The translations under genes were made by a program, and so were the position numbers. From NCBI GenBank assembly GCA_018401435.1, contig JAGYJW010000009.1, positions 1-64,000 on the forward strand: 64,000 bases of DNA, read 5' to 3'. Below, one piece after another: positions 1 through 64,000 of the stretch. Under the pieces are notes generated by a model. That model saw nothing but the letters and a program-made list of their open reading frames with translations. It searched no databases and was not told the origin of the DNA. Source of the stretch: Deltaproteobacteria bacterium. GTDB lineage: Bacteria; Myxococcota_A; UBA796; UBA2385. Numbering within the stretch: the first letter of the stretch is position 1; every line of letters starts with the position of its first letter.

Positions 1-494
1 GGCTTGACGATGAGGGTGTCGGCGCCCCGGCCGGCGATAAAGGCCTCGACCGAGGCCCGGCTGGCGGTGACCAGGGTGTCGGGGCGCGGCACATCCGTCA
101 GGGTGGCCAGCCAGCCCTTGGTGCGGGTGCGGCTGACCCCAAGCGGGTCGTTGATGACCGTGACGCCGCACTCCTGGGCCAACAAGGCGAATTGCAGCGC
201 GCTCGGGCTGAAGGGGTTGACCCGCAGCAGGAGCAGGTCGAGGGCCGCCACGTCGATGAAGCGGCGCGGCAGCGACCCCGTCCGCAAGCAGGCGGCCAGC
301 GCGTCACAGTCGCCCACCGGGCCATCCAGCAGCCAGGCCCGCGCCATCAGCCGGCCGGTGGGCAGGACCTCGTGGCTCCAGGGCTCCAGCAGTCGGACGG
401 TGTGCCCCTGATCCAAGGCGGCCTTGACCAGGTGCACGCTGCTCCAGGTCGCGTCGAGGGCGGCGACATGGCTGAGGAGGAAGCCCAGGTTCAT
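1..494 (-). CDS. ATP-grasp protein, glutathione synthetase (GshB)-like, 3' end cut by window edge
   Basis: Reading leftwards from an ATG at 494, 164 codons stay open to the window edge, so the C-terminal catalytic part is missing. The N-terminus begins MNLGFLLSH and continues GHTVRLLEPW, matching the pre-ATP-grasp fold of GshB-like enzymes. A later R-V-N-P-F stretch followed by GVTVINDP and a conserved K-P ending resembles the R-x-D-P-P and V-x-N-x-P blocks of glutathione synthetases. The expected role is ATP-dependent ligation of a carboxylate to an amine. True substrate (glutathione versus another ligation) cannot be read from this half. It lies 19 bases downstream of the co-directional DUF2225-like gene, so the two are probably co-transcribed. 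Confidence 0.7.
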   Translation of the reverse strand, partial: MNLGFLLSHVAALDATWSSVHLVKAALDQGHTVRLLEPWSHEVLPTGRLMARAWLLDGPVGDCDALAACLRTGSLPRRFIDVAALDLLLLRVNPFSPSALQFALLAQECGVTVINDPLGVSRTRTKGWLATLTDVPRPDTLVTASRASVEAFIAGRGADTLIVK

Positions 495-513
495 CGGCCG
501 CACCTATGCCGGC

Positions 514-1923
514 TCAGCCCGGCTTGCTGCCGGTCGGCGTCGCGCTGGGGTGCCGCTCCACGATGTCGCGCGACAAGAAGCCTGCCATCTCCCGCAGATT
601 CAGCGGCGCGCCGCGTTCCACCATGACCCGCGCAAAGAGCGGCTGGGCCTCGGAGTAGCGGCCCCTCCGCCGGAGCAGATCGGCGAGCACGAAGGTCACG
701 CGCACCTTCTCGTCCATGGCCAGGCTGGGCTGGGCCAGCGCGCTGCGGTAGGCGGCGATCGCCTCGTCTTGCAGGGCGGGTTCGACCACCTGGGCCGCCT
801 GCTTGAAGGTGGCCAGGACCTCGGCCTCTTTGGGGCTGAGATCCCCCACCGCGGCAAAGGCGGCCAGCAGCTGATCGCGCTCTTCGGACCAGCCACCCCG
901 GTGGGCCACCCGGGCGAGGTTGTGCAGCAGGATCTTGCGCTGGTGGGGATCGAGGTTCTTGGCCAGCTCTGTCTGGCCCTGGTCCAGCATCAGCCGGGCG
1001 GCGATGGGGCCGGAGAGCCCCTCGAAGATGCCCACGGCGCGGTCCCGGGCGGTCCAGCTGGCGCGGTGCAACAGGTCCCCGATGAAGACCGGGTCCCGGC
1101 CCAACACGCGGTACATCTCGGCGGCGATGCGGTAGCGGTCCCAGACCTCGATGCGCTCAACCGGAGGAAAGGACGGGCGGATCTCGTCCAGCCGGGCGCT
1201 CAGCCGGCCCTTGATCTCGGCGTCCAGTGGAAGGCGCTCCATGTCGGCGCCATAGAGGCTGAACAGGCTGTCGGTGCAGGTTGAAACCGCATACTCGCGA
1301 TACTGGCCCTCTGAGGAGTAGGCGGCCAGATCGCTGTCGAAGCCGCCATGGGTGTCCGAGGACAGGCGCTCGTAGATGCGCACGGTGCCAGGGCTGGCCA
1401 ATGCCGCGAGGCTGTCGGCGGCTTCGAAGTCCTCGGCCGCACCCACCGAGATTTCGACCCCCAGATCGTCGGCGGCCAGGGCAGCTTGCAGGCAGAAGGC
1501 GTCGAGCTGGGCGCCATCCATCCAGCCGCCCTGAAAGCGCAGCTCGGCGTCGCGAAGCTGGCCCACGGTGGCCGCCCGCGTGGGGTGGAAGACCACCGAG
1601 ACCGCCCATCGCCCGCCGCCGACCACCGCGCGCTCCAAGTCGCGTTCGATGGCCACGATGCGCCCGGCGACCTGCCAGCGGGCCGCGGATGCGGGCACAC
1701 CACCGGGCTCTGCGATGAGGGTGGCCCCCCGCTGGCGCCCCAGCATGGGGTTGCCCCAGCCCCGGGGCACCAGGAGCAGCAAGGCGCCGGGCGTGGGCTC
1801 GGCGAGGACCAGGCGGTCGCCGGCCCGAAGCACGAAGGCGCCCACATGTCCCCACTGGGTGACACGGGCGCTGGTGGCGGATTCTTGGCGGATGCGGGGG
1901 ACCTGGACGGCGAGGGCGGGCAT
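514..1923 (-). CDS. DUF2225-like conserved hypothetical protein
   Basis: A 469-residue protein. The ATG at 1923 is preferred over an upstream in-frame start because AGGAGG lies just before it. Residues about 195-240 contain a D-x-D-L-x-x-Y...Y-x-V-x-x-C pattern like the zinc-binding region of DUF2225 proteins, but with fewer cysteines. The C-terminal half (from about residue 265) is helical and TPR-like, with W-D-R-Y-R-I-A-A-E-M-Y and A-I-A-A-Y-R-S-A-L segments, again as in DUF2225. No signal peptide or membrane segment is seen, so it is probably cytoplasmic. Function is unknown; the family assignment is by eye and is an inference. It is divergent from the antiporter gene at 2219. Confidence 0.7.
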   Translation of the reverse strand: MPALAVQVPRIRQESATSARVTQWGHVGAFVLRAGDRLVLAEPTPGALLLLVPRGWGNPMLGRQRGATLIAEPGGVPASAARWQVAGRIVAIERDLERAVVGGGRWAVSVVFHPTRAATVGQLRDAELRFQGGWMDGAQLDAFCLQAALAADDLGVEISVGAAEDFEAADSLAALASPGTVRIYERLSSDTHGGFDSDLAAYSSEGQYREYAVSTCTDSLFSLYGADMERLPLDAEIKGRLSARLDEIRPSFPPVERIEVWDRYRIAAEMYRVLGRDPVFIGDLLHRASWTARDRAVGIFEGLSGPIAARLMLDQGQTELAKNLDPHQRKILLHNLARVAHRGGWSEERDQLLAAFAAVGDLSPKEAEVLATFKQAAQVVEPALQDEAIAAYRSALAQPSLAMDEKVRVTFVLADLLRRRGRYSEAQPLFARVMVERGAPLNLREMAGFLSRDIVERHPSATPTGSKPG

Positions 1924-1973
1924 CGGTGGCCTCCTGAACGGGTATCCAGAGGATATCGCAACCTCTCGCCAAT

Positions 1974-2011
1974 GGTCGGACAAAAAACGTCCCCCTTAAG
2001 CCTGTCCGATC
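1974..2011. promoter_or_regulatory. inverted repeat in divergent promoter region
   Basis: GGTCGGACA (1974-1982) and TGTCCGATC (2003-2011) form a 9-bp inverted repeat with one mismatch and a 20-base spacer. It sits in the 295-bp gap between the divergent DUF2225-like and antiporter genes. A second small palindrome, TATCC-AGA-GGATA, lies close to the DUF2225-like start. Either could be an operator; no regulator can be named. Confidence 0.25.
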
Positions 2012-2218
2012 GGGAATCTCCTCCCCCATCCAGGGGTCTGCAGCCTGCGCGGTGCGAGGGGGCGACCCTCCGGTGGCCTCGACGCTCATGCCCTTGAGCG
2101 TGGCCGTCCCCTCGCCCCGCACCCCCCCCACAGCAGGCCCCACATTTCGCTTGCAGCACGGGCCCCCTGAGCCGAAGGAGGCATGTGCTAATCTCCGGGC
2201 GGCTTGAGGGGTCAGAAG

Positions 2219-3610
2219 ATGTCGAATGTGTTGCTGCTGCTGCTTGTCGCGGGCTCTCGGTCGGCGCTGGCCTCCGGAGGCGGCGAGCATGCGCTGGAGA
2301 TCTCGCCCCTGTGGGTGATCCCCTTCGCGGGCATGCTGTTGTCCATCGCGGTCTTCCCGATGGTCGCGCACCACTGGTGGGAGCAGCACCGCAACCAGCT
2401 GTTGGTGGCCTTGGGCTGGGCGACGCCCATCCTGGGCTACTTCGGCTACCTGATCGTCTCGGGCGATCCCGGCCATGTGGCCTCGCACGGCCTGAGCCAC
2501 GCCATCGAGGAGTATATCTCCTTCATCGCGCTGCTCGGCTCGCTCTTCATCATCTCGGGCGGCATCCTGCTGAAGGGCGACCTGGAAGGAAAGCCGGCGA
2601 TCAACACCAGCTTTCTGGCCGTGGGCGCCGTGATCGCCAATGTGATCGGCACCACTGGCGCGTCGATGCTGCTCATCCGGCCGATGCTGCGAACCAATAG
2701 CCAGCGGGAATATGTCAAGCACATCCCGCTCTTCTTCATCTTCCTGGTGTCCAATATCGGCGGCGCGCTGACGCCCATCGGCGACCCGCCCCTCTTCCTT
2801 GGCTACCTGCGCGGCGTGCCCTTCTTCTGGACCCTGGAGCACCTCTGGCACATCTGGCTGGTGCCGGTGATCGTGCTGCTGGTGATGTTCTATGCGGTGG
2901 ACGCCTACTTCTATCGGAAGGAGGACAAGGCGCACCGGGCCGAGGACGAGTCCGAACGCCAGCCGCTGGGCGTGAGTGGCGCCTGGAATTTCGCCCTGCT
3001 GGGCGGGGTGGTGGCAGCGGTGCTGCTGCTGTCGCCGGTGCAGGGCGTGCACGACTTCCGCAACTACTATGCGCGCGAGATCGCCATGGCCGCCCTGGCC
3101 GGCCTCTCGATCTGGAAGACCGACAAGAGCATCCGGAAGGCCAATGGCTTCACCTATGGGCCCATCCTGGAGGTGGCGGCGCTCTTCTGCGGCATCTTCA
3201 TCACCATGATCCCGGCCACCCTGCTGCTGCAAGAGCACGGCTCCGCCCTGGGCCTGTCCGAGGCCTGGCAGTACTTCTGGGCCACGGGCGTGCTGTCGAG
3301 CTTCTTGGACAACGCGCCGACCTACGTCACCTTCGCGGCGCTGGCCTGTGGCAGCATCGCCGAGTGCACCACCCCCGAGAATTTGCAGCCGCTGACCGAA
3401 GGTGCCGGTGCACCCCTGATGATCGCCATCTCCTGCGGCGCGGTCTTCATGGGCGCCAACAGCTATATCGGCAATGGCCCCAACTTCATGGTTCGCGCCA
3501 TCGCCGAAGAGAATGGCTACAAGATGCCCAGCTTCTTTGGCTATGTCGGCTGGGCCGCGGTGGTGCTGCTGCCGGTCTTCTTGCTGGTCACCTTCCTCTT
3601 CCTGCTCTGA
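2219..3610 (+). CDS. nhaD: NhaD-type Na+/H+ antiporter
   Basis: A 463-residue inner-membrane protein of the ion transporter superfamily that includes citrate transporters. At least ten hydrophobic segments are visible. Diagnostic blocks are G-T-T-G-A-S-M-L-L-I-R-P near residue 145, then SNIGGALTPIGDPPLFLGYL and GVPFFWT around 180-210, and SSFLDNAPTY near 360. These match NhaD/UIT6 antiporters that expel Na+ or Li+ in exchange for protons. The ATG at 2219 is chosen because AGGGG precedes it at a normal distance; an in-frame TTG at 2204 is less likely. It is followed after 7 bases by a possible small gene. Length and motifs look intact, in contrast to many neighbours. Confidence 0.9.
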   Translation: MSNVLLLLLVAGSRSALASGGGEHALEISPLWVIPFAGMLLSIAVFPMVAHHWWEQHRNQLLVALGWATPILGYFGYLIVSGDPGHVASHGLSHAIEEYISFIALLGSLFIISGGILLKGDLEGKPAINTSFLAVGAVIANVIGTTGASMLLIRPMLRTNSQREYVKHIPLFFIFLVSNIGGALTPIGDPPLFLGYLRGVPFFWTLEHLWHIWLVPVIVLLVMFYAVDAYFYRKEDKAHRAEDESERQPLGVSGAWNFALLGGVVAAVLLLSPVQGVHDFRNYYAREIAMAALAGLSIWKTDKSIRKANGFTYGPILEVAALFCGIFITMIPATLLLQEHGSALGLSEAWQYFWATGVLSSFLDNAPTYVTFAALACGSIAECTTPENLQPLTEGAGAPLMIAISCGAVFMGANSYIGNGPNFMVRAIAEENGYKMPSFFGYVGWAAVVLLPVFLLVTFLFLL

Positions 3611-3617
3611 CGGCTGC

Positions 3618-4028
3618 GTGCGCCCGCCGGCAGCCCTGGGGTGGTCCGTCGCCGGCCTGGCCTCTCTGGCGCTGTGCTGGGTCAATGGGCGCAGCCCGCC
3701 CTCCCACGCGGACATCCCGCCCCCGCCCCCTGCCCTGCCCCGCCCGACCTCCGAGGCCGACTGGCAGCGGCTTCAGGAGCAGGCCGCAGCCATGAACCAG
3801 GCCCTGTCGGGACGGGCCTCGCTGCCCTTGGAAGCCCTGGAGGGGGCCCTGCCCGGCGGCCTGCCCGACAACCCACTGGTGGAGGGCATCTCCACCTTGG
3901 CAGAGGCCTGCGCCGACACGCCGGGGCCCCGGCCGGTGGCCGACTGGCTCTATTGCTCCAAGACCGGCCAGCTACAGCCCGGCCAGGAGCCGGGCGCAGA
4001 CCCGACTACCAGCCGTCCGCCCCATTGA
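3618..4028 (+). CDS. small secreted hypothetical protein
   Basis: A 136-residue reading frame starting with GTG 7 bases after the antiporter stop. The first 25 residues have a hydrophobic core (GLASLALC) that could be a signal or lipoprotein signal, although Leu just before the Cys is unusual. A proline-rich stretch follows, then a helical region (EADWQRLQEQAAAMNQAL) and a C-terminal VADWLYC segment. No family is recognised. The 3' end overlaps the convergent lipoprotein gene by 23 bases. Codon use fits neighbours, so it is probably real; the start is uncertain. Confidence 0.5.
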   Translation: MRPPAALGWSVAGLASLALCWVNGRSPPSHADIPPPPPALPRPTSEADWQRLQEQAAAMNQALSGRASLPLEALEGALPGGLPDNPLVEGISTLAEACADTPGPRPVADWLYCSKTGQLQPGQEPGADPTTSRPPH

Positions 4029-4716
4029 AGGCATAGACCGGCTCGATTCGCCAGCTGCCGTCCGGCAGCGGCGCCTCGGTGGGGGTGCCGCCCTCTCCGA
4101 GGTAGGCGCCGCTGAGCCCAGCCGCCCCGAAGACATAGACCGGGCCGCCCGTCTCGAGGCGCGCATAGGCGCCGCTGAGGCTGAGGTCGCTGCCGGCCGC
4201 AGCACCGGGCACCCGCTCCAGCACCGCCAGGATCTCGGGGTGCAGGCTGCCGACGCCCAGCTGGATGACCTCCAGGGGCACCGCCTCTCCGGCGTCCACG
4301 CAGTCTCCGGACCAGTCGCCCACGATCAGCTGCCACCAGGCCAGGATCTCGGGCTCGGGCGGGCTGAGGGTGGTGACCCGCTCGACCGGCGCGGCGGCGG
4401 TGCAGCGCACCACGGCGTTGGCGTCCAGGCTCACCACCTGCAAGGAGGAGCCCGAGGGGCTGGCCCGGCCCTCCACCACCTCGCTCGGGTGGCCGCAAGG
4501 CGCCACCACACGGCAGGCTCCAGGCCGGCCCCGCTGTCGGCGGCGTCGTCGGCCCCGGGCGCCATCGCCGCCGCCATCGGCCAGGCCGCTGTCGCCACCC
4601 TCGAAGCCGTTGGTGGGGCTCTGCTCGGCCCCAGCCAGCCCCGCTTCGCTGCAGCCGCTCGCGGCTGCGAGCGCGCCGAGGGCGGATGCCCACCGGGCAG
4701 CCCTGGATCCACGCAT
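4006..4716 (-). CDS. putative lipoprotein of unknown function
   Basis: A 236-residue protein with a lipoprotein signal ending A-A-S-G-C (Cys22) and a GAGGAG ribosome site before the ATG. A Gly/Asp-rich linker leads into a folded C-terminal region with Trp-rich (ILAWWQLIVGDW) and Gly-rich segments. Residues about 52-65 are an improbable arginine run (RGRRRRRQRGR); the same bases read in another frame give an ordinary acidic linker (GADDAADSGAG), so two compensating indels may lie here. It precedes a second lipoprotein gene oriented the same way. No family is recognised. Confidence 0.6.
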   Translation of the reverse strand: MRGSRAARWASALGALAAASGCSEAGLAGAEQSPTNGFEGGDSGLADGGGDGARGRRRRRQRGRPGACRVVAPCGHPSEVVEGRASPSGSSLQVVSLDANAVVRCTAAAPVERVTTLSPPEPEILAWWQLIVGDWSGDCVDAGEAVPLEVIQLGVGSLHPEILAVLERVPGAAAGSDLSLSGAYARLETGGPVYVFGAAGLSGAYLGEGGTPTEAPLPDGSWRIEPVYAFNGADGW

Positions 4717-4768
4717 CGCTCTCTCCTCACCGTGCCGGCTTCACCCTACACCGGTGCCGAGGCGCTGC

Positions 4769-5377
4769 CTACTCCGCGACGGAGGCCACATCCCAGGCGA
4801 AGGCGGGCCAGAAGACGAAGCGTTCACCCTCCACCAGGCCCGCGCGCAGCGGCGGGTCGCCATCATCCAGGGCCGCATTCCAAGCGAAGCCCATGGGTTC
4901 CAGCGTGCGGCCATCGAAGCTGGCATACCAGCCCAGACTGTCGCCTGGATAGGGCTCCTGCCCCTTGAGTTCATCGGCCACGGGCCCAAAGGCGAAGTGG
5001 GTCACAGCGTCGATTCCGGCGAGCTCGGCGGCGGCGCCGGCACAGTCGCTCTCCAGGGCCTCCGTCCGAATGGCATAGGTCACCGTGCAGCCCGAACAGC
5101 CGTCCAGATCGCCGTCTTCTGCGCCCTGCAGGGTCTGGACATGTGCGCAGATATGCTGCTTGGCCGAGCGCTTTCGCGCCCAGGGCTTCGAGAAGACCTC
5201 CCAGACCTGGTAGCCCGCGATGCCATCTGCAGACAGGTCCACCGTGCCGTGCTGCATCAACCAGGCCGGGGCATCGCCCTTGCAGCCGACCCCCAGGACG
5301 AGGGCCAGAAGCGGCCCCCAAGCCGGCCCTTGCTGCGGCTGCGGGTGCGGGAGACGTCGTGTGCGAGCTGGCTTCAT
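4769..5377 (-). CDS. cysteine-containing lipoprotein
   Basis: A 202-residue protein whose signal ends V-L-G-V-G-C (Cys32), predicting outer- or inner-membrane lipid anchoring. The mature part has H-I-C-A-H-V near residue 77, an acidic DGDLDGC-SGC cluster around 88-97, and another Cys at 112. This resembles small Cys-rich lipoproteins common in Myxococcota; the Cys pairs may form disulfides. The function is unknown. The ATG overlaps the stop of the upstream TPR gene as ATGA, so the two are translationally coupled and probably act together in the envelope. Confidence 0.7.
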   Translation of the reverse strand: MKPARTRRLPHPQPQQGPAWGPLLALVLGVGCKGDAPAWLMQHGTVDLSADGIAGYQVWEVFSKPWARKRSAKQHICAHVQTLQGAEDGDLDGCSGCTVTYAIRTEALESDCAGAAAELAGIDAVTHFAFGPVADELKGQEPYPGDSLGWYASFDGRTLEPMGFAWNAALDDGDPPLRAGLVEGERFVFWPAFAWDVASVAE

Positions 5378-6678
5378 AGGCGGTTGATCCGTTGGCGCAC
5401 CCGCTCTGCCCGGGGGCCGCTGGGGCCCAGGTCGAGGTAGCGGCGCCAGGCTTCGAGGGCTGCGCTCTGGGTGCTCGGGTTGTAATAGAAGAGGCCGCGG
5501 GCGTAGTGGGCCAGCGCGCTCTCGCGTCCCAGCTCGGCCGCCCGGTCCAGCCGCAGACGGGCGGCCTCGGTGTCCCCCTGCTGCTCGAAATGACCCGCGA
5601 TCAGCAGCTGCACCACGGGGTCGGCGTCCCGGCCATCGAGCTTGCCCAGGCGCTCCTTGGCGAGAGCGGCCGCGCCGTAGCGAATCCGCGCGGCCTCGGA
5701 CCGCCCTCCCAGGGCCTGCAGCAGCGGGTCCGAGCTGGCCGCGAGTCGGCGCATGGCCCGCCCCAGGGCCACGTCGGCCTCCTCGACCGAGCCGCCTTCT
5801 TCGCCCAGCGCCATGCCCCGGATATACCAGGCCAGGCCCGGCAGCACGCGGCCGGGTTCGCCGCGGGCGTCGTCTGCCAGGGCCGGCGCCACCAGGGCGC
5901 GGCCCGCGGCGGGATCGCCCTGCATCAGGGTCACCCAGCCATCCAGCACGGCAACATCCAGCCCGTCGGCCTTCCAGGCGTCCACTGCGCTGCGGGCCTC
6001 GTTTACGCGATCGAGCTCGAGCTGCGCCTGGACCTGGCCGCGCTGGCAGCGGGCCTCGGCGCTGACCCGGCTGAGGCAGTGGGCGAAGGCCTTCTCGGCG
6101 CTGAGGGTGTCTCCGCCAACCAGGGAGAGGGCGGCGGCCTCGTAGAGGCTGTCGGGACCATTGGGGTCGCCCTCTCGGGCCTGGGCCTCGGCCACCTGCG
6201 CTTCCGGTGCGCGGCCCGCGCCGCGCAGCAAGCCCGCCCGCACCCGCAGGGCCCGGGCGCGTTCGCGCGGGGAGGCCAGGTCGCTCCCCTTGAGCAGGCT
6301 GTCGACCTGTTCGAGGCGACCGGCGGCATCCGTCCACAACCAGCCATATTCCAAGGCCGCCAGGAGCACCGGCGTGGCTGTGGGAAAGCGCCGTTGGGCG
6401 TCCTGGCTGGCAGATGCGGCACCATTGGCGTCGCCCATGATGACGTCGTCCACCTGGGCCGGATCCAGGCTCGGCGCACCATCGCGGAGTTTGCTGCCGC
6501 TGGTGGCGGTAACGCTGTGCAGGTCCTCTTCGTCTTCCACCCAGACCGCAACGCCAATGGCACTGAAAATGGCCTCAATGACCCCCCGCAGGCAGCGGGA
6601 GAGAGGCCAGGGCTGCCCGCGCGCGCAGGTGCCCCCTCCCCCAGGGCGAGGGTGGCCCCGGCCAGGGCGACTGCTCAT
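5374..6678 (-). CDS. TPR-repeat protein, N-terminus disturbed
   Basis: About 434 codons. From residue about 90 onwards the protein is made of TPR-like helices (ALLAALEYGWL, SLYEAAALSLVGG, ALAHYARGLFYYNP). The first 40 residues look out of frame: a neighbouring frame gives VALAGATLALGEGAPARAG, a typical signal peptide, and a G6 run near 6590 is a plausible indel site. The true product is therefore probably an exported TPR protein. It is coupled by ATGA to the downstream lipoprotein gene. A role as a periplasmic scaffold is only an inference. Confidence 0.65.
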   Translation of the reverse strand: MSSRPGRGHPRPGGGGTCARGQPWPLSRCLRGVIEAIFSAIGVAVWVEDEEDLHSVTATSGSKLRDGAPSLDPAQVDDVIMGDANGAASASQDAQRRFPTATPVLLAALEYGWLWTDAAGRLEQVDSLLKGSDLASPRERARALRVRAGLLRGAGRAPEAQVAEAQAREGDPNGPDSLYEAAALSLVGGDTLSAEKAFAHCLSRVSAEARCQRGQVQAQLELDRVNEARSAVDAWKADGLDVAVLDGWVTLMQGDPAAGRALVAPALADDARGEPGRVLPGLAWYIRGMALGEEGGSVEEADVALGRAMRRLAASSDPLLQALGGRSEAARIRYGAAALAKERLGKLDGRDADPVVQLLIAGHFEQQGDTEAARLRLDRAAELGRESALAHYARGLFYYNPSTQSAALEAWRRYLDLGPSGPRAERVRQRINRL

Positions 6679-7908
6679 CGGCGCCCCCTTCGCGGCGGGC
6701 AGCGGCGATGCCTCCGCCGCAGCGCTGCGGTCGCTGGGTCGCCGCTGGTGTTCCGCCTAACTGGGCGTCCACCAGCGCAGCGAGGTCGCCATGGCAGGCC
6801 AAGGGCTGGGTTCCCGCGCGTCAATGCGCGCATTCAAACTTCGGCATCCTGCGCGGAGCGCGCAGCGAGGTCGCCCCAGCGCGGCCTCCGGTGGGTGGCG
6901 CCCACCACGTCATCCCGGGCTACGGATTGCTGGGCTTGCAAGGCGAACCAGGCCAGGCACCGCCAGCAGCACCAACAACACCAGCCCCGGGAGAATACCC
7001 CAGCGCACCTCCTCGATCTGGCGGTGCGGCGGCCCCCCCGCCGCCTCGGGGCAGCGGGGCGGCGGATCGGGGTCGGGGCACGCAGGGGTCATCGGGCACC
7101 GATCGGCGGGATTGAGGGCGTGCGTGTCTTCGTCCTGCCCGCAGCCCTCGGGCAGCGGCGGCGGCTCGCACCTTCTCTCGATGGACCTGGATGGGCCCGC
7201 CGGGGCGAGGGCGTGGCGGCGGGCTCCACCGCAGGGCTCGCTGCGGCGGGTCATCACCACCAGGTCCCGGTCCTCCTCCAAGCACTAAGAAGCCGCCGGT
7301 GAGGCGTCGTCCGGGTGCCCTCGGGGCTGGGATCGGACGCCTGCAGCGGCTGCGTTCAGGCGCGCAGGTCCAGGGCCCGCAAGGCGGCCTCTGGCCTCGT
7401 TATCGCGTCCCGGCGGATGTGCGGGGTCATCCACTGGCGCCAGCCATTCGCTCCTGCTGAACACGAGGATCACTCCAGAAGGGGATCTGGGGGTCCTGAT
7501 CCATGCCCGGGGCCACCTTCTGAAGCTCATGTTTGTGCCTTCGGGGCTGTGGCGGATCTCATAGCTCCTCAGTTCCTGGAAGCAGTGAATTGCTCGTGAC
7601 TGTGACCTCTCGTCCCTGACTCCTGCTGCTGTCCAGAATCCCCCGTCGCGGAAGAGGCTGGGGAAGGAGTTGCTCCGAGCGCCGACAGGCCGTGGCGAGC
7701 CGCGCGCCAGGCGGACTGCTGATCCGGTGGTCTCGGGGGCCGGGGGCGTCGACGCCGCTCCGGCAGGCGGTCTGTTCCCAACTCGCGGGATCGGCAGGCG
7801 AGGGCCAAACTCGAAGCCCCGTGCCGCCCAGCGCCGCTGTAGAAGCGGGCGCGCGCTCTCCTGCCGGTGGGCGGTGGCGCGCAGCTCTCGGGGCCAGGTC
7901 CATCAGGC
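6679..7908. other. gene-poor, probably decayed 1.2-kb stretch
   Basis: No intact gene can be supported apart from one weak small candidate. Short coding-like fragments occur in different minus-strand frames. A 16-bp direct repeat (GCGCAGCGAGGTCGCC) occurs at 6775-6790 and 6860-6875. The composition stays GC-rich. It may be remnants of the TPR-type genes on either side, or intergenic sequence with indels. Confidence 0.4.
6910..7281 (-). CDS. possible small membrane protein
   Basis: A 123-codon frame with a proline/cysteine-rich N-terminal part and one clear C-terminal hydrophobic segment (ILPGLVLLVLLAVPGLVRL) followed by a short basic tail. This could be a tail-anchored protein or the start of a membrane protein whose frame is then lost. 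No ribosome site stands out and no family is recognised. It could equally be chance. Confidence 0.22.
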   Translation of the reverse strand: MEEDRDLVVMTRRSEPCGGARRHALAPAGPSRSIERRCEPPPLPEGCGQDEDTHALNPADRCPMTPACPDPDPPPRCPEAAGGPPHRQIEEVRWGILPGLVLLVLLAVPGLVRLASPAIRSPG

Positions 7909-8475
7909 CTACCAGCCGCTAAAATCCCCGCGCACCCCCCACAGCAGCATCTCCACCCGGTCCTGGTCGCCGCCGCCCCCGCGCCGCAGCCGCTCCAGGA
8001 TTCCCTGGGCCCGCAGGATGCTGCCGGTGCGCAGGTAGACCTCGGCCAGGTCCATCAGGGCTTCGGGGCCGCCGCGCCCTGAGCTCGGCGTCGGCGGGGC
8101 CTGAGGCGCTGCGCCAGTCGCCCCACCACCCGCCAGCTTGGGGTGATCGGGGGTGAGCCGGCTGATGCGCTCCAGGGGGCGGCGCGCACGGTCGGGCCAG
8201 CCTCGCTCGATGAACATCTCGCCGCAGCCCAGCCTTGAGGTCGCCGTCGCAGCCGGTCGTAACTCGTGAGTTGAACCCAGGCGCGGTCCACTGCAACTTG
8301 AGGTCGAGAGTTGGGCGGCCAGCCGGGCATCGCGGGGCAGGTCGGCCTCTTCGCCCCAGCGTTCCACCAGGCGCACCACGGCCTTCGCGTCACCGGCCTT
8401 GACAGCTGGTTCATTGCGGCGGGTCAGCCTCGCGAGCGCCGCCGCCCGCGGACGGGCGCTGGCGGGCTCCGACAT
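7909..8475 (-). pseudogene. frameshifted TPR protein remnant
   Basis: The N-terminal part (KAGDAKAVVRLVERWGEEAD) and C-terminal part (ALMDLAEVYLRTGSILRAQG) are good helical TPR sequence in one frame. The middle is not: coding-like pieces such as WVQLTSYDRLRR and GDLKAGLRRD appear in the other two frames. At least three indels are needed to rebuild one protein of about 190 residues. The product is unknown. Whether this is decay or sequencing error cannot be told from the sequence. Confidence 0.5.
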
Positions 8476-8613
8476 CCGGGTCCCGGGGAGTCCGACCGCC
8501 CAACTATATCATTTCAGCGCCACGCCGCCACGCTGCAGGCCCCCCAATGACGTGCGCCGCCGCCGCCAACCCGCGGGGCCAACGGCGGTTCGGAGGGGGC
8601 CTGGGGGCCCGCT

Positions 8614-9579
8614 TCAGGCCAGGGCCTTCTCGAACTCGGCCTTCAAGGCCGGCCCCACCTCGAACATATCGGCCACGATCCCATAGGTCGCATGCTGGAA
8701 GATCGGGGCTTCGGCGTCGGTGTTGACGGCGACGATGACCCGCGAGGTCCGCATGCCGGCCAGGTGCTGGATGGCCCCGGAGATGCCCATCGCGATGTAG
8801 AGCGAGGGGTTGACCACCTTGCCGGTCTGGCCGACCCAGGGCTGGCAGAAGCCAGTGTCCACAGAAGGCGCACTGCGCCAGCTGATGGCGGCAGCAGGGG
8901 CCGGATCAAGGAGTCGTAGCTGTCCTTGCTCTTGACCGAGCGGCCGCCGGAGACGATGCGGTCGGCCTCCGGTCAGGTCGGCCACCGCAGAGCTGCTCTT
9001 CTCGCGGGCGGTCACCCGGGCGAGGCTGTCGCTGCCTTCGAGGGCAACGGCCACCGAGACCACCTCCGCCGAACCCGCGCCCGCGCCAGGCACCGGGAAG
9101 GAGTTGGGGCGAACGGTGAAGATCGCAGGACTGGAGCTGATCTTCACCGCGGCGAAGGCCTTGCCGGCGTAGATGGGACGGCGTCCGACGACGCTGCCGC
9201 CATCGACGCTGAGCTCGGTGCATTCGGTGCCGAGCCCCAGGTTGAGGCGGGCGGCGAGCCGGGGCAGGACGCCGTTGGCATAGGGGCCGGGCTGAGGCCA
9301 GGACCACCAGGGCCGGGAAGCGGCGGCTACCAGGGCCTGACCGCGCGCGCACATAGGGAGCGGTATTGAAGCTGTTGATGCTCGGCGCCCGTGGCGACGG
9401 GCGTTCCTGCTGGCGCTATAAGGCTTCTGAGGAGCCGTGGCCGACGCCCTCGGCGTGGCCCCGCTGACCGAGCAGCCGAGGGACTGGGCGAGGCTGCCCG
9501 CCTTGGCGAGCAGCTCGTAGGCGGTCTTCTTGAACTGACCGCCCTCATGCTCGCAGAGGACGAGGATACCGTTGGACAT
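8614..9579 (-). CDS. etfA: electron transfer flavoprotein alpha subunit, internally frameshifted
   Basis: EtfA forms the FAD-binding heterodimer with EtfB that passes electrons from acyl-CoA dehydrogenases to the quinone pool. The N-terminus ([20 protein letters not shown]), the middle ([19 protein letters not shown]) and the C-terminal FAD domain ([39 protein letters not shown]) are unmistakable. Two blocks are out of frame: about residues 40-85, and about 205-240, where the correct sequence (for example [12 protein letters not shown]) is found in another frame. The frame is restored each time, so the gene reads through to a proper stop, but the encoded protein would be defective as written. 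EtfB next door is intact, which favours assembly indels over real loss. Confidence 0.85.
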
Positions 9580-9605
9580 GGTGTTCTTCCGGAGGAGGAG
9601 GGGGT

Positions 9606-10397
9606 TTAGAGGACCTTGGCTTCGTCGCGCAGCAGGCGCACGAGCTCGGCGGCGGTAGAGGCGGCGTCGCCCTGCAGGATGCGACCGGCCGGGCGGGCCG
9701 GGGGCAGGCTGAAGCCAGCGAGCTTGACCTTGGCGCCAGCGCCACCGGCCTGGTCGGCCGAGAGGCCCAGGTCGGCGAGGCTCTTCACCGGGTAGCTCTT
9801 GCGCTTGGCCTGCATGATGCCGCGCAGGCTGGCGTAGCGGGGCTCATTCAGGCCCTTATCGGTGGAGATCACCACCGGCAGCGCGCCTTCGACGATGTCG
9901 CGGGAGCCGCTACCGGCGTCGCGCCAGGCCTTGAAACCCGTGTCGCTCAGTTCGAGCTGGTCCACCACCAGGACCTGGGCCCAACCCAGGGTCTCGGCGA
10001 TCATCGCGGGCACCTGGGCGTTGTCGGTGTCGATCGCCTGCTTGCCGGCGAGGATGACGTCGCAGCCGTCGGCCTTGGCGGCGGCGGCCAGGGCCCGCGC
10101 GATGCCCAGGCTGTCTGCGCCGGCGAGGGCCGCATCGTCGATGCGCACGGCGTCGCTGGCACCGCGGGCCAGGGCGTCCTTGATGCGCTGGTCGGCGTCG
10201 GCGCCGCCCACCGAGTAGACGATGACGGCCGAGGCCGCCTTGCTGTCCAGCAGGCGCAGGCCGGCTTCAAGGGCGAACTCGTCGTAGGGGTTGATCTCCC
10301 ACTTGACGTCCGAAAGGTCCACGCCGCTGCCATCGGCGTTGATCTTGATGCGGCTGTCAGACGCGGGGACCTGCTTCAGGCAGACTCCGATCTTCAC
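9606..10397 (-). CDS. etfB: electron transfer flavoprotein beta subunit
   Basis: A 263-residue, full-length EtfB. It begins MKIGVCLKQVPASDSRIKI and contains the ETF-beta signature region with VILAGKQAIDTDNAQVPAMI (AMP-binding loop) and a recognition loop around LNEPRYASLRGIMQAKRK. It pairs with EtfA as electron acceptor for acyl-CoA dehydrogenases in beta-oxidation; an acyl-CoA dehydrogenase and a thiolase are encoded elsewhere in the window. It lies 26 bases upstream of etfA and 69 bases downstream of a TetR-type regulator, all on the minus strand, so a tetR-etfB-etfA operon is likely. Confidence 0.95.
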   Translation of the reverse strand: MKIGVCLKQVPASDSRIKINADGSGVDLSDVKWEINPYDEFALEAGLRLLDSKAASAVIVYSVGGADADQRIKDALARGASDAVRIDDAALAGADSLGIARALAAAAKADGCDVILAGKQAIDTDNAQVPAMIAETLGWAQVLVVDQLELSDTGFKAWRDAGSGSRDIVEGALPVVISTDKGLNEPRYASLRGIMQAKRKSYPVKSLADLGLSADQAGGAGAKVKLAGFSLPPARPAGRILQGDAASTAAELVRLLRDEAKVL

Positions 10398-10466
10398 GGG
10401 CTCCTCCAGGGAGGTGGGGATGGTGAATCGGGGCGCACCGGAGATCCGGCCGCGCCCGGGGCGGGG

Positions 10467-11099
10467 CTAACGGGCCGACGTGGCCAGCATCCCCCTCAGA
10501 AAGACATCGACGACCTGGTCGGCGGCCTGGTCCAGGTTGAAGCGGTCCCGCTTTCGCGAGAGCACCCACTGCATGGACAGCTCGTCCAAGGCGCCAAAGA
10601 AGGCCCACTTGACGATGAAGGGGTCCACATCGCCGTGGATCTGGCCGCTCGCCTGGCCAGCGTGCACCAGCTGTTCGAAGACGCTGAGGTACTGCCAGAG
10701 CTTCTCGGGCCGGTAGTCGTGCAAGAAGCGCGTGCTCTGGCGCAGCTCGACCTGAAGCACCTGGGCCAGGGCCGGGTAGGTCCGCAGCTGCAAGAAGTGG
10801 AAGCGGGCATAGGCCCGCATGCGGTCGAGGGGGTCCTGCAGGCCGGAGAGGGCGTCGCCGAGATCGTCGAGCAGCTTCTCCATCTTCTCTTCGAAGATGG
10901 TGAGCAGCAGGTCCTCTTTATTGCGAAAATACAGGTAGATCGTTCCATCTGCCACGCCGGCACCGCGAGCGATGTCGGAGATGCGCGCCGAACGGTAGCC
11001 CTTGTCGGCAAAGACCTGCACGGCCGCGTCGATGATGCGGTCGCGCTTGTCCTGCCGGGTCTGGGCGCTCGGGCTGCTCTGGGTCGCCGATTCGGCCAT
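10467..11099 (-). CDS. TetR/AcrR-family repressor, FadR-like
   Basis: A 210-residue regulator from the ATG at 11099. Residues about 20-65 form a TetR HTH (RIIDAAVQVFADKGYRSARI, then GVADGTIYLYFRNKEDLL). The remainder is an all-helical ligand domain like those of FadR-type repressors that sense acyl-CoA. An in-frame start at 11138 is rejected because it falls inside a tandem TGAAT-N4-ATTCA palindrome that is best read as the operator. The gene leads into etfB and etfA, so it probably represses its own operon and releases DNA on binding a long-chain acyl-CoA. The ligand is inferred from context and operator type. Confidence 0.88.
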   Translation of the reverse strand: MAESATQSSPSAQTRQDKRDRIIDAAVQVFADKGYRSARISDIARGAGVADGTIYLYFRNKEDLLLTIFEEKMEKLLDDLGDALSGLQDPLDRMRAYARFHFLQLRTYPALAQVLQVELRQSTRFLHDYRPEKLWQYLSVFEQLVHAGQASGQIHGDVDPFIVKWAFFGALDELSMQWVLSRKRDRFNLDQAADQVVDVFLRGMLATSAR

Positions 11100-11123
11100 G
11101 GCTTCTACAACCGCCGGGGGCAC

Positions 11124-11153
11124 TGAATGCCGATTCAACTGAATGGTGATTCA
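11124..11153. promoter_or_regulatory. tandem TGAAT-N4-ATTCA operators
   Basis: Two identical-architecture palindromes, TGAATgccgATTCA (11124-11137) and TGAATggtgATTCA (11140-11153), have starts 16 bp apart, about one and a half helix turns. They lie 25 bp upstream of the TetR start. TGAAT(G)...(C)ATTCA is the core known for FadR-type TetR repressors of fatty-acid degradation, so these are the likely autoregulatory sites for tetR-etfBA. Confidence 0.7.
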
Positions 11154-11223
11154 GCGCTTAGCGGAGCCCCTCGATCCGCGCAAGCGGGGTCGCCAATCCC
11201 CGCGGCCGACGCGCCCGGTCCGC

Positions 11224-12658
11224 TCAGATCCCCAGATCCCGGGCCAGGGCTGGCACCCAATCCGGCCCCGCCCAGCCGCCCTCCTCGCGCAACATCGACA
11301 ACAGGCGGCGGGCGTCGTCGGGCTGGCCAGCGTCCCGGGCCGCCCGCGCCCACCAGGCGATATCCTCGGCAGCCAGACCCTCCTGGGGGCCGGCTTCCGC
11401 CCATGCCACCGCCTCTGTGGCCTGCCCCGACAGGACCAGGGCCTGCAGCCGCAAGCGCCGGTCCAGCGGGTGGGCATGGGGCCGCGCGCAGGCCTCGCCA
11501 AAGGCCACCGCAGCGGCCGCCGGGTCGCCCGCCAGGGCCTCCGCCTGTCCCAAGAAGTGCCAGGCATAGGCGCTCTCAGGCAAGGCATCGACCGCATCGG
11601 AGAAGAGCTGCCGGTCGTCGGCCCAGCGCCCCGCCAGCAGCAGATGCAACAGCAGAGCGGGCCCCAGCAGCGCCATGGCCATGGGGCGAGAGGGGGCGGG
11701 CAAGGCCGGCGCCAGCGCCGCCACCAGGGCCGCGAAGCCCACCAGGCCCGGGTAGGCGTAGCGCTCGGCCGCCAGGTAGCCGTGCAAGGTGGGCGGCAGC
11801 GCCAGCAGGGGTGCCGCCACCACCAGGGCGAAGCCCGCCCAGCCCAAGGCCGGCGCCTTGCGCCAGCGCAGCAGCAGGGGCCCGCCCAGCAGGACCAGCA
11901 GGCCCGCGAGCAGGCCGGTCAGGGGCACGGCGTGCAGGTCCCGCACCGGCGTCAAGGGCCAGGGAAAGACCAGGCTGCCCACCGTCCACAACAGCGCCTG
12001 CACCGCGAGCAGCCCCCTTGCCCGCCACCGCCCAGGCCGCCCCGGCGCCGGCCGCCAGGCGCAGCCCCAGGGCCAACAGCCCCGCCCCCATCCAGGCCGC
12101 GAGGGCCTTGCGGGGCGCCCGCTCCGCCGCAACGGCAAAAGGCAGGATCAACAACGCGGATTCTTTGCAGAGCAAGGCCAGCAGCGAAACCAGGCCCGCC
12201 CCCACTAGGCTGCGCCGCGCGAGCAGGGCGCCGGCGAGGCCCAAGACCACGGCGAGGGCATCGGGCAAGGCCGAGGCCCAGCCCAGCACCTCGGAGGCGA
12301 GCGGATGCAAGGCGAAGAGGGCCGCCGCCCAGGTGGCCGCAGGGGCCGGCTTGAGCAGCCGCAGGAGCAGCACCGACGCGCCCACATGGCACAGCAGCGT
12401 GAGCAGGTGCAGCGGCAGCATCCCGCCCCGCGCCAGCAGCGCCATCAGGGTCATCGCGAGGGGCCGGAAGTAGCCCACCCCGACCTCCCCTCCCCCGACC
12501 GGGCGGGTCCACAGCGCCAGCAGACCCGGCCCATCCAGGGGCGCGAGCTGGCCAAATATCAGGCTGTGATCATCCCAGACCGGCCCGCCCCCCAGGTAGG
12601 GGGCGGCCGCCAGGGCGGCGAAGAGGGCCACCCAGGTCGCCGGTCCGGGGCGCCACAT
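11224..12658 (-). CDS. TMTC-like multi-pass membrane protein with C-terminal TPR, one frameshift
   Basis: The N-terminal frame (start ATG at 12658) has G-G-P-V-W-D-D-H-S-L-I near residue 25, the acidic loop motif of GT-C glycosyltransferase-like TMTC proteins, then several membrane helices up to about residue 215. Near 12013-12020, a run of five Gs (minus strand), the reading moves to a second frame that continues with more membrane helices (LLAVQALLWTVGSLVF, AALVAALAPALPAP) and a TPR-like tail ending at 11224. One indel restores a single protein of about 477 residues. The expected activity is transfer of a sugar from a lipid donor to protein on the periplasmic side. It starts 5 bases after the transaldolase stop. 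Confidence 0.65.
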
Positions 12659-12663
12659 GGGCG

Positions 12664-13374
12664 CTAACGCCGCTTGCCGGCCGGCCCGCGGTCACCCAGC
12701 CAGCGGGTCACCCGGGCCGTGATGTCGTTGTCGGGCACCGTGGACCAGTCCTTCATGAAGGCGGCCAACCCCTTGTCGGTGAGGGGGTGGGAGATGAGCT
12801 GGTTGAGCACCTTGAAGGGCAAGGTGGCCACGTCGGCGCCGGCCAGGGCGACCTGGGTGATGTGCATGGGGTGGCGAATGCTCGCCGCCAGCACCTCGGT
12901 GCCCAGCTCGGGATAGTAGGCGTAGACCCCTACGATCTGCTCAATCAGCTGGGTGCCGTCCTCGCCCACATCGTCCAGGCGCCCGACAAAGGGCGAGATG
13001 TAGGCGGCGCCGGCCTTGGCCGCCAGCAGGGCCTGGTTGACCGAGAAGCAGAGGGTGACATTGCAGTCGATGCCCTCGTCGGCCAGCACCCGGGTGGCGG
13101 CCAGGCCCGCCCAGGTCAGGGGGATCTTGACGACCACATGCTCGCTGACCTGTGCCAGCAGCCGCCCCTCGCGGACGATGCCCTCGGTGTCGGGCGACAC
13201 GGTCTCGGCCGAGACGGGGCCCTGCACGATGTCGCAGATCTCTGCGATGGCGTCGATGAAGTCCCGGCCTTCGCGGGCGATGAGCGAGGGGTTGGTCGTG
13301 ACGCCATCGATGATGCCCCAGGAGTGGGCCTCGCGGATCTCGTCGATGTTGGCGGTGTCGAGGAAGAGCTTCAT
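12664..13374 (-). CDS. transaldolase / fructose-6-phosphate aldolase-like
   Basis: A 236-residue TalC-type small transaldolase. It begins [13 protein letters not shown] and contains GVTTNPSLI, the Schiff-base lysine in [17 protein letters not shown], and [13 protein letters not shown], all standard for the family. It moves or releases a dihydroxyacetone unit in the pentose phosphate pathway; transaldolase versus F6P aldolase activity cannot be told by eye. GGGAG lies 8 bases before this ATG, supporting independent initiation. However, there is no stop codon between it and the upstream folK frame, so a FolK-Tal fusion of 426 residues is formally encoded. Confidence 0.9.
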
Positions 13375-13944
13375 GGCCGGGCTCCCGATGGGGGGGTGGC
13401 GCCGGTCGTAAAGCGGGGTCCTGGCCGGGGCAAGGCAGCGGTCGGGCCGGGGCAGCACCCCGACGATCCGGGGCGGGCTCCCCGGCGGCACGGCCAGCGC
13501 GCCCAAGGGCAGCCCCAGCAAGGGGTGCCACAGATCCGCTGCGACCTCCTGGGCCGGCAACAAGGCGAAGCGCCGCGATGGCAGACCGGGATGGGGCAGC
13601 GTCAGGCCCGGGCCCGGTCGCACCCGATCATCAAAGAGCAGCAGGTCGAGATCGATGGCCCGGTCTCCCCAGGGCACCGCCGGCCGCCGACCCAGGCGCC
13701 ATTCGATGGCCTTGCAGGCCGCCAGCAGGCCGCGGGCGGAGCAGCGGGTGGACACCCGCACCGCCGCGTTCAAGAAGACGCCCCGCGCCGCCCCCATGGG
13801 CCGGGTCAGGTAGATCCGGCTGGTGGCGGTGACCCGGGTGCCGGGCAAGGCGTCGAGGGCCTGCACCGCCAGCTGCAAGGCCGCCCGCCGGTCGCCCAGC
13901 GAGCTGCCCAGGCCGATGACGGCGACGTGGGGGCGGGGGCCCAA
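13375..13944 (-). CDS. folK: 6-hydroxymethyl-7,8-dihydropterin pyrophosphokinase, in frame with transaldolase
   Basis: FolK transfers pyrophosphate from ATP to the pterin in folate synthesis. Residues 8-17 ([10 protein letters not shown]) and the later A-I-E-W-R-L-G-R-R and [11 protein letters not shown] blocks are the family landmarks. The usual length is about 160 residues; here the frame runs on through a proline-rich stretch of about 30 residues and into the transaldolase without a stop. Either this is a true bifunctional fusion or an indel removed the folK stop. It is 12 bases downstream of the thiolase gene. No other folate gene is nearby. Confidence 0.85.
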
Positions 13945-13956
13945 GGGCCGCGCCGC

Positions 13957-15219
13957 TCAGGTGCAGTTGCGGATGACCAGGGACACGACGGTCTTGTCGT
14001 CGCCACCCATATTCGAGGTCAACCCCACCGAGAGGGGGCGATCGACCTGGTAGTCGCCGCAGCGGCCCTTCATCTGGCGGAAGATCTCGAGGGGCTGCTT
14101 GACCCCGGTGGCGCCGACGGGGTGGCCAAAGCCGATCAGCCCGCCGCCGGTGTTCACGGGCAGCTCGCCATCCAGGGCGGTGCGTCCGCTCGCCGCCACG
14201 CTGCCCCCCTGGCCCTTGGCCGCCAGCCCGATGGCCTCGTAGCTGAGCAGCTCCGCCACGGTGAAGCAGTCGTGAACCTCGGCCACCTGCACATCCTGGA
14301 TGCCGATGCCCGCCGAGGCATAGGCCCGGTGCACCGCGGTGCGCACGGTGCTCAGCTCCGTGGGATCGCCGTCCACAAAGAGGCTGGACACGGCGTGGCC
14401 GCTGCCGATGACCTCGGCGCAGTCCGCCATGCTGCGGCCCAGCTTCTGCAAGCCCCGCTCACTCACCAGGATCAGCGCGCTGGCCCCATCCGAGACCTGG
14501 CTGCAGTCCGACACCTTCAGGAAAGGCGCCAGCTCTTCATTCCCGAGGAAATTGGGGTTACGGCCCCCCGCCGACGCCGCCTCTTCGAAGGTCATCTTGC
14601 GGGCCTTCATGTGGGCGTTGGGGTTCAAGGCGGCGTTGGCATAGGCCTTTGCGGCGATGTGGGCGAGATCCTCGTCCGTCAGGCCGGCGCTCTCGCTGAG
14701 GGCCTTGATGCGCCGCGCGAAGAGGGCGGGAAAGGTGAAGTCGTCGATGCCGCGCTGCCGCTTGTAGTCCGCGGCCCGGGCGAGGTAGTCGCCGCCCACC
14801 CGCGCCGAGGCGGTGGTCTGGATCTCGACCCCCGCTACCAGCACGATGTCAGCCCCAGCCGCGATCGCGTCGGTGGCCGCCAGCATCGCCAGGCCGCCAG
14901 AAGCGCAGGCGCCCTCCAGGCGGGCGGCGGGCTTGCCCTCGAAGGCGGGGTTGCAGCCCACCAGGGCAGCGCCCAGGTGGCCCTGGTTCACAAAGAGCTC
15001 GCCCACGAAGTTCCCGATGTAGAGCCGATCCACCAGCGCCGGATCCACCCCGGTGTCGGCCAGCGCGCCGTCCACCGCCGCGAGCAGGGTCTCCTCCAGG
15101 CTGGGGTTCTCCCGCTTGCCGAAGTCGGGGTGCTTCTGCCAGACGAAGTCGGGGTGGCCCTTGCCGAGAAAGGGTGTGTGGGCGCCCCCAAGGATGAAGG
15201 AGCGGCGGGCGAGGGGCAT
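13957..15219 (-). CDS. thiolase-family acyl-CoA acyltransferase (SCP-x type)
   Basis: A 420-residue thiolase. The acyl-accepting Cys is at about 105 in EGACASGGLA. The C-terminal half has VAEVHDCFTVAE and NTGGGLIGFGHPVGATG, supplying the catalytic His/Cys region. The EVHDCFT form and the overall length fit the sterol carrier protein-x/lipid-transfer-type thiolases rather than biosynthetic acetyl-CoA acetyltransferases. It would cleave or condense beta-ketoacyl-CoA in fatty-acid or sterol side-chain metabolism. The ATG at 15219 has GGAG upstream; a long upstream extension of the frame is only antisense to mobB. The usual DUF35 partner is absent nearby. Confidence 0.92.
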   Translation of the reverse strand: MPLARRSFILGGAHTPFLGKGHPDFVWQKHPDFGKRENPSLEETLLAAVDGALADTGVDPALVDRLYIGNFVGELFVNQGHLGAALVGCNPAFEGKPAARLEGACASGGLAMLAATDAIAAGADIVLVAGVEIQTTASARVGGDYLARAADYKRQRGIDDFTFPALFARRIKALSESAGLTDEDLAHIAAKAYANAALNPNAHMKARKMTFEEAASAGGRNPNFLGNEELAPFLKVSDCSQVSDGASALILVSERGLQKLGRSMADCAEVIGSGHAVSSLFVDGDPTELSTVRTAVHRAYASAGIGIQDVQVAEVHDCFTVAELLSYEAIGLAAKGQGGSVAASGRTALDGELPVNTGGGLIGFGHPVGATGVKQPLEIFRQMKGRCGDYQVDRPLSVGLTSNMGGDDKTVVSLVIRNCT

Positions 15220-15336
15220 GGGGACTCCAGTGAGCAGGGGACCACGAGGGACATGCCAGATAAGGGTGCCGGATGCCCCCGGCAACCCATGCCGGGCGAG
15301 GCCGCCGGCGCGGCGCCCCCCCCCACCGGAAACGGC

Positions 15337-15837
15337 ATGCACGCCCCCTCCGCACCCGCACTCCTGGCCCTGCGCGGCCCTTCGGGGGTGGGCAAGACCA
15401 CGCTGCTCGAAGCGCTGCTGCCCGTCCTTCAAGGCCGAGGGCTGCGGGTGGGCACCCTCAAACACAGCAGTCACCCGCACCCCATCGACAGGCCGGGCAG
15501 CGACAGCCACCGCCACCTCGCGGCCGGGGCCGTCCGGGCCGCCTTTCTCAGCGGCGCGGGCCTGGCGGTCTTTGAAGCCGGCCAGCCGGATCCCGACCGG
15601 GTCTTTCAGGGCGTCTTTGCCGACTGCGAACTTGTTCTGGTAGAGGGTTGGCGGGAGCGCGCCCTGCCCTTTCTGCAGCTGCACCGCCCGGATCTGCCCA
15701 GGCCCGACGATGTGGACCCCGGGAGCCTGCGGCTGGCCTGGGTGGGCGATGCGGCCGGGCCCGGCCGGGTCCTGCCTGCCGAGGCCGGGCCCGTGGCGGA
15801 CTTCATCATGGACTGGCTGGGTTCGGGGGCGCACTGA
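15337..15837 (+). CDS. mobB: molybdopterin-guanine dinucleotide adapter protein
   Basis: A 166-residue P-loop protein. GPSGVGKTTLLEALL at residues 14-28 is the Walker A motif; RVGTLKHSSHPHPID and the later G-S-D-S-H-R...AGA block match MobB, the GTP-binding partner of MobA in making the bis-MGD form of the molybdenum cofactor. An in-frame ATG at 15253 would add 28 mostly Pro/Ala residues; the later start places Walker A at the usual distance. It is divergent from the thiolase gene, and its 3' end overlaps the convergent sulfatase gene by 32 bases. No mobA or molybdoenzyme gene is seen in the window. Confidence 0.85.
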   Translation: MHAPSAPALLALRGPSGVGKTTLLEALLPVLQGRGLRVGTLKHSSHPHPIDRPGSDSHRHLAAGAVRAAFLSGAGLAVFEAGQPDPDRVFQGVFADCELVLVEGWRERALPFLQLHRPDLPRPDDVDPGSLRLAWVGDAAGPGRVLPAEAGPVADFIMDWLGSGAH

Positions 15838-17185
15838 CCGGCACATCGGCGCCCACGGGCTCATCGTCCAGATAGCCCAGCTGTTCCAGCATCTCGCGGG
15901 TCTCCCCCGTCATGGTGCCGGCCGTGCCCTTCAAGGTGTGGGCGGGGGTGCCCGCCTCCCAGGCCAGCCGCGCATCCCGCAGCTGCAGGCGGAGCAGGGG
16001 CCGTGGGTTGGTCTCCCAGGGGTCGGCGTCCAGCTCGAAGACGGTGAAGCCATCGCCGCCGACCGACTCCGGGTCCCAGACGCCCTTCAAGCGACCGTCG
16101 GGGGACAAGGCCAGCTTTCCGGTGCGTTGGCTCACCAGCGGCAAGGGGTCGAGCCCGGTGACGGGCCAGGTGGCGTCCACTCCGGTGGCGGTGGTCAGGA
16201 TGGCGGGCACTGCGGTGGTCACCAGCGTCTCGGGCACCGGACCGGCCCCCTTCGCGATGAAGGGCACATGGGTGAGGGGCTCCCAGACCCAGCGGTCGTG
16301 GCCCCACTGACCATGCTCCCCCAGCAGCTCGCCATGGTCCGAGGTGACCACGATGACGGCGTCTTCGGCGATTGGCCCCAGGGTGGCCAGCAGCTCGCCG
16401 ATGCGGGCGTCGGTGTCCTCGACCACCGCGCGGTAGGCCTCGCGGTAGTTGTCCCGGGCCTTCTGATCGCCCTTTTCGGCGAGGCCGATGGGAAAGTCGC
16501 CCTCGGGCCCCCGGTAGCGGTTCTTGAGCTTGTGGCGCCGCGCCGTCGCCTGGGTCGGCGCCAGGGGGTGATGGGGGCCGAAGAAGTGCACATAGAGGAA
16601 GTGCCGGGCGCTGGGATCCCAGGCCTGGACCAGCTCGCCCACCAGGCCCGGCAGCGCCGCGTCATCGCTGATGCGCCAGCGCTGGAAGCCCCGCTCGAAA
16701 CCCAGCCCCTGGCGCAAGAAGGGGTTGGCGACCACGCCATGGCTGATGAAGCCGGCCTCGGTCATGACCTCTGCGAGCAGCGGCACGTCGGGCAGCGGCG
16801 GATAGCCCTCGCGGGCCTCGTCCATGAAGCGCGGAAAGGGGAAGTCCCAGCCGTGGGAGCGCACCGGCAGGCCCGAGAACATCGAGACCATCGCCGGTGC
16901 GGTCCAGGTGCTGGCGGACCAGGCCCTGCCCACCGATCCCGAGGCCGCGAGGGCGTCCAACACCGGGGTGTCCGCCTGCAGCAGCGCGTCCTGACGCAGG
17001 GTGTCAACCACAATAAGAATGGCGTGCCTGCGCGTCTTTTCGACGGACATCCACGCGGGCGAGGCCGCCCGCTCCACCGCGGGCGGCGGCGGCGAGGGCG
17101 GGGGCAAGGCGGGGGGCTCCGGGTTGGCGAAGGGCCAACCCGAACAGGCGACCAGCAGGCCGAGCAGGAGGGGGGACGTGGGCAT
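15806..17185 (-). CDS. sulfatase-fold lipoprotein (alkaline phosphatase superfamily)
   Basis: A 459-residue protein with lipoprotein signal LLGLLVACSG (Cys14), a proline-rich spacer, then a sulfatase-type hydrolase: ILIVVDTLRQDAL (metal Asp), STWTAPAMVSMFSGL around the nucleophile, HFLYVHFFGPHHPL and VIVVTSDHGELLGEHGQWGH (metal Asp/His). The nucleophile position carries Thr rather than the C-x-P-x-R formylglycine signature, so a phospho- or transferase-type activity may be as likely as true sulfatase activity. It would act in the periplasm on lipids or glycans. No maturase gene is adjacent, consistent with the lack of a formylglycine site. Confidence 0.85.
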   Translation of the reverse strand: MPTSPLLLGLLVACSGWPFANPEPPALPPPSPPPPAVERAASPAWMSVEKTRRHAILIVVDTLRQDALLQADTPVLDALAASGSVGRAWSASTWTAPAMVSMFSGLPVRSHGWDFPFPRFMDEAREGYPPLPDVPLLAEVMTEAGFISHGVVANPFLRQGLGFERGFQRWRISDDAALPGLVGELVQAWDPSARHFLYVHFFGPHHPLAPTQATARRHKLKNRYRGPEGDFPIGLAEKGDQKARDNYREAYRAVVEDTDARIGELLATLGPIAEDAVIVVTSDHGELLGEHGQWGHDRWVWEPLTHVPFIAKGAGPVPETLVTTAVPAILTTATGVDATWPVTGLDPLPLVSQRTGKLALSPDGRLKGVWDPESVGGDGFTVFELDADPWETNPRPLLRLQLRDARLAWEAGTPAHTLKGTAGTMTGETREMLEQLGYLDDEPVGADVPVSAPPNPASP

Positions 17186-17349
17186 GGGCCGGAACCGTAC
17201 AGCAAATGCTCAGGAGCCTTAACCGGTCCCCTCCCCCGCCCCGGGACCGGCAGGCTGCGGCGGGGGCGCTCGAATAGACGGCGCCCTGCCGCGTCGGCCT
17301 CCCCGCCTCTGCGCAGAGGAGGCTAGACTGCTCCCCATGGAGGTGCTTC

Positions 17350-18300
17350 GTGCCCCGCTCCCTGCCCACCGCCGCCGCCCTGGCGCTGATCCCCGGCCTC
17401 ACCGGCTGCTCCGCCCTCACCGACGCGCTCAAGGACAACATCAAGCCGCCGGTCTCGTCCATCAACCGGGTGGACCTGGTGCGCAAGCCCAGCCTGGATG
17501 AGCTGTTGAACTATAGCTGCCACAACTACCTGGGGGGCAGCAGCTCGGCCTGCGCCCTGGCCGGCTGGAACAACCCACCGCCCAAGCGCGATCTGCAGTT
17601 CAGCTTCGACGTCGTCTTCGACCTGTACAACCCCAATACGGCGGTGCCGATCCCCATGGTCGAGCTGCTGCTGGGCTTTACGGTCTTCCGGGACCAGAAC
17701 CTGGGCGCGGTCTGCGTCAGCTTCTGCGATCCCGACCAGGAGGACTGTCAGTCGGCGGGGGCCAACGTCCAAGGCGCCTGCGAGATCGACGACAACACGA
17801 CCGAGGTGGACGAGGCCAGCGACCTGGTGCCCACCGTAGACGACCTCTTGGACCTCGCCAACGACATCTCCAGCGGCGACACCGAGGCCTGGCAGTTCCG
17901 GATGATCCCCAAGGCCAGCAGCGACGACTGCCGCCCGGCCGGAGACGAGTGCGTGCAGGAGGAGCAGGACGGCCACCCCATGATGTGCTGCGGGGACGAA
18001 TGCAGCCCCATGGACAACGACGCGTGCGTGCTGGTGGAGCAGTCCAACGGAAGCACCTGCGCGGACTGCGATGGCTATACCGAGGCCCACGTGGGCTTCG
18101 ACCTGAACATCGACACCATGCTCGGCCTCTTCGAGAACCTGCTCACGGACGCCACCCAGGACTTCCTGGCCGGTCGCAACGTCAGCCTCGCCATCCCCTA
18201 CACTGCCGACGGCAGCCTCTTCTTCAACGTGCCCAACCTGGGTCGCTACGCCCTGGGCTTTGGCCCCATGCAAGACACCTGGCCCATCAGCGGTCGCTGA
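17350..18300 (+). CDS. lipoprotein with LEA/WHy-like domain
   Basis: A 316-residue lipoprotein starting with GTG behind GGAGG, signal ending G-L-T-G-C (Cys20). Around residues 78-100 the strand-rich LQFSFDVVFDLYNPNTAVPI resembles the N-P-N core of LEA-type/WHy domains. The rest is strongly acidic and cysteine-rich (VSFCDPDQEDC, MMCCGDEC, STCADCDGY), with at least twelve Cys that may form disulfides or bind metal. Similar Cys/Asp-rich lipoproteins are typical of Myxococcota; the function is unknown. It ends in a 14-base overlap with the convergent M50 protease gene. Confidence 0.75.
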   Translation: MPRSLPTAAALALIPGLTGCSALTDALKDNIKPPVSSINRVDLVRKPSLDELLNYSCHNYLGGSSSACALAGWNNPPPKRDLQFSFDVVFDLYNPNTAVPIPMVELLLGFTVFRDQNLGAVCVSFCDPDQEDCQSAGANVQGACEIDDNTTEVDEASDLVPTVDDLLDLANDISSGDTEAWQFRMIPKASSDDCRPAGDECVQEEQDGHPMMCCGDECSPMDNDACVLVEQSNGSTCADCDGYTEAHVGFDLNIDTMLGLFENLLTDATQDFLAGRNVSLAIPYTADGSLFFNVPNLGRYALGFGPMQDTWPISGR

Positions 18301-18799
18301 AAGGTCGGGGCCGCAGGGCCTGCGCGACCGGCAGCAGGGTGAGCAGGCCGAGCAAGCCAAGGGCCAGCCCCACCAGCGGCGCGGGCAGGCCCCACAGCGT
18401 GGCGAGGCGGGTGCTGTCGGCCTGGGGGCCGGGCCGCAGCAGCCCGTGCAGCAGCAGGTCCAACACCAGCCGCAGCTGAAAGACCAGGGCCAGGCCGGCC
18501 GGATAGGGGGCCAGGGGGGAGGGGCTGCGCCAGAGGCGGGCCCCGATCAGGGCCAGCGACAGCATGGGAATCAGCGGCCCAAGGGCCAGGATCAAGACGG
18601 GATTCCCCCCCGAGATGGCCGTCTGCCCCGAACCGTCGGCGCCCAGGTTCAGGGCCCGAAGCCGTCCCCCGGTGCCCAGGGCCGCCGCCGCGTGGCCCAG
18701 CTCGTGCAACACCAGGGCGACCCGGCCGGTGGCGGGCAGCGGCGCCAGCAGGGCCGCCAGGAGGGCGCTACCCAGCCGCTGCTGCTCTGCTCGCTTCAT
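18287..18799 (-). CDS. M50-family membrane metalloprotease-like protein
   Basis: A 170-residue polytopic membrane protein with the zinc motif H-E-x-x-H at residues 32-36 (VLHELGHAAAALGTGG) inside the first hydrophobic region, as in M50B site-2-type proteases. Further membrane helices follow (LILALGPLIPMLSLALIG, and one at the C-terminus). The second metal ligand motif (N-x-x-P-x-x-x-L-D) is approximated only by the LVLDLLLHG region, so proteolytic activity is probable but not certain. It lacks a PDZ domain and is shorter than RseP. Both flanking genes are convergent or divergent, giving no operon clue. Confidence 0.75.
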   Translation of the reverse strand: MKRAEQQRLGSALLAALLAPLPATGRVALVLHELGHAAAALGTGGRLRALNLGADGSGQTAISGGNPVLILALGPLIPMLSLALIGARLWRSPSPLAPYPAGLALVFQLRLVLDLLLHGLLRPGPQADSTRLATLWGLPAPLVGLALGLLGLLTLLPVAQALRPRPFSDR

Positions 18800-18896
18800 C
18801 GGCGCGCTCCTGCGGACGACCGCTTCAGGGGCATGGGTTATCCAACGCTACCCCGCCCGCGCTTCCCCGCGCGGCCCCTCGTCCCCCGCGACCCCC

Positions 18897-21262
18897 ATGC
18901 CCAAGCCCCACTTCATCCTCGGCGCCCTCGGCGCCATCGTGCCTGCAGGCCTGCTGACCTTCTCGGCCCTGCAGCCCAGCACCGCGCCCGCCAACGACCC
19001 GGCGCCGGTGGAACGCCCCGACCAGCCCATCGCCGGCGCGGTCGCCTGGGTCACCGACGCCATGCTCGCGCCGGCGCTGCCCCTGGACGCCGACCTGTTG
19101 GCCGCCCTGGCCGGCCGCCAACACAAGAGCGCCCTGGCCGCCCTGCGCAAGGTGGACGCCCGCACGCTGTCGGGCAACCAGGTGCGGGATCGGGCCTTTC
19201 TGGAGGCCTGGGAGGCCATTCGCGCCGGGGAGGCCAGCAGCGCCGTCGCCTTGATCAACGAGGTCCGAGGCGCCGAGCATGTGCCCGACGACTACAAGCA
19301 GATCACGGTCGCCGAGCTGCTCCTCGCCGCGGACAAGCCGGTCGAGGCCGCCGAGGCGCCGCCCAGGTGTCGTCGGACTCCGGGGTGGCCAGCCGCGCCG
19401 CCATCACCCGGGCCCAGGCCCTGGACAAGGCCGGGCGCACCGCCGACGCCCTGGCCGCCTGGCAGGCCCTGGCCGACCGCCCCGACCCCTCCCCGGGCAC
19501 CGCGACCGCCCTGCTCTCCCTCGCCCGCCGCAAGGGCATCGGCTCGGATGCCGCCTACACGCTGCTGCGCCGGCTGTGGAGCCAATACCCCGAATCGGCC
19601 GAAGGCCGGCAGGCCGAGTCCATCCTCGCTGCCGAATACGAGCCCAGGGGCAAGGCCTACCGCGCTCGGGACAGCGACATCGCCAATCGGGCCGATCGCC
19701 TGATGCAAGGCCACAAATACTCCGATGTCACCAAGTGGCTGGGCGCCATGGAGACCCGCTTCGTCACCCCCGACCCCAACGCCTGCATGGCCTGGTATGC
19801 CTTTGGTCGCAGCCACTTCAAGGTCAACAACATCACCAAGGCCGCCGAGGTCCTGGGCAAGGCCGGCAAGAGCTGCGTGGGCATCGACAATGACCGCGGC
19901 GCCAAGAGCTTCTACATCGCCGGCAAGGCCCTGGAGCGCAAGAAGCTGTGGGCCGACGCCGCCCGCTCCTTCGAGAAGATCCCCGAGCTATACCCGGGCC
20001 ACTCCATGTCCGACGACGGCTATGCCCTGGCCGGCATCGCCTGGGAGAATGCCGGCGAGCCGGCCAAGGCCGTCGCCCTGCTGGAGCGACAGGTTGCCGA
20101 ATACCCCGACGGCGATCTGGCTGCCGAGGGCTTCTGGCGCCTGGCCTGGCTGGCCTGGCAGGATGGCCGCACCGACGACGCCATCCGAATCGCCGAACAG
20201 ATGATCTGGCAGGTGCCCATCGCGTCGGATCCCGTGCACGTCGTGGGCGCCCACTACTGGGCCGCGCGCTGGCGCATCCACCCCGACCGCAGCGATCCGA
20301 AGGCCCGGCACCCCGACGCCGCGCGGGTGGCCCTGGGCATCGACCAGCTGGTGCAGCTGTGCAAGGACCAGCCCACCCACTTCTACAGCCTGCTGGCCGC
20401 GGCACGCCTCTATGAGCTGGCGCCGGCCCGGGTGAAGGATCTGCCCCGGCCCGACCCGGGCCCCGATCGCGGGCTGCAGGTGCGCGAGGCCTGGATGGAG
20501 GACCCGGCCGTCCAGCGCGCCTTTGCCCTCGCCCGCTTGGGGCTGGTGGCCGAGGCCTTGGTCGAGTTCGACTCGCTGTCGGGTCGCGCCGATCCGCCCG
20601 CCGGCGCGCCGCTGCCCGGCGAAGAGGCCCTGATCGCCAAGGTCGTGGCCCAACGCAACCCCTTTGAGGCCCACGATCGGCTCCACCACTTCTTGTTGGG
20701 CCATCCGGCCAGCAGCCTGGGGCCCGACGCCGACACCATCCTGCGGCAGTCCTATACCGACCACTACTGGGATCTCGTCCAGCAAGCGGCCAGGGGCTAT
20801 GGATATGACCCCCGCATCTTCCACGCGCTGGTGCGAGAAGAGTCCAGCTTCAACGAGAAGATCGTGAGTTGGGCCGGCGCCAAGGGCCTCAGCCAGCTGA
20901 TGCCGGCGACCGCCAGCCAGGTCGCCGGCTGGCTGGGCATCACGGTCAACTCGACCACCATCTACGATCCGCTCACCAATCTGCGCATCGGGTCCCGCTA
21001 CCTGGACTACCTGCGGGGCTACTTCGGCGGAAATATGTTCCTGGCGGTGCCCGCCTACAACGCGGGTGAAGGCAATGTGGGCAAGTGGCTGAAGGCCACC
21101 GACAACCCGCCCACCGACGAGTTCATCGAGTCCATCCCCATCCGCGAGACCCGCCACTACGTCAAGCGGGTGCTGGGCACCTACCAGCTCTACAACAGCG
21201 TCTATGGCACCGGGCCGCTCTTCCCCGATTGGAGCGCGAGCAACCACCGGGCCAAGCCCTGA
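18897..21262 (+). CDS. slt: soluble lytic murein transglycosylase with one frameshift
   Basis: The C-terminal 170 residues form an Slt-type domain: IFHALVREESSFNEKIVSWA with the catalytic Glu, then AKGLSQLMPATA, and FLAVPAYNAGEGNV. A long superhelical TPR-like region precedes it, as in Slt70. The N-terminus from ATG 18897 (MPKPHFILGALGAIVPAGL) is a signal or anchor. Around 19355-19360 the frame changes between AELLLAADKPVEAAE and AAQVSSDSGVASRAAI; a single indel restores one protein of about 788 residues. It cleaves peptidoglycan glycan strands with 1,6-anhydro product formation in the periplasm. Confidence 0.9.
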
Positions 21263-21331
21263 TCGCGGCCACGGCCTCAGCCGGGCCTGCCTGCCGTCCC
21301 CACGGCCCCCAACAGCGTTAGACCTGCCGGC

Positions 21332-22087
21332 ATGTCCACCGACAGCGACACCCGCTCCAGCGCCGCAGCCTTTCCGGCCGGGCTCGTCGATGCCTTCGAC
21401 GACGCCCAGCGGCGCACCATCGACCTCATGGGCCTCGCCCGCGACCGGCTGGAGGTCGGCATGTCCGAGGCCGACATCGTGGACGAGGTAGAGGCCCAGG
21501 CCAAATCAGCAGGCTTCAACCTTTGGTTTCGGCCGCCCTATGCCCACCTGGACTGCCCGGAGCGCCCGGCCTTCTTGCCCGACAAGAAGGGCCGGCTGGC
21601 CAAGGGCATGGTGGTGGAGATCGACGCCGCCCCCGCCACCGATGAGGCCTATGGGGTCTTCGGCGCCGCCTTCGTCTTTGGCGGCGGAACCGAGCCCAAG
21701 CTGCTGATCGACGCAAAAGAGGCCTGCAAGGCGGCCTGCGGCTTCGCCAGCCGCTGGAAGTGCACGGGCGAGGTCTTCGTCTATGCACAGGCCTGGGCCA
21801 ACAACCGCAGCTACCGCGTGGACAGCGACTCGGTGGGCCACGCCTGCTTTCCCCGCTTGGGTCGCACGGCCGGCGCCTGGCCCCACCTCGCCCGCGCGGC
21901 CACCCTGATGCGGCGGCACCGCATCACCTGGCTCAACCCTCGCCGCATGCACGGCTTCTACGCGATCCAGCCCCGGCTGGTGCTGGATGGCCGGGGCTGC
22001 GCCATCGAAGAGCTGGTCTTCGTGGATGGCAACGAAAAACGCATCCTGGGGCGGCCCGGCGGCCTGGGCGAGATCGGCCGCTTCTGA
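21332..22087 (+). CDS. M24 (pita-bread) peptidase-like protein, possibly inactive
   Basis: A 251-residue protein with the creatinase/aminopeptidase fold order: an N-terminal helical region (RRTIDLMGLARDRLEVGMSE), then GFNLWFRPPYAHLD, GMVVEIDAAPATDEAYGVFG, and a C-terminal LVLDGRGCAIEELVFVDG. In active M24 enzymes a D-D-H-E-E set binds two metals. Here one Asp (in VEIDA), a His (VGHAC) and a Glu (AIEEL) are at plausible places, but the second Asp is not evident (GVFGAAFVFGGG). It may be a metal-poor or non-catalytic family member. It lies upstream of the hairpin repeat and IS630. Confidence 0.7.
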   Translation: MSTDSDTRSSAAAFPAGLVDAFDDAQRRTIDLMGLARDRLEVGMSEADIVDEVEAQAKSAGFNLWFRPPYAHLDCPERPAFLPDKKGRLAKGMVVEIDAAPATDEAYGVFGAAFVFGGGTEPKLLIDAKEACKAACGFASRWKCTGEVFVYAQAWANNRSYRVDSDSVGHACFPRLGRTAGAWPHLARAATLMRRHRITWLNPRRMHGFYAIQPRLVLDGRGCAIEELVFVDGNEKRILGRPGGLGEIGRF

Positions 22088-22100
22088 GCCCGGGCCGTGG

Positions 22101-22145
22101 CGCCGGCCGCGTCCAACGAATCGGGACTTCCGATTCGCTCAACTA
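22101..22145 (+). repeat. 46-bp hairpin repeat, copy 1 (interrupted by IS630)
   Basis: CGCCGGCCGCGTCCAACGAA leads into a perfect stem-loop, CGAATCGG-GACTT-CCGATTCG, and ends in CTCAACTA. A second copy at 28891-28936 is identical over its first 30 bases, then differs by one inserted T and one C-to-G change. The final TA of copy 1 (22144-22145) is the IS630 insertion dinucleotide. It may be a REP-like element or a small non-autonomous mobile unit. Confidence 0.7.
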
Positions 22146-22152
22146 AACAGGT

Positions 22153-22659
22153 TCACGGGGACGGTCGATCATCCGGCAGGAATCGAGCGACCTGCCCCGC
22201 GATGAGGGAGGGGCTGTCGCGGAAGGTGCCGAAGGTCCTTCGGAGCGCGTCATCGCGTTCGTCGGTGGTGTGGAAGAACCGGTTGTGCGTGGTGACGCGC
22301 TTTGTGGTCTTCCAGACCCCCTCCATGGGGTTGAACTCGGGTGAGTACGGCGGCAGGCGGTGGAGCTCGAGCGTATCCGCGTTGTTCGCGAGCCACTCCT
22401 TGCCTGGCCCGTCGAGCCAGTGGCAGGGGCCGTTGTCGATGACCAGGAAGACCTTGCGCCCTCGATGGTGCTCGACGAGGAGCTGGAGGAACTCGTGGAA
22501 GGTGTGGCCGTTGAAGACGTCCGCGAACTGGTGGGTGAACTGCGGCTCCTCCTCGAGCGTGACCGCACCGAAGACGTGGGCTGTCTTTCGGATGCCATAG
22601 GTATCAACCCGGGGCTGTACGCCACGTCGTGACCACGTCTGGTGGAGGGTGCCGTCCAA
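22153..22659 (-). CDS. IS630 transposase, C-terminal catalytic part (OrfB)
   Basis: The 168-codon second frame encodes the DDE domain: VFLVIDNGPCHWLDGPGKEW holds the second catalytic Asp and HRLPPYSPEFNPMEGVWKTT the third acidic residue and its conserved surroundings. The first catalytic Asp (FEDEASFWLDGTL) lies just upstream of the nominal start and is reached only through the -1 frameshift from OrfA. All three acidic residues are present, so the transposase should be active. It acts at TAAACAGG ends of its own element. Confidence 0.9.
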   Translation of the reverse strand: MDGTLHQTWSRRGVQPRVDTYGIRKTAHVFGAVTLEEEPQFTHQFADVFNGHTFHEFLQLLVEHHRGRKVFLVIDNGPCHWLDGPGKEWLANNADTLELHRLPPYSPEFNPMEGVWKTTKRVTTHNRFFHTTDERDDALRRTFGTFRDSPSLIAGQVARFLPDDRPSP

Positions 22660-22685
22660 CCAGAAGCTGGCCTCGTCTTCGAAAG

Positions 22686-23258
22686 CTACGACTCCTCGGC
22701 ATGCACTGGCTTTTTTTTTATCTCGGGCAGGCGCTCGCGCAGCCAGGTCGCCTGCGCCTCGACGTTGGCCCGAGCGAGTCGCTTACGGGGTCGCTGGACG
22801 GAGAACCCGAGCTTGTTGAGGAGCCTGGGAATGTGGTGATTGTGGTAGCTGACGCCCCACTTGTCCTGGATGAGCCGACCAATCATCGGGCCGGTCCACA
22901 CCCCTGACGTAAAGCCCGCATCCATCGGCCCCGCCTCGACGATGGCGCTCAGCTCGTCGAGTTGCTCTGCCGTTAGCCGGGGAGCGGCCCCCGGAGCCTT
23001 CTTGGTTCGGAGACCCTCAGCACCCTCCGACTCGTACCAGCCCAGCCAGAAGTTCACGGAACCGCGGGCAGAACGGACCTGATCAGCGATGTCGACGACG
23101 CGAGACCCGTCGATGTAGGCACGGACCGCGCGCGCCCGCTTCCACATCGCGAGGTCACCGGTCGCCTCTGCCTCATCGAGGAGTGCGTCCAGCTTCGCGA
23201 GCTCTTCGGGAGTCTTGCGCTCTGCGCTGACAGCCTGACCGGTCTTCGAGCGACCCAT
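22686..23258 (-). CDS. IS630 transposase, N-terminal part (OrfA)
   Basis: The 190-codon first frame encodes the DNA-binding half: two helix-turn-helix regions (RVVDIADQVRSARGSVNFWL and PMIGRLIQDKWGVSYHNHHI) joined by an Arg/Pro-rich linker (KKAPGAAPRL), as in IS630/winged-helix transposases. It ends IKKKPVHAEES just past the A9 run at 22711-22719. A -1 slip there changes the reading to KKKASACRGVVAFEDEASFW, joining it to the catalytic half and adding the first DDE aspartate. Frameshifting to make the full transposase is well known for this family. Confidence 0.9.
   Translation of the reverse strand: MGRSKTGQAVSAERKTPEELAKLDALLDEAEATGDLAMWKRARAVRAYIDGSRVVDIADQVRSARGSVNFWLGWYESEGAEGLRTKKAPGAAPRLTAEQLDELSAIVEAGPMDAGFTSGVWTGPMIGRLIQDKWGVSYHNHHIPRLLNKLGFSVQRPRKRLARANVEAQATWLRERLPEIKKKPVHAEES
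22711..22719 (-). other. programmed -1 frameshift site (A9)
   Basis: On the coding strand nine consecutive A bases lie in GAGAT-A9-GCC. Zero-frame reading gives I-K-K-K-P and soon a stop; a -1 slip gives I-K-K-K-A and continues into the DDE domain. Position and product fit programmed frameshifting in IS630 elements. Confidence 0.8.
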
Positions 23259-23345
23259 GACCTGCCTCCACGGCGAGATCAGGGAAGCCTGATCCTCATG
23301 GGATCCCGAGTCAAGCGGCTTGGCTGCGGTTCAATGGGATCCTGT

Positions 23346-23981
23346 TTAGAGGCTGCGGGCGAGGGCGCCCACCACCTCGCGCCAGCGCTCCGTCTCTTCG
23401 ACCTCGACGAAGTGCAGGTCGTAGAGCAGATAGCCATCGCCCCGGGACAAGGCGCGCACCTGGGCCGAGGCCTGGGCCGGCGCCATGCCGGGCATGCCCA
23501 GCTGCACCGTCACGCGCCCGCTCTCGACAAAGACGACCTTGACGTCGGCCGGCAGGGTGAAGGTCGCGCCTTCGACCCCAAGGTGCAGCACCGTGGCGCC
23601 CCCATCCAACAAGGAGATGCCGCGGCCCGACGGCGGCAACAAGGCGAATGTGCGCCCGCCTGCGCCCTCGCCGCTGGGCGGGCGCCCCTCGGCGAATGCG
23701 TCGATAAAGCCCAGCAGCACGCCGTCCCCACCGCGCGCGGGCACCGGGACGCCCACCCGAACGACGCTGGCCTCGAAGCTATAGGAGCGGTTGCCCAAGG
23801 CGAACCACACCCGCAGATCGTCGCCGGGCCCCAGGCCCCGCTCCGGCACGCTCAGCACCACGCCGCCTTTCTCCACGCGCAGCAGGCTGGCCCGTATCAA
23901 GCCGCCCCGGCGGGGCATGAGCTCGCAGGCCACCCGCTCCTGGGCGGCGTCGTCGAGGATTCGGCGTGGGTCCAGCGCCAT
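23346..23981 (-). CDS. PilZ / YcgR-like c-di-GMP-binding candidate
   Basis: A 211-residue cytoplasmic protein. The first half is beta-rich and YcgR-N-like (GLIRASLLRVEKGGVVLSVP, then DLRVWFALGNRSYSFEASVV), and the second half (TLPADVKVVFVESGRVTVQL, DGYLLYDLHFVEVEE) has PilZ-type strand order. A clean R-x-x-x-R plus D-x-S-x-x-G c-di-GMP motif is not obvious, so ligand binding is uncertain. The stop codon TAA is completed at the boundary of the IS630 element, so the insertion landed at the very end of this gene; the last residues may differ from the ancestral protein. Confidence 0.6.
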   Translation of the reverse strand: MALDPRRILDDAAQERVACELMPRRGGLIRASLLRVEKGGVVLSVPERGLGPGDDLRVWFALGNRSYSFEASVVRVGVPVPARGGDGVLLGFIDAFAEGRPPSGEGAGGRTFALLPPSGRGISLLDGGATVLHLGVEGATFTLPADVKVVFVESGRVTVQLGMPGMAPAQASAQVRALSRGDGYLLYDLHFVEVEETERWREVVGALARSL

Positions 23982-24075
23982 CGGGAGCCCCCGGGGAAGG
24001 CCCCTGCCCGGTAACCCGTGGGCCGCGCGCCCGGGCCCGCGGGCACCAGCAGCCGACAGGGATTAGGGGCAGCAG

Positions 24076-24945
24076 GTGAAGATCGTCCACCTCACCGACC
24101 TCCATGTGCAGACGCGCCCGCGGCCCTCCGAGCTGCTGGGCAAGCGCCTGATCGGCACCGCCAACCTCTACCTGCTGGGGCGGCGGGCCAAGTTCTCGCC
24201 CCAGGTCCAGCAGGCGGCGGTAGACGCCGCCCTGGCCGAGTCACCCGACGCCGTGGTGATCACCGGCGATCTCACGGCCCAGGCCCTGGACGCCGAGTTC
24301 GCGGCAGCGCGGGCCCTGCTCGACCCCATCCTGCGCCGCTTCCCCACCGTGATGATCCCGGGCAACCACGACACCTATGTGCGCGAGAATGTGCCCGGTG
24401 AGCGCATGCGCGAGGTCTTTGGCGCCTGGATGGGCGACGGAATGCCCGCGCTGATTCGCATCGGCGATGTGCAGTTCGCCACCTTGGAGACCTGCCGGGC
24501 CCACCCCCTCTCCAGCGGCTACACGCCCCCCGACCAGCTGCCCGTTTTGGGAAAACTGCTCGACAATGCCGGTGAGGCCTTCACCTTCCTGTGCATTCAC
24601 TACCCGCTGCGGGGTCGCCGGGGCGAGGCCTATGGCCCCTCCACCCGGGCGCTGGCCAACGCCGCCCAGGTCGAGGCCTTCCTGGCCCAGCAGCGGCATA
24701 TCGGCGCGATCCTGCACGGCCACGAACACCATGGCTTTCGCACCGAGCTTGCGACCGGCGACGGCCCCGTCCCGGTGCTGGACCCCGGCGCCAGCGGCTA
24801 TGCCCACCTGCCCGATGTCGACCGCCGGGCCCACCTCAACGTCTACACGGTCCGAGACCGCCGTCTCCAAGAGGTCCGCCGCCTGCGCTACGCCGACGGC
24901 CGCTTTGAAGAGGAGCCCGGCGGCGCCTACGCGACGGGCCGCTGA
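24076..24945 (+). CDS. calcineurin-like metallophosphoesterase
   Basis: A 289-residue enzyme beginning GTG (AGGGG upstream) and reading MKIVHLTDLHVQT. The five metal blocks are visible: D-L-H near residue 8-10, V-I-T-G-D-L around 60, P-G-N-H-D-T around 95, L-C-I-H-Y-P around 175, and L-H-G-H-E-H-H around 215. It has no signal peptide. Similar proteins hydrolyse phosphomonoesters, cyclic nucleotides or UDP-diacylglucosamine (LpxH-like), but length and context do not decide the substrate. It ends 11 bases before the lipoprotein hydrolase gene, suggesting co-transcription. Confidence 0.9.
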   Translation: MKIVHLTDLHVQTRPRPSELLGKRLIGTANLYLLGRRAKFSPQVQQAAVDAALAESPDAVVITGDLTAQALDAEFAAARALLDPILRRFPTVMIPGNHDTYVRENVPGERMREVFGAWMGDGMPALIRIGDVQFATLETCRAHPLSSGYTPPDQLPVLGKLLDNAGEAFTFLCIHYPLRGRRGEAYGPSTRALANAAQVEAFLAQQRHIGAILHGHEHHGFRTELATGDGPVPVLDPGASGYAHLPDVDRRAHLNVYTVRDRRLQEVRRLRYADGRFEEEPGGAYATGR

Positions 24946-24956
24946 AGGGAGTCGCG

Positions 24957-26918
24957 ATGCGCCTGGACCCGCTGCCTGCAGCCTGCCTGCTGGCCTTTGC
25001 CCTTGCCTGCAAGGACGCGCCCGTAGCCGACAGGCCCGCGGCCAACGGAGTGCGGGCCATCGTGGACCCCGACCGCCCCGAGCACTACTTCGATGTGCCC
25101 TTTCCCAGCGACGACCTGCTGGGCGAAGACGGCTTGCCCGACCTGACCGGCTTTCCCGTGGCGGGCACCCCCCTTGCCATGCAGCTGGTGGATGGCTGGT
25201 TGCGCCGGCTGGAGCAGACCGCCGTGGGCTTCAGCAACCACGGCGCGGCCTATTTCCGCTTCGAGGGCCACCTGAACCTGCCCGCGCAGACCGATGGCCT
25301 GCCCGACGACCCCGTCCTGTTGATCGATCTCGACACGGGCGCGCTGACGCCCCTGGAGCTGCGCTTCATCGACGATCCCAAGGACGACCCCTACTTCGCC
25401 CCCCACACCCTGGCCCTGGCGCCCCGCCTGGGCCACCCGCCCCGCAGCGGCGCGACCCTGGCGGCGGTGGTGATGCAATCGGCCGGAGCGGCGCCTGCGA
25501 CGGGGTCGGCCCTGCCCGCCGGGCTGAATGCGGCCCTCACCCGGGCCGGCGTCTCGGGCAGTCCGGCGGTGGCGACGGTCTTCACGGTCCAAGACGCGGT
25601 GGGGCAGCTGCAGGCCCTGGACGCCGACGCCCGCGCCCGCCTGGGGGCAGACCCCGACTGGGGCGAGATCACCCTGCGGCAGGTGCTGCGCCTGGAGTAT
25701 CGCCAGGGGATCACTCCCTCTGGGAACGAAGGCACCGCGCAGATTGTCACCTATGCCGATGGCGATGTCGCCACGACCTGGATGGCGCCCCAGGACCCCT
25801 CCCTGGACCTGGTGCTCGACCTCGACGAGAGCTGGCCCATGCAGGTCTTCGAGGCCCAGGTCCCGCTGCTCAACTACTCGGGGCTGGACGACCGCCCCTA
25901 TATGAGCCCCGGCCTCGGCCACATCCAGGACTTCGACCGGATGACCGGCTGGATCGACTTCGACCGCGGCGGCCTGCTGAGCGAGCCCGACGTCGAAGCG
26001 GTGCGGGTGACGCTGAGCATTCCCCGGGCGCCGGGCGGCGGCCTGGGCACCGACCTGCCCGTCCTGCTCTGGGACCACGGCACCGGCGGCAGCGCCTACA
26101 ACTTCATCCAGCGCAGCCAGTTGACGACGGCCGCGCCCTGACCCAAGCCATGGCCGAGGCCGGCTGGGCGATGGTGTCGCGGGACAGCCCGCTCTATGGC
26201 GCTCGCTACCCCTTGATTGACGAGGGCTACGGGGCATCGCTGGGCTTCTACAACATCGTCAACCTGCCGGCCTTCCGCGACAACCAGCGCCAGGCCGCCC
26301 TGGAGGGCGAACAGCTCCGGCTCTTCATCGAGACCGGCCTGCGCTGCCGGCGGCACCCTGAACACCGACCAGGTGCGGCGCGGCGGCCACAGCCTGGGCT
26401 CGGTGACAGCCAACCTGGGCATGAGCATCCACCCCGACAGCTGGGAGGCTGCCTTTGTCAGCGGCAGCGGCGGCCTGCTGACCCACTACTTCCTGGATAC
26501 GGGACTCCTCGAAACCATCGACCCCGCGCTCATCTCCAGCCTGTTTGGCCTATTTGGGGCGCCAGAGCCCGAGACCCTGAGCACGGCGGCCATCCTGGGC
26601 GCGGCCCTGGACCTGCCCGAGCCCGCCTGGGCGCAGATCGACCGCCTGCACCCGGTTCTGGGCCTCTTCCAGTGGACCATGGATCCCGGCGACCCGATGA
26701 CCGTCGCCCCCGCCATTGACCTGCCGGTGCACGTCTTTGTGGGTGTGGGCGACTACCAGGTGCCCAATTTCACGACCGATGGCCTGGTGGAGGCCCTGCC
26801 CGACGCGGACCGCTTCGATTGCCAGCCCCGCGGCGACTACGATCCGCACCTGTGCTTGCACCGCGAAGTCGAAGGCCCCACAGACCTGGGGGCCTGGCTG
26901 GAAGCCCCGGGTCGCTGA
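24957..26918 (+). CDS. alpha/beta-hydrolase-fold lipoprotein, two frameshifts
   Basis: The first 394 residues read well: lipoprotein signal FALAC (Cys18), an N-terminal region with HYFDVPFPSDDLLGEDGLPD as in secreted bacterial lipase-like proteins, and PVLLWDHGTGGSAYNF at the oxyanion region. Near 26115 the frame changes to MAEAGWAMVSRDSPLYGARY, then near 26345 returns to the first frame, giving GGHSLGSVTANLGM with the nucleophile Ser, and a C-terminal half ending at 26918. The two indels compensate exactly, so a protein of about 653 residues is implied. It is probably a surface esterase or lipase; the substrate is unknown. Confidence 0.75.
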
Positions 26919-26931
26919 GCCCTGCGGGCCC

Positions 26932-28691
26932 TCAAAGGCGCTCGGGCAGCTCCCCCAGGGGGCCCAGCCAGCGCGCATAGCGCGCCCAGCGCTGGTGGCC
27001 GCCGGGCCGAATGCGATCGAAGATGGGGTGCTCGTCGTCAAAGGCCTGCAGGCCCAGGCTGTCGGTCAGGGCCCGAAGGGTGGCCTGGGGGCGGCAGAGC
27101 AGGTCGTCGAAGCTCAGCCGCAGGGGGCTGTCGGGCAGGTTGAGGCGCCAGTGGGCGGACAGCTCGGACAGGCGCGTGGTCGCCCGGGCGATATCCTCAA
27201 AGGAGCCGCTGTGTTCAAGGCCCTGGCCCCGCAGCGGTCGCCGGAAGAGGGACAGCCCCTGGTCCCAGCTGTTGCGCTCCACAAAGAGGATGCGCGCCCC
27301 GGGAAGCAGGCGCGCGACCGCCCCGACCTCGAGCAGACCGCGCGGGCCCAGGTGCAAGACGCTGCGGGCATGGGGGCTGGACTGCCGTTCCAGGCCCATC
27401 GCCCGTCGGGCGCTGGTGGCCACCCCCCGGCTGCCCAACCAGTCCAGGCAGTCCGGCCAGGGCCGCCCCACCCGGCGGGGCAAGGACTCGCGCACAGCCT
27501 CTGACCGGATCGGCGAGCAAGCCTGGCGCACCTGGGTGTGTTCGGCCAGGAGCTCCGCCACCAGCCCGGCCCCGGCACCCGGCGCGCCCACCACCACGAT
27601 GGTATCGGCGGCCGCTGGCGTGCCAGCGGGGCTGGCTCAGGGCGCGCGCCGAGAACCAGGCCTGCGTCTCGTCCAGGTCGGCCTGCAGCCGGGCCTCGTT
27701 CCAGCGCAGGCCCATGCGGTGGTTGCCTTCGACCCAGGCCGCCATCGCCCGGTTGGCCTGGCCCAGACCGTCGTAGAGGTCGCCCAGGGCAAAACGCAGG
27801 GCCGCCCGGTCGGCCTCGGGCAGGGGCAACAAGAGCCAACGATGATCGCAGGGCCTCAGCCTCTGTCGGGGACCGGGCCATCTCGGTCTGGGCGATCAGC
27901 AGGGACACGCTGTCTTGGGGCCGAGGCTGCCCATAGACGGGGCGCAGGCCCCGACGGACCTGGGCCCGCAGCAGGCCCGCTTGGGCCTCCGCTTCCAGGC
28001 CGCCGCGGTGGCCCACCGGCAGCCGGGCGAGCACCGCCCGAAAGCCGCGTTCGGCCACCCGGGGCTCGCCCAGACTGAGGTGGGCCTGGGCCCGAACCAG
28101 CTCCACATCAGCATCTTCACCGGCCAGCCCCCGCAGGCGGCCAAGCTTCGCAGCGCGGCGGCGGTCGCCCTGGGCGAGGCAGGTGCGGGGCCGGGCTGGC
28201 GACCGCCACGCCATCGCCGGGCACCTGGCGCGCGGCGCCGTGAAAGGCCGCCCGCGCCCCTTCCAGGTCTCCCCGCGCCCGACGGGCCCGGCCCACCTCC
28301 AAGCGAACGGCGACATCGGCCGGGTTGAGCATGAGCAGGTGGCCCAGGCAGGCCTCTGCCTCCTCCCAGCGCCCCAACCGCAGCAGCACCCGACCCAGGG
28401 CCTGACCGTGTGCTGAAGAAATATCCCTGGGCAGGCGCCGTAGCAGGCCGCCGCAGCGTCATGGCGCTCGCAGCGCTCATAGGTCTGGCCGAGGGCCAGC
28501 AGATCGACCAGATCGCCCTGGCTGAGCTCCGCCGCGCGCAGCAGCAGGTCTTCGGCCAGCTTCAGCTCTCCGGCGTCGCGGGCCTGGGCGCCCCGCAGCC
28601 GCAGGGCTGCCGGCAGGGCCAGGCCGCGCGTGGCAAAGCGCCGCGCTGGCACCCGGATGTGCACGGCAGCGGTGGATGCGGGTTGGACCAT
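26932..28691 (-). pseudogene. TPR-sulfotransferase protein broken by several frameshifts
   Basis: From an ATG at 28691 behind GGAGG, TPR helices begin (LKLAEDLLLRAAELSQGD, YERCERHDAAAACYG) and continue in alternating frames (EEAEACLGHLLMLNPADVAV; VRAQAHLSLGEPRVAERGF; ALRFALGDLYDGLGQANRA). The last 221 codons (start of that frame at 27597) form a sulfotransferase domain: VVGAPGAGAGLVAELLAEH in place of the PAPS-binding loop, ARILFVERNSWDQGLSLFRR, and LRLSFDDLLCRPQATLRAL. TPR-sulfotransferase fusions are a known architecture that transfers sulfate from PAPS to proteins or glycans. At least four indels separate the pieces; the product as written is not made in one piece. Confidence 0.65.
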
Positions 28692-29319
28692 GGGGACCTC
28701 CGTGCCCCATCAACGGAACCACACCGCATTCGTTGAGCCGAATCCGCAACTGTTCACCGGCGCGCCGCGGCGCAGGGAGGAGCGCACCGTTGAACCAGCC
28801 CAATTCAGGCGGGGGCCCTGCTCCCGCCGCGCCCGAAGGCTGGCAGTTCCCCACGGCGTCCCCAGAGGCCGCCGGACGGCCGGGCACATGCGCCGGCCGC
28901 GTCCAACGAATCGGGACTTCCTGATTCGCTGAACTACAGCAGCGCGCCGGCTCGCCAGAGGCCAGGCCCGGGCTTCGGTCGGCGGGCAGGCGGTCCGGCG
29001 AGCAGCCCCATCGGGCGCGGCGCATATCGGGTGCGACGATGACGGTGGCTGCACGGCGCCACCGATGCTCACCCGCCAGGCCGCGCCCTGGACCGGCTCG
29101 GCCGACCGCGGTGGCGGGGCGGGGGCGCAACCACCGCAGCAGGCGTCGTCACGGGGGCCGGCACCGGCGCCTGAGTTGCTGGGCCCGGCGCTGCGCCTTG
29201 GCCACGCCGGCCTGCCGCGAGCCCCGCAGCGGGCGCTGTAGGAGGCGCTGCTGCCGGGGCAGCGAGGGTGGGCTCCACCCGAATCGGCTCAACGAAAACG
29301 GGCGCCGGCAGCGCATCTT
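28692..29319. other. gene-free 0.6-kb region holding repeat copy 2
   Basis: This lies between the start of the TPR-sulfotransferase gene and the low-complexity end of the HTH gene. It holds the second hairpin repeat and two shorter look-alikes, ATTCGTTGAGCCGAAT near 28732 and CGAATCGGCTCAACGAA near 29279, in opposite orientations. An Ala/Pro-rich minus-strand frame at 29069-29278 may be the shifted tail of the HTH protein. No independent gene can be supported. Confidence 0.45.
28891..28936 (+). repeat. 46-bp hairpin repeat, copy 2
   Basis: Identical to 22101-22130 for 30 bases, then CTGATTCGCTGAACTA. The stem is still formed (CGAATC paired with GATTCG, GG with CC) with one bulged T. It ends in the same AACTA, here uninterrupted, and so shows the pre-insertion form of copy 1. 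Confidence 0.7.
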
Positions 29320-30210
29320 TCAGTGGGTCGCCCCACAGCCTCCGGCGCCGGTGCCATCAAGCGCACCGCGCCGTGGCGGGGCTCGGCGCGGCGGCGGCGC
29401 GGCGCGGCGGGACGGTCTCGGCCACCTCGGCAGATTCGGGCGATTTCGGGGCGGTGCGACAATGCGGCGAATGAGGGCGATCGGCAGCGGGCGCGACGGG
29501 CATCCGAGCCGGCGCGGGAGCCAGCACCGGCATGCCGCCGAGGTGCCCCGCGCTGTGGGTCGCCGGTGTGGGGCGTCGGCCGCAGGCGCCTGGGCGGTGG
29601 GCAGGCTGCGCCCCCCGCGTGCGCTGCCGGGACGGCGGATGATCTGGAGATCGGCCGGCGCGACATCCGAACCCGAGAAGCGACCGCGGGGCCGAAGCGG
29701 GCGCGCAGGCGCCGGTGCTTCGCGCTGCGGGGGCAAGGCGGGGGGCGGCGGGCTCTGGCGCACCCGCCCCTTGGGCCGGAATGCGGACAGACCCAAGCGA
29801 CGGCGCTCCCCCTGCACTGCCAGGGTGCTCACGCCGGCTTGGGCGGCGATCGCGGTATCGGGCTCCTGCCCCAGCCGATCGCGGAAGGCGGCCAGCGCCG
29901 GCAGGCCCGATGCGCCCAGGTTGGCGCCGCCCACGCGGATGCCCGCCCGGGCCAGGGCGCGGCGCAGCCGACGCGGGTTGGTGCCAAAGCTCCGCGCGGT
30001 GTCGCGCAGGGAGACCCCAGCTTGAATCCGCCGAACCGCCTCGGGCCACCAAGGCGCGTCCAGGGCCGAGCCCCCCGCATCCGCGAGGGACAGAGCCTTC
30101 TCCAGCTCTGCGATGCTGCTGTCGAATTCGGGAGCCAAGGTTGTCACCGACTCACGCGCGAGCCTGCGGACAAAGATCTCCCACCACGAACCTTGTCGAA
30201 CCGACGCCAT
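29320..30210 (-). CDS. HTH-repeat DNA-binding protein with Ala/Pro-rich tail, tail frameshifted
   Basis: From ATG 30210 the protein begins MASVRQGSWWEIFVRRLARE. Residues about 61-92 (VSLRDTARSFGTNPRRLRRA) form a resolvase/Fis-like HTH and residues about 103-136 (PDTAIAAQAGVSTLAVQGER) a second HTH of the kind 'x-D-x-x-I-A-x-x-x-G-V-S-x-x-x-V'. After residue about 150 the frame gives Arg/Pro-rich sequence that is probably out of phase; another frame gives Ala/Pro-rich linker (VLAPAPARMPVAPAADR, AVAETVPPRRAAAAPS-like), and may run on to 29069. It is divergent from pfkA across a 261-bp gap. Its target is unknown. Confidence 0.55.
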   Translation of the reverse strand: MASVRQGSWWEIFVRRLARESVTTLAPEFDSSIAELEKALSLADAGGSALDAPWWPEAVRRIQAGVSLRDTARSFGTNPRRLRRALARAGIRVGGANLGASGLPALAAFRDRLGQEPDTAIAAQAGVSTLAVQGERRRLGLSAFRPKGRVRQSPPPPALPPQREAPAPARPLRPRGRFSGSDVAPADLQIIRRPGSARGGRSLPTAQAPAADAPHRRPTARGTSAACRCWLPRRLGCPSRPLPIALIRRIVAPPRNRPNLPRWPRPSRRAAPPPRRAPPRRGALDGTGAGGCGATH

Positions 30211-30378
30211 GAGCCAGCCCCCGTCGTCCCCGAATTTCTGCCGCCACACGATGGTAACACCCACAACCTCGACCCGGGCGAGCAGTTGCCCGATGGAGGC
30301 GTGCCAACTGGAGCGGGCTACGGATCCGTCCCGGTCCGAGCTTGAGCCCCCGACGCGACGCATCGGGCCCACCACAGG

Positions 30379-30405
30379 GAGAATGAATGCCCTATACGCA
30401 TTCTC
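30379..30405. promoter_or_regulatory. inverted repeat GAGAATG-N13-CATTCTC
   Basis: A perfect 7-bp inverted repeat with a 13-base spacer, in the gap between the divergent HTH gene and pfkA and 67 bp before pfkA. The spacer is the most AT-rich part of the gap (CCTATA). It could be an operator for the HTH protein or another regulator. Confidence 0.3.
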
Positions 30406-30471
30406 GCGGCCAGAGCCGGGTCAAACCCCGCCGCATTCGAGCCGGCTCGGGACGCCGCGTTAGGACGCCCC

Positions 30472-31542
30472 ATGGCCAAACATCGAATCGGGATCATGAC
30501 CGGCGGCGGCGACGCCCCGGGACTCAACGCCGTCATCCGCGCCGTCGTAAAGCACGGCGTGGGCCGCCTGCACTGGCAGGTGGTGGGCATCGAAGACAGC
30601 TTCAACGGCTTGTTGGATGAGCCACGCCGGACGGTGGACCTCACCCCCCTGTCCTGCCGGGGCCTGCTGCACCGCGGGGGCACGATCCTGGGCACCACCA
30701 ACCAGGGCGACCCCTTCCAGTATCCAGACGGCGAGGGCGGCTTCCGCGACCGCTCGGCCGAGCTGGCCGCCGCCATCCAGGACGAGGGTTTGGAGGGCAT
30801 CATCGTCATCGGCGGTGACGGCAGCCAGCAGATTGGCGCCCGGCTGATGGCCGAGCACGGCATCCCGGTGCTCGGCGTACCCAAGACCATCGACAACGAC
30901 CTCGCCGCCACGGACTTCACCTTTGGCTTCTGGTCTGCGGTGGAGGTGGCGACCGAGGCCCTGGATCGCCTGCACACCACGGCCGAGGCCCACGACCGCG
31001 TGATGCTGCTGGAGGTCATGGGCCGGACCGCTGGCTGGATCGCGCTCTACGCCGGGGTCGCCGGGGGCGCCGACTGCATCGCCCTGCCCGAGATTCCCTA
31101 CGATATCGAGCGTTTCGCTGGAAAGATCCGTGAGCGCCGCCGTCGGGGCCGGCAGTTCACCCTCTTTGTGGTGGCCGAAGGTGCGCGACCCATCGGCGCC
31201 GACGCCCCGGGCCACCGTCCTCGGGGCGCCGCGGAGCAGCTCGCCGAGGCCTTGGCCAGCCGGCTTGAGGTCGAGACGCGGGTGACGGTGCTCGGCCACC
31301 TGCAGCGCGGCGGATCCCCCGTGCCCTTCGACCGGGTGCTGGCCACCCGCTTCGGCGTCGCCGCGGTGAACCTCATCGAACAGGGGCGCTGGGGCGAATT
31401 GGTCTGCCTGACCGGGGGCGAGATCAGCAGCGTGCCGCTGAGCACGCTGTCCATGGCGCCTCGGCTGGTGGACCCCCAGCACCCCCTGCTGGCCACGGCC
31501 CGGTCGGTCGGCGTCGAATTCGGCGCCCCCCTGGAGGGCTGA
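30472..31542 (+). CDS. pfkA: 6-phosphofructokinase
   Basis: A 356-residue phosphofructokinase that phosphorylates fructose 6-phosphate in glycolysis. GIMTGGGDAPGLNAVIRA (7-24), IIVIGGDGSQQIGARL (110-125) and GVPKTIDNDLAATDFTFGF (135 on) are the family signatures, with the catalytic Asp in TIDND. Gly117, matching E. coli Gly104, favours ATP over pyrophosphate. Lys138, matching E. coli Gly124, is typical of group III/PPi enzymes. This Gly/Lys mix is known in ATP-using group III enzymes, so ATP is the likely donor and E. coli-type allostery is unlikely. A 6-bp hairpin (31538-31553) spans the stop. Confidence 0.95.
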   Translation: MAKHRIGIMTGGGDAPGLNAVIRAVVKHGVGRLHWQVVGIEDSFNGLLDEPRRTVDLTPLSCRGLLHRGGTILGTTNQGDPFQYPDGEGGFRDRSAELAAAIQDEGLEGIIVIGGDGSQQIGARLMAEHGIPVLGVPKTIDNDLAATDFTFGFWSAVEVATEALDRLHTTAEAHDRVMLLEVMGRTAGWIALYAGVAGGADCIALPEIPYDIERFAGKIRERRRRGRQFTLFVVAEGARPIGADAPGHRPRGAAEQLAEALASRLEVETRVTVLGHLQRGGSPVPFDRVLATRFGVAAVNLIEQGRWGELVCLTGGEISSVPLSTLSMAPRLVDPQHPLLATARSVGVEFGAPLEG

Positions 31543-31548
31543 GGGCGC

Positions 31549-31827
31549 TCAGCGCGCCGCCACCGCCGACGCGCTCCGCAGCTGGACCTCGAGCGCCTCC
31601 ACCTGCCGCAAGGCGGCGCGGCTGGGGCGCTCCACATAGGCCTCGCGGGCCAGATCATAGGCCGTCTGAAGATCGCCCCGCCGCGCTGCGTCTTCGGCTG
31701 CCCGGCGCAGGTCCCGGCCCGAGAGGCGATGCGCGACGGTCGTCTCGGTGACCGCGTCGGAATCCGGCTCTTCCACGGCCTCCGCCCGCGCGACACTGAG
31801 CAGGGCGATGGTGAGCAGCACGAACAC
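31549..31827 (-). CDS. small exported helical protein
   Basis: About 92 residues. The start is taken as the GTG at 31827 because GGAGG lies 5 bases ahead; a GTG at 31833 would overlap that site. A signal peptide (VFVLLTIALLSVARAEA) is followed by an acidic linker and two helices (DLRRAAEDAARRGDLQTAYD, LAREAYVERPSRAALRQVEA) resembling one TPR unit. Codon use fits a real gene. The function is unknown; it is convergent with pfkA. Confidence 0.6.
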   Translation of the reverse strand: MFVLLTIALLSVARAEAVEEPDSDAVTETTVAHRLSGRDLRRAAEDAARRGDLQTAYDLAREAYVERPSRAALRQVEALEVQLRSASAVAAR

Positions 31828-31994
31828 GGGCACCTCCAGGGACCCACTGTGCCCGAGGTCCTGGCCACCCGCTACAGGCCCGTCGCCGGGGCCCGCCGCC
31901 TGGGCTGCTGCGGGGGCAGGGCCTCCGGCGAGATCGTGATAGGGCTGGCCTTCGCAAGCCCCGCGGCCCGGCGTCGGGGAAAGACGAGGTTGCC

Positions 31995-32786
31995 ATGCTG
32001 CTCTCCCTGCTCTGCCTCAGCTCGGCCCTGGCCTGGGGGCCCACCGGCCACCGCACGGTGGGACTGCTGGCCCAACGCCATGTCTCGCCTGCCACCCTGG
32101 CTGAGATCGAGGGGCTGATGGGCGCCGAGAGCCTGGCCCGGGCGGCCACCTGGCCCGACGAGATCCGGTCCGACCCGGCCTGGAAGGCGCGGGAGCCCAA
32201 TGCCTGGCGCCAGCACTTCATCAACGCCCCGGCCGGCTCCCCGCTGGACTTCACAGCCGCCACCGGGCAGGAGCCCGGGGATATCTTCGCAGCCATCGTT
32301 CACTATGAGCGCATTCTCAGCGACCGAAGCCAGCCGGACGAAGCGCGTCGAATCGCCTTGCGCTGGCTGGTGCACCTGGTCGGAGACGCCCACCAGCCCC
32401 TGCACAGCGGCCACGCCGAAGACCAGGGCGGCAACAAGGTCACTGTCGCCTTCTTCGACGAGAAGACCAACCTGCACAAGGTCTGGGACGAGGACCTGAT
32501 CAACCACAGCCGCCTGTCATTCACCGAGCTGGCGGACTTCGTGGACACCGCCAGCCCCGACACCCAGCGCCTGTGGGCCGAGGCGCCGGCGGCCACCTGG
32601 CTGGAGGAGAGCCGGGCCCTGATGCCTGCCTGCTACGAGACCGGGGATGGCTGGCTGAGCTGGGACTATGCCTGGCGCCACAGCCCCACCATCGAGCTTC
32701 GGTTGCAGCAGGCGGGGATTCGGCTGGCGGCCACCCTGGACCGGGCCCTGGCCCCGGCGCGCCCCCGAAAGCGGCTGCGCCCCTGA
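31995..32786 (+). CDS. S1/P1-type zinc nuclease, secreted
   Basis: A 263-residue enzyme with a 13-residue signal ending S-S-A-L-A. Cleavage exposes Trp14, which in S1/P1 nucleases is itself a zinc ligand; WGPTGHRTVG gives the next ligand His19. Others are D55 (ATWPDEI), H74 (WRQHFIN), the cluster LVHLVGDAHQPLHSGH and NLHKVWDEDL. All nine expected ligands appear present, so it should hydrolyse single-stranded DNA/RNA and 3'-nucleotides outside the cytoplasm, perhaps for nutrient scavenging or predation. The total length is typical for bacterial members. Confidence 0.93.
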   Translation: MLLSLLCLSSALAWGPTGHRTVGLLAQRHVSPATLAEIEGLMGAESLARAATWPDEIRSDPAWKAREPNAWRQHFINAPAGSPLDFTAATGQEPGDIFAAIVHYERILSDRSQPDEARRIALRWLVHLVGDAHQPLHSGHAEDQGGNKVTVAFFDEKTNLHKVWDEDLINHSRLSFTELADFVDTASPDTQRLWAEAPAATWLEESRALMPACYETGDGWLSWDYAWRHSPTIELRLQQAGIRLAATLDRALAPARPRKRLRP

Positions 32787-32791
32787 GCTGG

Positions 32792-33625
32792 CTACCAGGC
32801 GTTGACCGGCACGACAATGGGGGCCAGCGGCTCATCCTGAAGGGCGACCTGCAGCTTGACCTGGCCCAAGGCGCCCAGCTCGGCGAGCACCTTGCTGGCG
32901 GCCGCCAGGGCCTTTTCGGGGCGGTTGTTCTCTTTGGACAGGTGGGCCAAGGAGATGTGGCGCAAGGCCGGGGAGAGGCCATCGCGCAACAGGTCGCAGG
33001 CCTGGTCGTTGGACAGGTGTCCATGCGAGGACCGGATGCGCTGCTTGAGGGCCCAGGGGTAGGGCCCCTCCATCAGCAGGTCGGGGTCGTGGTTGAATTC
33101 CAGCACCGCCACCGTGAGGCTGCGCAGCTTCTCGGCCACCAGGGCCGTGGGGCGCCCGAGATCAGTGACCACGCCCACCCACAGGTCGCCCACCCGCACC
33201 CGCCAGCCCACCGGGTCGTGGGTGTCATGGGGCACCGAGAAGGGGTCGAGTTCGAGGTGTCGCAGGCGAATCGGCTCTCCCGGCGTGATCTCCTCGATGG
33301 CGTCGGGGGTGCAGGCGGGACGCAGCCCCTGCCGGGTTCCCGCCGTCATGAAGAAGGGCACGGAACGACCGGCGCGCTTGTGCAGCTTGTCGCAGAGCAC
33401 CCGCGCCGCGCCCACATGGTCGCTGTGTTCATGGGTGATGAGCACCGCGTCGATGGGGGCCGACGCCAGGCCCACCTCGTCCATGCGCCGCAAGATCTGC
33501 TTGGTGCTCACGCCGCAGTCGATGAGAACGCCCGCGTGGCCATCTCCGATATAGGTGCAATTGCCGCCGGATCCGGAGGCCAGCGTCGCGACCGTGAGAT
33601 CCCGGTGGAAGAGGGAGCGGTTCAT
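32792..33625 (-). CDS. metallo-beta-lactamase-fold hydrolase (YycJ/WalJ-like)
   Basis: A 277-residue cytoplasmic MBL protein. ATLASGSGGNCTYIGDG near the N-terminus and AVLITHEHSDHVGAARVL (H-x-H-x-D-H) around residue 60 are diagnostic for the YycJ group; later ligands are in VVTDLGRP and HGHLSN (about residue 205). Relatives are 5'-exonuclease-like enzymes linked to DNA repair or cell-wall regulation, but the substrate is unproven here. The gene is convergent with the nuclease gene, 5 bases apart. It appears full length. Confidence 0.9.
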   Translation of the reverse strand: MNRSLFHRDLTVATLASGSGGNCTYIGDGHAGVLIDCGVSTKQILRRMDEVGLASAPIDAVLITHEHSDHVGAARVLCDKLHKRAGRSVPFFMTAGTRQGLRPACTPDAIEEITPGEPIRLRHLELDPFSVPHDTHDPVGWRVRVGDLWVGVVTDLGRPTALVAEKLRSLTVAVLEFNHDPDLLMEGPYPWALKQRIRSSHGHLSNDQACDLLRDGLSPALRHISLAHLSKENNRPEKALAAASKVLAELGALGQVKLQVALQDEPLAPIVVPVNAW

Positions 33626-33767
33626 GGGGGGCCTGGGAGGCGGGGGGCGCGGGGGGAGGTCGCGCCGCGGGGGAGCGGACCGTTAGAATAGCCCGTCGCG
33701 CCCGGGGGGGAGAAGCCGTGTTGCCCACCCAGGGCCGGAAGTCCACCCTCGCCGTGTTCCATCGCCC

Positions 33768-34358
33768 ATGGTCCTCTCCCCTGCCCTGCTCTGCCTGAGC
33801 CTGCTGCGTGGCGTCGCCGCCCAGGAGCCGCCGCCCGCACCCCTGGTGGTGGCCGTGGACGGGGCCTCCCCCCAGCTGCAGGTCTGGTGGCGCGAGGGCG
33901 AGCTGCGGGTGCTGTCCCAGGGCCCTCCACCCGAGCCGCCCCTCGCCGAAGAGGCGCCGCCTGACGCCGATGGCACCCAGCGGCCCTTGGAGGGCACCGC
34001 AGCGGCGGGCACCCCCCAGGCGCGGGATGGCTGGACGGGCCTGGTGCCAGCCGACTGCCCCCAGCCCGGTCCCGTGCGCAGCCACCTGGACCAGGACGGC
34101 CACCGGCTGGAGGCCCACAGCAGCGCGGCCCCCGACGATCTGCAGGTCGCCGTCACCGTGGATGGCGTCACGGTGGCCGCAGCGGGCCTGGGGCGCCCCG
34201 CACAGGCCTGCGCCCTCTTCCTGGGCCAGGCCGACCGCTTGCCGGGCCCCGAGCTGATCCTGATCTGGCAGCCGACAACGGGCACCAGCTGGGGGCTCAC
34301 GGTCTGGCACCTGCCCGAGGCCGCCTTCCCCGCTCAAGACAGGCTGCGACCCGACTGA
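33768..34358 (+). CDS. secreted hypothetical protein
   Basis: A 196-residue protein with a signal peptide (LLCLSLLRGVAAQEP), a short strand-rich N-terminal module (LVVAVDGASPQLQVWWREGE), a Pro/Glu-rich linker and a beta-rich C-terminal half with two Cys (PADCPQPG, AQACALF). No family is recognised. The 3' end overlaps the convergent DTW-domain gene by 25 bases. Periplasmic location is inferred from the signal only. Confidence 0.6.
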   Translation: MVLSPALLCLSLLRGVAAQEPPPAPLVVAVDGASPQLQVWWREGELRVLSQGPPPEPPLAEEAPPDADGTQRPLEGTAAAGTPQARDGWTGLVPADCPQPGPVRSHLDQDGHRLEAHSSAAPDDLQVAVTVDGVTVAAAGLGRPAQACALFLGQADRLPGPELILIWQPTTGTSWGLTVWHLPEAAFPAQDRLRPD

Positions 34359-34936
34359 GTCCACACGGCCCGCACCAGCAGGTCCCAGGTGCGGTGCAAC
34401 AGCTCGGAGGCCTCGCGATCGCCGATGGCCTCCAAGGCCAGCGCGGTGGCCTCGATGGTGGACACGGCCCAGGGCTGGTGGGGCCGCCGCAAGCGCACCA
34501 CCCCCGGGTGGGGCGGCGGCAAGGCCAGGCGGGGCAGCGCGGCCAGGCCCGGGATGCGGTGGGACATGCGTCGGGCCTGGCCCCAGGTGCCGTCCAGCAG
34601 CACCAGCGCCGCGGGGGCCTCTCGGGGCTGCTGGGGCGCCGGGGGCGCGTCGGTGGCATCGGCGCTGCCCGCTGGAAAGACCAGCCAGGACCCTGGCGGG
34701 GCCGCAGCGGCCGCATCCAGCGCCACATCCCGCTCCCCAAAGTCGATCACCTGCGCGTTGTCCAGGACCAGCTCCACCAGGCGCCCGGAATTGCTCAGCT
34801 TTCCCCGCTCTCGGAAGTGCCGGATCACCCGCACTGGTACCGCAGCCCGCCCCCGCAGCAAGGCGGGGCAGATGCAGAATGGGGGCTGCAGGTAGCAGCG
34901 CCCGCAACGCGCGGCGGTCTGGATCTGGCCCGTCAC
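34334..34936 (-). CDS. tapT: DTW-domain tRNA-uridine aminocarboxypropyltransferase
   Basis: A 200-residue protein with four Cys at 11, 14, 21 and 23 (CGRCYLQPPFCIC) for zinc, and the signature L-D-G-T-W at 114-118 (the family's D-x-T-W). These proteins transfer the 3-amino-3-carboxypropyl group of S-adenosylmethionine to uridine 47 of tRNA, giving acp3U. The GTG start overlaps the stop of the upstream metallophosphoesterase (GTGA), so they are coupled. Length and motifs look complete. Confidence 0.85.
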   Translation of the reverse strand: MTGQIQTAARCGRCYLQPPFCICPALLRGRAAVPVRVIRHFRERGKLSNSGRLVELVLDNAQVIDFGERDVALDAAAAAPPGSWLVFPAGSADATDAPPAPQQPREAPAALVLLDGTWGQARRMSHRIPGLAALPRLALPPPHPGVVRLRRPHQPWAVSTIEATALALEAIGDREASELLHRTWDLLVRAVWTQSGRSLS

Positions 34937-36177
34937 GCCTGCGCACCCGCCCCGGCAAAGCGGACCTCAAGCACGCTCTCTTCGGCCGGAACCCCCACCC
35001 GCAGCGGAAAGCCATAGTGGCCGGTGGCCCGGTGCACATAGAGCCGGTTGCGCCCCTGGGCCCAGGGGCCGTGGTCGGGGATGACCGAGAAGGCCCGCAC
35101 CACCGTCCAGTCCAACCCGAAGCTGACCAGACCCAGCTGGCCGCCATGGGTGTGGCCGCTGAACACGAGGTCGGCCTCGCCGTCGGGACAGTGGGTGAAG
35201 GCGCCTGGATCGTGCAGGAGCACAATGCGGGGAATGGTCTCACCGTCCCCGTTCACGGGCCGCCCGACCCCGCGCAACACCCCAGCCACATGGGCCGCCC
35301 GGTCCCGCCAGCGGAAGTCCAGGCCCACCACCTGCACCGGCCCCACCGGCGTGCGGGCCACCACCGCCCGATCCACCAGAAGCACCACCCCCGCCGCGGC
35401 CAGAGCCTCGGCCACAACCGGCAGGCTCTCGTGATCGTGGTTGCCCAGGCAGGCGTAGACCCGCGGGTGGGCCCGAAGCGGCGCCAGGGCGCGGGCCAGG
35501 GGTTCGCTGCTGCCCTGGCTGGCCACTGTGAGCAGGTCGCCGGTGAGCACGATGAGGTCCGGGTGAGCCGCCACCGCTCGCGCGCAGATGCGCCGCAGCC
35601 GCGCCTCGGACATGAAGGGCCCCAGGTGGGTGTCCGTCAGCTGCACCACTCGCAAGGGCCGATCCGCGTGGTCGGCCGGCGCTTCACGGGGCAGGCCCCG
35701 GCGCCGCTGCTGCATGGCCGGATGCGGGGCGAGCACCGGCCCCTCGGTGCTGCGGCTGAGGTCCAGGCTGACCGTCTGCTTGCGGGTGGTCACACTTTGG
35801 AAGAGGCCCACGGCCGCCAGCCCATAGGGCAGCCACAGCCCAGGGGGATCCCAGGGGCCGATCGCGACCAGGGCCCAGGGCAGCGCCAGGAAGCTGCCGG
35901 CCATGAAGGTGCTGGCCGGCCAGGACACCAGCGGGCTCCACAGGCGGGGCCGCGGCAGCCCGGTGATCAGCACCGCGACCTCGAGGTAGACCAGCACCTG
36001 CAGCACGCCGAAGAGCGGCGCAAAGCCGGCCGCCAAGGTCAGCAACGAGACGGTCAACATGGCGTGGACCAGCAGCACCGCGGCCACGCCCTGGGCCAGG
36101 CGTCGGCCACGACGCAGGGCCACGGTGCCAGTCACCAGCCCCATTCCCACCACGGTCACCATCACGAAGCCGGTCAT
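34933..36177 (-). CDS. membrane-anchored metallophosphoesterase (YkuE-like)
   Basis: A 414-residue protein with about five N-terminal membrane helices (residues 1-135) followed by a calcineurin-like domain: VVQLTDTHLGPF, LIVLTGDLLT, ACLGNHDHES, VLLHDPGAF and LVFSGHTHGGQL. The architecture resembles YkuE/UDP-2,3-diacylglucosamine pyrophosphatase-like membrane phosphoesterases, with the catalytic domain facing one membrane side. The substrate is unknown. It is translationally coupled to tapT downstream. It is distinct from the soluble enzyme at 24076, so the window has two such enzymes of different type. Confidence 0.88.
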   Translation of the reverse strand: MTGFVMVTVVGMGLVTGTVALRRGRRLAQGVAAVLLVHAMLTVSLLTLAAGFAPLFGVLQVLVYLEVAVLITGLPRPRLWSPLVSWPASTFMAGSFLALPWALVAIGPWDPPGLWLPYGLAAVGLFQSVTTRKQTVSLDLSRSTEGPVLAPHPAMQQRRRGLPREAPADHADRPLRVVQLTDTHLGPFMSEARLRRICARAVAAHPDLIVLTGDLLTVASQGSSEPLARALAPLRAHPRVYACLGNHDHESLPVVAEALAAAGVVLLVDRAVVARTPVGPVQVVGLDFRWRDRAAHVAGVLRGVGRPVNGDGETIPRIVLLHDPGAFTHCPDGEADLVFSGHTHGGQLGLVSFGLDWTVVRAFSVIPDHGPWAQGRNRLYVHRATGHYGFPLRVGVPAEESVLEVRFAGAGAQA

Positions 36178-36268
36178 CGGCCCTCCCGGCCTCTCAGTCC
36201 CTGCAACCTGCCCACCAATCGCCGGGCTGGCAAGCGCTGCGGCCGGGTTGCCTCCCCCCCCTGGCCGA

Positions 36269-38509
36269 TCAGGGCGGAGGAGATCCGGGCGGAAGGGGTC
36301 CCAGCGGGGCCGCGCCGGCCTGCACCAGGCCCTGTCGACGCAGCTCCTTGAGGAAGGCCTCGCCCACCACCCGGTGGCCCGCCTCGGTCAGGTGGCAGTC
36401 GTCCATGAAGAGCGGATCTCCACTGCTGCGATGCAGCAGGTCGGCCACATCCAGGTAGCTGACGCCCGGCCGGTCCTCGGCCAGTTCGGCCATCATGGCG
36501 TTGTAGCCGGCCAGGGGCCCAGGATCGGGCGCGAGGCCCTCGCTGGCCAGCACCACCCGGCCCCCGCGCTGCACCACCGCATCGGTGATCTGCACCAGGT
36601 TGTCCCGGGCGTCGGCGATGGGCACCGCCACCCGCCGCGCGGCGGGTCGAAGGGCGCTCAGCCCATAACGAAGGGCCTGGTAGAGCCGCAGCTGACCCAG
36701 CAGCCGGCTCAGGCGGCGGTTGCCCTCACCCTGGCGCCAGGCCGCATAGAGCTGGGCATAGGGCACGGGAACGGGGGTGAGCAGGTCGTTGTGACCCACA
36801 TAGAGGGTGAGCACATCCGGCTGGAGATCGTCGATGTGGTCGAGCAGGTAGCGGCGAATATGCCAGGTGGTCCAGCCGCCCACTCCCTGGTTGATCACCT
36901 GGAGCTGCCCCCCCGCCCCTTCGGCGATGCGCGCGGGGTAGAAGTCGGCCAGATCGTCATTCTGAAAGGCGCCCCCGGTGCTGCTGCCCCCCATCGCCAC
37001 CAGCCGCTGGCGACCGTCAGCCGCGGGGATCTGCACCGGGTATCCGCGGTCGGGATAGACCGTGTGCTCGGCCTTCTCGAAGAGGTCGAAAGAGTCGGTG
37101 GCCTCGGGCACCCAGCCATAGATGTCGTCGGGCCGGGTGCGGGAGCCTTTGCCGTTCCAGGCGATCCCCGCCGGCGTGTAGCGCAAGGCGCCTTCGGTGG
37201 CGGCCACAAGCCCCAGGCTGAGGGCCAGGCAGCTGAGGTTGTAGAAGCGCACCCGCTCGGCGTTGCTGTTGACCCAGAGCAGGCCGCCATAGGCCAGGCC
37301 GCCCAGCCCGGCAGCCGCAGGGGCCACCCGGTGCAAGGCGCCCATCAAGGCCACCGCACAGGCCACGCTCGCGCCCAGGGCCAGGATGGCGCTGGCGCTT
37401 CGGCCGAGGCCGGCCGCTGCCCAGGCCGCCAGCAGCCGGGGCAGGAGCAGGCCGATGGCCAGGAGCACGAGCAGGCCCAAAGCGACCGCCGCTGCGGGCC
37501 CAAGCGCACCCGGGGCCGAGGCCCAGGCGAGGCAGGCGGGCAGGCGGCGGCGATGGGGGCGGCAGCGGGCCAGTCCGGCGCTTCGCCTCCATCAGGCGTC
37601 GGTGCTCCTTCAGGGCCCGACCCAGGTGGTGGCTCAGCTTCATCAGGCTGGCCAGCCAGCGAAAGGGGCCCCAGCGCCGCCAGCCAGGGGCACCGGCAGC
37701 CACAGGATCCGCGCGGTCTCGGCGAAGCTGCGCAGGTCCACCCGCAGGGCCAGCAGGCTGAGGCAGAGCGGCAGGGTGGTGAGCGCGACCAAGGCTGCGG
37801 TCGCCCCCAGCCACAGCTCCAGGCCCACCAGGCCGGCAGCAATCAAGGCCCCGGTGGCCCACCAGAGGGGCCGCAAGGCGGGACCCGGGGGCAGGATCTT
37901 CACCTGGCCCACCTCCAGGTCTCGAAGTTGCACCCGCCGCAGCCCCGAGCGCAGCGCCGGACCCGACTCCCCCAAGGGCACGGGGCAGTCCGAGCGCTGT
38001 CCGTCGATCTCCACCACCACGCCACCCCGGAGCGGCTCAATGCGCACCGAGACCGCCTCCAGGGTGGGCGGGGCCAGGGGGGGCTCGCAGGCCACGGATT
38101 CAAGCTGCCCGCGGTCGCGGCGCACCAGCCTGCTCCCCGGCTCACCCAATCGCTCGAGAACAAGCCCCACGCCACCATCTTCGCTCGGCCCCCGCGGCAG
38201 GCTGGTCCACAGCTCCAGCTGTCCGTCCGGCGGCAAGCGCACCCGCGTGGAGATGGGCGCGGGACCGGAGTGCAGGTGGGGGTCTTCGGGCCAGAGAGTG
38301 CCCCAATAGTCCAGGCTCCAGGCCGTGGGATCGGGGGGAACCCGGCCCACCAGGCTGCCCAGGCGGGTGGGCACTCTCGAGGCCTCCAGGGTCCAGTCGG
38401 GGGGCGCCCGGCTGGAGCGCTCCTCCAACGCACCCTGCCAGGCAGCCTCGCCCACCACGGCCCCCGCAATGCCTGCCAGCAGCGGCAAGGCTCGGGCCAA
38501 CCCCTTCAT
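36269..38509 (-). CDS. large membrane protein with C-terminal SGNH/GDSL hydrolase domain, two frameshifts
   Basis: The N-terminal frame (ATG 38509) has a signal/anchor, an extracytoplasmic domain of about 190 residues, and membrane helices (ALRPLWWATGALIAAGLVGL). Near 37655-37680 it shifts to a frame with MKLSHHLGRALKEHRRLMEA, and near 37480-37560 back to the first frame, which gives four membrane helices and a 403-codon SGNH part: VAMGGSSTGGAF (block I), GVGGWTTW, LYVGHNDLL (block III) and DDCHLTEAGH (block V). The two indels compensate, implying one protein of about 746 residues. The role may be acyl-ester hydrolysis or transfer at the cell surface. If the shifts are real, only the SGNH part is made. 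Confidence 0.7.
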
Positions 38510-38534
38510 GGGCCAGCCAGGGGGCGTTCTGCGC

Positions 38535-39131
38535 TCATTTCAGCGGGACGGCCTTGACCTTGGCCTTCCCGTCTTCGACGGTCACCCGGAACTTGACCGC
38601 GTCACAGCGGTAGCGGCTCTTGATGGTGCGCACCTGCTTCTGCAACACATCGCGCACGCTCTCAAAGGACATGTCGGCGGACTGCCCGCAGCTCTTGCGG
38701 GCCTCGACATAGCTGTCGAAGACCGCCTGGAATGCCGCCCGCTCACGCTCTTCGGGGCTGGGCGGCGCGCGCCGCTCCCGGGGGCCCTCGGCGGGGGGGG
38801 CACCGCGGGACCGGTCGTGCAGATCGGCCCGGAACTTCATCTTGGGGTGGGTGCCGCGCTCGATCATCACCAGGTTGCGCTGCCAGAACAGCTCCATGCT
38901 GGCGAAGCGCGCCCGCAGGGACCGCAGCTTGTGCTGTTGCCGGGTGCTGGTCACCACCACCTGCTGCATCTCGCGCAGCATGCGCCGCAGATCGTCCCGT
39001 TCGCGGACGGGCTCGACGCGCTCGATCCCGGAGAAGTACTTGTCATACTCCACCTTCAGCACGAAGAGCCGCTTCTCGAACTCCTCGAAGCGGTTGTTGA
39101 GGACGATGTCGATCTTGTCGCGCTTGGCCAC
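38535..39131 (-). CDS. MXAN_5187-type C-terminal domain protein
   Basis: About 198 residues from a GTG at 39131 with GGAGG five bases ahead; an upstream ATG at 39158 lacks a site. The N-terminal half is a long charged coiled coil (IVLNNRFEEFEKRLFVLKVE ... RDDLRRMLREMQQVVV). The C-terminal 70 residues (FDSYVEARKSCGQSADMSFE, then VRTIKSRYRCDAVKFRVTVE) match the domain named after Myxococcus MXAN_5187, whose role is unproven. It is divergent from a response regulator, 80 bp apart. The taxonomic spread of this domain supports a myxobacterial relative. Confidence 0.75.
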   Translation of the reverse strand: MAKRDKIDIVLNNRFEEFEKRLFVLKVEYDKYFSGIERVEPVRERDDLRRMLREMQQVVVTSTRQQHKLRSLRARFASMELFWQRNLVMIERGTHPKMKFRADLHDRSRGAPPAEGPRERRAPPSPEERERAAFQAVFDSYVEARKSCGQSADMSFESVRDVLQKQVRTIKSRYRCDAVKFRVTVEDGKAKVKAVPLK

Positions 39132-39211
39132 CCATCCTCCGGCCCGGCATTCTACCATCTTGGCGGCCGAGAGGTTCGCCGCCCGGCCGGGTGCCGCGAT
39201 AGCGACCCTGC

Positions 39212-40009
39212 ATGCCTACCCTGCGAAGCAGCCCCAGCAGCGCCAGCCCCGTTCGGGTGCTGGTCGTGGACGACGAAGAGGAGATCCTCGAGCTGCTTGG
39301 CGAGTACCTCAAGGCCCGGGGCTTCGCGGTTGCCACGGCCTATGACGGGGCCGACGCCATGGCCGCGCTGCACGCCGAGGATCTCGACCTCGTCATCACC
39401 GACATGAAGATGCCCCAGGCCGACGGCCTGGAGCTGCTCGCCGCCACCCGAGCCTTGCGCCGGCCGGTCGGGGTGATCTTGATGACCGGCTATGGCACGG
39501 TCGAGACGGCCACCCACGCCCTGACCCACGGCGCCTACGCCTACCTGCTCAAGCCCTTCAAGCTCCGCGACCTGCACAACGTGGTCAAGGGGGCCCTGGT
39601 CCGCCTTGAAAGCGAGCGGGACGCCCAGCGCCTGCCCCAGCTGGTCGAGTTCTACGAGGGCGTGCACGGGGCGAAGGGCCCCGACGATCTGCCGCGGCTG
39701 CAAGGGCTGCTGGCCACCGTCGCGCTGGCCGAGACCCACAGCCACGAGGTCGCGGTCTGGCTGAAGGGGCCCGGCGGCTGGGAGGCCGTGGCCCGGGGCG
39801 GGCACGCCGACGCCCTGTCTTCGGTCGATCCCCAAGACCCCGGCCTGGACGATGCCAGCATCTGCGCGGCGCCGCTCTATCGAAAGGGCCAGCGGGTGGG
39901 CACCCTCGCGGTCGCGGGCCCCCGGCAGTCCGAAGACGCCAACGCCCGGCTGACCCGCCTGGCGGCGGCCTTCTCCCACGCCCTGGATCGCGCCGCTCCC
40001 CAGGCCTGA
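39212..40009 (+). CDS. response regulator with C-terminal GAF-like domain
   Basis: A 265-residue protein. The receiver spans about 14-130: VRVLVVDDEEEI (acid pair), DLVITDMKMPQADGLELL (phospho-acceptor Asp), ILMTGYGTVE (Thr) and YLLKPFKLRDL (Lys), all conserved. The rest has no DNA-binding motif; it looks like a small GAF-type fold (ALAETHSHEVAVWLKGPGGW ... IYRKGQRVGTLAVAGP-like). It may signal by protein contact or sense a ligand. It ends just before a strong bidirectional terminator and the flagellin genes. No kinase is adjacent. Confidence 0.88.
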   Translation: MPTLRSSPSSASPVRVLVVDDEEEILELLGEYLKARGFAVATAYDGADAMAALHAEDLDLVITDMKMPQADGLELLAATRALRRPVGVILMTGYGTVETATHALTHGAYAYLLKPFKLRDLHNVVKGALVRLESERDAQRLPQLVEFYEGVHGAKGPDDLPRLQGLLATVALAETHSHEVAVWLKGPGGWEAVARGGHADALSSVDPQDPGLDDASICAAPLYRKGQRVGTLAVAGPRQSEDANARLTRLAAAFSHALDRAAPQA

Positions 40010-40039
40010 GCGCGTTCGGCTCGCCGACCCGAAAAGGAC

Positions 40040-40071
40040 AAGAGGCCGACCCCGTCAGGGGCCGGCCTCTT
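40040..40071. terminator. bidirectional hairpin terminator
   Basis: AAGAGGCCGACCCC-GTCA-GGGGCCGGCCTCTT forms a 14-bp stem with one A-C mismatch. It lies between the response regulator stop (40009) and the convergent flagellin stop (40088). On the minus strand it is followed by GTCCTTTTC, a short U-rich tract. It can serve both genes. Confidence 0.8.
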
Positions 40072-40087
40072 CGGGCTTCCGGTCAGA

Positions 40088-40918
40088 TCACTGGAGGAGG
40101 GAGATGACGGACTGGTTGATGTTCTTGGCCTGCGCCAGGGCGGCCACGCCGGCCTGCTGCATGATCTGCTGCTTGGTCAGCTCGGAGGTCTCGTAGGCGA
40201 AGTCCGCGTCCTTGATCTGGCTCTCGGCGGCGGACAGGGCCTCGACAAAGACCGAGGCGTTGTTGATGGCCGAATCCAGGCGGTTCTGCACGGCGCCGAG
40301 CACCGACCGGCCGCTGTTGACCGAGTCCAGGGCCGTGTCGATGGCGTCCAGGGCGGCCTGGGCGCCACCGGCGGTGGACACGTTGAGGGCCGTGGTGTCC
40401 ACGCCCAGCGAGGTCACGCGCAGGTCCACGAGGCTGATGGTGATGCGGCTGGTGGAGGCGTTGGTGATGCCGACCTGCACATCCAGCGAGGTGCTGCTGT
40501 TGTCGCTGAGGGACACGCCGTTGAACTGGGTGGAGGAGGCGATGCGGTTGATCTCCTCCTGCAGCTCTTCGAACTCGTCGGCGATGTAGGCGCGCTCGTC
40601 GTCGTCCAGGGTCTCGCTGGCGCTCTGCACAGCGAGTTCGCGCATCCGCTGGAGGATGTCGGTCACCTCGTTGCTGGCCGACTCCGCCGTCTGGATGATG
40701 GAGATGCCATCATTGGCGTTGCGGATGCCCTGCTCCTGGCTGATGACCGCGGTCTCCAGGTTGGTGGCCACACCCAGACCTGCGGCGTCGTCGGCGGCGC
40801 GGTTGATGCGCATGCCGCTGGAGATGCGCTCCAGGCTGGTGCCCAGCCGCTGCGTGGTGCGGTTGAGCTGCCCGGTAGCCTTGATCGAGGCGATGTTGGT
40901 GCGAACGGTCATGGCCAT
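40088..40918 (-). CDS. fliC: flagellin (copy 1)
   Basis: A 276-residue flagellin, the filament subunit exported by the flagellar type III apparatus. From ATG 40918 (GGAGGG upstream) it begins MAMTVRTNIASIKATGQLNR and has the conserved D0/D1 N-region (RISSGMRINRAADDAAGLGV) and C-region (LGAVQNRLDSAINNASVFVE ... QQAGVAALAQAKNINQSVIS-LLQ). The central variable region is very short, so the filament surface is minimal. It is closely similar to and exactly as long as the upstream copy at 41072. No other flagellar gene is in the window. Confidence 0.95.
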   Translation of the reverse strand: MAMTVRTNIASIKATGQLNRTTQRLGTSLERISSGMRINRAADDAAGLGVATNLETAVISQEQGIRNANDGISIIQTAESASNEVTDILQRMRELAVQSASETLDDDERAYIADEFEELQEEINRIASSTQFNGVSLSDNSSTSLDVQVGITNASTSRITISLVDLRVTSLGVDTTALNVSTAGGAQAALDAIDTALDSVNSGRSVLGAVQNRLDSAINNASVFVEALSAAESQIKDADFAYETSELTKQQIMQQAGVAALAQAKNINQSVISLLQ

Positions 40919-41038
40919 GGAAGAGCCCTCCAGTTGAAATTCTTGGGGTCCGGCGCGGCGGGCGTGCCGCCTGGCCCGCAAGGGACCGATGGTGCCGGAA
41001 GTTAGACGATGGGACGGTTGCGGTCAAGGCCTCCGCCA

Positions 41039-41059
41039 GGAGCCCCCCGGCGGGGCTCC
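41039..41059 (-). terminator. hairpin after flagellin copy 2
   Basis: GGAGCCCC-CCGGC-GGGGCTCC is a perfect 8-bp stem with a 5-base loop, 12 bases past the stop of the flagellin at 41072. There is no U tract, so it may be a weak terminator or an mRNA-stabilising hairpin that lowers read-through into flagellin copy 1. Confidence 0.5.
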
Positions 41060-41071
41060 CAAGCCGGGCGC

Positions 41072-41902
41072 TTAGTTGAGCAGGGAGATCACGGACTGGT
41101 TGATATTCTTGGCCTGGGCCAAGGCAGCGACACCGGCCTGCTGCATGATCTGGTGCTTGGTCATCTCGGAGGTCTCGGTCGCGAAGTCCGCGTCGCGGAT
41201 CTGGCTCTCGGCCGCGGACAGGGCCTCGGAGAAGACCTGGTTGTTGTTCAGCGAGCTGTCCAGGCGGTTCTGCACGGCGCCCAGGGTGGAGCGGCCGGCG
41301 TTGACCGAGTCCAGGGCGGTGTCCAGCGCGTCCAGGGCCGTCTGGGCCAGGGTGGAGGTGGACAGGTTCATCGCGGTGGTGTCCACGCCCAGGGAGGTGG
41401 CGCGGAGGTCGATCAGGCTGATCGCGATGCGGCTGGTGGCGTCGTTCTGGATGCCCACCTGCACATCGAGCGAGGTCTGGCTGTTGTTGGTCAGCTCGAC
41501 GCCGTTGAACTCGGTGACGTTGGAGATGCGGTCCACCTCGGCGGACAGCTCTTCGAACTCGTCCTGGATGTAGGCGCGCTCGTCGTCGTCCAGGGTCTCA
41601 CTGGAGGACTGCACGGCCAGCTCGCGCATGCGCTGCAGGATGTCCACCACCTCGGTCGCAGCGGACTCGGCCGTCTGGATGATGGAGATGCCGTCGTTGG
41701 TATTGCGCATGGCCTGGCGGGTGCTGATGACCTGGCTCTCCAGGTTGGTGGCGACGCCCAAGCCCGCCGCGTCGTCTGCAGCCTTGTTGATGCGCATGCC
41801 GCTGCTGATGCGGCTGAGCGAGTTGCCCAGCGAGCGGTTGGTGCGGCCGAGGTTGCCTGAGGCCATCATCGCCGAGACATTGGTGCGAACGGTCATCGCC
41901 AT
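41072..41902 (-). CDS. fliC: flagellin (copy 2)
   Basis: A 276-residue flagellin from ATG 41902 with GGAGGAGC upstream, starting MAMTVRTNVSAMMASGNLGR. The N-terminal D0/D1 (RISSGMRINKAADDAAGLGV) and the C-terminal ALAQAKNINQSVISLLN are intact. It differs from copy 1 mostly in residues 15-30 and around 140-200 (QTSLDVQVGIQNDATSRIAI versus the STSLDVQVGITNAS form). Tandem duplicates of equal length suggest a recent duplication with each copy kept under selection. A possible flagellar promoter lies upstream. Confidence 0.95.
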   Translation of the reverse strand: MAMTVRTNVSAMMASGNLGRTNRSLGNSLSRISSGMRINKAADDAAGLGVATNLESQVISTRQAMRNTNDGISIIQTAESAATEVVDILQRMRELAVQSSSETLDDDERAYIQDEFEELSAEVDRISNVTEFNGVELTNNSQTSLDVQVGIQNDATSRIAISLIDLRATSLGVDTTAMNLSTSTLAQTALDALDTALDSVNAGRSTLGAVQNRLDSSLNNNQVFSEALSAAESQIRDADFATETSEMTKHQIMQQAGVAALAQAKNINQSVISLLN

Positions 41903-41973
41903 GGGGAGCTCCTCCGAGGGGGTCAACGGGGCTGGGACGAATCCCGAGCGCCCTTTCCGTGCTTGCTCCAGTC

Positions 41974-42001
41974 TCGTCGGAGCCCCCTCCGGCAGCTTTT
42001 A
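41974..42001 (-). promoter_or_regulatory. possible sigma-28 (FliA) promoter for flagellin copy 2
   Basis: On the minus strand TAAA (42001-41998) is followed after 16 bases by TCCGACGA (41981-41974), resembling the FliA pattern TAAA-N15-GCCGATAA. It would start transcription about 60 bases before the flagellin ATG. The match is imperfect. Confidence 0.3.
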
Positions 42002-42159
42002 GGGGGGGCCTGCACTTTCTACCGATTTTCCGAGGTGGCACGCATTGGTCGGCGTTTACCCTCGCTTATTTCGATGACATCAGCCGATCGCGAAGAAAAA
42101 TTGGATGGGGGACTCATGTCTGGGTCACAGCAGCCGAGGGCTTCGGAAGATCGCCGGGA

Positions 42160-42190
42160 CCCGCCCCCGCCTCGCCCGACCGGGGGCGGG
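42160..42190 (+). other. GC-rich hairpin in the radical-SAM leader
   Basis: CCCGCCCCCG and CGGGGGCGGG form a perfect 10-bp stem around an 11-base loop, 112 bp before the radical-SAM ATG. There is no U tract. It could be an attenuator-like structure in the 5' leader or a stop for transcription entering from upstream. Confidence 0.4.
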
Positions 42191-42302
42191 GCGATAGGCC
42201 GCAGTCAGCTTGGTCCAGGGACCCGCAGCCGCCTGCCGCGCATCGACGGCGGGGTGGCGTGGAGCCCGCCCCCCTGGACCGCCCACGCAGACGGAGCCAG
42301 CC

Positions 42303-45077
42303 ATGAATGCGCCCGCCACGGAATTGCCGGTCCTGGGTCAGCGAGGCCTGAACCTGGCCCGCGTCCTGGATCGCCACCTGTTGCCCCGGGTCGAGAAGCC
42401 CAGCCGCTACCTGGGCTCCGAGACCAACGCGACCCTGGCGCAGCACAAGGATCTGTCGGCGGTGGAGGTGCGCATCGCGCTGACCTTCCCCGATCTCTAC
42501 GACATCGGGCTGGGCAACCTGGGCTTGCACATCCTCTACGCCATCCTCAACAAGCTGCCCTGGTGCTGGGCAGAGCGCGCCTATGCGCCGGGCACCGACA
42601 TGGAGGCCCTGCTGCGCGAGGCAGGCCTGCCCCTCTTCGCCCTGGAGAGCAAGGACAGCCTGGACGCCATGGACGGCATCGGCTTCACCCTGCAGAGCGA
42701 GCTGAACTACACCAATATCCTCAACATCCTCGACCTGTCGGGCATCCCGCTGCGCACCGAGAACCGGCGCGAGGACGACCCCCTCACCTTTGCTGGCGGG
42801 CCCGCGGTCTTCAACCCCGAGCCGCTCGCGCCCTTCATGGACTTCTTCGTCTTTGGGGACGGGGAGCACGTGATCGTCGAGATCGCCGAGGTGTTGCGCC
42901 GGGTGCCCCGGGAGGCCGGGCGCCAGGCCCGGCTGCTGGCGATCGCCAAGCTGGAGGGCGTCTACGTCCCAGCGCTCTACCCGATGGAGACCCTGCCCGA
43001 CGGGCGCATCCTGCCCCCGGTGGACGGCCCGGTCATCCGCAAGCGGCTGGCGCCGACCCTGGACGGCGAGGACTTCCCGGTCAACTACATCGTGCCCTTC
43101 ACCCGCCAGGTGCACGACCGCATCTCGCTGGAGGTGCTGCGCGGCTGCACCCAGGGCTGCCGCTTCTGCCAGGCGGGCATGACCACCCGCCCGGTGCGCG
43201 AGCGCAGCATCGACAATGTGACCGACCTCATGCAGCGCACGCTGGATGCCACCGGCTACGAGGAGGTCTCCCTGGTGAGCCTGAGCACCTGCGACTACAG
43301 CAATGTCCGCCAGATGGTGGACGCCGTGGTGCAGAAGGCGGCCCCCCAGCGGGTCGGGGTCAGCCTGCCCTCCTTGCGGCTGGACAGCTTCTCGGTGGAC
43401 CTGGCCGATATGGTGGCGGGCATCCGGCGGACCGGCCTCACCTTCGCCCCCGAGGCCGCGTCCCCGCGCCTGCGGGCCGTCATCAACAAGTGGATCCCCG
43501 ACGAAGAGCTGTTGACCATGGCCAGCAAGGCCTATGGGCTGGGCTGGGACCACGTGAAGCTCTACTTCATGATCGGCCTGCCCACCGAACGCGACGACGA
43601 CATCGAGGCCATCGCCGACCTCACCCTGCGCACCGTCGCGGTGGGCCGCAAGCTCAACCGCAAGGCCAAGGTGAATACCGGCGTGAGCACCTTCGTGCCC
43701 AAGCCCTTCACCCCCTTCCAGTGGGCCGAGCAGATCAGCCTGGAAGAGACCGAACGGCGCCAGGGCATCCTGCAGCGGCGCTTCTGGGACGAGCCCTCGG
43801 TCAAATTCGGCCGCCACGTCTCGGGCACCACCTTCTTGGAGGGCCTGCTCAGCCGGTCGGACCGCCGGGCCGGGGACCTCATCGAGGCGGCCTACCGCAA
43901 TGGCGCCCGCTTCGAGGGCTGGGACGAGCACCTGGACATGGCCGCCTGGTACAAGGCCATCGAAGACACGGGCTTCGACGTCAAAGACGCGCTTCGGGAG
44001 CGCGATCTGGACGAGCGCCTGCCCTGGGATCACATCGACATCCTCATCCCCAAGCAGTGGTTCAAGGACGACTGGGTCCGGGCGACCGAGCTCAAGCACG
44101 CCGAGGATTGCCGCCACAGCAAGTGCCACCGCTGCGGTGTCATCGACCAGGAGCGCGAGCTGTGCGCCCACATGCTGCGCAGCGCCATCGACGGTCGCAA
44201 GGCGGAGGCGAAGTGGGAGCGTCCGCCCCCGCCGCCCGAGCTGGGCAGCCAGCCCGCCGAACCCGGCCAGCCACCGGTGCGCCCCGCCGAAAAGCCGGCC
44301 GTGCAGCGCCTTATCTTCCGCGTCGGCGTGACCGGCGAGGCCCGCTACCTGTCTCATCTCGAGACCATGAACGCCTGGATGCGCGCCCTGCGCCGGGCCC
44401 GGGCGCCCCTGGTCTACTCCGAGGGCTTCCACCCGCACCCCAAGCTGGCCTTCTCCGGCGCCCGCCCCGTCGCCGAAGAGACGCTCGGGGACTACATGGA
44501 CATCATCCTCAACGAGCGACAGGACCCCGCCCTGCTGCTGGCCCGCCTGCAGGCCACCGTGCCGCCCGGCTTCAAGGTGCTGGGGGTGCGCGAGGTGGGG
44601 CTCAAGGCGGCCTCGCTGATGAGCACCGTGAGCGGCGCTGACTACCTGTTCTTTGTGGCCGAGGGCCCAGCCGACCTCGCCGACCGGGCCACCGAGCTGA
44701 TGGGCCGGACGCGCATCGAGGTCACCCGCCGGCTGAAGGCCAAGACGCGCAAGAACAACCGACGCGGGCCCACCACCCGGGTGGTCGATCTGCGGCCCAA
44801 CCTCAGCCACCTCGCCCTGCTCTCCCCCCAGGAGGCCCCCGTCCCGCCCCTCCCCGACGAGCAGGTGCTCGCCGTGTCGCTGGACACCACCGACGACGGG
44901 CGCGGCGCGCGTCCCAGCGAGATCATCTCGCTGCTGGGACTGGACGCCGCCCTGGTCCGGGTGCTGCGGCTGGACACCCGCTTCGTGGAGCGGCCCGAGG
45001 CCGATGGCGAGCAAGAAGCCGAGCTTCGCGGCGGCTTAGGGGACGACGGCGAGGAGGACGCGGCCCAGTTCGCCTGA
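42303..45077 (+). CDS. radical-SAM protein fused to DUF2344 domain (TIGR03960 + TIGR03936)
   Basis: A 924-residue protein. It has an N-terminal B12-binding-like region (IALTFPDLYDIGLGNLGLHI), then the radical-SAM core with C282, C286 and C289 in RGCTQGCRFCQAG for the 4Fe-4S cluster. Residues about 570-640 add KHAEDCRHSKCHRCG, possibly a second metal site. From about residue 667 (VQRLIFRVGVTGEARYLSHL) a DUF2344/TIGR03936 domain follows, ending about residue 900. In many bacteria the two parts are encoded separately and sit next to ribonuclease E/G genes; a role in RNA modification has been proposed but not shown. The ATG at 42303 has GGAG upstream. Confidence 0.92.
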   Translation: MNAPATELPVLGQRGLNLARVLDRHLLPRVEKPSRYLGSETNATLAQHKDLSAVEVRIALTFPDLYDIGLGNLGLHILYAILNKLPWCWAERAYAPGTDMEALLREAGLPLFALESKDSLDAMDGIGFTLQSELNYTNILNILDLSGIPLRTENRREDDPLTFAGGPAVFNPEPLAPFMDFFVFGDGEHVIVEIAEVLRRVPREAGRQARLLAIAKLEGVYVPALYPMETLPDGRILPPVDGPVIRKRLAPTLDGEDFPVNYIVPFTRQVHDRISLEVLRGCTQGCRFCQAGMTTRPVRERSIDNVTDLMQRTLDATGYEEVSLVSLSTCDYSNVRQMVDAVVQKAAPQRVGVSLPSLRLDSFSVDLADMVAGIRRTGLTFAPEAASPRLRAVINKWIPDEELLTMASKAYGLGWDHVKLYFMIGLPTERDDDIEAIADLTLRTVAVGRKLNRKAKVNTGVSTFVPKPFTPFQWAEQISLEETERRQGILQRRFWDEPSVKFGRHVSGTTFLEGLLSRSDRRAGDLIEAAYRNGARFEGWDEHLDMAAWYKAIEDTGFDVKDALRERDLDERLPWDHIDILIPKQWFKDDWVRATELKHAEDCRHSKCHRCGVIDQERELCAHMLRSAIDGRKAEAKWERPPPPPELGSQPAEPGQPPVRPAEKPAVQRLIFRVGVTGEARYLSHLETMNAWMRALRRARAPLVYSEGFHPHPKLAFSGARPVAEETLGDYMDIILNERQDPALLLARLQATVPPGFKVLGVREVGLKAASLMSTVSGADYLFFVAEGPADLADRATELMGRTRIEVTRRLKAKTRKNNRRGPTTRVVDLRPNLSHLALLSPQEAPVPPLPDEQVLAVSLDTTDDGRGARPSEIISLLGLDAALVRVLRLDTRFVERPEADGEQEAELRGGLGDDGEEDAAQFA

Positions 45078-45151
45078 GCGGACGGGGCCCGGATGGCCGG
45101 CCGGCGGTTAGGGCTCCCCCACCTCCCATGGCCCTCTCGCCCGGAGCCCCG

Positions 45152-46297
45152 ATGTTTCAGCTCGATTCCGACCAGCAGGCCCTGCAGGCCGCCGCGGCCG
45201 AGGCCGCCCGGGCCATCCTGGGGGCCACCCTCAAAGAGGACGACGAGGCAGAGCGCTTTCGAAAGGAGGCCATCGGCGCGCTGGGTGCGGCTGGTCTCTG
45301 CGGCATCCCCACGCCCGAGGCCCATGGCGGCTTGGGGCTGGGCTACCTCGACTATGCCATCGTGCTCGAAGAGATCGCCAAGGTGTCAGCCAGCTATGGC
45401 GTCTCGGTCGCGGTCACCGGCCTGCCCCAGGTGATCCTGAGCACCTTTGGCAATGCAGAACAGCAGGCCCGCTGGCTGCCCGGCCTCGCCGCCGGAGAGC
45501 TGCTGGGCGCCTTCGCGCTCAGCGAGCCCGGATCCGGCAGCGACGCCGCCAGCCTGCTGAGCACCGCCGTCGCCGATGGCGACGACTATGTGCTCAACGG
45601 CACCAAGTTCTGGATCACCCATGGCGGCCACGCCGATCTCTACGTGGTGATGGCCCGCACCGGCGGGGCGGGCGCCCGGGGAATCAGCGCCTTCCTCGTA
45701 CCCGGCGACAGCCCCGGCCTCTCCTTTGGAAAGAAAGAGGAGAAGATGGGCCTGCGGGCCTCTCCCACGGTCGAAGTGGTGATGGAGGACCTGCGCATCC
45801 CGGCAGCCAACCGCATCGGTGAAGAAGGCGCGGGCTTTCGCGTGGCCATGAGCGCCCTGGATTCCGGTCGGATCACCATCGCCGCCATCTCCGTGGGGCT
45901 GGCCCAGGCCGCCCTGGACGTGGCTGCGGCCTATGCCTGCCAACGGCGACAATTCAAGACGGCCATCATCGACTTCCAGGGAGTGGGCTTCATGCTGGCC
46001 GATATGGCCACCCGCATCGAGCAGGCCCGCCTGGTGGTGCACAAGGCGGCCTGGCTGCGCGACCAGGGGCGGCCCTACAGCCATGTGGCCGCGATGGCAA
46101 AATGCGCCGCGACCGACTGCGCGATGGCCGTCACCACCGACGCCGTCCAGGTGATGGGGGGCTATGGCTACACGCGGGAATACCCGGTCGAACGCTATAT
46201 GCGCGACGCCAAGGTCATGCAGATCGTCGAAGGCACCAACCAGGTGCAGCGGGTCGTCATCTCTCGGCACCTCAAGCAGCAACATGAGCAGGGGTGA
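45152..46297 (+). CDS. acyl-CoA dehydrogenase
   Basis: A 381-residue FAD enzyme that oxidises acyl-CoA to the 2,3-enoyl-CoA and passes electrons to ETF. The start is the ATG at 45152 (GGAG ahead) giving MFQLDSDQQALQ; a start at 45128 is possible. Signatures include FALSEPGSGSDAA (FAD loop), FWITHGGHADLYVVMA, and QVMGGYGYTREYPVERYMRD. The catalytic Glu is in IVEGTNQVQR near the C-terminus, as in short/medium-chain members. It stands alone 75 bp after the radical-SAM gene and presumably feeds the ETF encoded at 8.6-10.4 kb. Confidence 0.93.
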   Translation: MFQLDSDQQALQAAAAEAARAILGATLKEDDEAERFRKEAIGALGAAGLCGIPTPEAHGGLGLGYLDYAIVLEEIAKVSASYGVSVAVTGLPQVILSTFGNAEQQARWLPGLAAGELLGAFALSEPGSGSDAASLLSTAVADGDDYVLNGTKFWITHGGHADLYVVMARTGGAGARGISAFLVPGDSPGLSFGKKEEKMGLRASPTVEVVMEDLRIPAANRIGEEGAGFRVAMSALDSGRITIAAISVGLAQAALDVAAAYACQRRQFKTAIIDFQGVGFMLADMATRIEQARLVVHKAAWLRDQGRPYSHVAAMAKCAATDCAMAVTTDAVQVMGGYGYTREYPVERYMRDAKVMQIVEGTNQVQRVVISRHLKQQHEQG

Positions 46298-46453
46298 CCG
46301 CGGGGCGCCTCCCGCTATACTGCCGCCCTCAGGCCGCAGAAACCTGCACCATCGGCGCCATTCCTGGCGGCCGATAGCGGCAGGAATCCAGTTTGAAAGC
46401 ACCCATTGCGTCGATCCGACCACCCGCGGTCCGGTCGCCGGGAACCATCGCCG

Positions 46454-47935
46454 ATGAAAACCTGCCCCCTCTGTGGCTCGACCTATGCCGATCGGGTCGA
46501 CTTCTGTTTCCAGGATGGCGCCCCGCTGGTGGCCGTCGCTGCGCCGGACGCCGACGATGCGCCCGCCGGCCCGCTGGCCCCCGTTGAAGCCGACACCGCC
46601 AGCCTGACGGATGCGCCCGAACCCCGGGCACTGCGCCCCCGCGAGGCCCCCGAACCCACCGCCGCGCCCCCCGAACCGGCAGCCTCCCACCGCTCCCGCC
46701 GACCTGCCGCCGGATCGCCAGTCCCACGAGCCCGCGCCGCAGATCGCCGACCCGATCCAGCTGGTGGATCTGCCCGAGGAGCCGGCGCCCGACGACCTTC
46801 AAGGGCCCGCCGGGGCGCTGGCTGCACCCGAGACGCTGCCCGCGCCCGAGGTCCTGGCCGCGCCGGCAGCCTTCAGCTCCCCCACGCTGGTGCCCGACGC
46901 AGACGCCCTGGCAGAGTTTGCCGGCGACGAAGATCTGCCCCCGCCCGCCCCCATCGCCGATGTGGCCCCGTCGTGGCCCTGGTGCCGCCGGCCGCCGCGC
47001 CGGGCGAGGATGTGGGGCTGGGCGCAGAGGCCGATGGCTTCTTGCAGGAGGATGCCGCGGTCGCTCCTCCCTCCGACGAGGAGCCCGCGCGCAAGGGTGG
47101 CGTGCCCTGGCTGATCGTGGGCGCCGTCGTGATCCTGCTGGTTGGTGGTGCCGCGGTGGCCCTCAACCTCGACAAGGGCCCCACGCCGCCGCCCGCGCCA
47201 GCCGCGGTGCAGCCGCCGCCGCCCGCGCCGGCCCCCAGCCGCCGCCCGAGGCCCCGAGCCGCCCCCGAGCCGGTGGTGGACCCGGTGACGGATCCCAGCC
47301 TCGACGGCGCCGCAGCACCGCCCACCGAGGTGCCGCCCGCAGAAGCCCCCACGCCGGCGCCGCCCAGCTGGCCGCCAATGGCGTGCCGCCCACCCGACCC
47401 CCACGCCGCGACAGCCCAGCCCCCGCGCAACGCCGACCGTGCCGCACCCCCGGCGCCGGCACCGGCACCGGCCCCTGAGAGCAACGACGGCGTCTGGGGT
47501 GCCCCCCAGGCGGCCAGCAAGGGCTCCTTGACCATCTCCAGCCGCCCCACCGGCGCGACCATCTACATCGACGACAAGGCGGTGGGCCGCGCCCCCCTGA
47601 GCTGGACCATCGACTATGGCCCCCACCGGCTTCGGGCCGAACTCGACGGCTACAAGGGCGACGCGCGCAGCATCGACGTGCAGTCCGAGCAGCTGGTGGT
47701 GCCCTTCGAGTTGCAGCCCATGGTGGTCATGGGCAATGTCAACATCTTTGGCACCGCAGGGGCCCAGGTGCTGGTGGATGGCAGCCCCATCGGCGTGTTG
47801 CCCACGATGGCCAAGCTGTCGGAGGGGCGCCACAGCTTCAAGGTGGTGCAGGCCGACGGCCAGACCTACACCCGCGAACACGAGATCCGCTTCTCCCAGC
47901 CCGGCCAGTCGGTCAGCATCAACCTGAACCCCTGA
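46454..47935 (+). CDS. zinc-ribbon / PEGA-domain membrane protein, middle frameshifted
   Basis: A 493-codon frame. Residues 1-25 are a zinc-ribbon type sequence (MKTCPLCGSTYADRVDFCFQ). A single membrane helix (VPWLIVGAVVILLVGGAAVA, about 217-238) follows a long linker. The C-terminal third has two PEGA repeats (LTISSRPTGATIYIDDKAVG and NVNIFGTAGAQVLVDGSPIG). About residues 80-170 are Arg-rich and out of phase; the alternative frame gives an acidic Pro/Ala linker (QLVDLPEEPAPDDLQG). Two compensating indels near 46690 and 46965 are implied. It is probably a surface or periplasmic structural protein. Confidence 0.75.
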   Translation: MKTCPLCGSTYADRVDFCFQDGAPLVAVAAPDADDAPAGPLAPVEADTASLTDAPEPRALRPREAPEPTAAPPEPAASHRSRRPAAGSPVPRARAADRRPDPAGGSARGAGARRPSRARRGAGCTRDAARARGPGRAGSLQLPHAGARRRRPGRVCRRRRSAPARPHRRCGPVVALVPPAAAPGEDVGLGAEADGFLQEDAAVAPPSDEEPARKGGVPWLIVGAVVILLVGGAAVALNLDKGPTPPPAPAAVQPPPPAPAPSRRPRPRAAPEPVVDPVTDPSLDGAAAPPTEVPPAEAPTPAPPSWPPMACRPPDPHAATAQPPRNADRAAPPAPAPAPAPESNDGVWGAPQAASKGSLTISSRPTGATIYIDDKAVGRAPLSWTIDYGPHRLRAELDGYKGDARSIDVQSEQLVVPFELQPMVVMGNVNIFGTAGAQVLVDGSPIGVLPTMAKLSEGRHSFKVVQADGQTYTREHEIRFSQPGQSVSINLNP

Positions 47936-48034
47936 GGGTGCCGGGCCCACGTGGCGGTGGATCCGCGGGCCCGGGGCAGATAGCCCCCTCGGGACCGATG
48001 CAAGGGGCGAGCCAATCGCCCAAGTGAGGCCCCC

Positions 48035-48793
48035 GTGGCATCCGACGATCCCAACGACACGGCCCCCGAAGCGGCCGCCGAAGCGGCCACCCGCAAGGCC
48101 GCTGCCGCCCGGGCGGCAGACGCCGCCGATGACTTCCTCGAAGAGCAGCCCGACGTGCTCTTTCAGGCGCGGATGCGGGCGACGAATCTCGCCCTTGGCT
48201 ACTGGCGCCAGGCCCTGGCGGTCGGCGTCGTCATCCTGCTGGGCGTGGGCGGCTACGGCCTGTGGCGCGACCAGATGCTGGATGAGCAGCGCACGGCCCA
48301 CGCCAACGTCGCGCGGGTGCTGGCCAAGGTGCCCCGCGAGCCGGGCCCGGACACCGATTGGAGCGTCTACGCCGCCGAAATCGCCGCAGCCGGCGCGGCG
48401 ACCCAGGGCCCCGCCCGAGCCTGGGCCGACTGCCAGGCTGCCCTCATCTACGAAGAGGCCGACGACGAGGCCAAGTCCCTCGCAGCCTGGGAGGCCGCCA
48501 ACGCCGCAGGCGCCAAGGGCGTGCTGGGGTGGGCGGCGGCGTCGGGCTATGCCAACGCCCTGGGCAACCAGCAACGGGTGGACGAGGCCGCCGCCCTCTA
48601 CCGGCAGTGGGCCACGGCCGAACCCGGGGTCATCGGCGAACAAGCGCTCTTCGCCCTGGGCAACCTCTTCCGCGATGCCCGGCGAATGGACGAGAGCGCC
48701 CAGGTGTTCCAGGAGTTCGCACAACGCTATCCGGAGTCGCCGCTGGTCCCCCAGGTCCAGCAGGCCCTTCAGGAGCTGCAGGGGAACGGATGA
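48035..48793 (+). CDS. YfgM-like membrane TPR protein
   Basis: A 252-residue protein with GTG start behind GAGG. A charged Ala-rich N-terminus (about 55 residues) precedes one membrane helix (ALAVGVVILLGVGGYGLW, about 60-78), then periplasmic TPR-like helices (ARAWADCQAALIYEEADDEA ... ALFALGNLFRDARRMDESAQ). This is the layout of YfgM, an ancillary SecYEG/chaperone partner in E. coli encoded next to bamB. Here too it is coupled by ATGA to a BamB-like gene, so conserved synteny strengthens the assignment. Confidence 0.75.
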   Translation: MASDDPNDTAPEAAAEAATRKAAAARAADAADDFLEEQPDVLFQARMRATNLALGYWRQALAVGVVILLGVGGYGLWRDQMLDEQRTAHANVARVLAKVPREPGPDTDWSVYAAEIAAAGAATQGPARAWADCQAALIYEEADDEAKSLAAWEAANAAGAKGVLGWAAASGYANALGNQQRVDEAAALYRQWATAEPGVIGEQALFALGNLFRDARRMDESAQVFQEFAQRYPESPLVPQVQQALQELQGNG

Positions 48794-50025
48794 GCGCACC
48801 TGCGTGGCTGGCGGCCGCGGGCCTGGCCAGCCTCAACCCGAGCCCCACCGACGGCAGCCCGACTCGGGCGCAGTCGCCCTACCCGGGCGACTTCTCCGGC
48901 GCGCCGGCCCAACTCTGGCTGGAACACCTGCCGGGGGAGCGCGTGCCTTCGGCCATTCACACCGAGGCCGGCGGTCCGCTGCTGCACGGGCCCTACCTCT
49001 ACACGGGCACAGCGGGTGAAGACACGCTGCTGGTGCTCGATCGCACCGATGGCCGGCTGATTCGCCGCCTGCCCGCCCGGGGGCTGGTCCGATCCACGCC
49101 CGTGGTCGCCGATGGCCACCTCTTCTATGGCGACGCCGGCGGTGCGAGCTGGTGTTGGCGCCTGATTGACGGCGTACCCGCCGAAGAGCCCACCTGGGTG
49201 CATGTGGGCACCGCACCCGTGCTGGCCTCCCTCGCGCCCACCGCCGACCGCATCTATGTGGCCGATGTGGCCAATGTCGTGGTGGCCTTGGATGCGCGCA
49301 CCGGCGACCTCGCCTGGCGCCACGCCCAGAAGCTCGACCCGGGCCGCAAGGCCGAGCTCGAACTCTATGGCCACCCACCGCCGGCCCTGGTCGGGGAGCT
49401 GCTGCTGGCGGGCTTCTCCGATGGCACGCTGGTGGGCTTGGACGCCAGCAGCGGCGACCTGCTCTGGCAGCGCCGCGTGGGTGAGGGGCAGTACCCCGAC
49501 CTCATCGCAGACCCCCTCTTCATCGGCGGTGACGTGATCGTCGGGGGTTTTACCGCCCCCTTGGTCAGCATGGACCTCGCCACCCGCAACATCCGCTGGC
49601 GCATCGACGAGGTGGGCGCCGCCCACGGTGCGGCCCTATACCGCGACGCCGACGGACAGCCCGGCCGCCAGATCTTTCATGGCGGCGTGGACGGCATCCT
49701 GCGCGCGGTCGACCGGGTGACGGGGGCCGTGGACTGGGAGTGGGACTCCAAGACCCGCAGCGCCTTGACCCGGCCCCTGGTCACGCCGGCCGGCCTGCTG
49801 GTTGCCGCCGCATCTGGCAGCTTATACCTTATCAATGCCGAAACCGGCAAGAAGCGCTGGGAGTGGCTGCCCGGCTTCCACGTCTCGGGAATCACCGCGA
49901 CGCCGGCCCAGGAGGGCCGGCAGCTCGTGGCCGTCACCAACGCCGGCAATGTGGTGAGCCTGGCGGTGCCCGAGCCCCAGGCCGAGCGCCAGGCCAACCC
50001 CCTGCTCCGGGCCATGGGCCTGTGA
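48790..50025 (+). CDS. BamB-like PQQ-type beta-propeller protein
   Basis: A 411-residue protein overlapping the previous stop (ATGA). A short Ala/Leu N-terminus may act as a signal but lacks a lipobox Cys. The body has repeated propeller blades with D-A-x-T-G-x-x-x-W endings (VVALDARTGDLAWRH, VGLDASSGDLLWQRR, ILRAVDRVTGAVDWEW, LYLINAETGKKRWEW). BamB is the propeller subunit of the outer-membrane protein assembly machine. Adjacent YfgM-like gene supports a BamB role, but the lack of lipidation is a difference. Confidence 0.75.
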   Translation: MSAPAWLAAAGLASLNPSPTDGSPTRAQSPYPGDFSGAPAQLWLEHLPGERVPSAIHTEAGGPLLHGPYLYTGTAGEDTLLVLDRTDGRLIRRLPARGLVRSTPVVADGHLFYGDAGGASWCWRLIDGVPAEEPTWVHVGTAPVLASLAPTADRIYVADVANVVVALDARTGDLAWRHAQKLDPGRKAELELYGHPPPALVGELLLAGFSDGTLVGLDASSGDLLWQRRVGEGQYPDLIADPLFIGGDVIVGGFTAPLVSMDLATRNIRWRIDEVGAAHGAALYRDADGQPGRQIFHGGVDGILRAVDRVTGAVDWEWDSKTRSALTRPLVTPAGLLVAAASGSLYLINAETGKKRWEWLPGFHVSGITATPAQEGRQLVAVTNAGNVVSLAVPEPQAERQANPLLRAMGL

Positions 50026-50032
50026 GCGCCCG

Positions 50033-50581
50033 ATGACCCAGCCCCCCCGAGACCCCAAGGCGCCGTCGCAGCGGCCCGAAGACGCGGGGTCGGCCGAGGC
50101 CGCAGAGGCCCCGCGCGCCTCAGAGGCCCGGCCCAACCCCAACCGTCGCGACCGGCTCAAGGGCATGGCCCGCCGTATCTTCTCCGAGCTGGAGCAGGAT
50201 CTGGGCGAGGACCGCGACCCGCACCAGAGCGAGGCCCGGACGGAGTCCCGCGGGGAACAACGCGGGGAGCAGCGCGCTGAGCAACGCGCTGAGGGCCCTC
50301 GCCCAGAAGGCCGCTCCGAAGCCCGAGATCTGCTATGGTCCCTGCTCGAGACCGGCGACAAGGCCAAGACCGAGATCGTGAAGCTGGTGGCCCGCGAGGT
50401 GCGCGGCTACCTCGAGGCCCTGGAGCTTCACAAGGACCTCCACCACCTGCTCACCAACTACAGCCTCGAGATCAAGGCCAGCGTGCACCTCAAGCCCCTG
50501 GCCGACGAGCTGGTGCAGGCGCCTTCTCAAGGTCCGGGCATCCGCGCCCACCTGGCCCCGCTGGAACCCGAGGGCCGCTGA
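50033..50581 (+). CDS. conserved hypothetical protein with GEQR/AEQR repeats
   Basis: A 182-residue protein 7 bases after the BamB-like gene and likely in its operon. The N-terminal half is charged and disordered, with tandem GEQRGEQRAEQRAE units encoded by near-identical 12-base repeats (about 50248-50293). The C-terminal half is helical (DLLWSLLETGDKAKTEIVKL, then LHKDLHHLLTNYSLEIKASV), a type seen in Deltaproteobacteria without a known role. It is soluble, with no signal. It faces the convergent mla operon, ending 22 bases from mlaD. Confidence 0.65.
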   Translation: MTQPPRDPKAPSQRPEDAGSAEAAEAPRASEARPNPNRRDRLKGMARRIFSELEQDLGEDRDPHQSEARTESRGEQRGEQRAEQRAEGPRPEGRSEARDLLWSLLETGDKAKTEIVKLVAREVRGYLEALELHKDLHHLLTNYSLEIKASVHLKPLADELVQAPSQGPGIRAHLAPLEPEGR

Positions 50582-50603
50582 GGCCCTCGGGCTCTCTTTC
50601 GGG

Positions 50604-51530
50604 TCACTCCTCGGTCGGCACCACGGCGCTCTCGCGCAATCGAACGACGATGCCCTCCTCCCGAAGCAGGCGTCGAAGCTCCCACTTGTCGATCTGCTCC
50701 ACATTGTCGAGGATGTGGTGGATCTGATCCGAGGAGCTGTGGATATCGGCGAGCACGGCGCGCGCATCCGCCACGGCTCCTCGGGTCTCGCCCACCAGGC
50801 CCTGCACGTCGGCACTCATCTCGGGCAGGCCCTCGGTGGCCTCGTCCAGCCGCAATACCAGGCGCTCGGTGCGCTCCAGGGTGGGCTGCACCTGGCGCCC
50901 CACCTGCCGCAGCTCTCGCACGGCAGCGCGGCTCTCGACCAGCAGGGGGGAAAGCTCAGCCGAGGCCACGGCGCCATTGTGCAGCAGGGTCTCCAGATCG
51001 ACCACCATGCGCTCCACCCGCTCAGGGTCCTTGGCGATCACCGCGTGCAAGGTGGACACGATGGCCCGAAGCTCGGCGGGATCAGCCGCGGTCAGCAGCG
51101 GCCCCATGGCGTTGACCAGCTGGTCAATCTCCGTCTGGCCCCGCACCTGGGCGATCCGGCCGCCGTCTGCCAGCAGGGGCGCGTCGGGGCTCTGGGGCAG
51201 CAGCTCCAGGAATTTCTCGCCCAGCAAGGAGCGCGCCCGCACCTGGGCGATGGCGTCCTGGCGCAGGCCCACGCTCTGCTTCACGTCGAAGTGCACCTGG
51301 GCGAGGTCGTGTTCGACCACCAGCTCCCGCACGGTGCCCACCGTCACGCCAGCGATCTTGACCTCGGATCCCGGTCCCAGCCCCGCCGCGTCGGGCAAGG
51401 CCACCGTGGCCTGCAGCACCTCGCCCATGCCCTTGAGGGCCCCCACCTTGACCGACATCCAGGCCATCAGGGACAGCGCCACCAGAAGCAGTAGCCCCAC
51501 ACCAATCTCGTATTTCCGACTGCGCTCCAT
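50604..51530 (-). CDS. mlaD: MlaD-type MCE-domain lipid transport protein
   Basis: A 308-residue protein starting MERSRKYEIGVGLLLLVALS with one N-terminal membrane anchor. The MCE domain spans about 38-115 (LGPGSEVKIAGVTVGTVREL, then VRARSLLGEKFLELLP). A long helical C-terminal part follows (ETRGAVADARAVLADIHSSS). MCE proteins form hexameric rings that carry phospholipid between the ABC transporter and outer membrane. It is the last gene of a four-gene operon, 7 bases after mlaF. The C-terminal extension is longer than in E. coli MlaD. Confidence 0.9.
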   Translation of the reverse strand: MERSRKYEIGVGLLLLVALSLMAWMSVKVGALKGMGEVLQATVALPDAAGLGPGSEVKIAGVTVGTVRELVVEHDLAQVHFDVKQSVGLRQDAIAQVRARSLLGEKFLELLPQSPDAPLLADGGRIAQVRGQTEIDQLVNAMGPLLTAADPAELRAIVSTLHAVIAKDPERVERMVVDLETLLHNGAVASAELSPLLVESRAAVRELRQVGRQVQPTLERTERLVLRLDEATEGLPEMSADVQGLVGETRGAVADARAVLADIHSSSDQIHHILDNVEQIDKWELRRLLREEGIVVRLRESAVVPTEE

Positions 51531-51537
51531 GGGCCGC

Positions 51538-52323
51538 TCACAAAGCAGGGGTGGGGAGCCGAGCCGGCATGCCGTCGGCCTCGGGGAGGATGAGGTTGCG
51601 CTGCAAGAAGCGCCGCACGATGGGCACAGGCGAGCGCAGCACCTGGGCGGTGGGGCCAAAGGCCACCAGCGCGCCCCCATAGAGCATCGCGATGTGGTCT
51701 GCGACCGCCACGGTGCCCACGATGTCGTGGCTGATGACGACGAAGGTGATGCCCAGCTTGGCCTTCATGTCGCAGATCAGCTCGTCGATGGCGTCGCTGG
51801 TGAGCGGATCCAGGCCACTGTTGGGCTCGTCGAAGAGCACGATCTCGGGCTCCATGACGATGGCGCGGGCCAGGCCGACCCGCTTGAGCTGACCGCCCGA
51901 CAAGCTGGCCGGCATGCGATCACAGAAGTCCGGCATCCCCACGAGATCGAGCTTCTCCAGCACCTTCTCGCGGCGGGCCTGCGGGCTGAGGCCGGGGGCG
52001 TGGTGGACCAGCGGGAAGGCCACATTCTCCCCCACGGTCATCGAATCAAAGAGGGCGCCCGCCTGGAAGAGCATGCCCATGCGGCGGCGGATGGCGTAGA
52101 GCGCGGCCTCGTCGGCCTGGACCACGTCCACGCCAAAGACGCGCAGCGCCCCGCGGTCCGGCGCCAACAGGCCGACCATGTGCTTGAGCAGCACGCTCTT
52201 GCCCGAGCCACTGGGGCCGATGATGGCCGTGGTCTGGCCTTCCGGCACATCGAAGCTGACCCCCTGAAAGACCGTGTGGTCGCCAAATGACTTCCAGAGG
52301 TCCCGGATCTCGATGATATTCAC
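51538..52323 (-). CDS. mlaF: MlaF-type ABC transporter ATPase
   Basis: A 261-residue ATPase starting with GTG (reading MNIIEIRDLWKSFGD) in a GTGA overlap with the upstream permease stop. Walker A is IIGPSGSGKSVLLKHM, the signature is ASLSGGQLKRVGLARA, and Walker B is IVLFDEPNSGLDP, with switch His in VISHDI. It powers lipid transport by the MlaE permeases. A longer upstream frame is antisense-free but begins within mlaE and is not needed. The C-terminal tail is typical of MlaF. Confidence 0.94.
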   Translation of the reverse strand: MNIIEIRDLWKSFGDHTVFQGVSFDVPEGQTTAIIGPSGSGKSVLLKHMVGLLAPDRGALRVFGVDVVQADEAALYAIRRRMGMLFQAGALFDSMTVGENVAFPLVHHAPGLSPQARREKVLEKLDLVGMPDFCDRMPASLSGGQLKRVGLARAIVMEPEIVLFDEPNSGLDPLTSDAIDELICDMKAKLGITFVVISHDIVGTVAVADHIAMLYGGALVAFGPTAQVLRSPVPIVRRFLQRNLILPEADGMPARLPTPAL

Positions 52324-53078
52324 GGGCCGCCCCCATACATCAGCTCGCTCAAGAAGTAGTTCAACGAGACGCAGAGCACCGCCGAGGTCACCACCGCCCG
52401 GTTGGTGGCCTGGCCCACCCCTTCGGGGCCGGGCCCGCATTCAAAGCCATACCAGCAGGACACCGTGCAGATCAGCACCCCGAAGAAGAGGCCCTTGATC
52501 TGGCCATAGACGAGGTCGAGGGGGGTGATGCCATCGGCGGCGAAGCGCAGGAAGGTGTCGCCATTGAGGTCGAGCTGCCAGACGGCGACGCCATAGGCCG
52601 CCGCGATCATCGTGAAGATGGCCACCACCGTCAGGGCCGGCAGCACCACCAGGATGCCCAGCAGGCGAGGCGCGATCACATGGGCCAGGGGGTTGACGGC
52701 CATCACCTCCAAGGCGTCGAGCTGCTCGCGGATGCGCATCACCCCCACCTGGCTCGCCATCTCGGTGCCGGCCTTGGCCGCGACCATCGACGCGGCGATG
52801 ATGGGGGCCAGCTCGCGCACCCCGGCCAGGCCCACGAACATGCCGACCATGCGCTGCCCGCCCAGGGGCTTGAAGGCGGCATAGCCCTGCAAGGACAGGT
52901 TGGTACCCACGAATGCGGCGATGACCAGCAGGATGGGCAGGCTGCGGATGCCGATGGCATAGGCCGCCTCCAGCACCGACCAGCCGGGCACCCCATGGCG
53001 GCGCACCGCCCGGACCAGGGCGGCGACAAAGCCGGCGTAGCGGCCCAGACCCGCCAGGGGCACCCACAGCCATGCCAT
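52320..53078 (-). CDS. mlaE: MlaE-type ABC permease (second)
   Basis: A 252-residue permease starting at ATG 53078, overlapping the stop of the first permease by one base (TGATG). It has the MlaE core: ILLVIAAFVGTNLSLQGYAA, GVRELAPIIAASMVAAKAGT, MRIREQLDALEVMAVNPLAH (cytoplasmic EQ-loop helix) and five hydrophobic segments. MlaE normally works as a homodimer; here two diverged permeases are encoded together, suggesting a heterodimer. Confidence 0.92.
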   Translation of the reverse strand: MAWLWVPLAGLGRYAGFVAALVRAVRRHGVPGWSVLEAAYAIGIRSLPILLVIAAFVGTNLSLQGYAAFKPLGGQRMVGMFVGLAGVRELAPIIAASMVAAKAGTEMASQVGVMRIREQLDALEVMAVNPLAHVIAPRLLGILVVLPALTVVAIFTMIAAAYGVAVWQLDLNGDTFLRFAADGITPLDLVYGQIKGLFFGVLICTVSCWYGFECGPGPEGVGQATNRAVVTSAVLCVSLNYFLSELMYGGGP

Positions 53079-53836
53079 CAGGAGCCCATGCCGAAGAGGG
53101 CGCTGGTGAGCACATAGTTGAAGGCGATGAAGGCCAGCACGCTGTGCACCACCGTATCGTTCACGGCCCGGCCGACCCCGGCGGCCCCCCCGCTCGCAAA
53201 ATTGCCATGAAAGGCCGCCACCAGCCCAATCACGACGCCGAAGACGCCGGTCTTGAGCACGCCGGCCCACAGGTCCATGGGGGTGGTCAGCGCCCAGAGG
53301 TTGGCCAGAAAGACCCCACCGGGCTCGCCCTTGACCAGCACGGCGGTGATGTAGCCCCCCAGCAGGCCCGCCGTGGCGCCGGCCACGTAGAGCATCGGGC
53401 AGCTCAGGGCCAGACCCAGCACCCGGGGCAGCACATGGAAGCGCAGGGGATCGACCGCCATCACCACCGTGGCGTCCAGCTCGTCCTTGATGCGCATGGC
53501 GCCCAGCTCGGCCGCCACCGAGGAGCCCCCCTGGGCCGCGACCAGCACGCTGGCCATCACCGGGGCCAGCTCCCGCAGCACCGTGACGCTGACCAGGGAG
53601 CTGAGCAGGCGCTCGGCCCCATAGCTGTGGAAGATCTCCAGGCCCTGCAGGCTGATCACCATACCAAAAGGCAGGTTTACCGCCAGCACCGGCAAGAGAC
53701 AGCGGGCGGCGGTGGTCCAGGTGTGGCGCAGGGCCTCCCCGCCAAAAAAGGGCGGGCGCAGTAGCCGCTGGCCCAGGGCCGCGGCGAAGACCGCGAAGCG
53801 ACCCACCCCGGCCAGCCCGTCGAGCAGGCCGGTCAT
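53078..53836 (-). CDS. mlaE: MlaE-type ABC permease (first)
   Basis: A 252-residue permease (ATG 53836; a TTG at 53845 is an alternative). It shares the MlaE pattern: FGMVISLQGLEIFHSYGAER, VLRELAPVMASVLVAAQGGS, MRIKDELDATVVMAVDPLRF. It is the same length as its downstream partner but clearly diverged (for example A-A-Q-G-G-S-S versus A-A-K-A-G-T-E). It is the first gene of the operon. A leading gene for MlaC or MlaA is not present in the window. Confidence 0.92.
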   Translation of the reverse strand: MTGLLDGLAGVGRFAVFAAALGQRLLRPPFFGGEALRHTWTTAARCLLPVLAVNLPFGMVISLQGLEIFHSYGAERLLSSLVSVTVLRELAPVMASVLVAAQGGSSVAAELGAMRIKDELDATVVMAVDPLRFHVLPRVLGLALSCPMLYVAGATAGLLGGYITAVLVKGEPGGVFLANLWALTTPMDLWAGVLKTGVFGVVIGLVAAFHGNFASGGAAGVGRAVNDTVVHSVLAFIAFNYVLTSALFGMGS

Positions 53837-53914
53837 GGCGGCCAAGGCCGGGTGTTGGGGCGCATGGCGAGGCCCTATCTGGCGCCCGCCTGGCCGGCTC
53901 GTTAGCTCCGGCCC

Positions 53915-54262
53915 ATGCTGCGCACCCTCCTCCTCTGCCTCAGCCTCTCCACCCCTGCCCTCGCCCAGGATGGCGCCCTCGCGGGGGCGACCCCTGGCCA
54001 GACCCTCACGGGGGCCCAGGCCGAGACCCTGGGCTGGACCACCGGACCGGTCGAACTCAAGCGCTTCCCCGACGCCGACGCGGTGACCCTGGCCCTGCCC
54101 GCCGACGCGCAGGTCACGGTGGTGCTGGTGGATGGCGATCGCTACCGGGTGCGGCGGGGTACTGACTTCGGCTGGCTGGCCGCCGATCAGCTCAGCCTCT
54201 TGCCGCCGGCCAGCGCTCTGCCGCCCTCCGGCCGCTTCGAGCTGACGCCGCCCCCCTTCTGA
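53915..54262 (+). CDS. secreted SH3-like small protein
   Basis: A 115-residue protein with a signal peptide (MLRTLLLCLSLSTPALAQDG). The mature part is beta-rich, with QVTVVLVDGDRYRVRRGTDF and GWLAADQLSLL resembling a bacterial SH3 domain that could bind peptidoglycan or peptide. It is divergent from the mla operon across 78 bp and convergent with a PDZ protein gene, 6 bases apart. No specific role is known. Confidence 0.65.
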   Translation: MLRTLLLCLSLSTPALAQDGALAGATPGQTLTGAQAETLGWTTGPVELKRFPDADAVTLALPADAQVTVVLVDGDRYRVRRGTDFGWLAADQLSLLPPASALPPSGRFELTPPPF

Positions 54263-54268
54263 TTCGGC

Positions 54269-55092
54269 TCAGGGCGCGGCCTCGGCCAGCGCAGCGGGAA
54301 GAAAGGCCCGGGTCACCGTGATCTCGCGCTCAACCAGCCCGGTGTCGCCCTGCTGTTGCAGGGTCAGCCGCAAGGGGGAGCCTTCGGGCCCGCTCATGCG
54401 CGCCACGACCTGCTCGAGGTTCATGTCGGCGGTGGGCTCACCCTCCACGGCGGTGATCACGTCGCCGACCGCCATGCCCGCCTGATCGGCCGGCAGGCCC
54501 GGGTGGATCCGCGTGGCAGCAAAGCCCCCCTCCACCACGCCCAGCGCCACGCCCAGCCCCCCGGTACGCTCGCTGGGAATGACGATCTCTACTTCATTCT
54601 CTGCGCCCGCATGGACGTCGACCGCAACCCAGGGGCTGCGCGCAAAGAGCAGGCCATCGGCCCGGGCACCCTGGAAGTGACAGGGGCCCTCGGGCACCAG
54701 CCCCGTGGCCCGTCCCTGGTCATCGGCCCGCAGCGCCGTGGGGCAGTCGCTGCTGCGCAGGCGGGCGCCCGCCACGGGGGCGCCGCGGTCGTCCCGCACC
54801 CGCAGCCGCACCCAGGCAAGACCCGCCCGGCCCTGCTCCGGATCCGCAAGCGCGGCCATCGCCCGCCGGGGCCGCTGCCTCGGGTGGGGGCAGGCCCTGG
54901 GCCCGCTCTTCGGACGAGGGGGCCGCCGCTGCGAATGCCCGCGTCGGCCTCTGGCGCCGGGGGCGGGCCCCGTCGCTCGGCCCGGCCCGGAGCCGCTGAA
55001 CCCAGGGACCAGACCCACAGGCCCACGAGCAACAGCAGCCCGCCAAGGGCCAAGACCCCACGCTGCCGGGACGACAGGGGGGCCCGCGCCAC
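54269..55092 (-). CDS. membrane-anchored PDZ-domain protein, frameshifted linker
   Basis: The ATG at 55092 gives a membrane anchor (RGVLALGGLLLLVGLWVWSL). After residue about 55 the linker passes through a second frame (PSSEERAQGLPPPEAAAPAG) before the main frame resumes at AALADPEQGRAGLAWVRLRV. That segment contains a carboxypeptidase-regulatory-like strand module (RDDRGAPVAGARL) and a C-terminal PDZ domain (GLPADQAGMAVGDVITAVEG, then NLEQVVARMSG). About 273 residues are implied. PDZ domains bind C-termini; with no protease domain present it may be an adaptor in the periplasm. Confidence 0.65.
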
Positions 55093-55097
55093 CGGGC

Positions 55098-56094
55098 TCA
55101 GAGCCCGAGGGCCATCGCGAGCAGGCCGACGCTCGCGGCCACCGTGGTGGGGATGGCGAGGTTGTCATCGATGCGGCGGGCGAAGAGCTCGGCCAGGGGC
55201 GCCGGCGGTGGCGCCGGCGGCGGCCAGCAGCAGGGCCGAGGCCAGCCCGACCTCGGGGTAGTAGAGGCGCAAGGTCGCCAGGGCAGCCAGGGTCCCCACC
55301 GCCACGAATGCCAGCGTGCCCTGCAGGCTGCGACCATTCACCAGCTTGATCGAACCATAACGACGGCCCACCAGGGCGGCGGCCGGGTCGCCGACCGCCA
55401 GCACCGCCAGGGCCACCGAGATCAGCAGGCGGTCACCGGTCATGGCCAGGAGCACCAGGGCCGAGGTGAACCAGGTGGCCGAGTTGATGCGGAAGGCCTC
55501 GTGGGGGTGGGCCACCTTGGAGAAGACCCACATCAAGCTGCGGTTGAAGGAGGGCCAGACGCGGCGGACGAGTTCGAAGGTCCAGGCGGCCAGGGCGAAG
55601 GCCGCGCCCACCGGCAGCAGCCAGGCTTCGGGCAGCAGATGCTGCACCAGCACCATGACGGTGACGCCGCTGCCGACGTGGTAGGCGTTGCGGAAGTAGT
55701 TGGTGGGCCGCAAGGACGGGACGTGCACGTCCATGGGCTTGAGGGCGGCGGCGAGCTGCTCGTAGGCGGTCACCGCTTCGAGGCGAAAGTCATTCCAGGC
55801 GGCGCGCATGCGCTCGACCGGCAAGCCCCGGGCAGGCACCGCGTCTTCGAGCAGCAGGACGAGGTCGGTGACGCGCCCATAGAGGGCCGCCCGGGCGCCC
55901 GCGTCAGCCCCCTCGGCCCCAGAGGCCGCGGCGTGGCGGGCTTGCAGGGCCCGCGCCCGATCCCGCAGATCGGCGAGGCGCTGCCGCGTGGCGTTCTCGA
56001 GGTCGTCCCGCCAACGCGCGGGGTCGATCTCCCGCAAGAAGGCGTAGAGGTCCTGGGCGAGCACCTGGCTGTCGAGGGCGAGAGCGTGGGTCAC
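55098..56094 (-). CDS. polyprenol/diacylglycerol kinase-like membrane protein, one frameshift near 3' end
   Basis: It starts at GTG 56094. The first 130 residues are soluble and helical (LYAFLREIDPARWRDDLENA). Then come NYFRNAYHVGSGVTVMVLVQ and several membrane helices, with the family motif VGDPAAALVGRRYGSIKL and GRSLQGTLAFVAVG, as in CTP-dependent dolichol/phytol/diacylglycerol kinases (SEC59/DgkA-II-like). Near 55210 the frame shifts; the other frame supplies LAELFARRIDDNLAIPTTVA and the stop at 55098. About 332 residues are implied. The exact lipid substrate is unknown. Confidence 0.7.
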
Positions 56095-56238
56095 GGGTCG
56101 AGTCCTGGGCCGGTATGCGCCTGTAGCCGGTCCAATGGGGCGAGGGTAGGCACAGGCGCTGCACCTGCCGATGGCCGCGCCCCCCGCCCGGCCGCGCCGG
56201 CACGGGCGCGAGCCCCCCGACCACCGGAGCGCAGCGAA

Positions 56239-57381
56239 ATGGCGAGCTTTCTCCTCGATCCTGGGGTCATCTTCCTCAACCACGGGTCCTTTGGGGCCAC
56301 CCCGGTGGAGATCCTCGCAGTGCAGCAGGACCTGCGCGAGCGCATGGAGCGCGAGCCGGTGGACTTCCTGGTGCGGCAGCTTCCCGGCCTGCTCGCAGCC
56401 GCGCGGGAGCGTGCGGCGCGCTTCGTGGGGGCGCGCCCCCAAGACCTGGTCTTCGTGCCCAACGCCACCGCGGGGGTCGGGGCCGTGCTGCGATCCCTGG
56501 CCCTGCGCCCCGGGGACGAGCTGCTGACCACGAACCATCGCTATAACGCCGTCTTTCAGGCCATGCGCCGAGAGGCCGGGCGGGCGGGCGCCCGGGTGCT
56601 GGAGGCCCGCATCCCCTGGCCGGTGCAGGATCCCGCCGCCCTCAGCCAAGCGGTGCTCGCGGGCATCGGGCCGCGCACCCGCCTGCTGGTGGTGGACCAG
56701 ATCACCTCGCCCACCGGGCTGATCCTGCCCGTCGAAGACATCGTGGCGGGAGCCAGGGCCCGCGGCGTCGCGGTGCTGGTGGACGGCGCCCACGCCCCCG
56801 GACAGGTGGACCTGGACCTGGCCCGCCTGGGCGCCGACTGGTGGGTGGGCAACCTGCACAAGTGGGTCTGCGCCCCCAAAGGGGCCGCGCTGCTGTGGAC
56901 TGCGCCGGAGCACCAGGGCCAGGCCCGGCCCCCGGTCACCTCCCATGGCGCGGATCTCGGCTACCACCCCGAATTCGACTGGCCCGGCACCTTCGACCCC
57001 ACCGCCTGGCTGGCGGCCCCAGCCGCCATGGATCTGCACGAGGCCGAAGGCGGTCCGGCCTTGCGCGCGGCCCACCACGCGCTGGTGCAAGCCGGGCGCC
57101 TGCTGCTGAGCGAGGCGCTGGCGCGCCCGCTGCCCCACCCCGACGACCCCCGCCTCTATGGGTCCATGGCCGCCATCTCGGTGGGCTTGCCGGCGTCGCA
57201 GGCCCTGGCCCTGCACACGGCCTTGTGGACCCAACACCGGATCGAGGTGCCAGTCAGCCCCTTCGAAGATGAAGCCGTGCTGCGGATCTCCGGCTTTGCG
57301 CTCTACAACCGCCCAGAAGACTATGAGGCCCTGGCCGCGGTCCTTCCCGGCTGCGTGGCCGCCTTGCAGGTCAGGGGTTGA
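56239..57381 (+). CDS. class-V aminotransferase, isopenicillin-N epimerase-like
   Basis: A 380-residue PLP enzyme starting MASFLLDPGVIFLNHGSFGA. The active-site region NLHKWVCAPKGAALLW contains the PLP Lys, and VAVLVDGAHAPGQVDLDL the cofactor-binding Asp/His. The NHGSFG start and the HKW context match the isopenicillin-N epimerase/ cysteine desulfurase-like subgroup often seen in ergothioneine-type or amino-acid racemisation pathways. No partner gene points to a specific substrate. Its last 11 bases overlap the convergent receiver gene. Confidence 0.9.
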   Translation: MASFLLDPGVIFLNHGSFGATPVEILAVQQDLRERMEREPVDFLVRQLPGLLAAARERAARFVGARPQDLVFVPNATAGVGAVLRSLALRPGDELLTTNHRYNAVFQAMRREAGRAGARVLEARIPWPVQDPAALSQAVLAGIGPRTRLLVVDQITSPTGLILPVEDIVAGARARGVAVLVDGAHAPGQVDLDLARLGADWWVGNLHKWVCAPKGAALLWTAPEHQGQARPPVTSHGADLGYHPEFDWPGTFDPTAWLAAPAAMDLHEAEGGPALRAAHHALVQAGRLLLSEALARPLPHPDDPRLYGSMAAISVGLPASQALALHTALWTQHRIEVPVSPFEDEAVLRISGFALYNRPEDYEALAAVLPGCVAALQVRG

Positions 57382-57841
57382 AGGGGGGGACGCTGACCAG
57401 CGCGGCCTCCAACATCTCGCGAATGCGCGCCGGGCCGGCCGAGTCGTCCAGCCAGGACAAGGGGCCGTAGCGCCGCTCCAGGTTGGCGAAGCGGCGGGGC
57501 TCGCTGCCGAAATCATAGCTGATCAGGACAGGCAGGGCGCAGCCCGCCTCGCGCAGGGCGGCGAGGATGTAGGCGCCCTGGTTGTCTTCGAGGAAGCGCC
57601 GGGCCCGGGCCCCATCCCCCAGGCGGGCCACCAGGGCCGTGGCGTCCCCCAACAGGCGCGCGGCCCGGTCAAAGCGCATATCGAGCACGACGGCGGCAAT
57701 CTCGGGCTCCTGGGCCAGCAGGCACAGCGCGTCCTCGCCGTCACCGGCACGCAGAAAGCGGAAGCGGTCCCCCAGGAAGCGGCGGTAGGCCTCGACATAC
57801 TCGTGCCCATCCTCGACAATGAGGACCAGCGGCGCGTTCAT
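57371..57841 (-). CDS. atypical stand-alone receiver (lysine-less)
   Basis: A 156-residue receiver with acid pair E10-D11 (LIVEDGHEYV) and phospho-acceptor D54 (VVLDMRFDRA). The Ser/Thr position is S108 (VLISYD), 54 residues on instead of about 30, because of an insertion (residues about 60-85) before QGAYILAALREAG. Where the invariant Lys should be, 23 residues later, there is W-L-D-D (L131). The same two changes occur in the receiver of the AAA+ activator in this operon. Without Lys, phosphorylation-driven switching should be altered. It overlaps the kinase stop as ATGA. Confidence 0.8.
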   Translation of the reverse strand: MNAPLVLIVEDGHEYVEAYRRFLGDRFRFLRAGDGEDALCLLAQEPEIAAVVLDMRFDRAARLLGDATALVARLGDGARARRFLEDNQGAYILAALREAGCALPVLISYDFGSEPRRFANLERRYGPLSWLDDSAGPARIREMLEAALVSVPPFNP

Positions 57842-60635
57842 GAGAACTCCTGCGCGGGTGGATCCGCCTCGTCCGGGTCCAGCTCGACCTGGACGGAGGT
57901 GGGCAGGCGGGGGACCGGGCCGGCCACCTCGGCGCGGCGCAAGCGCACCACGATGGCCTTGGTCCAGCCCGCCGCGAGCTCGGCCGGCCGGCGCTCCACG
58001 CCGATGCTGCCATCGTGCCGGGCGATGAGATCGGCGGTCAGGCCCAGGCCCCGGCCGATGCCGCGGGTGTGGATGTCGGCGGTCTCCAGGCGCCCGGGCG
58101 CATCGTCGAGGACCCGCAGCAGCACCGACTCCTGCCCGGTGATGGGGTCCTCCTCCTCCTCGATGCACACCCCGACCCGCCCGCTGCCATCGCCCCGGGC
58201 GCAGGCCGCCGTCACCGCGTTGCGCAACAGGTTGGCCAGCACATCTTCCAGGTCCCCGGCGAAAATGCGCGCTGGAAGTGTGTCCTCGCGGCCAGACATC
58301 GCGAGTTCACAGGGGGAGAGGCGGCTGATATTGGCCTCTGCCCGCACCCGCGCCCAGGTGCCGAGCACCAGCTCCGGCCCCACCGCGGTGGTGCCCAGGC
58401 GCCCCAGCAGCTCGCCCAGCCCGGCGTAGGCGTCCTCGTTGAGGGCCTGGGCGATGGCACGCAGCCGGCCAGGCGTCGCAGCGGGCGCCCGCCAGGGACG
58501 CCGCAGGGGGCCTTCCAGGCGGCGGAGCCGATCCATGGCCCGCGCCATCGGCGCCACCACGGGGTCCTTTCGGCGCAGGTCCAGGCGCCGACCATGGCGC
58601 CGGCCCAGCCGCTCCAAGGCGTCGAGGTAGCCGTCAAAGCGGCCGATGACCCCCGCCTCCACCCCATCCCCGTAGAGGCGCTCCGCCGCGAAGGCCACCG
58701 CGTGGTGCTCCCCGCGCTCCAGGGCCAGGGCCACCTCCTCCAACAAGGTGGTGTTGTGCTTGATGACCTCGTGGCGCAGCGCGCTCACGATTCGCGCGAG
58801 ATCGTGGGATGCCTCGGGATTCTCGGCCACAAAGGCCTCCAGGCTGCGTCCCGCCCGCCGCCGGAGCAGCACCAGGGCCAGGGCGCCCAGGACCAGGCCG
58901 ATGCCCCCCAGGCCCGCACCCTGGGCGAGCTGGATGCGCCGGGTGACCACGCGCTGCAGCTGCCGGGCCGGCTCCTGGTCGAGGCCGCCGGCGCTGGTGG
59001 CGAAGTAGGCGTCCAGCCGCTCCCGCGCCAGGAGCAGGTCGTGGGCCTCAAAAGCCAGGGAGGCCAGCCGAAACCAGGCCTCGGCCACCCCGCCGGCTGC
59101 GGCCTGCTCCAAGAAGGCGACCGCGCGGCCCTGATCGCCCTCGCGCAGGGCCACCTCGGCCAGGGCCAGGCGCACCCGCGGCTGGTTGGGCTCGGCCGCC
59201 AGGGAGCGCTCCCAGGCCGACACCGCCGCTGCCCAGTCTTCGTCCCGGGCGGCGATGCCCGCCTGCAGGTTCATCGCCGCGGCCCAGCCCGGCGCCAGCT
59301 TGAGCACCGGCAGCAGCTCGGCCCGGGCCCGGGTCACCTCGCCGCGGTCCAGGTAGACCCGGGCCACCCGGTAGCCGTCCAGGGCCGCCTGGGGCACGTC
59401 GGCGGGGGGGCTGGACAGCTCGGGTAATGGGACGAAGTCTGGCGGAGATCGCCGCAGATCGGCGATTCGTTCCAGGGCGGCCCCCGCCATCGGGCCCCCG
59501 GGGTCCAGCCGGGCGCACTCTTGAAAGAGGGGCAGGGCGACGTCAAAGGCGCCCAGCTCCTGCTGCACGCGACCCAGGTGAAAGAGCAGCTCGGGCTGCG
59601 CGGGGCGCAAGGCCCGGGCCCGCGACAGGGCGTCCAGGGCCTCGGCGTGGCGCCGGCCGCCATAGCGCTGGGAGAGCAGCAGCCCCAGGCGCAGGTGCCA
59701 CTCGGGGTCGTCGGGCTCCAAGGCGCTGGCCCAGCCATAGGCCTGCTCCGCTTCGGCGATCTGGCCCAAGGCGGCGTAGACCTCGCCCAGGGCCGCCCGG
59801 GCCGCAGCCGAGCGCGGGTGCCGGCGCACCAGCTCGCGCAGGGCCTCCAGCGCGGCCTGTGGATCGGCGCTGGCGCCGCGGCGGGCCGCTCCAGCTCGGC
59901 GACGGCCTCGGGGGCCAGGGGCTGCCGCCCCCGACCGCCGGCTGCGGGCGGCCCGCTCCACGCCCACCCGCTCCAGGCGGCCGCGGGCCTCCTCTGCCCC
60001 TCCCCTTCCGGCGCCCGGAGCCAGGTAGCCCTGTAGCAGGGCCACGCCGTCCTCCTCGCGGCCGGCCTGCCGCAAGGCCGCCGCCAGGGCCATCACCAAG
60101 GGGGCGTCGGGCGGGCCATTCTCCATGCCGGACCAGTGGGCCAGGGCGGCCAGGGCGGCGTCCAGCTCTCGGGTGCGGGTGCGGCAGCGGGCCAGCCCCA
60201 GCCAGGCGCGGGTGCTACCCGGGTCCAGGCGGCTGAGGCGGGTGTAGAGGTCGGCGCCGCGCCTGGATCGGCCTCGGAGACCAGGCGGGCCAACGCCTCC
60301 ACCGCCTCGGGCTCCGCAGGGAGGCGCTGGTAGGCCGCGATGGCCCCCGCGCTGTCCCCGCGGGCCTCCCGCACCCGCCCCAGGCCCAGGTGCCCAGGCA
60401 CAAAGGCAGGCTCGTGCTGCACAACCAGGGCCCAGGCGGCCTCGGCCCGGCGCAGCGCGCCCTCGGCCTCGGCCTGCCGGGCCAGCGCGACCTGCTGGCC
60501 CACCGCCGGGCTGATGGCGTCCAACAGCCCGGTCTCGACCCGTTCGGGCGCCTGGGCGCGCGCGGGCGCCCCCCCGGTGACCAGGCCCAAGCACAAGCCG
60601 ACGCCCAGGGCGCCTCCTGGCAGCCCCCGCCTCAA
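57838..60635 (-). CDS. exported TPR-sensor histidine kinase, frameshifted
   Basis: The start is TTG at 60635, in a TTGA overlap with the activator stop. A signal peptide (LPGGALGVGLCLGLVTGGAP) precedes a TPR sensor of about 550 residues, one membrane helix (GLGGIGLVLGALALVLL), then a kinase core: ALRHEVIKHNTTLLEEVA as the likely phospho-His helix, DLEDVLANLLRNAVTAACAR (N box), VLDDAPGRLE, and RGIGRGLGLTADLIARHDGS (G2 box). The frame shifts near 60255 and perhaps twice near 59880-59960. About 932 residues are implied. A TPR periplasmic sensor suggests that it reads a protein or peptide signal. Confidence 0.8.
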
Positions 60636-62281
60636 TCCAGCAGCAGCCGCAGGTGGGTCGCCCGCAGGCCCAGCGCGTTGAAGCGGTTGCGCACCCGAAT
60701 GGCACCCTCGGGATCGGCCAGCAGCAGCTCGGCCATCGCCGCGAAATCCCCCTCGGTGCGAAAGAAGAGCTCCTCGTAGACCTGGCGCTCGATGTCCTGG
60801 CTGAGCAGGCGCGTATCGGAGGCTGGCTGCACGAGAATACGCGTCCAGAACCCATCTTCAGTCATGAAGTCGGGGGTCGGATCCACCTCGGCCGGGGCGG
60901 TGGCGGCCAGCAGATCCCGCAGGAGCTTGGGCCGCACCTGCAGCAGATCCGCCCGTGCGGCCGGCCCGCCCATCCCCGGCAGGCGCCCGGCCTCCAGGGC
61001 CTCGGCCAAGGTGAGGGTGGCGGCGTTTTCGATGGTCATGGCCAGCTCCCGCAGGTTGCCGGGCCAGGGGTGCTCCACCAGCAATTCAACGCTGCGGGGG
61101 GGCAGCAGCAGCACCTGCCGGCCGGGCCGCTCGTCGGGCAGCTGCTCGCCCAGGGCCGCTGCCAGGCAGCCCGCAGGGTCCGGCGCGTCCAGGCCCTGGC
61201 GCCGGCGGTATTCGGCGACCAGCTCCACCAGGTGGGCCTCCCGTCCCAGGCGATCCACGACAAAACGCACCAGGGGCGCGATGTCGTCCCGCCGCTCCCG
61301 CAAGGAGGGCAAGGCCACCGCGGCGGCCGGATTCAGGCGCATGTAGAGGTCGGCGCGGAAGCGCTCCTCGCGCACCCGGGCGCCCAGATCCTCGTGGGTG
61401 GCCACCACCAGCTTCACATCCACCGGGATCTCGCGGGTGTCGCCCAGGCGCGTGACCACCCGCTCCTGCAGCACCGCGAGCAGCATGCGCTGCACATCCT
61501 CGCCCAGGTTGCCGATCTCATCCAGAAAGAGCGTGCCGCCATCCGCCTCTTCAAAGGCACCTTTCCGGTCGGTGACCGAGCCTGTGTAGGCCCCCCGCAC
61601 CGCGCCAAAGAGCTGGGCCGCCACCAGGTCCTTGGGCACCGTGCTCAGGTCCACCGATACGAAGCGCCCCTTGCGGCCGCTGCGGGCGTGCACGAAGTGC
61701 CGGGCGATCAAGGACTTGCCGGTGCCCGTGGGGCCCCCCAACAGCACAGGCAGCCGCCCACGGGCCAGCACGCCCAGCCGCTGCCGGATGCGCCGCATGG
61801 GCAGGCCGCGCCCCCAATAGATCGGGCCGTCCTGGTCGCGGCCTCGCCGGGCTTGCAGGATGCCCTCGACCTGGGCGCGCAGCGATCGGGCGTCCAGCTC
61901 CTCGTCGTCCAGGAAGTAGGTATATTCTTCGGCCCGGTGCTCCTCGGCCATGCGGTCCAGGCGCTCGCCGCGGGCGGTCATCAGCACCACGGGCAGGTCC
62001 GGCCAGCGCCGGCGCAGGGCCCCCAGGATCTCGGCCCCCTGGCGCCGCTGGGCGTCGCGCAGGGTGCGGGGGTCGGCGTCGGCGGGCAGGCCCAGCAGCT
62101 GGTCGGCGGGCAGGTCGAAGTGCAGGTCGAGCAGCACGAGATCGGGGGTGGCCCCTGCGGACAACCGGCGCTCTGCGTCGGCCCAGCAGCGGTCCGGCCC
62201 CAGCCAGTCGTGCTCGGGCATCACCCGCCGGCACAGGGCCAGGGTGCGGTCCTGATCGTCAATCACCAGGATGTCAGCCAT
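60632..62281 (-). CDS. sigma-54-type AAA+ response regulator with atypical receiver
   Basis: A 549-residue protein. The receiver has D8-D9, phospho-acceptor D52 (VLLDLHFDLP), T102 (VLMTARG) 50 residues on, and F-L-D-D (L124) in place of the invariant Lys. The AAA+ domain has Walker A GPTGTGKS (183-190), Walker B GGTLFLDEIGNL (248-259) and an EHPWPGNLREL end. The sigma-54 contact loop reads GAYTGS (230-235) instead of GAFTGA. The C-terminus has a degenerate Fis-like HTH (IRVRNRFNALGLRATHLRLL). The ATG at 62281 overlaps the upstream HPt-like gene by 8 bases. It is likely the output of the phosphorelay. Confidence 0.88.
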   Translation of the reverse strand: MADILVIDDQDRTLALCRRVMPEHDWLGPDRCWADAERRLSAGATPDLVLLDLHFDLPADQLLGLPADADPRTLRDAQRRQGAEILGALRRRWPDLPVVLMTARGERLDRMAEEHRAEEYTYFLDDEELDARSLRAQVEGILQARRGRDQDGPIYWGRGLPMRRIRQRLGVLARGRLPVLLGGPTGTGKSLIARHFVHARSGRKGRFVSVDLSTVPKDLVAAQLFGAVRGAYTGSVTDRKGAFEEADGGTLFLDEIGNLGEDVQRMLLAVLQERVVTRLGDTREIPVDVKLVVATHEDLGARVREERFRADLYMRLNPAAAVALPSLRERRDDIAPLVRFVVDRLGREAHLVELVAEYRRRQGLDAPDPAGCLAAALGEQLPDERPGRQVLLLPPRSVELLVEHPWPGNLRELAMTIENAATLTLAEALEAGRLPGMGGPAARADLLQVRPKLLRDLLAATAPAEVDPTPDFMTEDGFWTRILVQPASDTRLLSQDIERQVYEELFFRTEGDFAAMAELLLADPEGAIRVRNRFNALGLRATHLRLLLD

Positions 62282-62687
62282 CCGATCCCTCCCCGGCCTG
62301 GGCCAGGGCCCGGCCATGCAGGCTGCGGGTGGCGCGGGCGATGGCCTGGGCTGCGGCGAGGGCGCGCTCCACATCGGAGGGATCGGTGGCCTGCCAGAGC
62401 TGCGAGAGAAGCCCCATCTCTGCGTCAATGAAGTCCACGTCCTCATCTCCGTCAAGCTGTGCCGGCCGCATCCGGGCCCACAGGTCCATGGCCGACTCCA
62501 CCCTCTCGCCGCTGCGTCGGGTCTGCCCCACATCCGCGATGAGGGCGGCCCGGCGCTGATCCAGGGGCGCGTCCGCAGCCAGGAAGCGCTGCTCGAAGCA
62601 GATATATTTGCCCAGATCGTGCCGGATATCGGCGAGCACCTCGACCAGGGGCGCGAGGACCGCGGGGGGCAGGGCCTCGACCCTCAC
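62274..62687 (-). CDS. HPt-like histidine phosphotransfer candidate
   Basis: A 137-residue all-helical acidic protein starting at GTG 62687, in a GTGA overlap with the upstream secreted-protein gene. The segment VLADIRHDLGKYICFEQRFL carries H23 with Lys four residues on, the arrangement of HPt domains (H-x-x-x-K). The histidine kinase has a similar R-H-E-V-I-K stretch. The rest (ERVESAMDLWARMRPAQLDG, AAAQAIARATRSLHGRALAQ) fits a four-helix bundle. No family is recognised by name; the HPt role is an inference from motif and operon position. Confidence 0.55.
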   Translation of the reverse strand: MRVEALPPAVLAPLVEVLADIRHDLGKYICFEQRFLAADAPLDQRRAALIADVGQTRRSGERVESAMDLWARMRPAQLDGDEDVDFIDAEMGLLSQLWQATDPSDVERALAAAQAIARATRSLHGRALAQAGEGSDG

Positions 62688-63139
62688 CGGCCGCCCCGAA
62701 GGAGCCCCCGCCACCGGCCCGCGCGACCCGGGGCGCGGTCGCTGGTGGGGGATCGCACTGGGACGGACTCGGGGTCCACCGCGAAGCGCCAGGTCACTCC
62801 TGCGCCTTCGCCGGTGGTGGCTTGCAGGGTCACGTGCAGGGGGCCGCCGGCCTCCCCCTGGCCCTCGACGCGCACCTGGTCGCCCCCGCGCACCGGACCC
62901 AGATCCACGCTGTCGCTGCCCCGCACGCTCAGCTCCGCGGAATTCCAGCCCCCCGCCGGAGCCAGCACCAGCAGCCAGCTCCCGTCGGGGGACCGGGTGG
63001 CCCAGACGCCCGGCAACAGGCCATTGGCCTCGGCTGCGGCCTGGTCCTTGCGATCGGCGCGCCGATCCACGCTGTCGGCATGGGCGGGGAGGGCCAGCGC
63101 AAGGGTCACGGCGATGGGGAGTGCAGCGGGCAAGCGCAT
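62684..63139 (-). CDS. secreted protein of the signalling operon
   Basis: A 151-residue protein starting at ATG 63139 behind AGGAG. The signal peptide (AALPIAVTLALALPAHADSV) has a clear A-H-A/D cleavage site. The mature part is beta-rich (GSWLLVLAPAGGWNSAELSV, LGPVRGGDQVRVEGQGEAGG) and looks like a small periplasmic domain. It is coupled to the HPt-like gene by GTGA and could be a ligand-binding accessory for the TPR sensor kinase. No family is recognised. Confidence 0.6.
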   Translation of the reverse strand: MRLPAALPIAVTLALALPAHADSVDRRADRKDQAAAEANGLLPGVWATRSPDGSWLLVLAPAGGWNSAELSVRGSDSVDLGPVRGGDQVRVEGQGEAGGPLHVTLQATTGEGAGVTWRFAVDPESVPVRSPTSDRAPGRAGRWRGLLRGGR

Positions 63140-63178
63140 CCAGGCTCCTGGGCGGTGGCCACAGGGGGACAAGGCCCC

Positions 63179-64000
63179 CTATCCCCGCTCGCGCCAGCCT
63201 CGCACCAGGGCGAGGTAGTCCACGGGACCTTCCGGCTCCGGCGGCGCCGATGGGGGCGGCCCCTCGCCCATGCGCAGCAGGGCCTCTCGGCAGGCGGCCA
63301 GCAAGGGGGCGGGTGCGACCACCGTGTCCAGGGCCTCGGCCAGGACATGGCCGCGGCGCACGATGTCCTGGGTCAGGGCGGCCATCTCCCAGGGGCCTCG
63401 ACCGCGACCCGTGGCCACCTGCGCCATCACCCGGCCCGCGGCGACCCCGTCGATATGGCCCGCGCCATGCAGCACCAGGGCGGCCTGCCACCAGGAATGG
63501 ACCGGCACGCAGCGGGGGCCGAGGGGGGCGAAGGCGTGGGGGGGACGCCGGCGCTCCAACCGGATGAAGATGCGGTCCACAGCGTCATTCTTGGGGAGCC
63601 GAGCCAGCGCATCCAAGGTGGTGTCGATGGCCTCGGGCAAGGCACCTGCGAGGTGCATCACCCGGGACACATCGTTGCTGCTGGCCCGGCCTGCCAGCGC
63701 GTCGGCGTAGAGGGAGTAGACCAGGGCGTCCACCTCGACATCATCGCCGAAGAGGGTCTCGTGGGCGGCGTCTTGCAGGCCGGCCCGCCCCAGCAGCAGC
63801 AGGGGCAGCTTGTAGCCGAATTGCTCCTTGATCGCGCGCACATTGCCCCGGCGCAGGTGGCCGAAGCTGTCCTTGAGGGTGAGGCCCTCGTGTCGAATCC
63901 CGTCCAGCCGAAGCTTCTCTTCCAGCACGGCACGAAGCTGCGTGGGCGAGCCCGACAGGATGAACACGCGGTTGTCTGGCGGCTCCGCCAGGGCCTTCAA
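63179..64000 (-). CDS. APP1/DUF2183-like phosphatase, 5' end outside window
   Basis: A 273-codon C-terminal part, still open at the right edge, so the N-terminal catalytic D-x-D-x-T lies outside. NRVFILSGSPTQLRAVLEEK and GLTLKDSFGHLRRGNVRAIK, then LPLLLLGRAG, match the HAD-type phosphatidate phosphatase APP1 (DUF2183) pattern S-G-S-P...L-x-D. An all-helical region of unknown role follows. It ends 39 bases before the secreted-protein gene and may be part of the same operon. Substrate (phosphatidate or another lipid phosphate) is not proven. Confidence 0.7.
   Translation of the reverse strand: MKALAEPPDNRVFILSGSPTQLRAVLEEKLRLDGIRHEGLTLKDSFGHLRRGNVRAIKEQFGYKLPLLLLGRAGLQDAAHETLFGDDVEVDALVYSLYADALAGRASSNDVSRVMHLAGALPEAIDTTLDALARLPKNDAVDRIFIRLERRRPPHAFAPLGPRCVPVHSWWQAALVLHGAGHIDGVAAGRVMAQVATGRGRGPWEMAALTQDIVRRGHVLAEALDTVVAPAPLLAACREALLRMGEGPPPSAPPEPEGPVDYLALVRGWRERG

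Follow-up and report, generated by a model that had tools for sequence, protein, structure and literature searches.

The window analysed here, a 64,000-nt stretch of a Deltaproteobacteria genome, raises the question of what the short repeat is at whose very end an insertion sequence (IS) of the IS630 family has inserted, and why the IS lies there. An earlier note on this DNA had described a 46-bp repeat, possibly of REP-like or MITE-like character, with two copies, one interrupted by the IS and the other showing the empty site. The explanation favoured here, and held with fairly good confidence, is that the repeat is a non-autonomous, TA-targeting MITE-like element whose AAC-TA-G borders are used by a CTAG-specific IS630. 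The hairpin-chain MITE-like family is new, and the nesting of the IS at its borders is clear. The strongest part of the explanation is this nesting at five of five loci, and its weakest parts are the missing mobiliser and the missing same-genus comparison. Coordinates are collected in Table 1.

Table 1. Positions of the element copies, the IS630 copy and the adjoining genes in the window
Feature	Position	Strand	Remarks
M24 peptidase-like gene, left of copy 1	21332..22087	+	Stop TGA, 12 bases before the remnant
Copy 1, right-end remnant	22100..22145	+	Consensus positions 132-177; terminal TA 22144-22145
Copy 1 terminal hairpin	within 22100..22145	+	CGAATCGG-GACTT-CCGATTCG
IS630-family IS at the terminal TA of copy 1	22146..23346	-	Ends AACAGGTTCACG / AACAGGATCCCA; transposase in two frames
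IS630 transposase, C-terminal part, DDE_3	22156..22725	-	NF033545 positions 139-296
IS630 transposase, N-terminal part	22686..23258	-	Helix-turn-helix domains; NF033545 positions 1-134
PilZ-like gene, convergent to the M24 gene	23346..23981	-	Pfam score 21.6, cut-off of 22.5 just missed
Copy 2, near full-length element, left terminal hairpin decayed	28749..28937	+	118.8 bits; right terminal TA 28935-28936

The element and its copies

The two near-identical copies are real: 22100-22145 and 28890-28936 are identical over 32 bases from 22100 and 28890, their surroundings (22090-22131 against 28880-28921) agree at 90%, and each has stem-loop potential and AACTA as its last bases. The unit is larger than 46 bp, however. 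Alignment of the flanks places the 46-bp copies at the right end of an element of about 178 bp, over which the copies agree from CTAGTTCAACAATGCGC to GATTCGCTGAACTAG, with the outline TA-GTTCAAC…GCTGAAC-TA; copy 1 keeps a short right-hand portion of it, and copy 2 most of it. Look-alikes previously pointed out near 28732 and 29279 lie outside the 12 covariance-model matches in the window (E<=10) and differ from the right-end motif by more than 3 mismatches.

A search with the 178-bp consensus finds the element at no fewer than 31 places in its own 7.13-Mb genome (E<=2.4e-15), a lower bound because scoring covered 40 of the 126 first-look candidates; the genome is a draft of 204 contigs with completeness 94.93 and contamination 6.25. 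The possibility that only the two window copies exist, raised in the earlier note as the refuting outcome, fails on this count. Among the copies, 24 are near full length, reaching both ends or nearly so (alignment A1), and several are truncated. The covariance model R1 recovers the same places and no clearly new ones among the 150 of 12490 candidates that were scored. A 19-nt core has 28 matches in the genome at up to 3 mismatches, 12 of them exact, and the reversed pattern has none; not all 28 are members of the family, since one (L025, C79:109140) is unmatched by the full element and another (L020) is the opposite strand of the hairpin at L019.

A typical copy, folded as single-stranded DNA, forms six separate hairpins in series at -63.1 kcal/mol, compared with -36.4 (sd 3.3) for shuffled sequences (z = -8.16), and none of 200 shuffles is equally stable. 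Both terminal hairpins are 33 nt long (GTTCAAC-19-GTTGAAC and GTTCAGC-19-GTTGGAC, with arms GTTCARC / GTTGRAC), and the 24 aligned copies share GTTCARC as a short terminal inverted repeat at both element ends. An attC-like motif (RYYYAAC...GTTRRRY) was considered as a candidate reading of the terminal hairpins. Covariation is weak, with six pairs changed on both sides and 2-7 in slid controls, and the structure is unproven by this measure because the copies are too alike. The window has no Rfam match at gathering scores.

IS630 at the element borders

The IS begins directly at the TA that terminates copy 1, as the earlier note had it, and is flanked on its other side by TA at 23347-23348. Its family assignment follows from a transposase with DDE_3 (PF13358, 96.6 bits; NF033545, 110.3 bits for the C-terminal part against a cut-off of 100, and 91.7 for the N-terminal part alone) and from TA on both sides at the four loci with both ends, in keeping with the TA duplication of the family. 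The two transposase frames meet at an A9 run (window 22711-22719, minus strand). Frameshift-made IS630 transposases have a similar two-frame arrangement; the copies on C150 and C145 carry further indels, and decay or an error in the draft sequence is as likely a cause of the frame break as frameshifting.

The IS is present at five loci (six blast pieces) in the genome. The copy on C134 is split by about 1.8 kb of intervening DNA (L085 6191-7982; G000:C134:17435-19226), and that on C1 is a 137-bp remnant. All five lie on a terminal TA of the element, at right ends (C194, C145) as well as left ends (C150, C134, C1) and in both IS orientations, which bears out the suggestion that the repeat attracts insertions. 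Since the arrangements on C134 and C1 are identical and might be one event copied, at least four arrangements are represented. The intervening DNA in the C134 copy contains minus-strand open frames that, judged by eye, resemble decayed pieces of an IS3-type transposase.

CTAG is scarce in this genome: a 353,747-bp sample from 20 other stretches contains 22 against 388 expected from trinucleotides, the lowest ratio of all tetranucleotides. With about 443 CTAG estimated outside elements (95% range 278-671) and 36 and 45 element sites assumed, random choice among CTAG sites would place five of five IS loci at the element with a chance of about 2e-6 to 7e-6, and four of four with one of about 3e-5 to 7e-5, which rises to 2.5e-4 for the lowest CTAG estimate in that range; the element ends that read CTAG today number 26 by hand count, as against the 36 and 45 assumed. 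None of the 22 background CTAG stands in an AACTAG or CTAGTT context, so a taste of IS630 for AACTAG would suffice. The sequences at the four sites where both flanks are available are CAAC-TA-GAGG, CAAC-TA-GTTC, GAAC-TA-GGTC and GAAC-TA-GGTT, all of the form (C/G)AAC-TA-G. The first of these joins the flanks of copy 1; copy 2, formerly presented as the empty site, is a different locus. At eight loci in other genomes, with 18 distinct pattern hits, visual inspection identified 10 ends of IS relatives. All 10 follow C, nine as C-TA and one as C-TG, and AAC precedes none of them; the relatives thus lie in CTAG but without AAC, and the AAC preference is no property of the clade.

IS630 might instead read the shape of the hairpin beside TA, and not the sequence AAC-TA-G. 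Each of the five loci adjoins a terminal hairpin, and palindromic repeats are known IS targets in other families, as described in passages of PMC1525189. This reading is nevertheless rather unlikely, given that the IS relatives occur in plain CTAG, with C before every recognisable end, and that the four joined sites are all CTAG; recognition of the target sequence AAC-TA-G by IS630 is the more probable course.

Target site and stop codons

The element is located mostly inside CTAG. Its ends were tallied by hand at 23 readable left and 23 readable right ends, with truncated and IS-interrupted ends left out. On the left the outer base is C in 19 cases, T in 2, G in 1 and A in 1, and the inner base is always G; on the right the outer base is G in 18, C in 3, A in 1 and T in 1, and the inner base is C in 21 and T in 2 (L094 and L096). 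Outer bases that vary beside nearly fixed inner ones fit a TA duplication within a preferred CTAG by an element that starts with G and ends with C, and TA duplication by the element is the likely interpretation.

CTAG on both sides, as is seen in most copies, would also result if the element were an IS5-type MITE with a 4-bp CTAG duplication in place of the TA one. Precedent exists in MITEPsy1 of Pseudomonas syringae, which passages of PMC3189936 describe as 100 nt long with 18-nt inverted repeats, inserted into CTAG or YTAA with a 4-bp duplication and perhaps derived from the IS5 family; it resembles the present element in being small and lying at CTAG, and differs in size, inverted repeats and the 4-bp duplication. 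What makes this origin quite unlikely is that the left and right tetramers are unequal in several copies (TTAG/CTAG in L077, CTAG/CTAA in L086, ATAG/CTAC in L095 and CCAG/CTAC in L084) and that variation falls mostly at the outer bases, unlike a 4-bp duplication.

In the whole window, CTAG occurs twice (12205 and 17323), compared with 76.9 expected from shuffles. CCAG or CTGG, single transitions of CTAG, is frequent at element ends, as if CTAG were gradually disappearing by mutation.

Stop codons of neighbouring genes coincide with many of these ends. In 16 of the 30 copies examined, 18 element ends are the exact stop codon of a flanking gene; genes were called with our own small codon-usage caller rather than taken from curated annotation, and the 31st copy (contig C203) was left out because it reaches the end of its contig. 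At L077 and L096 both convergent genes have their stop in the element, and L095 goes against the rule, its joined site A-TA-C being without a stop. Copies collect at gene ends because CTAG is rare and, where it remains, serves as a stop about half the time: the background CTAG of the 353,747-bp sample is the TAG stop of a called gene in 10 of 22 cases. This frequency almost equals that among the copies, for which reason a preference of the element for stop codons in themselves was rejected. A possible in-frame insertion within a gene was inspected at L084, where the downstream frame looks non-coding by eye.

The favoured explanation would proceed as follows. The element would insert into TA, mostly within CTAG, and duplicate it, leaving xTAG at the left and TAG on the other strand at the right. 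As its first base is G and its last is C, insertion into a TAG or TAA stop would re-create the stop, even one shared by convergent genes; with the stop remade as TAG on both sides, insertions at stops would be harmless to the reading frame. Every insertion would also create AAC-TA-G sites at the borders, which the CTAG-specific IS630 could then use, and once IS630 had joined, the remade stop would turn into TAA. The present stop of the PilZ-like gene is TAA, composed of TA and the first IS base (window 23346-23348); before the arrival of the IS it would presumably have been the TAG of the element.

Comparison with related genomes

At the copy 1 locus of this genome, the M24 and PilZ genes are separated by the remnant and IS630. 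The relative G008 has the two genes overlapping across 4 bp, at TTAG, and their spacing is 10 bp in G004 and 15 bp in G009; G005, G003 and G002 have the M24 relative, with no PilZ match on the fetched locus. Because the genes stand end to end in relatives, both the repeat and the IS have inserted where two convergent genes meet. On C113, the element lies between two convergent genes whose spacing is 15 bp in G004 and 38 bp in G005; it supplies both stops, and the C-termini of the proteins are at most a few residues away from those of relatives. Joined with one TA, this site reads CCGAT-TA-GAAG, giving TAG for the left gene and TAA for the right. In other relatives one of the two genes was found, and the pair was not seen together on the locus. 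The empty-site evidence consists of orthologous junctions in other genera, with no same-genus or allelic site among them.

A search of 57 other genomes of the order turned up no complete copy. Ten other genomes match the inner G+C-rich pieces of the element only, over 28-76 nt and with no end (five of 12 loci inspected). In nine family members the covariance model gave no complete element and two matches of 34-39 nt, both in G002, and a pattern search of genome contigs gave no complete element either.

These searches bear on the proposal that the element is a functional gene-end unit, retained because its RNA hairpins end transcription or protect 3' ends, with mobility incidental. Six stable hairpins would suit such a role, as would the neighbouring genes, which by hand reading are convergent at nine, tandem at eight and divergent at none of 17 classed copies (copies without a clear gene on one side were left out). 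The proposal is improbable all the same: the rarity of CTAG and its use as a stop already account for the placement, the element is not found complete in the 57 other genomes searched, Rfam offers no match in the window, and several copies are truncated.

Mobiliser and class membership

The MITE-like character of the element rests on its short, dispersed, gene-free copies (178 bp, under about 300 bp, at 31 places) and on its terminal inverted repeats. The outer and inner base pattern and the stop-codon logic fit TA duplication, with the element-free orthologous pairs coming from other genera. The ends are not shared with an autonomous IS, as those of a MITE would be: the resident IS630 has different ends. 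Two TAGTTCARC sites facing each other at a distance of 0.5-4 kb could mark an autonomous partner, but by hand reading no such pair exists among the 53. The other DDE_3 loci (PF13358 search and blast of both ends) are without element ends, and TA-anchored inverted repeats around four of them include none with element ends. As the draft may lack the partner, the element is called MITE-like and placed under no IS family. It would have been moved in trans, probably by a cut-and-paste, TA-using transposase that was not found here.

Of the two characters proposed originally, MITE-like stands, and REP-like fails on the tag, on size and on the relation to the sole Y1 transposase found. That the element is a REP/BIME-type repeat mobilised by a RAYT (Y1) transposase is very improbable: an xTAG tetranucleotide followed by a hairpin does occur at both ends, inverted, and the genome has one Y1_Tnp gene, but the tag is CTAG and not the GTAG or CGTC that, according to PMC3733652, stands next to a 20-40 bp palindrome, the unit measures 178 bp and has six hairpins, and the Y1 gene bears a different inverted repeat with no element end alongside. 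An origin from REP/RAYT was rejected on these grounds. The Y1 gene itself is RAYT-like, a 318-codon open frame (L129 1411-2425, G000:C2) with an inverted repeat of its own on either side, GGTGCCAGGTGTTGCATGTTGAGCC / GGCTCAACATACAACACCTGGCACC; a second transposase-like gene adjoins it.

Relation to known systems

RUP of Streptococcus pneumoniae and IS630-Spn1 appear, from the passages of PMC2229807 that treat them, to be the nearest published pair. RUP is 107 bp long, has terminal repeats common to IS630-Spn1 and inserts into ISs. The present element is likewise short and intergenic, with TA termini and an IS630-family IS in the genome, both TA-targeting; here, however, the ends are unlike those of the resident IS630, the IS sits at the element ends, and the unit has 178 bp and six hairpins. 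Membership in RUP was rejected because the terminal repeats are not shared with IS630. ERIC and Correia/NEMIS, treated in the same source, have TA termini, short terminal repeats and a stable fold in which the two ends pair as a stem-loop, in contrast to the chain of six separate hairpins found here.

IS630 of Shigella sonnei prefers the TA in CTAG (Tenzen and Ohtsubo 1991, as cited in PMC2170065). It shares with the present IS the IS630 transposase (NF033545, PF13358), the TA duplication and the CTAG target; the difference is that here five of five loci are in CTAG at the edges of one repeat family. ISs that target REPs (IS1397, ISKpn1, IS621, ISPpu9, ISPsy8 and ISRm22, of the families IS3, IS110, IS4, IS256 and IS5) are described in passages of a 2006 survey (PMC1525189), in whose text IS630 has no occurrence. 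Palindromic repeats serve as the insertion place in both cases, but IS630 enters at the border TA and therefore leaves the element unbroken, unlike the REP-targeting ISs. In the open-licence PMC literature, no IS630 tied to a repeat through CTAG more closely than in these systems was found.

Possible significance

Tentatively, the element may act as a self-made landing pad, each insertion of which provides two CTAG-type sites that double as stops, with IS630 living almost only there. If so, IS630 would spread with no damage to genes, the element would live as a commensal and tame a neighbouring IS, and its mobiliser would be a transposase type not yet linked to hairpin chains. Ends that remake stops would allow the element to occupy a convergent gene junction at little cost. 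The account joins three facts that are usually separate, namely a short mobile repeat, the loss of a tetranucleotide and the taste of an IS for the same tetranucleotide, and it offers a testable explanation of harmless IS life in a dense genome. It also suggests IS630 as an addition to the families seen at palindromic repeats.

Other features of the window

Two collinear open frames on the plus strand (24957-26141 and 26217-26918) look like one gene broken by a frameshift, which may be genuine or a sequencing error. A direct repeat of 300 nt (40094-40393 and 41078-41377; 81% identical, 984 bp apart) probably represents neighbouring paralogous genes. At 11122-11153, two 16-bp copies of the near-palindrome ACTGAATGCCGATTCA stand in tandem.

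Follow-up and report, generated by a model that had tools for sequence, protein, structure and literature searches.

A gene set of Myxococcota, HDL-ACT-HK-SAR, brings together a new receiver subfamily and an unannotated family of His-bearing proteins in a phosphorelay-like arrangement. Its receivers, the stand-alone protein SAR and the N-terminal domain of the activator ACT, share an insertion and lack the Lys that receivers normally carry. Two such Lys-less receivers, an intact-looking kinase (HK), and a candidate phosphotransferase (HDL) are encoded in what is very likely one operon, a set kept across much of the phylum.

Four Overlapping Genes Encode Two Receivers, a Kinase, and a Helical Protein

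The window analyzed here, 64,000 nucleotides in length, is the first 64 kb of a 176,715-bp contig (C194) of a 7.13-Mb draft genome that is 94.9% complete. Four overlapping genes lie on its minus strand, from 62687 to 57371:

62274..62687, minus strand: HDL, unannotated helical protein of 137 aa; start likely GTG; 8-bp overlap with ACT
60632..62281, minus strand: ACT, receiver, sigma-54-type AAA+ domain, and Fis-like C terminus
57838..60635, minus strand: HK, kinase; TTG start; 4-bp overlap with the ACT stop
57371..57841, minus strand: SAR, stand-alone receiver of 156 aa; ATG start; 4-bp overlap with the HK stop

Because successive genes overlap by 8, 4, and 4 bp, they very likely form one operon. 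Re-reading of the DNA found both receiver genes at the coordinates given in an earlier sequence-only reading of the window, on the minus strand. A class-V aminotransferase-like gene (about 56200-57381, plus strand) converges on SAR, and the 3′ ends of the two overlap by 11 bp. Directly upstream of HDL, a small predicted secreted protein (MRLPAALPIAVTLALALPAHA...) is encoded at 62684-63172 (minus strand), followed by a HAD-like protein (W-D-L-D-K-T) at 63179-64000 and beyond. Many relatives also have a homologue of the latter next to the operon, in some cases on the opposite strand; at locus L154 the HAD-like gene (580-1530, minus strand) is divergent from a gene for a Ser/Thr protein kinase-like protein (1410-4241, plus strand), whose C-terminal segment resembles a formylglycine-generating domain.

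Both Receivers Carry an Insertion and Lack the Conserved Lysine

Family alignments of SAR (A1, n = 60) and ACT (A2, n = 36), with sequences drawn from across Myxococcota, gave the following features:

SAR: acidic pair E10-D11, phospho-acceptor D54, insertion at about 58-87, Tyr109, Asp132/133
ACT receiver, residues 1-153: acidic pair D8-D9, phospho-acceptor D52, insertion at about 57-80, T102, Asp125 at the Lys position

Neither the acidic pair nor the phospho-acceptor Asp varies in any of the 96 sequences of the two families. Conserved positions in SAR are E10, D11, G12, E14, Y15, D54, F57, R59, L63, G65, Q88, and G89, with the last seven invariant in 60/60 sequences, some of which share as little as 35% identity with the window protein. 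In ACT they are D8, D9, D52, F55, L62, Q81, G82, I85, L86, R90, and T102, and D52, F55, L62, Q81, G82, and T102 occur in 36/36. The sequence-only reading had thus correctly picked D54 in SAR, and D52 and T102 in ACT. Its choice of S108 as the conserved Ser/Thr of SAR was wrong: it is Y109 that falls on T102 of ACT in a gapless alignment (LPVLISY/LPVVLMT). Among the 60 SAR sequences, position 109 is mostly Tyr (38) or His (16), and position 108 is Ser (34), Ala (14), or Val (9).

The invariant Lys was absent at its site from 60/60 SAR sequences and from all 35 ACT sequences that cover it, as had been claimed from the window sequence; it was present, as K-P, in 29/29 canonical control receivers. 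The residue in its place is Asp, not Leu as first read, and the Leu is the preceding residue. D125 of ACT was placed on K104 of Spo0F by HMM alignment of the family, and again at the Lys site by a joint alignment with the 29 canonical K-P receivers. In SAR the site is ambiguous by one: D132 in the profile alignment with ACT, D133 in the joint canonical alignment (among relatives, Pro at 132 in 38/60 and Asp at 133 in 48/60). A search for a normal Lys elsewhere found none near beta-5 in ACT, and off-site Lys residues in only three distant SAR sequences; R56, R59, and R117 of SAR might be Arg stand-ins. With Y109 at the switch site and Asp132/133 at the Lys site, SAR has, as judged from the alignments, lost two of the canonical residues, Thr/Ser and Lys, and ACT is missing only the Lys. 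Both are pseudo-receivers by the published definition, since they lack the Lys (PMC12632262).

The insertion, put at roughly 20 residues in the sequence-only reading, is real. Compared with canonical receivers, about 27 residues are extra in SAR and 22 in ACT. From the phospho-acceptor Asp to the Gln of the QG motif there are 34 residues in the window SAR and 29 in the window ACT (34-40 and 25-35 across the families), compared with about 7 in 29 ordinary receivers that the genome also encodes. The motifs QGA-x-IL-x-ALR and D-(L/M)-(H/R)-F-D, noted earlier as shared, are indeed present in both proteins. Structure prediction was suggested as a check: in the AlphaFold model of SAR, the insertion forms two additional helices (67-74 and 77-86) that lie between beta-3 (48-54) and alpha-3 (88-98); in ACT it was placed by alignment only. 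Chance or sequencing error is ruled out as its origin, since 96 sequences share the insertion and the loss of the Lys. Neutral drift, with SAR and ACT acting as normal response regulators, would accord with the frequency of pseudo-receivers (about 6-13% of receivers; PMC12632262) and with the loop variation that the Rec fold tolerates (PMC9981736). We consider it highly improbable, however: L63, G65, Q88, and G89 of the insertion do not vary among the 60 SAR proteins despite their divergence, and are therefore under selection.

SAR and ACT Belong to One Receiver Subfamily

That the two domains represent a distinct receiver subfamily, as the earlier reading proposed, is supported by profile comparison, genome search, and phylogeny. 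The match between the SAR and ACT profiles extended across the entire domain and took in the insertion (hhalign probability 99.4). When the ACT profile was run against the window's own genome, which encodes more than 80 receivers, SAR was the second-best match (39 bits over positions 2-99), and other receivers reached at most 24 bits over half-domains. In an unrooted tree of 53 receivers, built with the insertion columns removed, SAR and ACT together split from 29 ordinary receivers with support of 99/97, a separation that may be exaggerated because these controls were the genome's best Pfam-scoring receivers; in the same tree, SAR and ACT each fell on one side of their own branch.

Against PF00072 (Response_reg), SAR scored 14.7 bits and ACT 18.5 bits, below the Pfam gathering score of 30.2, with weak matches in 54/60 and 36/36 relatives, respectively. 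The SAR AlphaFold model (pLDDT 95.3) has a (beta-alpha)5 receiver fold, and in Foldseek it matched ordinary receivers, those of NtrX, CpxR, and PrrA (E to 1.8e-6, target TM to 0.86). The fold of the ACT receiver was assigned by HMM alignment only. The remainder of ACT was readily recognized: it matches PF00158 (Sigma54_activat, E = 2.2e-51), with Walker A GPTGTGKS, loop GAYTGS, and a Fis-like C terminus, and this tail is conserved in relatives. The loop reads GAYTGA in 20 cases, GAYTGS in 12, and GAFTGA in 1; nine of the remaining loops were read and include GSYTGS, GAWTGS, and GAFSGA, the last in a distant clade.

Two variants of the subfamily were seen. In one clade (L103-L114), four Cys residues are found in the N-terminal receiver of ACT, spaced as C-x6-C-x2-C-x5-C (for example, TRCDLPGPCWECPARPGCTLTHAHD at L105, 5367-7607, minus strand), possibly a Zn or Fe-S site; the nearest precedent is FixT, an Fe-S receiver (PMC7078487). 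A third branch of stand-alone receivers (L156-L158, L160-L163) has the insertion in the form D-M-(R/H)-F-D...L-(Y/C)-G-D...RAEAQ...QG and also lacks the Lys. No kinase, HDL, or ACT was found in the flanks covered at 7/8 third-branch loci; at the eighth, L159, a kinase match adjoins the receiver.

The Kinase Retains Its Catalytic Motifs

HK has the following layout:

HK, N to C terminus: N-terminal signal/TM, TPR region, one TM, H-box RHEVIKHN, HATPase

In this assembly its frame is shifted between about 60258 and 60273, by a sequencing error or a real lesion; in relatives it is a single open frame. HK contains TPR repeats, with a TM segment lying 30-50 residues ahead of the H-box, and its N terminus is hydrophobic in several relatives; the TPR part is therefore probably extracytoplasmic. 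In the kinase alignment (A4, n = 45), H18, N198, R201, N202, D240, G259, and G261 are invariant (H-box, N, G1, and G2). A Pfam scan of these relatives matched HATPase_c in 30/45. None of the 45 had a HisKA-type match, and the DHp region of HK is not recognized by Pfam.

The sequence-only reading had suggested another activation mode, such as gating by a ligand or a partner. The first part of this idea fares well, as the lost Lys (and, in SAR, the lost Thr) argues against ordinary switching; nothing favors a ligand in particular. Pseudo-receivers gated by ligand or partner, perhaps with HDL as the gating partner and with an Asp that has a metal-binding or structural role instead of being phosphorylated, would fit the absence of Lys throughout and of Thr/Ser in SAR, and also the orphan third branch, in which insertion-bearing receivers have no kinase close by. 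We nevertheless hold this to be quite unlikely, given the invariance of the acidic pair and the Asp in all 96 sequences and the co-inheritance of a kinase whose catalytic motifs are intact. Since a conserved kinase and a His-bearing partner belong to the same set, phosphotransfer fits better than ligand gating.

SAR and HDL Co-occur, and HDL Stays with ACT

Among 379 Myxococcota genomes, SAR was found at high score in 98 and HDL in 96. Both occur in 90 genomes, SAR alone in 8, HDL alone in 6, and neither in 275 (p = 1.5e-69, a value that overstates the evidence because related genomes are not independent); several of the genomes with one alone are incomplete drafts. The scan of genome contigs used one sequence as the query, which detects close relatives only. 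Plasmid-borne copies of SAR were looked for and none were found. One locus, L063 (CAMAWH010000095.1), comes from a record titled as a Klebsiella pneumoniae MAG and carries the myxobacterial operon; it is probably a mislabelled bin.

The genes occur in three orders: HDL-ACT-HK-SAR, HK-SAR-HDL-ACT, and HDL-ACT-SAR-HK. Some members of one family have the set split. Even there, wherever a split locus holds both HDL and ACT, the two are adjacent (10/10 loci). HK adjoins SAR in two split loci (L082 and L149) and lies ∼3 kb from ACT in two. SAR often stands alone there, away from both HK and HDL-ACT (L072, L076, L086, L146, L147, L148, and L151).

HDL Shows Profile Similarity to the Dimerization Domain of the Kinase

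HDL, single-copy in the window's genome, contains an H23-D24 pair (RHDLGKY) that is invariant in 37/37 sequences. It is predicted with high confidence to be a bundle of four long helices: the AlphaFold model (pLDDT 96.1) has helices at 8-30, 42-54, 82-97, and 103-136, with H23 on the first. Foldseek of this model against PDB gave nothing significant (best E = 0.43), and no Hpt or DHp fold was recognized. Assignment of HDL to a known Hpt or to any Pfam, NCBIfam, or PDB family found no support, with no meaningful match. When the HDL profile was aligned with the DHp region of HK, H23 fell on the H-box His, with RHDLGKY on RHEV(L/I)KHN, at a score of 27.4. Among shuffled profiles, the 150 column shuffles reached at most 17.9 and the 150 block shuffles at most 23.9. 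The hhalign probability of this match is only 27%-43%, and the case rests on the shuffles; since all 300 shuffled controls were exceeded, there is weak-to-moderate evidence, at the level of sequence profiles, that HDL is a detached DHp-like module.

An alternative is a branched two-component system, in which HK phosphorylates both ACT, as the output, and SAR, as a phosphate sink or for feedback on the kinase, with HDL as an ACT-binding adaptor instead of a phosphotransferase. HDL does travel with ACT, SAR is without Thr and Lys, and there is a precedent in FixT, a single-domain receiver that inhibits its kinase (PMC7078487). An adaptor, however, would not need an invariant His-Asp pair that aligns on the H-box above all shuffles, and we judge the branched arrangement unlikely.

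A Proposed Phosphorelay Model

We propose instead, with confidence that is evenly balanced, that the HDL-ACT-HK-SAR operon encodes a four-protein Spo0-type phosphorelay. The membrane kinase HK, with its putative extracytoplasmic TPR domain, would autophosphorylate on the His of its RHEV(L/I)KHN box, and the phosphoryl group would pass to D54 of SAR, from there to H23 of HDL, and finally to D52 of ACT, whose AAA+ domain would then drive transcription, probably with sigma-54 holoenzyme. We infer the order HK to SAR to HDL to ACT from gene linkage, as SAR adjoins HK in the gene orders and at two split loci, and HDL adjoins ACT in all the orders and at every split locus with both genes. The shared helical insertion between beta-3 and alpha-3 may be a docking element for the His-bearing partners.

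Such a relay would make different demands on the two receivers. SAR would only have to carry phosphate; a receiver in an intermediary position has no need of a shape change, and this could have allowed SAR to lose its Thr and Lys. Published work agrees: Rec domains in such positions seem to act passively, without dependence on allosteric switching or need for a Thr-aromatic switch (PMC9981736). ACT keeps its Thr, and its switch would run without Lys. In favor of the relay, every phospho-residue it calls for is invariant (kinase H18, 45/45; SAR D54, 60/60; ACT D52, 36/36; HDL H23, 37/37); the invariant kinase motifs, the co-occurrence and linkage of the genes, and the profile similarity of HDL to the kinase also speak for it. 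Against it count the genomes in which SAR lies apart from HK and HDL-ACT, the low hhalign probability and missing Foldseek match of HDL, the pseudo-receiver status of SAR and ACT, and the normal role of Lys and Thr in holding the phosphoryl group (PMC12632262). The fuller version of this model, in which both Asp steps take place on receivers without Lys (the first also without Thr/Ser), the helical insertion is dedicated to the relay, and HDL founds a new stand-alone His phosphotransferase family derived from the kinase's dimerization domain, is more tentative, and we lean slightly toward doubting it. If such a Lys-less relay lineage does exist in Myxococcota, "pseudo-receiver" residues do not rule out phosphorylation.

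Comparison with Known Systems

No description of the four-gene set was found in the open literature, which is what our search covered. The closest parallel is the Spo0 phosphorelay of Bacillus (KinA-Spo0F-Spo0B-Spo0A), which likewise has a kinase, a stand-alone receiver, a His-bearing helical protein, and a receiver-regulator fusion; in PDB, it is also Spo0F that the ACT receiver profile matches best by sequence. Here, in contrast, the genes form one overlapping operon, and the output is an AAA+ activator. HDL lacks an ATPase-like domain and gave no detectable match to Spo0B, and SAR and ACT differ from Spo0F, which keeps K104, in the missing Lys and in the insertion.

The CckA-ChpT-CtrA/CpdR relay and the FATGUY Rec-only proteins (MrrA, SdrG, and Sma0114) offer a second parallel, with Rec-only or intermediary Rec domains that probably serve as phosphate carriers and undergo no allosteric switch (PMC9981736); among them, MrrA acts as a hub (PMC5964349). 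FATGUY receivers, however, have Thr/Ser in their motif, and SdrG also has a Lys-Pro pair. Where they read FAT-G-x-Y at beta-4, SAR reads (S/A/V)-(Y/H)-D-F, and it has no Lys and carries the insertion. ACT resembles NtrC-family sigma-54 activators (bEBPs) in its Sigma54_activat domain, Walker A motif, GAYTGA/GAYTGS loop, and Fis-like tail, but its receiver scores below the Pfam cut-off, has the insertion, and lacks Lys.

Bacterial pseudo-receivers and atypical response regulators such as FrzS, CmrT, and ChxR also miss at least one of the five catalytic residues (PMC12632262). How receivers without catalytic residues work is called a mystery in a 2025 review, in which nearly all the bacterial examples discussed are kinase-less orphans (PMC12632262). 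Unlike most characterized pseudo-receivers, which are orphans, SAR and ACT are found with an intact-looking kinase and keep the acidic pair and the Asp. The set thus offers a defined group of proteins for testing directly whether Lys and Thr are needed, and the present analysis supplies annotation for the SAR and HDL gene families, which existing libraries either overlook or leave below their cut-off.
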